Below are positions 1 to 28,133 of a stretch of 28,133 nucleotides of DNA, in pieces. The DNA lies in IMG/VR virus record IMGVR_UViG_3300031278_000009, positions 1 through 28,133 of that record; one strand, written 5' to 3'. The DNA comes from a virus. Position 1 is the first letter of the stretch; each line of letters begins with the position of its first letter. Below the pieces are notes generated by a model that was not told the DNA's origin, did no database searches, and was given only the letters and a program-made list of their open reading frames with translations. Made by a program: the position numbers and the translations under genes.

Positions 1-1
1 A

Positions 2-133
2 AGGCCCAAGACGGTGCTTAACCCGCCAAGAATGAGGAAAATCAAGAGTAGTGAACAAGCCACAAAATGGTTAAATGGTAGTGCAAACAAAAGGACTTTC
101 TTTAAGAAGTATCAAGCAATAAGTGTTGCTTAA
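2..133 (+). CDS. 3' end of an unidentified gene (partial)
   Basis: An open frame enters from the left edge and ends at a TAA directly abutting the ATG of the Vsr gene. The visible 43 residues are basic and polar and include the stretches LNPPRMRKIKSSEQ and NKRTFFKKYQ. No domain is recognised. Vsr genes often follow a DNA cytosine-5 methyltransferase, so the gene could be a methylase or restriction subunit, but the visible tail does not match the conserved C-terminal motifs of C5 methylases. The abutting stop and start suggests co-translation with the Vsr gene. Confidence 0.45.
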   Translation, partial: RPKTVLNPPRMRKIKSSEQATKWLNGSANKRTFFKKYQAISVA

Positions 134-586
134 ATGGAAAGGAAGCTTAGAAAGACACTCAAGGGCGGAAAATTCAAAAATGTTCCTGCCGTACGTTCGA
201 AGACGATGGCGGCCATTCGCGGCAAAAACAATCGGACCACTGAGCTTTGTTTTCGGATGGCGCTCGTTCGGGCAGGAATTAAAGGATGGGAGACCAATGT
301 CGAAGGTTTAGCTGGCAAACCAGATTTCTTTTTTCGCAAAAAGCGTCTTGCCGTTTTTGTTGATGGTTGCTTTTGGCATGGGTGTCCTAAATGTGGGCAT
401 TACCCAAAAACAAGGAGTAAATTTTGGAAAACGAAGATACTCAGAAACAAAGAACGCGACAGAAAAAATAGACAGAAATTACGCAGGGAAGGTATAAAAG
501 TTGTGAATATCTGGGAGCATTCCCTGCTCAATCCCAGAGGAATAAATTCAAAAATCAAAATGCTAAAACATCTACTAATTGTGTGA
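134..586 (+). CDS. vsr: Vsr-family (very short patch repair type) endonuclease
   Basis: The 150-aa product has the full Vsr fold signature. RSKTMAAIRGKNNRTTE (about 21-37) is the N-terminal motif. KPDFFF (62-67) supplies the metal-binding Asp64, and DGCFWHGCPKC (77-87) carries the His (His82) and zinc-ligand cysteines. KFWKTKILRN and RDRKN follow, then the terminal NIWEHSL. Classical Vsr nicks at T:G mismatches arising from 5-methylcytosine deamination, and relatives occur in restriction-modification loci. The last zinc ligand, usually Cys in a WEC motif, is His here (WEH). The start is chosen because the N-terminal motif lies upstream of the next Met (residue 25), although no good ribosome site is seen. 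The gene abuts the partial gene upstream and lies 31 bp before the ParB-like gene. Confidence 0.9.
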   Translation: MERKLRKTLKGGKFKNVPAVRSKTMAAIRGKNNRTTELCFRMALVRAGIKGWETNVEGLAGKPDFFFRKKRLAVFVDGCFWHGCPKCGHYPKTRSKFWKTKILRNKERDRKNRQKLRREGIKVVNIWEHSLLNPRGINSKIKMLKHLLIV

Positions 587-617
587 AATTCTTTTTTCTT
601 ATTAACGAGGAAATCAC

Positions 618-1715
618 ATGGCAATTAAAACTACGGGTAAATCAGAAAAGCAGTTGTTTCATAACGAATGGCTAGATGTTTTTCCTCGGCCAGTAAGCTT
701 TGGGGATATAAAATTCTGGCCTGAAAATCATCGTACAGAATTGGCCTTCGACATTCTCGAGTCCAAGGAAGGAAAGCCCATTTCCAAATTGACACTAGAT
801 GAAATTACAGATTTCTTGGTCGGGAGAGACGAGCTTAAACTTGTTCGCCTAGCCGGTTCCATACAAAAGAATGGTGTACGTGTCCCTCTGATTGTTTTGG
901 ATGATGGTACGCTTTTAGATGGCAATAGGAGATACTTTGCGTGTTCTTATATTGCAAACGAAGCAAAAAAGCATGGGAAGCCAGAGCCTAAGGTCTTGTC
1001 ACAAATACCTGTATGGGCGATAAAAACAAAAGACATCAACGAACGAACAAAACAAAAAATTTTGGCCGAAGCCAATTTTGTTGAAGATTATAAGGTTCCT
1101 TGGCCCCTTGATGTTAAAGCAAAAATCATAGATGACTTTTATAAATCATGTATTAAAGAAGGAAAAAACAAAAGTGAAGTATACGAAGAAATCCGAAATG
1201 TTTACGCAGTAGAAAAAGGTGAAGTCGATGCATATATAGAAACGATCAGGTTGACGAGTGAATTCATTCGTACCGCTTCACGGGCAGCGAAGGACAAGTT
1301 TAGACAGATAGTTCAGGAACAATTCCTCTATTTTTGGGAGTTCCGAAATAAAGCCTTGAAAGGACGTAATCCTCTTGATCCCAAGAAAGAACTTCCAAAA
1401 GTGAAAAGGCTCTTTTTTGAAATGATGTCGCTACAACGTTTCAAAAATTTTAAACAAGTTGAACCAATGGTTAGATCAGTAAGAGACAAATATACTTGGG
1501 AGCTGCTTTCAAAATCAAAAGGTGCCAAAATCGATCAAATTGAGGCCATAATAAAAGAACAGAAAGCAATTAAATCGACGGAAGATAAGGTGAGGAATTT
1601 TTTAAGGTGGTTGCAAACAAAAGCTAGATCCTCTACGTTCACCAAGGCGACTTTAACACTTCTTGAAAAATTGGTGACGGAGTGCTCAAAACTTCTAGAG
1701 AGGAGGGGGAAATAA
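618..1715 (+). CDS. ParB/Spo0J-like N-terminal domain protein
   Basis: The 365-aa product has a ParB-type domain. RPVSFGDIKFWPENHRT (24-40) resembles the N-terminal strand, LAGSIQKNGVRVPLIV (78-93) is the signature helix-strand, and DGNRRYFA (101-108) is the nucleotide-binding GNRR-like box. LAEANFVEDYKVPW (149-162) corresponds to the later conserved motif. The C-terminal 200 residues are helical, basic and unrecognised. A GAGGA ribosome site precedes the ATG. ParB-like domains act in plasmid and chromosome partition but also in phage and defence loci as CTP- or ATP-using or nuclease-like modules, so partition is not assured. No ParA is adjacent. The pairing with Vsr suggests a restriction-type neighbourhood. 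Base composition is AT-richer than in the structural genes. Confidence 0.7.
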   Translation: MAIKTTGKSEKQLFHNEWLDVFPRPVSFGDIKFWPENHRTELAFDILESKEGKPISKLTLDEITDFLVGRDELKLVRLAGSIQKNGVRVPLIVLDDGTLLDGNRRYFACSYIANEAKKHGKPEPKVLSQIPVWAIKTKDINERTKQKILAEANFVEDYKVPWPLDVKAKIIDDFYKSCIKEGKNKSEVYEEIRNVYAVEKGEVDAYIETIRLTSEFIRTASRAAKDKFRQIVQEQFLYFWEFRNKALKGRNPLDPKKELPKVKRLFFEMMSLQRFKNFKQVEPMVRSVRDKYTWELLSKSKGAKIDQIEAIIKEQKAIKSTEDKVRNFLRWLQTKARSSTFTKATLTLLEKLVTECSKLLERRGK

Positions 1716-1717
1716 CG

Positions 1718-1804
1718 GTGCCGGAGCCAATACTTGTAGTTTATAAAGGGCAAAAATCTCAAACAGGTGTTGCTGTATGTCTGCAAATATTAACTTTAAT
1801 TTGA
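1718..1804 (+). CDS. possible 28-aa leader-type ORF
   Basis: A GTG start lies 8 nt after a strong GAGGAGGGG ribosome-site-like run at the end of the ParB-like gene. The frame is open for 28 codons and its TGA overlaps the ribosome site of the next gene. No homology is recognised. It may be a real short peptide that couples translation of the flanking genes, or the purine run may be chance. Confidence 0.2.
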   Translation: MPEPILVVYKGQKSQTGVAVCLQILTLI

Positions 1805-1816
1805 AAGGTGAAGATT

Positions 1817-2059
1817 ATGGACACGGGATTAGGAAAATTTGCTCCAATAAGTAAGAAAAAGGCTGAAGAAATATTAGGAAAATTTGCTCCAATAAGTAAG
1901 AAAAAGGCTGAAGAAATATTTAAAAGGCCATTTCAAACAAACGATTCAAACACCCTCGGAATTTTCTGTGCAGGCGAGGAACTGATAATTAGAGGCAGCA
2001 AATTTCGTATTGTGTCTGTTGGCCGAACAAAAATGAAGTTAAGGATTTTGAAAAGTTAA
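1817..2059 (+). CDS. small unknown protein with a duplicated 15-aa N-terminal segment
   Basis: Start chosen at ATG 1817, 6 nt after AGGTGA; a GTG at 1808 is in frame but lies within that ribosome site. The product has about 80 residues. After MDTG, the 15-residue unit LGKFAPISKKKAEEI occurs twice without a substitution. A compact C-terminal half follows with alternating hydrophobic residues (EELIIRGSKFRIVSVGRTKMKLRIL), which looks like a small beta-barrel. The function is not recognised. It lies in the AT-rich left segment. Confidence 0.55.
   Translation: MDTGLGKFAPISKKKAEEILGKFAPISKKKAEEIFKRPFQTNDSNTLGIFCAGEELIIRGSKFRIVSVGRTKMKLRILKS
1829..1918 (+). repeat. perfect 2 x 45-bp in-frame tandem duplication
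   Basis: Two identical 45-bp units (1829-1873 and 1874-1918) each encode LGKFAPISKKKAEEI. The lack of any synonymous difference points to a very recent duplication or an actively slipping repeat. Confidence 0.95.
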
Positions 2060-2098
2060 TAGCGCTTTGGATGGGGCGATGAAAATGGATGGATGGAT

Positions 2099-2120
2099 GG
2101 GTGAGCCGAAAGGCTTGCCC
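2099..2120 (+). other. 9-bp stem-loop with GAAA (GNRA) tetraloop
   Basis: GGGTGAGCC, GAAA, GGCTTGCCC fold into an uninterrupted 9-bp stem (two G-U pairs as RNA) closed by a GNRA tetraloop. No T-run follows, so it is not a terminator. It lies between two small genes, downstream of a GATG microsatellite (2087-2099) and inside a possible 20-codon ORF (2079-2141). It could be a leader RNA structure for the downstream 39-aa gene and ATPase gene. Confidence 0.5.
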
Positions 2121-2153
2121 TGCAATAATAACTTAATTTGAAAGGGAAAAAAG

Positions 2154-2273
2154 ATGACAATAGAACAAATAATAAATGAGCACCTCCGGAAAAATAAATG
2201 TGATGGGGTGTTTAATCCTCGTTTGGGATGTGCCTGTCGACTCATCGGCGAAATCACAAAAGGGCAAAAATAA
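2154..2273 (+). CDS. 39-aa small phage-type protein
   Basis: The ATG follows a good AAAGGGA ribosome site and the TAA abuts the ATG of the ATPase gene. The product begins MTIEQIINEHLRKNKCDG, then VFNPRLGCACRLI. The layout, a short helix followed by a 'DG-F/Y-N ... C-x-C' segment, resembles small proteins often seen in phage early or accessory regions. This is from memory and no function is known. The close-set cysteines suggest metal binding. Confidence 0.6.
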   Translation: MTIEQIINEHLRKNKCDGVFNPRLGCACRLIGEITKGQK

Positions 2274-4022
2274 ATGAAGATATTCGAAGATAGTAAAATA
2301 AAGATAGAGCTGCCGAAGCTAATAGCATCAAGGGCATTGCTCTGCGCCAATTCGGGCGGCGGGAAATCATATGCACTCCGCAAAATACTCGAAGAGGCCG
2401 GCAAAAATGTAATGTCGATAGTCCTCGATTACGAAGGCGAGTTTAAGACCCTTAGAGAAAAATTCGATTTTCTGCTAATCGGCCCGGCGGGTGATGTACC
2501 CATAAATATAAGCGCTGCGCCGCTGTTGCCGCGAAAATTGATGGAGCTTAGCGTTTCGACAATCATCGATATTTCAGATTTAAAACTACACGACAGGATT
2601 CTATACGTCAAGAAATTCCTCGATGCCCTGATAGAGCTGCCGCATAAATACTGGAAACCCTGCCTTGTAATAGTCGATGAGGCACATAACCTGTGCGGTC
2701 AGCAGGAAAAACAGGCCTCGGCACATGCGGTAATAGACCTTATGACCCGTGGCCGCAAACGCGGTTACTGCGGAATCCTTTCCACACAACGAATATCAAA
2801 ACTCCATAAGGATGCGGTCGCCGAGGCAAATTACTATCTGGTCGGCAGAACGAGTCTCGATATTGATATGAACAGGGCATCGGAAATACTCGGGTTCGCC
2901 TCGAAAGCTGATAAAAAATCGTTGCGGACACTGACCCCGGGCACGTTTTACTTTTTTGACCCTCAAAGCGATGGTATAGAAAAAGTCAAAGTAGCAAAAA
3001 CACAAACGACACATTCTAAAGTCGGCATAGACCTTAAAGGCAAAATCACGCCGCCGACGGCAAAGATAAAGGCAATGCTTTCGAAACTCAACGACCTGCC
3101 TAAAGAGGCACAATCGCAGGTCAGAACGCTCGAAGAGCTTAAAAAACAAAACAGGGAGCTACAGAGGGAGCTGAAGAAATTATCAACTGGCAGAGCAGAT
3201 CCCCGACAGCAACATTCTGGGGCAAGTGAAAAGCAAATCGAGGCAGCGGGAAAGAAGGGATTCGCCGAGGCGGAAACACAATATAAAACACGATTAAAAA
3301 CGATAGAAAAAACCAGTCAATTACTGATGCGAAAGCTTAATCAAATCGGCCAATTAGCAGAGACCGAAGGAATAATGATTGACAGCAAACCTGTGGTGAG
3401 CCGGTCGAATCCATTCGAGATAAAACAGCCCTCTAAAGACCTCATTACGGGCGTCTCTGCAGGCATAAAGCAGCGAACACCCAATAGACCATCCCAAACC
3501 ACTCAAAGGGCACGGATAAGACCTCCGGCGGCAATAGAAGGCGATAAACCCCTTGGCCGCTGCGCACGCTCGATACTATCACTGCTCTATAATAATCCGC
3601 AGCGGGGATTCAAGATAACATTGGTCGGAGTATTCACTGGCTATTCCAACAAATCAGGTGGGTTCAAAAATGCTATAAGCAAACTGAATGCGGCAGGGCT
3701 TATCATAAGAAGGGGTAAAGAGATTATATTCAATCCGCAAGCTCAATCCGAGACTATAGAATTATTAGGCGATGATATAAACCTGCATGAGACATTTACT
3801 ATCGAAAACTGGGCACAGAAATTACCTCTATGCGCAAGTGTGATTTATCAATTCCTGATGCAAAATCCGAATGATGAATTTTCAAAAGAAGAGCTCGCAG
3901 AAAATACTGATTATAAAGTATCAGGGGGGTTTAAGAACGCTATCAGCCAGCTTAATTCGCTCAGTCTGCTCGTAAGAGGCAATGGAACTATAAGATTGAA
4001 TAGTGAGATACTGGAACTGTGA
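2274..4022 (+). CDS. HerA/FtsK-superfamily P-loop ATPase with two C-terminal winged helices
   Basis: The 582-aa product has a P-loop ATPase domain in about residues 1-240. Walker A is ANSGGGKS (25-32), Walker B is CLVIVDEAHN (130-139), and ILSTQRISKLHKDAV (168-182) carries the STQR sensor segment typical of HerA/DUF87-type ATPases. A charged, partly coiled-coil linker covers 270-365 and a low-complexity basic region 395-425. Two tandem winged-helix-like repeats follow (about 427-487 and 517-577), each containing SGGFKNAIS. HerA-type ATPases are ring translocases for DNA. Next to Dam and the terminase genes, a role in DNA movement, processing or replication is plausible but not demonstrated. 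The gene overlaps the methylase gene by GTGA, so they are probably co-translated. Confidence 0.75.
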   Translation: MKIFEDSKIKIELPKLIASRALLCANSGGGKSYALRKILEEAGKNVMSIVLDYEGEFKTLREKFDFLLIGPAGDVPINISAAPLLPRKLMELSVSTIIDISDLKLHDRILYVKKFLDALIELPHKYWKPCLVIVDEAHNLCGQQEKQASAHAVIDLMTRGRKRGYCGILSTQRISKLHKDAVAEANYYLVGRTSLDIDMNRASEILGFASKADKKSLRTLTPGTFYFFDPQSDGIEKVKVAKTQTTHSKVGIDLKGKITPPTAKIKAMLSKLNDLPKEAQSQVRTLEELKKQNRELQRELKKLSTGRADPRQQHSGASEKQIEAAGKKGFAEAETQYKTRLKTIEKTSQLLMRKLNQIGQLAETEGIMIDSKPVVSRSNPFEIKQPSKDLITGVSAGIKQRTPNRPSQTTQRARIRPPAAIEGDKPLGRCARSILSLLYNNPQRGFKITLVGVFTGYSNKSGGFKNAISKLNAAGLIIRRGKEIIFNPQAQSETIELLGDDINLHETFTIENWAQKLPLCASVIYQFLMQNPNDEFSKEELAENTDYKVSGGFKNAISQLNSLSLLVRGNGTIRLNSEILEL

Positions 4023-4891
4023 AGAGTGAAATGAAAATCAAGGCGATAGCACCATGGTTCGGCGGAAAGAGGAATCTGGCGCCGCGAATTGTTGAGCTGC
4101 TCGGCAAACACCGGGTCTATTGGGAGCCGTTCTGCGGCTCGATGGCGGTTCTTATGGCAAAGCTGCCCTGCGTAATGGAAACTGTAAATGACCTCCACGC
4201 GGACCTAATTAACCTCGCAAAGGTGATTCAAGACATTAATCTCGGACCTCAATTGTATCGCCGGCTCCGCCGCACGCTGATGCACGAGCAACTCTTTCGC
4301 GAAGCTGCAGAGCGGTATAAAGGCCGGGGATATCATGCACCGGAATCGGCGCCCGATTTAGACAGGGCTTATGATTACTTCTTATGCTCCTGGCTTGGCA
4401 GAAACGGCGTAGGAGGTACTCCGAGCTATAATCAGGGGTTCTGTGTTCGTTATACGGCCAACAGTGGCCATACTGCCAAACGAGTCCAGTCAGCGATTGC
4501 ATCCATACCTGCCTGGCGGCGGAGATTGACCAATGTGACTATCCTGCAGCGGAATGCGTTCGAACTATTAGAGCGGATTGATGATAAGGCGGGGACAGCG
4601 ATTTATATCGACCCGCCATATATAACAAAAGGGGCGAAATATATCCATGATTTCGAGAACAAAGACCACGAGCGGTTGGCGGCGCTGCTGCAGAGGTTTG
4701 CGCATACGCGAATCGTCGTCAGCTATTACAAGCACCCGAAACTGGCTGAGCTATACCCGGGCTGGCATCGCCACGAGATTACCGTTACAAAGTCACTGGT
4801 TAATCAGGGGATGAGAAATAAAAACAATAAGACAAAAGTAATAGAAGTTTTGCTAGTGAACGCCCTGATAAAAGGAAATTTGTTTGCATAA
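4019..4891 (+). CDS. dam: Dam-type DNA adenine-N6 methyltransferase
   Basis: The product has 290 residues. APWFGGKRNL (11-20) and WEPFCGSMAV (35-44) form the AdoMet-binding motifs, NDLHADLINL (57-66) matches motif II-III, and AIYIDPPYITKG (194-205) contains the catalytic DPPY. The order fits the alpha-class D12/Dam family, which methylates adenine-N6, classically at GATC; the site here is unknown. The first start, GTG 4019, overlaps the stop of the ATPase; ATG 4031 is a reasonable alternative and loses no domain. Phage Dam enzymes usually protect against host restriction or mark DNA for packaging or replication. Confidence 0.9.
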   Translation: MKSEMKIKAIAPWFGGKRNLAPRIVELLGKHRVYWEPFCGSMAVLMAKLPCVMETVNDLHADLINLAKVIQDINLGPQLYRRLRRTLMHEQLFREAAERYKGRGYHAPESAPDLDRAYDYFLCSWLGRNGVGGTPSYNQGFCVRYTANSGHTAKRVQSAIASIPAWRRRLTNVTILQRNAFELLERIDDKAGTAIYIDPPYITKGAKYIHDFENKDHERLAALLQRFAHTRIVVSYYKHPKLAELYPGWHRHEITVTKSLVNQGMRNKNNKTKVIEVLLVNALIKGNLFA

Positions 4892-4894
4892 GCA

Positions 4895-5098
4895 ATGAAC
4901 GATGAACAAACAAATATCGTCCCCGAAGTATTTACGGTTGAGAACGGCTATAAGCTGCAGCTGATTCACCTGCAAAAAGACGGCCTTTTAGTCCGGCTGA
5001 GCCATCCGGCAGAAGATGATGCGGCAATAATGCTGCCGCAGGAAGATATAATCAAATTGAAAAAGTGGCTTGATAAATATTATGGATTGTTTTTTTAG
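4895..5098 (+). CDS. 67-aa conserved-looking small protein, unknown
   Basis: Starts 4 nt after the methylase stop in the same probable operon. The 67-residue product is acidic at its N-terminus and has a beta-rich middle (GYKLQLIHL, LLVRLSHPAEDDAAIMLP). It ends in a helix (DIIKLKKWLDKYYG). There is no signal peptide and no recognised family. Its fold-like alternation and tight spacing support a real gene. Confidence 0.6.
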   Translation: MNDEQTNIVPEVFTVENGYKLQLIHLQKDGLLVRLSHPAEDDAAIMLPQEDIIKLKKWLDKYYGLFF

Positions 5099-5100
5099 GT

Positions 5101-5122
5101 TTAACCACGGATTAACACAGAT
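5101..5122 (+). repeat. interspersed repeat copy 1 (TTAACC-A-CGGATTAAC family)
   Basis: A 22-nt copy beginning TTAACCACGGATTAAC. An inverted diverged copy lies at 5278-5298 and another inverted copy, with 2 mismatches over 22 nt, at 9065-9086. Copies 1 and 2 bracket a small frameshifted ORF; copies 1 and 3 bracket the packaging module. Similar words are, from memory, common between genes in many environmental bacteria. Confidence 0.7.
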
Positions 5123-5161
5123 CCGCTGTTGTTAAAACTATGGCGGAACAAGGAAATTAAT

Positions 5162-5285
5162 ATGCCTTGCCTGTTTTACAAGGATAGCGGATGAAAAAGG
5201 TATACAATGGGATAAAGAAATTAAATTTTATCCGGTTAGCTGGATAACACATCAATCTAAAATAGGAGACAATAAAACTCTGTGA
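5162..5285 (+). pseudogene. small frameshifted ORF before the small terminase gene
   Basis: An ATG with a good ribosome site (AAGGAA, 6-nt spacing) opens MPCLFYKDSG and stops at 5194. The +1 frame across the same stretch is open without a stop from about 5135 to 5285. It reads ADEKGIQWDKEIKFYPVSW and onward, but it has no usable start codon. Its TGA overlaps the GTG of the next gene as GTGA, a typical coupled junction. Joining the frames near TTT at about 5174-5178 gives one ~40-aa protein. It is either a decayed gene, a sequencing error or a recoded gene. No homology is recognised. Confidence 0.35.
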
Positions 5286-5298
5286 AATCCGTGGCTAA
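5278..5298 (-). repeat. interspersed repeat copy 2, inverted, overlapping the small terminase start
   Basis: On the minus strand this reads TTAGCCACGGATTTCACAGAG-like, a diverged copy of the 5101-5122 repeat. It supplies the GTG start and the first codons of the small terminase gene, so the repeat is read as protein (residues 1-5). Confidence 0.6.
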
Positions 5299-6106
5299 AA
5301 AAAAAGTTAAAAAAATAGCTCCAAAGCGAGATAAAACAACGGGCAGATTTTTAAAAAGTCAAAAGTCAGAAATTGGAAGTCAGAAGTTGGAATTGAAGCT
5401 TTCGGGGGCAGGTAAGGAACAATTCAGGGAGCTTACCGAAGAAATCGTAAAACTGGCGGCGGCTGATGCGGAAATTGATACACATCTTTCCGACCTGTTC
5501 AAGAAGTATCCGCGAATCAAGGCGGCCTGGACGGATGCGATAACAGAACGGGTCGAGGCGGTACTTAAAAGCAAATTCGCCGGGCCCATACAAACACAAA
5601 AAGATTACCGAAATATTACATTCAATCAGCTCGTCGAAATCACGGGCAAAACAAGAAGATGTATTTATGACTGGTTGAGAAAAGGACTGCCCCGAAATGC
5701 CGATAAGACTTTTAATCTGTCCGCGTTTATTCACTGGTTCGAGAAATATACAATCGAAAAGCTGCCGGCACAGGTGGTGGCCTCGATTAATCCCTTAGCG
5801 AAAATGAAGGCCGATAGGTTAGAGATTGATTTGGCCCGGCAGAGAAACCAGCTCTTAGAGCGCACTGAGGTCATGGCGGGTATGCTCGCCCGCCATCAGA
5901 ACCTGCTCAATTCGTTCAGCCATAAGGCGGAAGACCTCGCCTTGCTCTGCAACGGCCAGCCACAGGCAAAAATAACAGAGATACTAAGCTCGTTCTTCAA
6001 TGAGGTACTAAAGAGACAATGCCAGGTGCCGGAGGCATTGTGTTTGCCGCCAAACGCCGCTCAACAGTTTTCCGAATTACTGAGCGGATTAGTCGTTAGT
6101 GAATAG
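5282..6106 (+). CDS. terminase small subunit, lambda Nu1-like
   Basis: The 274-aa product has a basic N-terminal tail (1-40). Residues 41-100 are helical and acidic. About 110-155 is a MerR-type helix-turn-helix: TFNQLVEITGKTRRCIYDW, then a 'wing' LPRNADKTFNLSAFIHWF. After this, KMKADRLEIDLARQRNQLLE (about 177-196) matches the linker helix typical of Nu1/gp1-like small terminases. This subunit recognises packaging sites and regulates the large subunit. Position three small ORFs before the large subunit agrees. The GTG start is 13 nt from AGGAG and overlaps the preceding ORF. Codons 25-38 are written in a heptameric DNA repeat, so this part is probably dispensable. Confidence 0.75.
   Translation: MKSVAKKKVKKIAPKRDKTTGRFLKSQKSEIGSQKLELKLSGAGKEQFRELTEEIVKLAAADAEIDTHLSDLFKKYPRIKAAWTDAITERVEAVLKSKFAGPIQTQKDYRNITFNQLVEITGKTRRCIYDWLRKGLPRNADKTFNLSAFIHWFEKYTIEKLPAQVVASINPLAKMKADRLEIDLARQRNQLLERTEVMAGMLARHQNLLNSFSHKAEDLALLCNGQPQAKITEILSSFFNEVLKRQCQVPEALCLPPNAAQQFSELLSGLVVSE
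5354..5395 (+). repeat. heptameric repeat inside the small terminase gene (6 units)
   Basis: Six consecutive 7-mers of the AAAAGTC/AGAAGTC/GGAAGTC type. They encode the lysine/serine-rich stretch KSQKSEIGSQKLEL in frame. The same word returns at 21403-21430. Confidence 0.8.
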
Positions 6107-6117
6107 TCGTTAATGAA
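6090..6117 (+). repeat. heptameric repeat spanning the small terminase stop codon (4 units)
   Basis: Units TAGTCGT, TAGTGAA, TAGTCGT, TAATGAA lie end to end. The TAG at 6104-6106 that ends the small terminase gene comes from the third unit. The reverse complement of CGTTAGT is the unit seen at 6814-6848. Confidence 0.8.
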
Positions 6118-6126
6118 GAGCGAACA

Positions 6127-6240
6127 ATGAAAAATCGAACAAGAGCAGAAAGACAACAAAGATATTTCAAAGCAAAGGCTATCAAATTCAATCACAAGCT
6201 GAATGCGATGGGCGAAAATGCCGTGATTTCAATAGATTGA
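6127..6240 (+). CDS. 37-aa basic small ORF
   Basis: ATG 6127 follows an AAGAG ribosome-site-like run. The product begins MKNRTRAERQQRYFKAKAIK and is strongly basic and helical. Its TGA overlaps the ATG of the next ORF (TGATG), a coupled junction. No family is recognised. It lies in the roughly 500-bp interval between the terminase genes, which otherwise holds only tiny ORFs and repeats. Confidence 0.4.
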   Translation: MKNRTRAERQQRYFKAKAIKFNHKLNAMGENAVISID

Positions 6241-6395
6241 TGGTGGAGGGAAAGATATTATTAACATTCATGGCGATTAATGCAATGAATCGTGAAGCAA
6301 AAAACTACGAAGTATTAAAAGATTTAGCCACAGAGAGCACAGAGAATACAGAGAAAGGATTTGAAAAACGCCGCGAGATAGGATTAAAATTCTGA
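6240..6395 (+). CDS. 51-aa small ORF running through an interspersed repeat
   Basis: The ATG overlaps the previous stop (TGATG). The first 30 residues (MVEGKILLTFMAINAMNRE and onward) look gene-like. Residues 30-43 (ATESTENTEKGFEK) are simply the translation of the CACAGAG-type repeat at 6328-6368, so the original C-terminus may have been replaced by repeat insertion. Function unknown. Confidence 0.3.
   Translation: MVEGKILLTFMAINAMNREAKNYEVLKDLATESTENTEKGFEKRREIGLKF
6328..6368 (+). repeat. CCACAGAGAGCACAGAG-type repeat, copy 1
   Basis: A 41-nt block ending GAGAAAGGATTTGAAAAA. The block at 6579-6610 is identical apart from lacking 9 nt (ATACAGAGA). The two copies flank the 6437-6574 ORF as direct repeats. 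Confidence 0.85.
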
Positions 6396-6436
6396 TTAAG
6401 GCGGGTAAAACGCCAAACTTTAAAAAATTCTGTCGG

Positions 6437-6574
6437 ATGTTACATACGGATTTGAGAAAAGCGACAGGGATAAGCTGGTGGTATAGCTGGTGGTGCTGGG
6501 AAATAAAGGAATTTTTTAAGAGATTATTTAAGATGAAGGTCCAAAGATTGGAATATAAACTTAAAAAACTTTGA
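6437..6574 (+). CDS. 45-aa tryptophan-rich basic peptide ORF
   Basis: Begins MLHTDLRKATG, followed by ISWWYSWWCWEIKEFFKRLF and a lysine-rich tail. Five tryptophans fall within eight residues next to an amphipathic basic helix, which suggests membrane association. The frame stays open upstream to about 6365 but offers no ATG, GTG or TTG, and there is no clear ribosome site before ATG 6437. It could be the remnant of a longer gene truncated by the repeat. Unrecognised. Confidence 0.3.
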   Translation: MLHTDLRKATGISWWYSWWCWEIKEFFKRLFKMKVQRLEYKLKKL

Positions 6575-6578
6575 GGTT

Positions 6579-6610
6579 CCACAGAGAGCACAGAGAAAGG
6601 ATTTGAAAAA
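6579..6610 (+). repeat. CCACAGAGAGCACAGAG-type repeat, copy 2, supplying a ribosome site
   Basis: Near-identical to 6328-6368. Its GAAAGGA, followed 8-9 nt later by ATG, is the only ribosome site for the next gene, so the repeat has been co-opted as a translation start. Confidence 0.8.
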
Positions 6611-6813
6611 TGGAAATGAGTCCTTTAATAAAACAATGTCACAAAGTGATTTATAAAAGAATTTGTACGGATAATGGACTAATTCCTGATGAATCAGTTA
6701 GATGGCAAAAGATAGGGATTGATCCAATTCGACTACGCAAAAAAGTGGAAAGTAAAGTGATTGAGCCTAAACAATTAACAGGTAAATCCATGGTTAAAAG
6801 CAATGAACCATAA
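6610..6813 (+). CDS. 67-aa small protein overlapping the large terminase start
   Basis: ATG 6610 (or 6616) uses the GAAAGGA in the adjacent repeat. The product (MEMSPLIKQCHKVIYKRICTD and onward) is basic, with two cysteines and a helical N-terminus, and has no recognised domain. Its stop lies 11 bp inside the large terminase gene, suggesting coupling. The last residues are encoded in sequence leading into a heptameric repeat. Confidence 0.45.
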   Translation: MEMSPLIKQCHKVIYKRICTDNGLIPDESVRWQKIGIDPIRLRKKVESKVIEPKQLTGKSMVKSNEP

Positions 6814-8746
6814 ACTAACGACTAATGACCAGCGACTAACGACTAAGTTGCCGAAACCGTTACCGTTGCAGCCGGAAGAGCTGGAAGTCCTTAGCCCTCG
6901 CACGAAGCTTTCTGTTTCGGAATGGGCGGAGCAGAAACGAATCCTGCCGAAAAAGACGTCGAAAATTTCCGGGCCCTGGCGGAATGAACTGGCACCCTAC
7001 GCGGCCGAGATTATGAATGCACTGTCCGATGTGATGACACGGGAAGTCTGGGTCAAAAAATCCGCACAATCCGCAGGAACGGCCATAGGAGAAAACTGGC
7101 TGGGCCAGACCATCGATGAGGACCCGGCGCCGATGGCAATCGTCATGCCCACGGAAAATGACGTTAAAAAAATGATGAGGACGCGAATCAGGCCGATGTT
7201 TCAGTCAACGCCGACATTATTAAAACATCTGTCAGGCAATGATATTAATAATTTACGAATAGGGCAGGAGACAGAACTCGATAATATGTTTTTGTATATT
7301 ATGTGGGCGGGGAGCGCATCGGCAATGGCTTCAGTATCATTGCAAAAGATGATGCTCGATGAAGCGGCCAAATACAAAGAAGAAACGGGCGGTGAGGCGG
7401 GCGCTGTGGACCTGGCACGTGATAGATTAACTACCTATTCCACAACATCAAAACTATATGCGCCATCGACACCCGTTCTTACCGGTGATGCACATGATGT
7501 GGAATACAGTGATACCGACCAGCGGGAATATTGGGTGCAATGCGTCCATTGTAAACAAAGGTATATTCACCGATGGGAGCCTGCCTATGTCAAACTGGAA
7601 AAAGATTCCGCACGCAACCTATTAAGCCCGAAAGATTACCTGTATGGCGATTGTGCACACTGGACATGCCCCGAATGCGGGAAAAGACTGACTGAAAAAC
7701 AGAGATGGGAAGGGGTAGAAGCAGGTAAGTGGGCACCGCGAGATTGCAAGGTTGATAGTGATGGCCGAATCATAGGCAAGGTATTCAGCAACCCGAGAAA
7801 AGGTTATCATATTTCATCTTTTCTTGTCTACCCAGGGTTCATTACGGCCAACCAACTGGCTTATGAATGGGCACGGGCGGACATTGCATGGAAGGCGGGA
7901 TATAAAAGGCCGAAACAAAATTTCATCAATTCACGCTGCGGAGACTCGTGGGAGGAAAGAGAAAAGGTCACCGATGAGAAGATAGTCATTGCACACATAG
8001 GCAGCTATGAGCCGGAAGTAATACCGGAAGGTGTGCAGATGCTGACGGCGGGAGTCGATGTACAAATGGACCACTTCTGGCTTATGGTCCTCGGATGGGG
8101 ATATTTGTCGGAAGTATGGACCATCTATGAGGCACGGATTGATACCGGCGATACACTCGAACTGGGCAATTATGAAATACTGCGGCATTATCTTAATGCT
8201 ACCTGGCCGGTAAAAGACAAGTCGGAAGTGATGGGAAGATTGAGTAAAATCGGTATCGACTATAATTACCGCAAAGAAACGGTGATGGACTTTTGCAGGC
8301 AGTGTACGGAGCTGCCGATTATTCCCGTCGGCGGAGATGATTCGGTCAAGGCAAGGGTTTATAGGGTGGCGGATGAGCGGGGCCTTAAACGATATGACTT
8401 GAATGTAAATAATCTGAAAGACAGATTGTATTACCTGCTCTTCGAATCTAAAAAGCCGGGACCGGGATATTTTCACCTGCATAAAGAAACCAGTGAAGAG
8501 GTCATCAAGCATTTAACATCGGAAGAGAGACGCATCGTTTACCCGAAGAATAGTAAAAAACCGAAAAATAAATGGGTGCCCAAGACGGAAAAGGCGGCCA
8601 ATCACCTGTGGGACTGTGCAATATATGCGATGTTCGCAGCTGAGATAGCAGGGGCCACGATGCTGCGGGACCCGGCGATGATTAAGCCAAGGCCAAAACA
8701 GGAGATTAAAAAAGAAGGGATAAGAAAAATCAGGACAAAGTATTAG
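6803..8746 (+). CDS. terminase large subunit, GpA family
   Basis: The 647-aa product is close to lambda gpA in length. The ATPase core starts near residue 34 (KLSVSEWAEQKRILP). VKKSAQSAGTAI (84-95) is the deviant Walker A of this family, with the lysine at its front edge. KMMLDEAAK (182-190) is Walker B. CVHC (247-250) and CPEC (289-292) form a zinc ribbon insertion. The RNase H-like nuclease begins at about residue 410 (TAGVDVQMDHFWLMVLGWG) and ends with WDCAIYAMF. The enzyme cuts concatemers and drives DNA into the prohead. The first 15 residues are encoded by a heptameric repeat and the ATG has no good ribosome site, so the true N-terminus may be later. Confidence 0.95.
   Translation: MNHKLTTNDQRLTTKLPKPLPLQPEELEVLSPRTKLSVSEWAEQKRILPKKTSKISGPWRNELAPYAAEIMNALSDVMTREVWVKKSAQSAGTAIGENWLGQTIDEDPAPMAIVMPTENDVKKMMRTRIRPMFQSTPTLLKHLSGNDINNLRIGQETELDNMFLYIMWAGSASAMASVSLQKMMLDEAAKYKEETGGEAGAVDLARDRLTTYSTTSKLYAPSTPVLTGDAHDVEYSDTDQREYWVQCVHCKQRYIHRWEPAYVKLEKDSARNLLSPKDYLYGDCAHWTCPECGKRLTEKQRWEGVEAGKWAPRDCKVDSDGRIIGKVFSNPRKGYHISSFLVYPGFITANQLAYEWARADIAWKAGYKRPKQNFINSRCGDSWEEREKVTDEKIVIAHIGSYEPEVIPEGVQMLTAGVDVQMDHFWLMVLGWGYLSEVWTIYEARIDTGDTLELGNYEILRHYLNATWPVKDKSEVMGRLSKIGIDYNYRKETVMDFCRQCTELPIIPVGGDDSVKARVYRVADERGLKRYDLNVNNLKDRLYYLLFESKKPGPGYFHLHKETSEEVIKHLTSEERRIVYPKNSKKPKNKWVPKTEKAANHLWDCAIYAMFAAEIAGATMLRDPAMIKPRPKQEIKKEGIRKIRTKY
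6814..6848 (+). repeat. heptameric repeat at the 5' end of the large terminase gene (5 units)
   Basis: ACTAACG, ACTAATG, ACCAGCG, ACTAACG, ACTAAGT lie in register and encode residues around LTTNDQRLTTK. The unit is the reverse complement of the CGTTAGT word at 6090-6117. Confidence 0.85.
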
Positions 8747-8808
8747 TGAATAAAGGCAAAAAGAGGTAGAATCTGTATATTAGAAGCAGATTTGCTGAAA
8801 GGTTGAAG

Positions 8809-9054
8809 ATGGTGAATATAGACAAAGAAGCAGTAGCTTTACTTCGGAGGATTTTAGATAAAGATAGCACTATCACAAAGGGCATATCTGATGAAGAATT
8901 AAAAAACAGATTTAAGAACAAAGCTATATATGCGCGCGCAAAATTAGCCGTTGCAATAAAGCATTTACGCAATGAAATGATAAAAGCTTTTTCTCCTGCA
9001 TCAGAAATAATTCGGCGTTGTCTTGATAAAATATGTTCCTTCTTCGGCAAATAA
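8809..9054 (+). CDS. 81-aa helical unknown protein
   Basis: The start at ATG 8809 follows GAAAGG with 6-nt spacing; TTG 8803 is in frame but sits next to that site. The product (MVNIDKEAVALLRRILDK and onward) is rich in Lys, Arg, Ala and Leu and predicted all-helical, with no signal peptide. It occupies the interval between TerL and the late promoter. Function not recognised. Confidence 0.5.
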   Translation: MVNIDKEAVALLRRILDKDSTITKGISDEELKNRFKNKAIYARAKLAVAIKHLRNEMIKAFSPASEIIRRCLDKICSFFGK

Positions 9055-9064
9055 ATCCGCGTTA

Positions 9065-9086
9065 ATCTGCGTTAATCCGCGGTTAA
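9065..9086 (-). repeat. interspersed repeat copy 3, inverted
   Basis: The minus strand reads TTAACCGCGGATTAACGCAG, two mismatches from the 5101-5122 copy. Extra GTTAATCTGC/GTTAATCCGC units adjoin it. It directly follows the last gene of the packaging module. Confidence 0.75.
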
Positions 9087-9108
9087 AAACACGCCAAAAC
9101 GAAAAAAG

Positions 9109-9124
9109 TTACCAAGTTTGGTAA
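9109..9124. promoter_or_regulatory. 16-bp palindrome, possible operator
   Basis: TTACCAA-GT-TTGGTAA is a perfect 7-bp inverted repeat with a 2-bp spacer, centred about 50 bp upstream of the -35 box of the head-operon promoter. An activator or repressor dimer site is possible. No copy was noticed elsewhere. Confidence 0.35.
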
Positions 9125-9164
9125 GAATTTTCATAAATCCACCATATTTTGTGATTTTTCGGGG

Positions 9165-9191
9165 TTGACACGCTGGATGTTGTGCTATAAT
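9165..9191 (+). promoter_or_regulatory. strong sigma70-type promoter of the head operon
   Basis: A perfect -35 box TTGACA (9165-9170) and a perfect extended -10 box TGCTATAAT (9183-9191) are separated by 15 bp, which is short but compensated by the extended -10 TG. Transcription would start near 9198, giving a leader of about 110 nt that contains two hairpins before the gpW-like gene. It is the only near-consensus promoter I found and is well placed to drive the head and tail genes. Confidence 0.7.
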
Positions 9192-9215
9192 AAAATTGAA
9201 AAGTAAATATCAATT

Positions 9216-9238
9216 CGGTTAAGCTGATCACTTAACCG
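9216..9238 (+). other. leader hairpin 1 (8-bp stem, 7-nt loop)
   Basis: CGGTTAAG, loop CTGATCA, CTTAACCG: perfect 8-bp stem about 20 nt from the predicted transcript 5' end. No T-run follows. It may protect the RNA end or be part of an RNA control element together with hairpin 2. Confidence 0.55.
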
Positions 9239-9254
9239 GCTGAAAACAGAAATT

Positions 9255-9294
9255 GAAGCGGCTGTTGGGAGCCCAACCTTCCACCAGCCGCTTC
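9255..9294 (+). terminator. leader hairpin 2, terminator-like, with conserved 12-nt loop (copy A)
   Basis: Stem GAAGCGGCTGTTGG (9255-9268) pairs with CCACCAGCCGCTTC (9281-9294) with one mismatch. The loop is GAGCCCAACCTT and TTATTTT follows. The loop differs at a single base from that of the hairpin at 13812-13847 before the capsid gene. Within the sequence GTTGG can also pair with CCAAC, giving an alternative small hairpin. It looks like an attenuator between the promoter and the first head gene. Confidence 0.65.
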
Positions 9295-9310
9295 TTATTT
9301 TGAGGAAAAT

Positions 9311-9580
9311 ATGTCGTTGACAAGCTCATCTACACGGACCGATGCAATAGCACAATATAACGATAATCTTAGCTGGGAAGGCAATCCGGCAAAGGCGGTG
9401 CTGTCGCTCGAGGCGGTAAGATGGCTTTTAGCTAACAGGCCCACGAGATTTACCAGGAATGACCGCTCACTGGATTACGAATCATTACAACGATTGGAAG
9501 AGAAACTCTCCGGCTATATTTCACTGCACGGGAATTCTGTTAATCGAGCACCATTCGTACAGGGGAGGATGCTGACGTGA
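9311..9580 (+). CDS. gpW-like head completion / head-tail joining protein
   Basis: The 89-aa product lies between the large terminase and portal genes, exactly where lambda W lies. It has a helix-strand-helix pattern: helix AKAVLSLEAVRWLLANRP, a short strand region, then helix YESLQRLEEKLSGYI. This is compatible with the gpW fold, but no diagnostic motif makes it certain. GAGG precedes the ATG. The stop overlaps the GTG of the portal gene (GTGA). Confidence 0.5.
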   Translation: MSLTSSSTRTDAIAQYNDNLSWEGNPAKAVLSLEAVRWLLANRPTRFTRNDRSLDYESLQRLEEKLSGYISLHGNSVNRAPFVQGRMLT

Positions 9581-11115
9581 AAAAGGCCGGCACAAAATCT
9601 GCGGGTAAAAGCAAATTGCTGGTCGGCCAGAACCCCACCCGAAAAAGGGAAATTGTTATCGAAGGCAGGCCTGGCTATTACGGCATGTTCGGATACAGGT
9701 CGGCAACCGTGGCTTCAAGAGAGGGAAGGAGCTATTCGGCGGCATCAGGTGAACGGCACGAAAAATACCACCGAACAAAACTCATCAATCAGTCACGCGA
9801 CTTTATGCGCAATAATGCCATTTATAAGGGGATGATTGAAAAATCGGTAAGCTATATTGTCGGTGATGGTTTCACCCTGCAAATAAGAACAAAGAACAAA
9901 ACGTTTAATACCGACGCAGAGCAATTATGGAAACAACATCATCGCTGGCCCGAAATTCGGCACCTGCTTACCGGCAAAAAAACGGACAGGATGGTTTTAA
10001 GAGAGATATTGACCGCCGGTGATACGGCAGCAATCCTGGTTAAAGGAGGGCTTATCCAGCTAATCGAGGCAGAGCAGATAGCGAGCAAATCAAATGCCGA
10101 TGGAATCGAAAAAAATAATGTTGGCCGGCCGACGAAATTCTGGATATGCCCTTATAATAAAAACGGGATGGCGGACACACGTCATTCCAAAAGTTATAAG
10201 CCGAAGGATGTGCTTTTTATAACAAATCCTGAGCGGGCAAGCTCGATTCGCGGAGTGCCACCGTGCCAGTCGGCCTTTCCCATGCTGCATCGAATAAACG
10301 ATGTCTGCGATTCGGAGGCGATTGCCTGGCAGCTTCTGGCCCGCTTTGCGATTATAAATAACCGCAAAGAAGGGGCAGGAGGGGCATATAATTTTAGTAA
10401 GGCCGACCCTAATAAGACCGGCACCGCGGCGGCAGGCAGTATAACCACAAGGATAACGGAAATGGGTTATGCCATAATAGTCAGCGGCGACCCGAATGAT
10501 GAAATAAAAGGCATAGAACGCAATATACCCGGCAAGAATTTCAGCGAATCCCTGCGGACATTCCTGCGGCTGCTGGGACTACCGCTGGGCCTGCCACTTG
10601 AAATTATCTTACTCGACTGGACAAAATCGAATTACTCACAGTCACGGGCGGTATTAGAGCAGGCATACGAGATGTTCCTCGATTATCAGGACATGCTCGA
10701 GGATTACTATTACAGGCCATTAGTGGAATGGAAATTGAACCAATGGCTCAGTGAGAAAAAGTTAAAACTTTCAAAAAATGAGATAATTAAATTTGATTTT
10801 ATAAAGCCGATCTTCCCATGGATAGACCAACTCAAGGAGGCACAGGCGTATGGAGCCAAGGTGGACAGAGGATTTACGACGCATCAGAATGTTTGTAAGG
10901 CATTAAAAACCGAGCGGGAAGATGTAGTTGAGGCCCGTGAAGCAGAAATTAAGGATGCAATTGAAAGAGTACAGCGCATCAAAAATGAAACAGGACAGGA
11001 AGTGCCGTGGCAGATATTCGCCGGACTCGAGCCGCCGAACAATAAGATAAACTTAGTTACGGAAAAAGACAAAACCAAACAAACAAAAGATGAGAATGAA
11101 GAAAAAGAGGATTGA
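9577..11115 (+). CDS. portal protein, lambda gpB family
   Basis: The 512-aa product has lambda-portal features. HEKYHRTKLINQSRDFMRNN (about 62-81) is followed by GMIEKSVSYIVGDGF (about 88-102), which is the 'NP-x-a-x-g-x-v-x-t-x-x-x-x-vG-x-G' helix. IRGVPPCQSAFPMLHRINDV (about 225-244) is the family's hallmark region. NIPGKNFSESLRTFLR and LGLPLGLPLEIILLDWTKSNYSQSRAVLEQ complete the clip and crown region. The portal is the dodecameric DNA entry and exit channel. The GTG start is 8 nt after AGGGGAGG. The acidic and lysine-rich C-terminal tail is typical. Confidence 0.93.
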   Translation: MKKAGTKSAGKSKLLVGQNPTRKREIVIEGRPGYYGMFGYRSATVASREGRSYSAASGERHEKYHRTKLINQSRDFMRNNAIYKGMIEKSVSYIVGDGFTLQIRTKNKTFNTDAEQLWKQHHRWPEIRHLLTGKKTDRMVLREILTAGDTAAILVKGGLIQLIEAEQIASKSNADGIEKNNVGRPTKFWICPYNKNGMADTRHSKSYKPKDVLFITNPERASSIRGVPPCQSAFPMLHRINDVCDSEAIAWQLLARFAIINNRKEGAGGAYNFSKADPNKTGTAAAGSITTRITEMGYAIIVSGDPNDEIKGIERNIPGKNFSESLRTFLRLLGLPLGLPLEIILLDWTKSNYSQSRAVLEQAYEMFLDYQDMLEDYYYRPLVEWKLNQWLSEKKLKLSKNEIIKFDFIKPIFPWIDQLKEAQAYGAKVDRGFTTHQNVCKALKTEREDVVEAREAEIKDAIERVQRIKNETGQEVPWQIFAGLEPPNNKINLVTEKDKTKQTKDENEEKED

Positions 11116-11118
11116 CGA

Positions 11119-11394
11119 ATGTCACAAAAGAAAGCTGAGATTACCTATCATTGCGAATGTATCGAGTGTGGCTACGAAATGGACAGCGAAAAACATTGCA
11201 ATGACCTGAAATGCCCCGAATGCGGAGGACAAATGCGGAGAAAAGAACGGCCGGGGCCGGGGCAAAATTCGAGAGGATTTATTTCAGCGGCGAAACAATT
11301 GGCTCAAAAGGAAGGAACTACAGTTACAGAGGCACTAAAAAAAGTCAGAAGGCAAAATCCGCAGCTCTATGAGGATTTCAGGGAGAAAATATGA
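11119..11394 (+). CDS. zinc-ribbon protein with a scaffold-like C-terminal motif
   Basis: The 91-aa product has CECIECGYEM (12-21) and CPECGGQMRR (32-41), two CxxC pairs of a zinc ribbon. A Pro/Gly linker leads to a helical tail (53-91). The tail shares a pattern with the last ~45 residues of the neighbouring protease/scaffold: GF....A+Q.A, TxA.K, P.LYE. I count about 12 identities in 38 aligned positions. The TGA overlaps the protease ATG (ATGA). It is probably a capsid assembly or maturation accessory. It may bind what the scaffold tail binds. Confidence 0.6.
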   Translation: MSQKKAEITYHCECIECGYEMDSEKHCNDLKCPECGGQMRRKERPGPGQNSRGFISAAKQLAQKEGTTVTEALKKVRRQNPQLYEDFREKI

Positions 11395-12710
11395 TTAACC
11401 CGATTATCTCACAAATCCAAAAAGAAATCTGGATGATGGAGCAGCGGGCAATGGCGGCCCTTGTGGCAAAGCTGTTCAATATAGATGCCGATGTATTGGC
11501 GTCCCTGATGAAGATAGAAAACCAGGAGAACAACGCGGAGATGCAGATAAATGACAATACCGCCATAATAAATATACACGGGATATTGATGAAGAACCCG
11601 CCGAGCTGGCTGGCGTGGTTCGGAATTGAAACGACCGATTACAATCAAATCAGACGGCAATTGGCGGATGCCATCGGCAAAATGGAAGTGCAGTCGATAC
11701 TGCTGCATATTGATTCGCCGGGGGGGACGGTTGCGGGAACATCGGAAACAGCAGATGCAATCGCTGCGGCAGGAAAGGTCAAACCAGTCATGGCAGAGAT
11801 AGAGGACCTCGGGGCATCAGGGGCGTATTACCTTGCATCTCAGGCAAAATCAATCACCGCCAATCTTAATGCCGAGGTCGGGGCGATAGGGGTATTTACG
11901 GTCTATGACGATTATTCGAAGGCGGCGGAGATGGCGGGAATTAAAACTATTGTCATACGCAGCGGTGAGCATAAAGGGATGGGAGTAATCGCGGCCCCGA
12001 TAACAGATGAGCAGATTGCCGCAGTGCAGGATGTGGTAAACGGGATGGCTGAAAACTTCATTAAAGCGGTAAGCTCGGGCAGAAATATGAGCATCGAAGC
12101 GGTCCGCACACTGGCGGATGGCCGGGTGTTTCTGGCGGCGGATGCGAAAAATAACGGGCTTATCGATAGCGTAATAAAATCAGCAAAAAACAGTAATGCT
12201 AATATGAAGGAGAATAATATGACTGACGAGGAAATTAAGGCCGCAGCAGATGCTGCTGAGGCACAAAAGCAGGCCCTCGGCCTTGCCGAGAGGCAGGCAG
12301 AGCTGGAAACGGCACGCAGCCAGGCAGGGGCTGATGAGAAAACCCGGCTTAAAGACCTTGAGGCTGCCTTCCCGAATGAACTGCAGTTTATAATGGACCA
12401 GTTCAAAAAGGGCAATTCTGTTGAAAAGGCAAAGGTCGAATTCTGTGATGTGCTTACAAAACGGCTCGCCGAATCCGAAACGGAAAAGAAAAAACTACAG
12501 GACAAGGTTAACGCTAACCCGAGCGGTGCAGATCCGATTCACAACACCGCAGAAGGCGGAAGCCAGCAAAGCGGATTTATGGAGATGGCAAGGCAGCGGG
12601 CGAAAGATGATAAGTGCTCGATAACGGATGCGATGAAAAGAACCCAAAAGGAAAGTCCGGAACTTTATGAAGAATACATAAAAAATGCCCGGCAGCAGAA
12701 AGTGGCATAA
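11391..12710 (+). CDS. S49-family capsid maturation protease, lambda gpC-like
   Basis: The 439-aa product matches lambda gpC in length as I remember it. NIHGILMKNP is the N-terminal strand, HIDSPGGTVAG (106-116) the oxyanion region, and DLGASGAYYLAS (139-150) carries the nucleophile Ser143. SGEHKGMG (191-198) carries the general base Lys195. This Ser/Lys dyad peptidase (SppA/ClpP fold) processes head proteins in the prohead. Residues from about 277 are Ala/Glu/Lys-rich and coiled-coil, i.e. a fused scaffold domain with its own internal start (see the nested entry). The start overlaps the zinc-ribbon stop. Confidence 0.93.
   Translation: MINPIISQIQKEIWMMEQRAMAALVAKLFNIDADVLASLMKIENQENNAEMQINDNTAIINIHGILMKNPPSWLAWFGIETTDYNQIRRQLADAIGKMEVQSILLHIDSPGGTVAGTSETADAIAAAGKVKPVMAEIEDLGASGAYYLASQAKSITANLNAEVGAIGVFTVYDDYSKAAEMAGIKTIVIRSGEHKGMGVIAAPITDEQIAAVQDVVNGMAENFIKAVSSGRNMSIEAVRTLADGRVFLAADAKNNGLIDSVIKSAKNSNANMKENNMTDEEIKAAADAAEAQKQALGLAERQAELETARSQAGADEKTRLKDLEAAFPNELQFIMDQFKKGNSVEKAKVEFCDVLTKRLAESETEKKKLQDKVNANPSGADPIHNTAEGGSQQSGFMEMARQRAKDDKCSITDAMKRTQKESPELYEEYIKNARQQKVA
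12219..12710 (+). CDS. nested in-frame scaffold protein, lambda Nu3-like
   Basis: Inside the protease gene, ATG 12219 (codon 277, in frame) is preceded by a perfect AAGGAG with a 6-nt spacer, better than most gene starts in the window. The 163-aa product begins MTDEEIKAAADAAEAQKQ. It has a long helical Ala/Glu/Lys/Gln-rich body (to about 100), then a polar linker, then a C-terminal helix motif GF.EMARQRA...ITDAMK...PELYEEY. This copies the lambda C/Nu3 arrangement, in which the scaffold is made from an internal start and also as the protease's C-terminal domain. The C-terminal motif is likely the capsid-binding end. Confidence 0.75.
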   Translation: MTDEEIKAAADAAEAQKQALGLAERQAELETARSQAGADEKTRLKDLEAAFPNELQFIMDQFKKGNSVEKAKVEFCDVLTKRLAESETEKKKLQDKVNANPSGADPIHNTAEGGSQQSGFMEMARQRAKDDKCSITDAMKRTQKESPELYEEYIKNARQQKVA

Positions 12711-12715
12711 AAAAG

Positions 12716-12743
12716 AGTTCATAGTTCATAGTTTATGGTTCCC
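12716..12743 (+). repeat. heptameric repeat after the protease gene
   Basis: AGTTCAT, AGTTCAT, AGTTTAT, GGTTCCC in register, starting 6 nt after the protease stop. A short GCCGA/TCGGC hairpin (about 12751-12764) and a CAA-rich stretch follow before the next ribosome site. The same AGTTCAT/AGTTTAT words recur at 20165-20199. Confidence 0.8.
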
Positions 12744-12819
12744 ACCTTCGCCGAGGCTTCGGCAGGCATCGACAAACAAAGGACAATGAACAAATAACTT
12801 ACTGAAAGGAGTAATAAAA

Positions 12820-13737
12820 ATGCCAACAGTATCACCTAAATCATTTTATGCCTCAGAAGCACTTGAGGCATTCAGAAGAGTCAAATTATCGAGCGGATAT
12901 GGAGACAGGGTGGAATATGCAGACCAGGCAGATAGTATCGGTTATTTAGGAATAACCCTTCAAAAGGTGGCACAGGGAGAAATGGTAGCTTGTGAGCTGA
13001 AGGGAGTGGCAAAGACTTTAATTGTGGTAGCGGCGGATACATTTGCTGTCGGGGCTATTCTTTATGCGGCAGATAGTGGCAAGGTGTCCGATTCGGCATC
13101 TGGCACGGCAATCGGCACGGCATTAGAGGCAGCAACAACCGGAGATGGAGATGAGGTCGAAGCTATTCTTGATGGCGGAGCCGCGGCCATAACAACCTTG
13201 CGTGCAGCAATGTCGCAGGATGATGCGGCCGTCTATCCAGTGCCACTGACTGATTTACGGACATGGGACAATCTGGCGGTGAATATACCGGCAGCGGCGG
13301 GCACCGATGATTTGGGTCTTATTACAGGCACAGCCGGCTCAGCGGCCCCGCAGGTCGAAGGAGCAGACTTCGGCGAAACAACGGAAGCTAAAAACACATC
13401 GTTTGTGTTTGAACTGCCACCGGAATATGTCGCAGGCGAGACAATTACCCTCCGGGCAACAGCATTGATGAAGGTCATCGCTGATGGCGCCTGCACGCTG
13501 GATGCAGCTGTCTATCGCCAGGCGGCCCCGACCGTTGATATCTGTGATACGGCTGCACAATCAATCAATAGTGCAGTAGCTGCAGACATCGATTTCACAA
13601 TTATACCGGATGATTGTGTGCCAGGGGATCTGCTGAGAGTCATCCTGTATGTGGCAGGTACAGATACCTCCACTTCCGATCCGAATGTCACGGCGGTAAT
13701 CGAAAAGATTGAGATGCTTTTAGACATTAAGGGCTAA
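12820..13737 (+). CDS. capsid decoration protein: DUF2190-like domain fused to a beta-sandwich domain
   Basis: The 305-aa product follows a strong GAAAGGAG site. Residues 1-115 fit the DUF2190/gpD-position decoration family: YGDRVEYADQADSIGYLGIT, then VAQGEMVACELKGVAKTL and a Gly/Ala-rich end. Residues 135-305 form a second, Val/Thr/Ala-rich all-beta domain with VFELPPEYVAGETITLRA, a stretch seen in stand-alone phage structural proteins (from memory). Lambda gpD is only about 110 aa, so this would be a decoration protein with a displayed outer domain. It acts by binding the expanded capsid surface. Confidence 0.7.
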   Translation: MPTVSPKSFYASEALEAFRRVKLSSGYGDRVEYADQADSIGYLGITLQKVAQGEMVACELKGVAKTLIVVAADTFAVGAILYAADSGKVSDSASGTAIGTALEAATTGDGDEVEAILDGGAAAITTLRAAMSQDDAAVYPVPLTDLRTWDNLAVNIPAAAGTDDLGLITGTAGSAAPQVEGADFGETTEAKNTSFVFELPPEYVAGETITLRATALMKVIADGACTLDAAVYRQAAPTVDICDTAAQSINSAVAADIDFTIIPDDCVPGDLLRVILYVAGTDTSTSDPNVTAVIEKIEMLLDIKG

Positions 13738-13811
13738 AAGCAGAAAAATTAAAAAGTTAATAGCGGGTCTGCCGGCGGGCCGTACACCCAAAGGCAGCGA
13801 ATAGATAAATT

Positions 13812-13852
13812 AACGGCTGTTAGGAGCCTAACCTTCTAACAGCCGTTTTTTT
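13812..13852 (+). terminator. rho-independent terminator-type hairpin before the capsid gene (copy B)
   Basis: Stem AACGGCTGTTAG (13812-13823) pairs perfectly with CTAACAGCCGTT (13836-13847). The loop is GAGCCTAACCTT and a run of seven T (13846-13852) follows. All features of an intrinsic terminator are present. It lies only 40 bp before the major capsid start and shares its loop with the hairpin at 9255-9294. Confidence 0.85.
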
Positions 13853-13891
13853 GTGCCCGTATGAAAAGAAATTTACGAAAGGAGAATTGAA

Positions 13892-14851
13892 ATGCCTATA
13901 CAGCATGAAACATACGCCGTACCGAGAGAGGACCTCGGAGTGGCATTCCACGAATATGACCCTTTACTGGCGGGCTTTATTGCAACGAGGGTATTACCTA
14001 TTGCAGGAGTGGCCAAAAAGGCCGCCACGATGAGCGTAATTACCCGCGAGAATCTAAAACGTGCCGATGCCAGAAGGGCAAACGGGGCGGCGTTCAACCG
14101 CATCACACTCATTGCCGAAGATTTGGCTTATGCCTGTAAGGGGCACGGGCTGGAAGCACAGCTTACCGACCAGGACCGTGAAAATTACAAAAATGACTAC
14201 GATGCTGAGATTGAGACGGCACAAGTCCTGAAAAAGAAATTTTACAACGAATTAGAAATCGAGACTGCAGCGGCCGTGTTCAATACTACAACATGGACGG
14301 GAACAGACCTTTATACCGATAATAAGGCAGCCCCGTGGAGTACGGTAGGGAGTGACGCTATCGGTCAGGTCGCCGCAGCGATTACAAAAGTCGAAGATGG
14401 TACTGGAACAAGCCCCGATACCCTTATTATCGGTAAGGCAGCCTTTAATAACCTTTGCAAAAACACGGCCATACTTGCACGATTTCCGGGTGCAACAGCC
14501 GTAACACAGGCGATGATAGAGGCGAATTTATCAACCATATTCGGCCTCACAGAGCTGATTGTTGGTGGCAGTGTTTATGATTCCGCCAAGAAAGGTCAGT
14601 CTTTCACGGTGGCAAAAGTATGGAATTATAAATACGCCATGGTCGCCAAGATCCAAAAAGGGCCGACAAGGGTTGAGCCCGGACTTGGCAGAACGATTAT
14701 ATGGGAAGGTATGTCCGGTGCCGATGAGGTTCAGCCAATAGACCAGTACCGCGAACCACAAACGAAAAGCGATGTGTTCCAGATTGAGCAGTTCAGTGAA
14801 GAGAAAATCTTCGACTCACATTTCGCTCACCTAATGCGAATCGAAACGTAG
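13892..14851 (+). CDS. major capsid protein, lambda gpE-like
   Basis: The 319-aa product has the size of a HK97-fold major capsid protein and lies directly after the decoration gene. Features include an N-terminal arm (MPIQHETYAVPREDLGVAF), a long helical E-loop/spine region (SVITRENLKRADARRANG), and GTSPDTLIIGKAAFNNL with IFGLTELIVGG in the A-domain. KVWNYKYAMVAKI leads into the C-terminal strand region. A ribosome site AAGGAG precedes the ATG. High expression is expected, yet a terminator-like hairpin stands just upstream. Confidence 0.85.
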   Translation: MPIQHETYAVPREDLGVAFHEYDPLLAGFIATRVLPIAGVAKKAATMSVITRENLKRADARRANGAAFNRITLIAEDLAYACKGHGLEAQLTDQDRENYKNDYDAEIETAQVLKKKFYNELEIETAAAVFNTTTWTGTDLYTDNKAAPWSTVGSDAIGQVAAAITKVEDGTGTSPDTLIIGKAAFNNLCKNTAILARFPGATAVTQAMIEANLSTIFGLTELIVGGSVYDSAKKGQSFTVAKVWNYKYAMVAKIQKGPTRVEPGLGRTIIWEGMSGADEVQPIDQYREPQTKSDVFQIEQFSEEKIFDSHFAHLMRIET

Positions 14852-14883
14852 CATATTATCCGCATGGTTTTGAAGTGGCTTGC

Positions 14884-14913
14884 AGCCCCCTCAACTTGCT
14901 TGCAGAGGGGGCT
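14884..14913 (+). other. 9-bp GC-rich hairpin after the capsid gene
   Basis: AGCCCCCTC and GAGGGGGCT flank a 12-nt loop (AACTTGCTTGCA). No T-run follows (GGCCTGTTATC), so it is more likely an RNA-stabilising or partial-termination hairpin than a full intrinsic terminator. Position right after the capsid stop suits protection of the capsid mRNA. Confidence 0.55.
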
Positions 14914-14950
14914 GGCCTGTTATCAATAAATTTAAGATTTGAGAAGGATT

Positions 14951-15163
14951 ATGAAAGAAGAGATTTGTCAAGCTCATAGTGGTATATCTTCTGACATAAA
15001 GACCTTAAAGGATGAAAATGAAAAACAATGGTCGGCAATAGACAAACTTCGTAATCGACCGCCCGTGTGGGCCACTGCGGTTATATCACTGCTAACATTC
15101 TTATTAGGCTGTACTATAACTTATGCGGCATTGGCAATTAAAGTCAGTGGGCTTGCAAAATGA
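14951..15163 (+). CDS. coiled-coil plus single-TM protein, XhlA/holin-accessory-like
   Basis: Start chosen at ATG 14951 just after GAGAAGGA; TTG 14939 is also in frame. The 70-residue product begins with a soluble helix ([20 protein letters not shown]) and KLRNRPPVW, followed by one hydrophobic segment, [20 protein letters not shown] (about 45-64). This is the layout of hemolysin XhlA-type holin accessories. It could also be a membrane anchor for the fibre encoded next, which overlaps its stop (ATGA). Confidence 0.5.
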
Positions 15164-17685
15164 AAGATGATGCTATGAGAAAAATTGCTTTTGGTTTTTT
15201 GCTGGGTATAGTTTTTTCCTGCTGTGCCGGGATGTTAGTGCAGCCGAGAGTTATGGAATGGTCAAATCTGCAGGACATTGATGCCGAAATCGAGGCCATT
15301 GCAGGACTGACCTCGGCGGCTGATAAGCTGCCGTATTTTACAGGCAGCGGCACTGCGGCAAATGCCGACTTTTCCGCTGCCGGCAGGGACTTGGTTGATG
15401 ATGTTAATGCGACAGGGCAAAGAAACACCCTGGGGCTGGGAGAGGATGATACTGTAAAATTCGAAGAAACACAAGTTCATTTTTACAAGGGTGTATCGCC
15501 ATATAATTATATGCACTGGGGAGTTAAAGATGCCTGCGATACCTGGGGATATGTTTCGTTACAAGCAAGTGGACCTGGCGTTTTTAAGTTTGGCCCCCCA
15601 TATTATCAAGTTATAGACCTCGATGGAATAGGCTATCATTTCAGAGACGGCTGGTTCGAGCGGAATTTAATAATCCCTGACGGCAACTTAACGGACAGGA
15701 CAATTTATCTTTCAGTGTCTGATATAAATGAAGCTTATTCCCATTCGCAGAACAACAATCAGGCACATTCGGATTATTTGATAAATAACGGGGATGATGA
15801 AACTTCGGGGACATTGAAAGCTCCTGCTTTTATTATAGATTCCAATATTCTCGATGGCAATGAATTTTATTATCTTGACGGACAAAACCAAAAAACAGAT
15901 ACAAATTCAACACCAAAGTTTGAGGGACTTACTCTTACCAGTAATATGATTATTCCAGTTGATATTCCTGTCGCTTTTCCATCAACAGGAATAGAATTTT
16001 ATAAGTTGGCCGATGGGACCTACATCACGGATTTTGACCCTAATGCTTATATTGCAACGTGGAATATCACAAAAACAATCTATGTAGATGTGGAAAATGG
16101 TTCAGATAATGGGGATGGTTCTTCAGAAAGTCCTTACCTGTCAGTCAAAAAAGCCATAGCAGATGCAAATGAATCAGAGGATACCGCAATTTGGATTAAA
16201 ATCGTAACAAATGGGGTAGACCAGATATGTAATCGCAACATAATGAACCCCACCACTTCACCTGATATTACAGGCAAACGAATCTATATATCTCCTGACG
16301 ATATGCAAAGAATAATTTTTGCTTCTACAGAGGAGGCTGGACTTTTGTGGTCTCTTGCTGATGGCAAAACATACACATATCAAGCAACGAGAAGCGCCGT
16401 TTGTCAGGTTCTCGACCTTTCATTATTACAAGCGAAAGATTGTTATGGTATACCAAAATCAAATTATACGAAATTATCCTCTATCGACTTGGTGGAAGCC
16501 AATCCTGGTAGCTGGTACACGGATGGAACGACAGTCTATGTTCATACACTTGCAGGGACAACCCCTATATATCACACGCATCTTGTATGCTTGAGACTAA
16601 GCCTTTTCCATGCAAATCTTGGTAGTTCTGCAGAATTATTCTTTCGTAATATTTATTTTCTCGGAGGTTCCAAGGAGCCATGTATTTATATTGGAAATCA
16701 AACGAATGACTATACGACCAATAAGGTTGTTGCTTATAATTGTGCTTTTTGCTATGCAGACCCTGATTTAACTTACAGCGGAATGAATGGAACTCAAATA
16801 AGCGACATCAAAATTGTTCAAATGTATAATTGTGTCGCCGCATACAATTCTGAGGATGGATTTAATACCCATTATATAGATTGGGCAGCAAATCATCCTG
16901 AATCTGTAAGGGAGTGCTATTCATTATATTTTAATTGTTCTGCTTATAATAATGGGCTTCAAAATTCAACAAATGCAAATAATGCCTTTACATCTCACGA
17001 TGGAGCTTGTGGTCTCTATGTGAACTGTACGGGGAATGATTGTAAGGGACCGGTTTTTGCCCATGTGAATGGCTGTTATTCGGTATTACTTGGATGTTTT
17101 TCTTATCATTCTCAGAAGACCGTTACAGACCGGGGACATGCAACATATTATTTTGATAACGTTTCTCCCCCTGCTGATATTACGGCTTATGCTTACCTTG
17201 AAGATTGCACAGGAGATGATATCCTGTGGGATTTATCGGGAGGAACAGAAACTTTTCCTATAGATATAAAAAATTGCAGGCTGCCTAAAATACACTCCAA
17301 CGTCTATTCGGATATCACTTTTCTTGATGATGACAAATATCCGGTAGAAAAGAAACTGTTTTATGAGTCTACATTAGAACTTCTCCGAGGACTCGACGTT
17401 ACGAGAACCTTTAATTTTGCTGCTGATGCACAAGTAAATGATACTTATGTCATCACTTTAAGTCCAGCACCCACGGCCTACATTACTGGAATGACGATAA
17501 TATTCAGTGCTAACACTCCCAACACGGGTGCTTGTACGATAAATGTAAACGGCTTGGGAGCTAAATCGTTGAAAGCGTATCATGACCAAGATTTGCCAAA
17601 TAATTACATTGAATCGGGAAGTATGGTGATGGCAATCTATGATGGGAATAATTTCCAAATGTTACAAGCGAATGCAAACGAGTAA
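15160..17685 (+). CDS. fibre / receptor-binding protein with signal peptide and beta-helix
   Basis: The 841-aa product begins, from Met6 (15175), with [20 protein letters not shown], a Sec-type signal or near-lipobox. About 40-110 resembles a tail-fibre shaft ([19 protein letters not shown]). [20 protein letters not shown] and about 500-740 form a Cys/Asn/Tyr-rich right-handed parallel beta-helix, as in phage depolymerases and adhesins. Residues 755-841 match a common fibre tip module: [44 protein letters not shown]. It probably binds or degrades cell-surface polysaccharide. The middle is visibly AT-richer than the head genes, suggesting transfer. ATG 15175 is an alternative start. Confidence 0.75.
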
Positions 17686-17707
17686 AAAAAAATGGCTCGA
17701 TAATAAA

Positions 17708-18418
17708 ATGAAAAAGATATTTACATTTTTACATATTTACATTTTTATTTTATTTTTAGTTGGATCGCTTTGGGCTGCCAACGAGATTCAATTTTCTTAC
17801 CCTTCCACCGATGACCCGAACATCTATTGTATTATAGGCAGAGCTACCGATGCCAATGTCTGGGATGTTGTTAATATCACCTGGGCCACGTGGGCGGACG
17901 CAAATGAGCCGAACTATGCACTTGACCTGAGCTTTAGTTATAAAGATTTCTACAAGGCATCCTTCCCTGCGGGGATAACCGGTGCCGGAATATATCCCCT
18001 GACAGTCTATAAATGGGAAGGAGCGGAGCCGAATGTTACCGATGATTTGCTCGTTGGTGCGGATGAATTCAATTGGGACGGCTCCGCGGAGATAACAAAT
18101 TATACGGCTTATACTGACCGAGTGGCAATCACTACCGACACCAACGAATTGCAGGACGGCTGGGCAGGACTGGTTGAGGATATAAATGAAGTGCCGACGG
18201 CGGCGGAGAACAGGGATGCGGTATTTAATAAGACAGGCCTTACAGAAGGGGGGACGTGGCCATTCGGGAAAATCGTAAAATTAATGATCACCTGGATGGC
18301 CGGCAACTGGCAGGAATCCGGCGACCCGAATGTTTATGATATTCTGGATGCTGAGGATTGCTCAACACCTGTAATGGATGTGAATATAGCTGACTTAAAA
18401 AAGGTAACTGTACCATGA
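17708..18418 (+). CDS. signal-peptide protein with tail/baseplate-like C-terminus, unknown
   Basis: Start set at ATG 17708, because MKKIFTFLHIYIFILFLVG opens a clear signal peptide with a cleavage site near SLWAAN; the frame extends upstream to 17639. There is no convincing ribosome site, so coupling to the fibre gene is possible. The mature ~215 residues are acidic, with Asp-Pro-Asn and Asp-Ala-Asn motifs. It begins with an Ig-like beta region (EIQFSYPSTDDPNIYCII). The end, WPFGKIVKLMITWMAGNWQ, resembles the C-termini of some phage tail-appendage proteins. The stop overlaps the next ATG (ATGA). Confidence 0.55.
   Translation: MKKIFTFLHIYIFILFLVGSLWAANEIQFSYPSTDDPNIYCIIGRATDANVWDVVNITWATWADANEPNYALDLSFSYKDFYKASFPAGITGAGIYPLTVYKWEGAEPNVTDDLLVGADEFNWDGSAEITNYTAYTDRVAITTDTNELQDGWAGLVEDINEVPTAAENRDAVFNKTGLTEGGTWPFGKIVKLMITWMAGNWQESGDPNVYDILDAEDCSTPVMDVNIADLKKVTVP
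17717..17748 (+). repeat. 2 x 16-bp tandem repeat encoding the signal-peptide core
   Basis: ATATTTACATTTTTAC and ATATTTACATTTTTAT differ at one base. They encode the hydrophobic core (IFTFLHIYIFIL) in different phases, because 16 is not a multiple of 3. Confidence 0.85.
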
Positions 18419-19098
18419 CATCAGTCGGGGATAAAATATCTTTGGCGACCGGCGGGGTAATAATAACTGAAGCTGGCGGAGCTGGCGGGGAAAGACCGAC
18501 TACGCCGATACTGGGCGTTGTTGTAGGGACAAATTCAGCTGTGGCCACAATCACAGGCGATAGCGGCGTTATGAATTATCTGAAATACAAGGCCCCAAGT
18601 GATTCTAATTGGCAGGACGGCGGCAGCAGGAGCGGAGATGGTGAGCTGACAGTGTCGGGACTGGCCAATAACGTGCCTTATGTTTTCGTAGTCTACAGTA
18701 TAAAAGATGATGTGGCATCGCTGCCATCAACAGCTGTTACTGTGACGCTTGCGGCAGCGGCGGCAAACACGTTCGATGAATTAATCAAGGCCACCGCACA
18801 TGAATTTCTAACGGAGTTCGGTGTGCCGATTAAATACAAGCCGAAAGGCGGCGGCAGCAGGGCCATACTGGCAATATTAAACTACGAACCACCTGAGGAT
18901 TTGGGATATGGGATTCAAACAGAGGTTAAATCTATAGGAGTAATGAATGACCCGGTAGAAGGGATAAGCAGCAGCGAGCTTAACATGGGTGGGGACATGG
19001 TCGAATTAGCCGTAAATATAGGCGATGTGCCCATGGACAGGCCAATTAAAGAAATATTAAGCCAGGATGCGGGAATGATGGCTTTAGAGATTAAGTAG
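18415..19098 (+). CDS. fibronectin type III domain fused to gpFII-like head-tail joining domain
   Basis: The 227-aa product has a fibronectin type III fold in residues 27-112: TTPILGVVVGTNSAVATITG, YLKYKAPSDSNW, GDGELTVSGLANNVPYVFVVYS, and PSTAVTVTLA. Residues 116-227 fit the small head-tail attachment family. FGVPIKYKPKGGGSRAI (137-153) is followed by ILNYEPPE, VEGISSSELNMGGDMVEL and EILSQDAGMMALEI at the end. The position before the gpZ-like and gpU-like genes matches lambda FII. Lambda FII is about 117 aa, so the FN3 part is an addition that would project at the connector. Confidence 0.7.
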   Translation: MTSVGDKISLATGGVIITEAGGAGGERPTTPILGVVVGTNSAVATITGDSGVMNYLKYKAPSDSNWQDGGSRSGDGELTVSGLANNVPYVFVVYSIKDDVASLPSTAVTVTLAAAAANTFDELIKATAHEFLTEFGVPIKYKPKGGGSRAILAILNYEPPEDLGYGIQTEVKSIGVMNDPVEGISSSELNMGGDMVELAVNIGDVPMDRPIKEILSQDAGMMALEIK

Positions 19099-19105
19099 TA
19101 TTTTA

Positions 19106-19696
19106 ATGTCGACACCAATAATTGACATAAAAGTCGATATGCGAAATGTTCAGCGGTTGCTGCAGAATGTGCCGAAGGCAATGCCGAAGGTGATAAGCCG
19201 CAGCATCAACAAAACAGTAACACCCGTAAGGACTTATATGGTACGGCAGCTAATCAAGCCGGTAAATGCAGAAATGAAAGCCGTCAGGGCGAGTCAGAGA
19301 AAGGCAGGTAAACATACACTCGGCTATTATAAAAAAGTACCCTCCACGAAATTTAAGATTAAAGATATAAAAAAGAACATAAAAACCCAGAAAGCGACGT
19401 ACAAGGTCTGGAGGGCGAGTATCTGGATTAAAAGGTTCAAAGGTCAGGAGGCGGTGGAGTCAAAGCAGCCATCCTTTGTAGCCCGGATGAAGAGCGGGAA
19501 AGTCAGTATTTTCAAACGGCTGGGAGCGGCAAGAATTCCGATTGCAGACCAGCTCAGACGATTGATGAGGGTGCATTTTAGGGGAATTAAAGGGCAGGTA
19601 AAAAGAGAGGCAAAGCAACGATTGAAACGTAATGTCGATAGCCAGATTAAGCTGGCCCTCGGCAAGTGGAAGACGGGAGCGAAAAAAGCGGGATAG
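19106..19696 (+). CDS. minor tail protein Z-like
   Basis: The 196-aa, very basic product has the length of lambda gpZ (about 192 aa). It opens VDMRNVQRLLQNVPKAMPKV, then ISRSINKTVTPVRTYMVRQL, the typical 'A-x-x-x-A-I-N-x-T' type helix of this family. It ends in a lysine/arginine-rich helix. GpZ works at tail completion and DNA ejection in lambda. It lies 7 nt after the FII-like stop and 3 nt before the gpU-like gene. Confidence 0.7.
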   Translation: MSTPIIDIKVDMRNVQRLLQNVPKAMPKVISRSINKTVTPVRTYMVRQLIKPVNAEMKAVRASQRKAGKHTLGYYKKVPSTKFKIKDIKKNIKTQKATYKVWRASIWIKRFKGQEAVESKQPSFVARMKSGKVSIFKRLGAARIPIADQLRRLMRVHFRGIKGQVKREAKQRLKRNVDSQIKLALGKWKTGAKKAG

Positions 19697-19699
19697 AAA

Positions 19700-20161
19700 A
19701 TGTCAACACCTGTAAGAGAAAAGATAGCGGTTGATATCGAAGCGGCCATGAACGCCATAACAGTGGCCAACGGTTTTAATCAGACATTTGCAGCCCAAAG
19801 AACCCGCAGAGATGATTTTAGCGATGTGGCGCCGGAGGATTTAATCACAGTAATAAAAATAGATGAGCCCACAAGGGTTGAACCAGCTGCCTGCGGTACG
19901 GAACAATGGCTCCAAAAATTTATAATACGAGTATTTGTTATAGACAGCGACAAAGCAGCACAATCCATAGAGACAAGAGAAAACCAGGTATGGGCGGACG
20001 TGAACAAAAAATTAAATGAAGATATTCAACGTGATAATAATGCCCTTAATACCAAGGTTGAAGGCCCGGACCACTTCGATGACGGCGAATTTACCGGAAT
20101 AGATATTCCCGTCGAGGTCGAATACCGGACCGTTTTAGGAGACCCATATACGGGAACGTAA
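19700..20161 (+). CDS. tail terminator, gpU-like
   Basis: The 153-aa product is alpha/beta. It opens with REKIAVDIEAAMNAITVANG, has a central ITVIKIDEPTRVEPAACG and QKFIIRVFVID, and closes with IDIPVEVEYRTVLGDPYT, an ending common among tail-terminator proteins of long-tailed phages. It caps the tail tube and joins it to the head. Position between the gpZ-like and tube genes matches lambda U. Confidence 0.7.
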   Translation: MSTPVREKIAVDIEAAMNAITVANGFNQTFAAQRTRRDDFSDVAPEDLITVIKIDEPTRVEPAACGTEQWLQKFIIRVFVIDSDKAAQSIETRENQVWADVNKKLNEDIQRDNNALNTKVEGPDHFDDGEFTGIDIPVEVEYRTVLGDPYTGT

Positions 20162-20164
20162 AGA

Positions 20165-20199
20165 AGTGAATAGTTTATAGTTTATAGTTCATAGTGCGT
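20165..20199 (+). repeat. heptameric repeat after the tail terminator gene (5 units)
   Basis: AGTGAAT, AGTTTAT, AGTTTAT, AGTTCAT, AGTGCGT in exact 7-bp register, beginning 4 nt after the stop. A diverged GC-rich continuation reaches about 20225. Confidence 0.85.
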
Positions 20200-20250
20200 A
20201 GCGCGGGCTGCGTCCTGCGTGAATCGATGAATAAATAAAGGAGAATTACG

Positions 20251-21162
20251 ATGCTGAGTCAAAAACAAGTAATACAGGCGAAAATTGAAGCGGAAAAAGG
20301 CACGGCGGAATCAATGGGCTTTACCGACATTTTGTGCTACGAGCCGAAAATTGATGATACAAGCCCGTTCGACAAGAGACCGGCGCCCGGCCAATTTCTC
20401 GGACCGGCCGTGGCGGGGGTCATCTTAGAAAAGACCGGAGTGTTTACAGGAGAGGTTGAGCTACGGGGAAATGCCTCCGGCGGTTGTGATGCGGGATTGG
20501 CAATACTGCTGCAATGCTGCGGGCTGGCAAAGACCGACGAAGTCTATCAGGTCACAAGCACAGAGGCAAATCACAAGACCTGTACCATGTTCGGATTTAT
20601 TGATGGAATGGAAAAATTAATTTACGGCGTGATGGGCAATGTTACCTTCGAGGGAGAAGTCGGCAAAAAGATAATGTGTAATTACGATATGCCGGGTATC
20701 TGGAGCCCGCCTACGGATGTGGATCTGCCGACACCATCTTACGGAACGGCAAAACCGTTAATCTTCGCCGGTGGAACATTTAAGATAGCAACAGTAGCCA
20801 AGAAAATCAGCAAATTTACCCTGAATATGGGCAATATTGTTATTTTAAGATCTGATGCAAATGCAGCTGGCGGAATAGCCCATGCGATGATAACCAATTT
20901 TGAGCCGATTTTCTCCTGCGATCTCGAATCGGAACTGGTGGCTACAGACGACCATTATGGTAAGAAACTGGCCGGCACGGAAGTGTCCATTGAGATAATG
21001 GCAAAATCAGCAACTGATAAGGCCACATTCGCCATTCCGAAATTCCAGTATACCGGGATTGGCCAGGGAGACCGTGAAGGGCAGGCAACATTCGATATAA
21101 CTGGACAATGCAATAAAGATTCAGGCGATGACAATGTGAGTATTACCTTTGCGGCGGCGTGA
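20251..21162 (+). CDS. major tail tube protein, gpV-position
   Basis: The 303-aa product follows an AAAGGAG site. It opens KQVIQAKIEAEKGTAESMGF with early ILCYEPKIDD, then shows repeated beta-strand pairs. VFTGEVELRGNAS is the typical 'x-x-t-x-x-x-E-l-r-g' strand of tube proteins. A Cys-rich LAILLQCCGLAK helix follows and EGQATFDITGQCNKDSGDD ends it. Location between the terminator and chaperone genes fits the tube role. The last codons and stop run into a heptameric repeat. Confidence 0.75.
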   Translation: MLSQKQVIQAKIEAEKGTAESMGFTDILCYEPKIDDTSPFDKRPAPGQFLGPAVAGVILEKTGVFTGEVELRGNASGGCDAGLAILLQCCGLAKTDEVYQVTSTEANHKTCTMFGFIDGMEKLIYGVMGNVTFEGEVGKKIMCNYDMPGIWSPPTDVDLPTPSYGTAKPLIFAGGTFKIATVAKKISKFTLNMGNIVILRSDANAAGGIAHAMITNFEPIFSCDLESELVATDDHYGKKLAGTEVSIEIMAKSATDKATFAIPKFQYTGIGQGDREGQATFDITGQCNKDSGDDNVSITFAAA

Positions 21163-21248
21163 TTCGTGCTGCGTAATGCGTGGAGCGTAGTGCGTGTTGT
21201 GTGCTGCGTAGCGAATAAGCCGCAGACCGCAGAACTCAGAACGCAAAA
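21158..21248 (+). repeat. long heptameric repeat spanning the tail tube stop codon (13 units)
   Basis: Thirteen consecutive 7-mers fill the interval. The first eight are of type CGTGATT, CGTGCTG, CGTAATG, CGTGGAG, CGTAGTG; the later ones CGCAGAC, CGCAGAA, CTCAGAA, CGCAAAA. The TGA stop of the tail tube gene (21160-21162) lies in the first unit. The units diverge steadily while the 7-bp phase is held. Confidence 0.85.
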
Positions 21249-21265
21249 GCTAAAAGGAATTTGAT

Positions 21266-21481
21266 ATGGAAACAAGCAAAGAAATGATTCGAAAGGCGAT
21301 AATGAAAAATCGAGGTGGGCATGAAACGGCCACCGATGAGCAGATTATGACGCTATGGAACTCGCTGATGCCCGATACGCAAAAACAATATCTGGAATCA
21401 ATAAAAGTCAGAAGTCAGAAGTCAGAAGGTAAAAAGGAGAAAGAAGATGCCGTTAGCAACGAATCCAAACGCAACATATAA
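21266..21481 (+). CDS. 71-aa protein between tail tube and chaperone, unknown
   Basis: The ATG follows AAAAGGAA. Residues 1-47 are helical (SKEMIRKAIMKN and DEQIMTLWNSLMPDTQKQYL). Residues 47-54 (KVRSQKSEG) are encoded by a heptameric repeat, and the C-terminal KEKEDAVSNESKRNI overlaps the next gene by 35 bp. The repeat may have extended an originally shorter protein. No family recognised. Confidence 0.5.
   Translation: METSKEMIRKAIMKNRGGHETATDEQIMTLWNSLMPDTQKQYLESIKVRSQKSEGKKEKEDAVSNESKRNI
21403..21430 (+). repeat. heptameric repeat in the 21266-21481 gene (4 units)
   Basis: AAAAGTC, AGAAGTC, AGAAGTC, AGAAGGT. It uses the same words as the repeat inside the small terminase gene and immediately precedes the ribosome site (AAAAGGAG) of the tail chaperone gene. 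Confidence 0.85.
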
Positions 21482-21905
21482 AATAGTGCTTAGTACGGAC
21501 ACATATTTACCAGAAGAGGAGCGGCCTGTATTTATTTTCCGGTATCTCAGCGCGACAGAGTGGCAGCAGATAACAAAATTGAGTGATAAGTTTGACCAAC
21601 TGTCCAATACAGAGAAAATGCTTAATCTGGCGTTTGAAGTAATTGAAAAAATTATGGTTGGCTGGGAAAAGATGATTATGCCGGACGGCAAAAAAATACC
21701 GTTTGATTTGGCGAAACTGCAATCGATGGTTACTCTGCAGGAAGCTACGGAATTGATGCAGGCGGCAATTTCACAGCGGCCGAATATCGACGATAAAAAA
21801 AAATTCACCTTGCCGTTAGAATACAATATGGACAGCTCAGCCTCTGCAAAAACTGCAAAGGCCAAGAGAAATGTAAACATAAACCGACACAAAAAACACC
21901 GTTAA
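21447..21905 (+). CDS. tail assembly chaperone, gpG-like (0 frame)
   Basis: The 152-aa product lies between tail tube and tape measure genes, the invariant place of the gpG chaperone. It opens with a beta-rich part (YKIVLSTDTYLPEEERPVFIFRY), continues with SATEWQQITKLSDKF, and has a helical body up to about 113. The sequence then enters AAA AAA AAA (21795-21803). After this run the 0 frame reads only a short, low-complexity Lys/Asn/His tail to the stop, as expected for the non-shifted product. Gp G-type chaperones coat the tape measure during tail assembly. Confidence 0.7.
   Translation: MPLATNPNATYKIVLSTDTYLPEEERPVFIFRYLSATEWQQITKLSDKFDQLSNTEKMLNLAFEVIEKIMVGWEKMIMPDGKKIPFDLAKLQSMVTLQEATELMQAAISQRPNIDDKKKFTLPLEYNMDSSASAKTAKAKRNVNINRHKKHR
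21795..21803 (+). promoter_or_regulatory. A9 slippery site for a programmed -1 ribosomal frameshift
   Basis: Nine A in the 0-frame phase GAT AAA AAA AAA TTC contain the slippery heptamer A AAA AAA. After a -1 slip the frame is open from here through ATG 21905 to 22159, with no stop. I read every codon across 21797-21907 to confirm this. Confidence 0.75.
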
Positions 21906-22159
21906 TGTTCGATTGTAAAGAATGCGATGGATCGGGATGTAGCGCTTGTAACTATATCGGCAATTTGAGGATAACCGAATGCCCTCTGGATTATATAACG
22001 AGCGATGTATGGCAGGTGATTAAAAGTGCAGAACTTTACAAAAAGGGCCTGCCCGTTGTAGGCACATGCCAACTGGACCAGGCACAGAACTTTATAGAGG
22101 CATGCAGGTTTATCTGGGCAGAACAGAATTTCTGGAAGAATAAATTGAAAATCTTCTAA
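21803..22159 (+). CDS. T-domain of the gpGT-like chaperone, Cys-rich, made by -1 frameshift
   Basis: Read in the -1 frame this adds about 118 residues to the gpG-like protein. The first third has two cysteine clusters, CKNCKGQEKCKHKP and CKECDGSGCSACNYIG, the latter with the CxxCxGxG form of DnaJ zinc repeats. The rest, ITECPLDYITSDVWQ and SAELYKKGLPVVG, LDQAQNFIEACRFIWAEQN, has the short helical form of the gpT domain that binds tail tube protein. ATG 21905 (TAATG overlap) could start a separate 84-aa protein, but it has no ribosome site and would lose the first cysteine cluster, so frameshift expression is favoured. Confidence 0.7.
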   Translation: MHLAVRIQYGQLSLCKNCKGQEKCKHKPTQKTPLMFDCKECDGSGCSACNYIGNLRITECPLDYITSDVWQVIKSAELYKKGLPVVGTCQLDQAQNFIEACRFIWAEQNFWKNKLKIF

Positions 22160-22177
22160 CTATGAACGGATAGAATA

Positions 22178-23791
22178 ATGGCACAAAGCGTAGATATTTT
22201 GATTAAAGCCAGAGACCAGGCCTCGAAGAAGTTTAGCATTGTTGGTGCCAGCGCCACAATTATGGGCAAGACCCTGAAGGGCGTCGGGAATATGATGAAA
22301 ACCGCCTTTGCCGCAGCATTTCGAGCCGCCAAATATGCCGTAATGGGTTTAGCAGCTGCATTTTCTTATTGTACTTACGCTGCTATAAAACAGGAGGCGG
22401 CAGAGATTGAGCTGGCAAGTGCACTAAAAATGGCCGGCGAATACAGTGAGGAGCTTATTCAAAAAATGAAGAAACAGGCGGCTGAGATACAGGCGGCAAC
22501 CGTGTATGGTGATGAATATGTATTAACTTTGATGCGAATAGCAATGAGTCAGGGTGTGGCGGCTGATAAGGCAGCCGAGGCGGCTAAGGCGGCCATTGCA
22601 TTATATGAAGGATTTGGCGGTGGGCGTGGTAAGCCTGAAATTTTTATGCGTTATTATATCGATGCCATTCGAGGAACGGGCAGCTCGCTGGAAAGTTATG
22701 TGGGAGAGCTTCGAAAGGCAAAAACCGAGGAGGAAAGGCATAAAATTTTACAGGATGCCTTGGCAAGAGGCTGGGATGTAGCGAAATCAAAGACTGAATC
22801 CGCAGGCGGCGCTCTAAAGCAGATGAAAAATAAATTAGGCGATATTGCCGAAGCGATTGGTCGACCGCTTTTGCCGGCTATCGCTAAATCTTCGACAGCA
22901 ATCACAAAATGGGCAGAGGAAAACGAAGCAAGTATATCCTACTGGGCGAATAAAACCTATTCCTATGTAACCTTTGTAAAAGATGTATTTTTCGATTTCA
23001 TTAATTTTATGAAGGAAGATTGGCGAACCGGCATAAGCTTTGTATTTGACTCATTTCTTAAATTGCTCAAGACCACTTTTGATTCCGCGGTTATGTTGGC
23101 TATCGCCGGAGGAAGAGGGATATGGAAGGGTGTAAAAATAGGAATATTTGGAGGGAAAGAAGCTCAAATTGATAAATTAACTGAACAAAGATATTGGAAA
23201 GAACGAACATTAGGGCCTATGACTGCGGCAGAAGTAGCGGCTTATGAAGCAATACCTTTGAAAGAAAGACCTTTTTATAAGGAAAAATATAAAGAAGTCA
23301 GCGCTGAATTTCTTAAACAACAAACCAAAAGTATTCTCGGAGAAACTCTTAGTGTTGTAACTGATTCTTTCCAAGAGACTTTTGCGGAAATTTTGAAGGA
23401 TATGCCCGCTGATATGCGCAAGACATATGAGAAATCCCAGGTGAAACTTGCAAAAAGACTTGAAGCACTTGGTATGCCGCCAGGCAAAGGCACTGCCGTT
23501 GCTGCCGGTGAAACCGGTGCTCCTACTATTTTTGATATGCTCAAAGATTCTATTCAAAGAGCCGTCTCCACAATAAAACGACCGGGTTTGGCGCCGCGAG
23601 AGGCGGGGCTTCTGACAATGTTTCCCGGTGGACACATGGACTATCAGCAGCAGCTTGTAAACTATGCCAAAGAACAAACGACCATACAGAGAAAATTCAT
23701 AATGTATCAGGAAAAATTACTTAAATACGCAGAAGAATTAAATCGCAAGGTACAACAGGGGACACCTTTGAGGGCAGTGGATCTGGGATAA
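22178..23791 (+). CDS. tape measure protein (short)
   Basis: The 537-aa product is helical. It opens VDILIKARDQASKKFSIVGA, a classic tape-measure N-terminus. A hydrophobic Ala-rich segment (about 42-70) follows, then LESYVGELRKAKTEEER and SAGGALKQMKNKLGDIAEAIG, the family's 'kn-l-g-d-l-a-x-x-i-G' motif, then PLLPAIAKSSTAITKWAEEN. The second half holds charged helices. At about 0.15 nm per residue of extended helix the tail would be roughly 80 nm. It sets tail length and later takes part in DNA entry. The part around 22.9-23.4 kb is AT-richer. Confidence 0.85.
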   Translation: MAQSVDILIKARDQASKKFSIVGASATIMGKTLKGVGNMMKTAFAAAFRAAKYAVMGLAAAFSYCTYAAIKQEAAEIELASALKMAGEYSEELIQKMKKQAAEIQAATVYGDEYVLTLMRIAMSQGVAADKAAEAAKAAIALYEGFGGGRGKPEIFMRYYIDAIRGTGSSLESYVGELRKAKTEEERHKILQDALARGWDVAKSKTESAGGALKQMKNKLGDIAEAIGRPLLPAIAKSSTAITKWAEENEASISYWANKTYSYVTFVKDVFFDFINFMKEDWRTGISFVFDSFLKLLKTTFDSAVMLAIAGGRGIWKGVKIGIFGGKEAQIDKLTEQRYWKERTLGPMTAAEVAAYEAIPLKERPFYKEKYKEVSAEFLKQQTKSILGETLSVVTDSFQETFAEILKDMPADMRKTYEKSQVKLAKRLEALGMPPGKGTAVAAGETGAPTIFDMLKDSIQRAVSTIKRPGLAPREAGLLTMFPGGHMDYQQQLVNYAKEQTTIQRKFIMYQEKLLKYAEELNRKVQQGTPLRAVDLG

Positions 23792-23793
23792 AA

Positions 23794-23828
23794 AATTAGA
23801 AATACAAAGGACGAAGGTAGAAGGCGGA
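23794..23828 (+). repeat. degenerate heptameric repeat after the tape measure gene
   Basis: 7-bp-phase units AAATTAG, AAATACA, AAGGACG, AAGGTAG, AAGGCGG fill nearly the whole gap, and the last ones (AAGG) supply the ribosome site of the next gene. Confidence 0.6.
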
Positions 23829-23832
23829 AAAA

Positions 23833-24744
23833 ATGGCAGTTACGAGCGTATTGGAAGATGGAACGGCATTAGAAGCAAGCGCTGGTATCGAAGAGGCAGA
23901 CGCAATCCGAAGATTTACCGTTACATTCGATACCGACGATGACCCCTTCAAAAGGCCTTTTCTGGCCATGGAAGCGAATGGAATACCACATTTGCGGGAG
24001 GTGCATCCGCATAAAAACTGGTTATTTGTCAGGAACAGACGGCCCAAATATATAGGTCCAACCTATTATGAGGTCGAGGTATTTTATACGACATCACCAC
24101 AAAGGGGAAGCGATGAGCAATCTGACCCGTTTACATCCCCGTTAGACCAGCCATGGGAGTACGAATGGACATTCGCAGAATATACCCTGCCGATTGACCG
24201 TGATATAGAGGGCAAGCCAATTTTAAATCCGGCCAAAGAACGATATGACCCGCCACCTATGAAAGAAATATCAGACCAGGTATTACGAATCAGCCGTTAT
24301 GAATCCAGTTATAATCAGGTACAGGCAGGCAATTATAAGGATTCGTTAAATATCGATGAGTTTTATGGCTTTCCCCCGGGGTTTGTACGATGTAAAAATT
24401 ATAGCACGAGACTCGTGGTAGTTGCAAACCTGATTTGCTTCCGGGTAAATTATGAATTCCAGATGCGAAAAATCGGGTGGAAATTAAAATTGTTTGCCGA
24501 AGGCAGAAGGTTCTGGAACCCTGTCCACAGTAAATATGAACCAATAGTACACATAGATGGAATAGGCATCGGAGAGCCGGGGTATTACGAAGCGGATAAA
24601 AAAGATGGAACTCCCGTTGCGGAACCCTGGCCGCTCGATCTTAGCGGATATGTAGTAAGTGAAACTGAGGTAAATGACGGAATAGCATACTTTATCGAAC
24701 GTGATATTTATCCATCCCTGCCTTTTACGAATTTGGGATTATAG
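23833..24744 (+). CDS. tail structural protein after the tape measure, unknown
   Basis: The 303-aa product begins after an AAGGCGGA site. It is beta-rich without a signal peptide: RRFTVTFDTDDDPFKRPFLA, YYEVEVFYTT, PWEYEWTFAEYTLPIDRD, then DPPPMKEISDQVLRISRYES and LNIDEFYGFPPGFVRCKN. It resembles, from memory, uncharacterised proteins placed after tape measures in environmental phages. A distal tail or baseplate role is inferred from position only. It does not look like lambda gpM or gpL. Confidence 0.5.
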   Translation: MAVTSVLEDGTALEASAGIEEADAIRRFTVTFDTDDDPFKRPFLAMEANGIPHLREVHPHKNWLFVRNRRPKYIGPTYYEVEVFYTTSPQRGSDEQSDPFTSPLDQPWEYEWTFAEYTLPIDRDIEGKPILNPAKERYDPPPMKEISDQVLRISRYESSYNQVQAGNYKDSLNIDEFYGFPPGFVRCKNYSTRLVVVANLICFRVNYEFQMRKIGWKLKLFAEGRRFWNPVHSKYEPIVHIDGIGIGEPGYYEADKKDGTPVAEPWPLDLSGYVVSETEVNDGIAYFIERDIYPSLPFTNLGL

Positions 24745-24769
24745 AAGACGTTAACAGACATAGACGACC

Positions 24770-24792
24770 CGGCTTCGCTAAAAGCTACGCCG
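24770..24792 (+). other. imperfect hairpin of a 'CTTCGCT...AGCTACG' intergenic element
   Basis: CGGC-TTC-GCT-AAA-AGC-TAC-GCCG forms an interrupted stem (CGGC/GCCG and GCT/AGC). Related GC-rich words occur near 12747-12769. From memory this kind of element is frequent between genes in uncultivated bacterial genomes. Confidence 0.4.
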
Positions 24793-24812
24793 CGGCAAGA
24801 AAGGAATTGAAA

Positions 24813-25754
24813 ATGAAAACGAAAGTATTTATCGGGATTTTATTAACATGTTTAATGGTCAGCCAGGCGAGCGGAGAATATGCAAATAAGGTTTGGGTAG
24901 GCACGGCGGATGGCAACGAAGGCGAATTTGGGTATCCAGCCAATTGGGATCCATGCGGCGTTGTTGATGATAACGACTCTGTATATTTCTTAAATTCATC
25001 ACAGAATGTAACAAGCGGATTCGACCAGAACTCAATCAATTTATCAGGGCTGTATATAGAAAATTCATATACAGGATATATAGGCGATTCGGATGAATAT
25101 TTAGACATCAATGCAACAACGGTCGAAATCGGCCAATACTACGGGACGGGAACGACGAGCGGCTCCGGCAGGATAAAACTTGACCTTGGCACGGCACAAT
25201 CGACTATCATAGTTTACAATTCCGGCACATCTTACGATTCAGGACTGCCGGCAATACGGTTACTTACCAACCATGCAAGCACAACCCTCGAAGTCCGCAA
25301 AGGCTCAGTCGGTTTGGCATATCAAACGGGAGAGACTTCAACACTTGGCAAAGTCATCACAAGCTATGTTAGCCAAATCGGTAATGATGCGGATGTTTTT
25401 ATCGGTTCAGGGGTAACATTGATAACGCTGGACCTGAAAGGCGGCCAGACATACCTCGGCTGTGCAGCAACGACAGTAAACGCATACGCGGGATGGCTGA
25501 CAACCACCGGAAGCGGGGCAATAACGACCGTCAATGCTAAGGGGACTACAATTTACAGCAATTCGACAGGGACGATTACTACGTTAAATATCACGGGCGG
25601 GATAGCAGATTTTCTGCGTGCGGCGGCGGCAAGGACGGTGACAACGCTCAAGCTCGATGCGACAGGCACGCTCAAATATGACCCCGGCGTGGTAACCATC
25701 ACAAATAATATCGATTCGGACAACCCGGTTGTTCTAATGGCGGCAAAACCGTAA
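24813..25754 (+). CDS. secreted-type beta-solenoid surface protein with signal peptide
   Basis: Start ATG 24813, 6 nt after AAGGAA. MKTKVFIGILLTCLMVSQAS is a textbook Sec signal peptide with cleavage near ASG-EYA. ANKVWVGTADGNEGEFGYPA and NWDPCGVVDDNDSVYF follow, the opening of autotransporter-passenger-like domains found in surface proteins. The remaining 250 residues are Thr/Gly/Ser-rich strands of a likely beta-solenoid: TLEVRKGSVG, TLDLKGGQTYLG, TTVNAKGTTIYSN, TTLNITGG, TTLKLDATGTLKY. No cell-wall anchor or autotransporter barrel is present. It is probably a tail appendage or surface adhesin. Confidence 0.65.
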   Translation: MKTKVFIGILLTCLMVSQASGEYANKVWVGTADGNEGEFGYPANWDPCGVVDDNDSVYFLNSSQNVTSGFDQNSINLSGLYIENSYTGYIGDSDEYLDINATTVEIGQYYGTGTTSGSGRIKLDLGTAQSTIIVYNSGTSYDSGLPAIRLLTNHASTTLEVRKGSVGLAYQTGETSTLGKVITSYVSQIGNDADVFIGSGVTLITLDLKGGQTYLGCAATTVNAYAGWLTTTGSGAITTVNAKGTTIYSNSTGTITTLNITGGIADFLRAAAARTVTTLKLDATGTLKYDPGVVTITNNIDSDNPVVLMAAKP

Positions 25755-25774
25755 ATCAGTTTTGAGTTTGAAAT

Positions 25775-26692
25775 ATGGAGCAATTCGTATTATCCAGAAG
25801 AGGAGAGGCCCGCCTTCAAGCAATGCTTCGATGGTGGGACCAAAATAAAAACAAGCAGCCAATACCACAGCGGCGAAGGGCTGTCAGCGGCACATCAAGA
25901 GGTACGAGCGAGGCAGTAGATGTAAAAATCTTCGAAGCCCAGTCTATTTTGAAAAAACTCGATTTTACCAACGGCGGGCCTTACGAAGTAAAAACAGGAG
26001 ATACCATTATAGGAGAAACTTCTGCGGCGACGGCAGTCATTTCAAGAGTAATTATAACGAGCGGGGCATGGACTGCAGAGAATGTTGCCGGCTATTTCAT
26101 AATGGGAAACCAGGCAGGGACCTTCGAGGAGGAGAACTTAAAAGTCGGTACAGAATCAGATGTGGCCACCATTGCCGGCGATTCAGCAGCCACCAGTTAT
26201 GGAGCTTATTATTGCTATGAACAAACGCTAAAGGCCGATGAATGGGAAGATACTGATGGCGATGATAAATTAGATGATAAAGATACGATAGGCGTTGAAG
26301 TCCTGAACCTGTTGGAGACCGACTCTGTCGCAGATTATACGCCGATGCTCGGGTTATATGACAGGATAACAGCCTGGAAAATGACCGATGACGAAGGCAA
26401 TAAGCGATGGGTTGGAATGCCGTTAGTTAATTCCGTCCGCCAGGTCAGGGCAACAGAGGAAGCGGGAGATTTCGACCATATTACCTCTAATTTGCTGCTA
26501 AATAACGGTGTAGAAGCCGCAGAGAGTGAGCTGGGCTATCATATCGAAGTTTATGCTCGGATTTGCTATGGCGCCGCCTTAAGCGCTGCTGAACCACGAA
26601 TAGCAAATAGCCAATGGCTAACGGCTCATAATGAGCAAGGTAAATGGTGGTTTGATACAGTTTTCAATACCACCATAAATCATGGAGCCTAA
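25775..26692 (+). CDS. tail-region protein with EF-hand-like loop, unknown
   Basis: The 305-aa product has a basic helical N-terminus (MEQFVLSRRGEARLQAMLRW). A beta domain at about 70-145 follows: YEVKTGDTIIGETSAATAVI, TSGAWTAENVAGYFIMGNQA and GTFEEENLKV. This form recurs in phage structural proteins (from memory). DTDGDDKLDDKD (about 166-177) has Asp at positions 1, 3, 5, 9 and 12, a calcium-binding EF-hand-type loop. The remainder is mixed and unrecognised. No clear ribosome site precedes the ATG. Role unknown. Confidence 0.5.
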   Translation: MEQFVLSRRGEARLQAMLRWWDQNKNKQPIPQRRRAVSGTSRGTSEAVDVKIFEAQSILKKLDFTNGGPYEVKTGDTIIGETSAATAVISRVIITSGAWTAENVAGYFIMGNQAGTFEEENLKVGTESDVATIAGDSAATSYGAYYCYEQTLKADEWEDTDGDDKLDDKDTIGVEVLNLLETDSVADYTPMLGLYDRITAWKMTDDEGNKRWVGMPLVNSVRQVRATEEAGDFDHITSNLLLNNGVEAAESELGYHIEVYARICYGAALSAAEPRIANSQWLTAHNEQGKWWFDTVFNTTINHGA

Positions 26693-26698
26693 TAACTT

Positions 26699-28133
26699 AT
26701 GAAAATATTAATAGACCCAACAACAAAAAAGGTGTTAATAGACCCCTCAACAAAAAAAGTCCTGGCCGCCATAGGTTCGAGAAGTGCCTGGGAGTTAAAC
26801 AATTACGGGGCATTGAATAAGAACGTTTCAACCGCCGAAGATACATACGATATTGTCGTTGATGGAAATGGCAATATCTATGTGGCGGGAAAAAGAAACA
26901 GCGAAGCCAAGACTATCTGGGTATATGACCGCGACTGGAATCTTCTCTGGTCAACAGGACAAGGCACGGGGGCGTACAGCAGCGGCATAGCTGTCGATAG
27001 TAATGGCAATGTCTATGTAACAGGAGTGCGTGTCGGCTCCAAAAGCGTCTGGAAATATAACAGCAATTTGGTATTTCAGGATTCTATAGATACCGGCGGT
27101 AACACTTTCCGAATAGTTGTTGATGTAGATGATAATATCTATGTGACGGGAGAGCGTAATAATAATATCGGAGGAGTGTATAAAAGTATATGGAGCTTTG
27201 ATAGCGGCTTAAATCTGCGATGGGCAAAAGACATCGGTATAAGCCCGCGGGATGTGGCAGTATCCGGTAGCTATGCTTATTTCTGTGGAAGTACGATAGG
27301 AAATAAAAATATCTGGAAGCGTTATACCTCGAATGGGAACGTTGCTAATTCCTTCCTGGCGGGCACTCATCTTTATAGTATAGATATTGATTCTTCCGGC
27401 AATATCTATATTGCCGGAGACCCTGATATTCCTGCGAGTGCAAACGCCTGGGCCCTGAATAGTTCAGGAGCAGTCATCTGGACTTACAACACATTCAGCT
27501 CATATTTATTTGATATTAAAGTCGATTCTGATGGCTATGTTTATCTGGCCGGCTATTGTGATAGAAACAAAAAAACAGTCTGGAAAGTTAAAGGCATTTC
27601 GGCGGCTGAAGAAAAAGTCTGGGGTTATAACACGATGAGCGTTCCTCGCGATGTTGCCGTTGATTCTTCAGGCAATGTCTATATAGCGGGAGTCCGTGTC
27701 CAGGTCGGGGGAACGTGGGGAAATGTTTGGAAATTAAACAGCTCTGGAATATTGCAATGGAAGGCTGATACGGCACCGGGAGGGACAGTAGATGAGGATG
27801 CAAATGGCATAGCGATTGATTCATCAGGCAAGGTCTATGTCGCCTGCAAACGCTATAACAATAAAAATATCCGGCAGTTTAATAGTGACGGTTCTTCCGG
27901 TTGGTCTGCTGATACTACGGGCGCCTATACTTACAAAGTAGCGATTGATTCTTCCGGTAATATCTATGTGACAGGCAATACCGTTGGCGATATAAATCTC
28001 TGGAAATACAGCAGCACAGGAGAGCCGTTGCAGTCCATTACTATAGACGTTGATTTAGGCCGTACATACGCCATAATCATTGACGAATTCGGTAATATTT
28101 ATGTGTCCGGCGATTATTTCAATGGCGGCGGCG
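26699..28133 (+). CDS. beta-propeller (NHL/SBBP-like) repeat protein, 3' end missing
   Basis: The frame is open for 478 codons from ATG 26699 and runs off the window. The N-terminus is a doubled strand, ILIDPTTKKV then LIDPSTKKV. About ten blades then follow, each with a D-x-x-G-N-I/V-Y-V-A/T-G hallmark (for example VDGNGNIYVAG, VDSNGNVYVTG, IDSSGNIYIAG, VDSSGNVYIAG, IDEFGNIYVSG) and a W-K/S-x-N blade end. More than eight blades suggests two propellers. Such proteins bind sugars or partners; here a receptor-binding or tail-tip role is inferred from position at the end of the tail operon. Confidence 0.8.
   Translation, partial: MKILIDPTTKKVLIDPSTKKVLAAIGSRSAWELNNYGALNKNVSTAEDTYDIVVDGNGNIYVAGKRNSEAKTIWVYDRDWNLLWSTGQGTGAYSSGIAVDSNGNVYVTGVRVGSKSVWKYNSNLVFQDSIDTGGNTFRIVVDVDDNIYVTGERNNNIGGVYKSIWSFDSGLNLRWAKDIGISPRDVAVSGSYAYFCGSTIGNKNIWKRYTSNGNVANSFLAGTHLYSIDIDSSGNIYIAGDPDIPASANAWALNSSGAVIWTYNTFSSYLFDIKVDSDGYVYLAGYCDRNKKTVWKVKGISAAEEKVWGYNTMSVPRDVAVDSSGNVYIAGVRVQVGGTWGNVWKLNSSGILQWKADTAPGGTVDEDANGIAIDSSGKVYVACKRYNNKNIRQFNSDGSSGWSADTTGAYTYKVAIDSSGNIYVTGNTVGDINLWKYSSTGEPLQSITIDVDLGRTYAIIIDEFGNIYVSGDYFNGGG
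26708..26761 (+). repeat. 2 x 27-bp in-frame tandem duplication at the propeller gene start
   Basis: Units 26708-26734 and 26735-26761 encode LIDPTTKKV and LIDPSTKKV with a few base differences, so the duplication is older than the one at 1829-1918. Confidence 0.9.

Follow-up and report, generated by a model that had tools for sequence, protein, structure and literature searches.

Gene order and slip site at the locus

We analysed a window of 28,133 bases, that is, the whole stretch of viral DNA at positions 1 to 28,133 of IMG/VR virus record IMGVR_UViG_3300031278_000009. In this window a probable chaperone locus is flanked by a tail protein gene and a tape measure gene, in the order tail protein, G, GT and tape measure, with the following features.

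20251..21162, + strand: probable tail-tube subunit, the tail protein upstream of G, preceding the chaperone genes (PHROG 290, minor tail protein, E 5.8e-10)
21447..21905, + strand: G, probable tail assembly chaperone, the 152-aa product of the 0 frame (Phage_TAC_4; PHROG 313 in relatives; BFVD)
21794..21796, + strand: TAA stop of the -1 frame directly 5' of the heptamer, read from the sequence (a -1 stop is found there in 32 of 78 relatives)
21797..21803, + strand: slippery heptamer A_AAA_AAA, in phase, inside a run of nine A and conserved in relatives (see below)
21803..22159, + strand: T, the 118-aa -1-frame extension (family alignment of relatives; -1 codon periodicity in the overlap)
22178..23791, + strand: tape measure protein (PHROG 1272, E 2.6e-05, and other tape-measure families)

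The initial annotation had placed the run of nine A in the correct phase for slippage on A AAA AAA and had read the -1 frame as stop-free to 22159, and both readings hold. The run occupies 21795-21803 and the 0-frame codons across it are GAT AAA AAA AAA TTC, while the -1 frame opens after the TAA at 21794-21796 and runs from the slip site up to a TAA at 22157-22159. A slip there would join 119 residues of G to the 118 of T in a GT fusion of 237 aa. Further downstream, ATG 21905 overlaps the 0-frame stop of G (TAATG). Before this ATG the -1 frame contains no ATG, GTG or TTG, and no Shine-Dalgarno-like sequence was found there, so that the first cysteine cluster of T could be made only through slippage or by initiation at a rare start codon, for example ATT.

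The assignment of G as a chaperone draws on several comparisons. Its match to Pfam Phage_TAC_4 has an E of 0.0074, below the family cut-off, and PHROG 313 (tail assembly chaperone) was matched by 5 of 27 0-frame proteins from relatives. The AF2 model of G (pLDDT 81, with low confidence past the slip site) matches chaperone models in BFVD. On the other side of the locus, a long ORF lies directly 3' of the -1 frame in all 69 relatives with enough sequence. Seven of the ten downstream ORFs scanned match tape-measure families, the weakest being that of L016 (E 1.5e-5), and the three others (L012, L023 and L107) gave no tape-measure match. The N-terminus V.V.ARD.AS is present in the downstream ORFs of L023 and L107 and in the downstream gene of the window, as in other members, and that of L012 is similar to it.

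Because the best match of the terminase is to a Planctomycetota genome (44% identity) and identity is at most 35% in the other of the two phyla sampled, Planctomycetota are probably the host group of this phage. Downstream of the terminase in the Planctomycetota prophage that gave this match (G290), no recognisable member of the T family was found.

Three further observations concern other ORFs of the window. A 71-aa ORF at 21266-21481 overlaps the start of G, and sequences similar to it, of the form ATDeqIm.lWnSL....QkqYLesik, precede G in at least 20 relatives as counted with a rough pattern; the ORF may be a conserved small gene of the tail module. A small cysteine-rich protein (11119-11394) and the adjacent protease-like protein (11391-12710) resemble each other over about 40 aa at their C-termini (local score 89; shuffled sequences reach 49 at most), perhaps a shared capsid-targeting or scaffold segment. 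Finally, an 83-aa ORF at 1808-2059 contains the in-frame tandem repeat LGKFAPISKKKAEEI.

Collection of relatives

Searched as a single sequence against viral contigs and phage records, the -1 frame of the window gave no relatives. With other members as queries, tblastn gave no convincing match among phage and plasmid records, and searching viral contigs with the major-tail and tape-measure sequences brought nothing. The first collection was made with the DNA pattern C..C.G.GC..C(10)CP in viral contigs, which yielded 103 stretches, about two thirds of which encode clear relatives. About 30 matches were excluded by eye as apparently unrelated (another cysteine-rich phage family, DNA polymerase III or low-complexity frames). 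Another set of phage proteins, apparently without relation to the first, was retrieved by this pattern too; its form is C..C.......V.d.C..C.G.GC..C..G......CP.C (L008, L010, L011, L014, L033, L046, L047, L053, L059, L060, L062, L080 and L091).

The consensus of the T family reads KKIRLAVALQYG.ICK.CkG..kCkd.Ps...P...CpgCgGkGCeeC...G...it.CPle.it.dvwevi..aelyekGLPPvaGG.LDQ. and includes a signature that served as an independent search motif:

22046..22081, + strand: GLPVVGTCQLDQ, the window's version of the family signature GLPPVAGGxLDQ

A search with KGLPPV gave 37 loci in viral contigs and, in a genome scan, 3 loci, of which two lie in Planctomycetota MAGs and the third in a MAG carrying the label Alphaproteobacteria. 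In 392 Planctomycetota genomes, a profile search added 4 loci at E below 1e-9, and the same profile run on 299 genomes of the third MAG's phylum recovered the seed alone. Weak genome matches at about positions 31-61 of the profile were set aside, as most of them, judged by sequence, look like PheRS-alpha and other knuckle proteins. In all, 84 distinct relatives had upstream sequence, and 78 of these made up the aligned set used for counting.

Conservation of the predicted frameshift

Conservation of the slippery run, proposed by the initial annotation as a check, is clear: 82 of the 84 distinct relatives carry an in-phase heptamer where the -1 frame opens. Since the collection step for the 78 counted members itself required a heptamer (56 AAAAAAA, 18 AAAAAAC, 2 AAAAAAG, 1 GGGAAAC and 1 GGGAAAA), the members left out were inspected separately. 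Four of them carry CCCTTTT in phase (L084), GGGAAAA (L150), A7 (L151) and A6C (L152), and L104 and L153 have no clear heptamer at this place; L068 and L070 are cut off by contig ends. For background, of about 8,240 in-phase positions in the upstream G genes, 7 carry such a heptamer.

The position of the 0-frame stop varies from 0 to 112 codons past the slip, while the -1 frame stays anchored to it. Within the overlap, pairwise differences at positions 1, 2 and 3 of the -1 codons number 1671, 1539 and 2510. The third position of a -1 codon coincides with the second of a 0-frame codon, and the -1 frame is therefore the frame under selection. We looked among the members for a conserved downstream RNA stimulator and found none. 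Shine-Dalgarno-like 4-mers are enriched 5' of the heptamer (32 of 78 members, against a background of 16%), which Glu-Asp codons may explain.

These results have to be weighed against two other ways of making the -1-frame product. T could belong to a second, separate gene starting at ATG 21905 by termination-reinitiation at TAATG, its product being an 84-aa protein with the second cysteine cluster and C60 only. The overlap of this ATG with the 0-frame stop of the window speaks for such an arrangement, as does a -1-frame ATG or GTG within 25 nt of the 0-frame stop in 28 of 78 members, but only 3 of these 28 have a Shine-Dalgarno-like sequence, no ribosome site precedes ATG 21905, and the position of the start is not conserved. 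Moreover, in 51 of the 78 members the -1 frame reaches its first cysteine without passing a start codon. The initial annotation had singled out the stretch before ATG 21905 as the place where a fusion could fail, through lack of conservation or through stops; relatives keep this stretch and its three conserved cysteines in the -1 frame, without interruption. We consider two separate genes very unlikely.

Equally improbable in our estimation is that the -1 product arises by slippage of the polymerase on the A run rather than of the ribosome. Polymerase slippage is possible on long A runs, and 46 of 78 members, the window included, have nine A. However, 12 members have only six A, two have GGGAAAN and L084 has CCCTTTT, so that what is conserved is the X_XXY_YYZ phase and not the length of the run. 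Because the heptamers vary and some runs have only six A, this variety argues for ribosomal slippage generally, although members with nine A could use both. The data thus support a programmed -1 ribosomal frameshift at this locus, the slipping event itself being deduced from the conserved slip site.

The cysteine-rich T domain

The conserved cysteines of T fall in three places in the window.

21845..21880, + strand: cluster A, CKNCKGQEKCKH, with C15, C18 and C24 of T (Cys in 75, 76 and 77, respectively, of the 78 members)
21914..21949, + strand: cluster B, CKECDGSGCSAC, with C38, C41, C46 and C49 of T (Cys in 77 of 78 members; missing in L129)
21980..21985, + strand: conserved CP pair with C60 (codon 21980-21982), probably the fourth ligand of site A (Cys in all 78 members; kept in L129)

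Both clusters described in the initial annotation are present, but together the two motifs hold seven of the eight conserved cysteines, the eighth being in the CP pair. As the annotation had anticipated in asking for their conservation, each of the eight columns is a cysteine in 75-78 of the 78 aligned members; for C38, C41, C46, C49 and C60, which were part of the first search pattern, this conservation is partly due to selection. C15, C18 and C24 lay outside that pattern, and none of the eight was selected for in the set collected with KGLPPV.

A natural variant of T bears on how these residues may be grouped. L129 (2501-2809) lacks exactly C38-C49 and keeps C15, C18, C24 and C60. Because the inner four are absent as a block, the alignment suggests two separable four-cysteine metal sites in T. 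The ligand sets are probably C15, C18, C24 and C60 on the one hand and C38, C41, C46 and C49 on the other, a pairing read from one natural deletion, and each site probably holds one zinc ion. Conserved four-cysteine ligand sets of this kind would fit a structural zinc-binding protein.

The AF2 model of the -1 domain alone is confident (pLDDT 87.5, pTM 0.74). In the predicted layout, an N-terminal helix would be followed by the two four-cysteine sites and then by two main helices carrying GLPPVAGGxLDQ. Searches of the model against PDB and BFVD returned no match at E below 0.1, and the -1 domain had no real match in Pfam or NCBIfam. PHROGs gave weak local matches, with phrog_25876 matching over about 30 residues (best E 3e-4). 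The cysteine module had been called unusual, and the domain indeed belongs to no family of the curated libraries searched. To our knowledge, lambda gpT is without such cysteine clusters.

The label "DnaJ-like" fared differently. A true DnaJ-family zinc domain, taken from a cellular chaperone and binding unfolded tail clients, would account for the CxxCxGxG spelling common to both, and there are weak matches that point the same way: Pfam DnaJ at E 0.027 in one member and, for the T profile against PDB, BSD2 (E 0.026), anti-TRAP (E 1.1) and DnaJ 1exk (E 1.3), with anti-TRAP also the top PDB fold match of the T model (E 1.1). Against this, the -1 frame of the window and the family consensus have one CxxCxGxG repeat where the DnaJ cysteine-rich domain has four, no J domain was detected when both the G and the T frame were scanned with Pfam, and the best PDB matches of the T profile are to PheRS-alpha (E 8e-5 and 4e-4), which scores better than DnaJ. 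Neither profile nor fold comparison gave significant similarity between T and the DnaJ cysteine-rich domain. We find a DnaJ origin unlikely, if slightly less so than the two alternatives to ribosomal slippage, and describe the cysteine region of T from its sequence as a zinc-knuckle module whose ancestry is unproven.

Proposed function and significance

Conservation of the slip site, the substitutions in the -1 frame and the downstream tape-measure ORFs together indicate a tail chaperone of the G/GT type. With high confidence we read the locus as encoding, for a long-tailed phage, the G/GT pair of tail-assembly chaperones, with T as a distinct cysteine-rich domain. The tail-chaperone identity and conserved G/GT frameshift proposed at the outset are thereby upheld by the chaperone matches, the heptamers and the tape-measure gene downstream. 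Most ribosomes would make the 152-aa G protein, and a minority would slip one base back at A_AAA_AAA and make the 237-aa GT fusion. In lambda, the tube protein is the binding partner of the T domain, and the tape measure that of G (PMC5009743). By analogy, G would coat the tape measure protein and T would recruit the tail-tube subunit; judging from its position, the T domain should have the same role as lambda T. The cysteines would most likely act by stabilising the fold of T or by shaping how it contacts the tube protein. That the T domain of tail chaperones has an evolutionarily distinct type with two zinc ions, whose recruitment of the tube protein requires metal binding (or redox loss of the metal), making tail assembly zinc-dependent in these phages, is a bolder proposal that we advance only tentatively, judging it somewhat more likely to be wrong than right.

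The T domain is a new family within a known, conserved phage mechanism, unlisted in the libraries searched (Pfam, NCBIfam and PHROGs). In the open-access literature we found no report of zinc or cysteines in frameshifted tail chaperones. Annotation that proceeds gene by gene will probably split the family or overlook it, since T is encoded in the -1 frame. The combined signature of slip site, eight cysteines and GLPPVAGGxLDQ can serve to recognise tail chaperones in phages of Planctomycetota and of other little-studied hosts. Furthermore, T is compact and confidently modelled, with probable metal sites, and makes a good target for studying the transfer of tube subunits from GT to the tape measure; L129 provides a ready-made natural deletion bearing on the two predicted sites.

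Comparison with known systems

With the DnaJ cysteine-rich domain, BSD2 and anti-TRAP, T has in common a knuckle of the CxxCxGxG type and two probable zinc sites built from eight cysteines, and it differs from DnaJ in the number of motifs and in having no J domain. The best local match to cluster B is the knuckle of the PheRS alpha chain (4p71, 2rhq), spelled CxxCxGxGCxxCxxxG, but only about 30 residues align, and protein and context are unrelated.

The extensions of the DUF1799 family (PF08809) and the related loci L002/L003 resemble T in having a slip site (AAAAAAC or GGGAAAC), a KKL..AA..W start and a length of the same class; unlike T, they have no cysteine clusters and carry the signature TQW...GLDY. 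The homology to DUF1799 expected from this common start at the slip site was not supported (hhalign probability 0.35%, E 0.17; no Pfam match). Because profile comparison shows no relation between the whole -1 domain and DUF1799, the T domain may equally well have been replaced as have received an insertion, and the suggestion that the chaperone had acquired a cysteine element is unproven.

A known parallel in organisation is lambda gpG/gpGT (PMC5009743), which has the same gene order, a -1 frameshift close to the 3' end of G, an extended product made in minor amount (predicted here) and a G-type chaperone upstream of the tape measure. Contrary to lambda, the slip site in T-family phages is mostly A6-A7, and the T extension is of a different family, with eight conserved cysteines.
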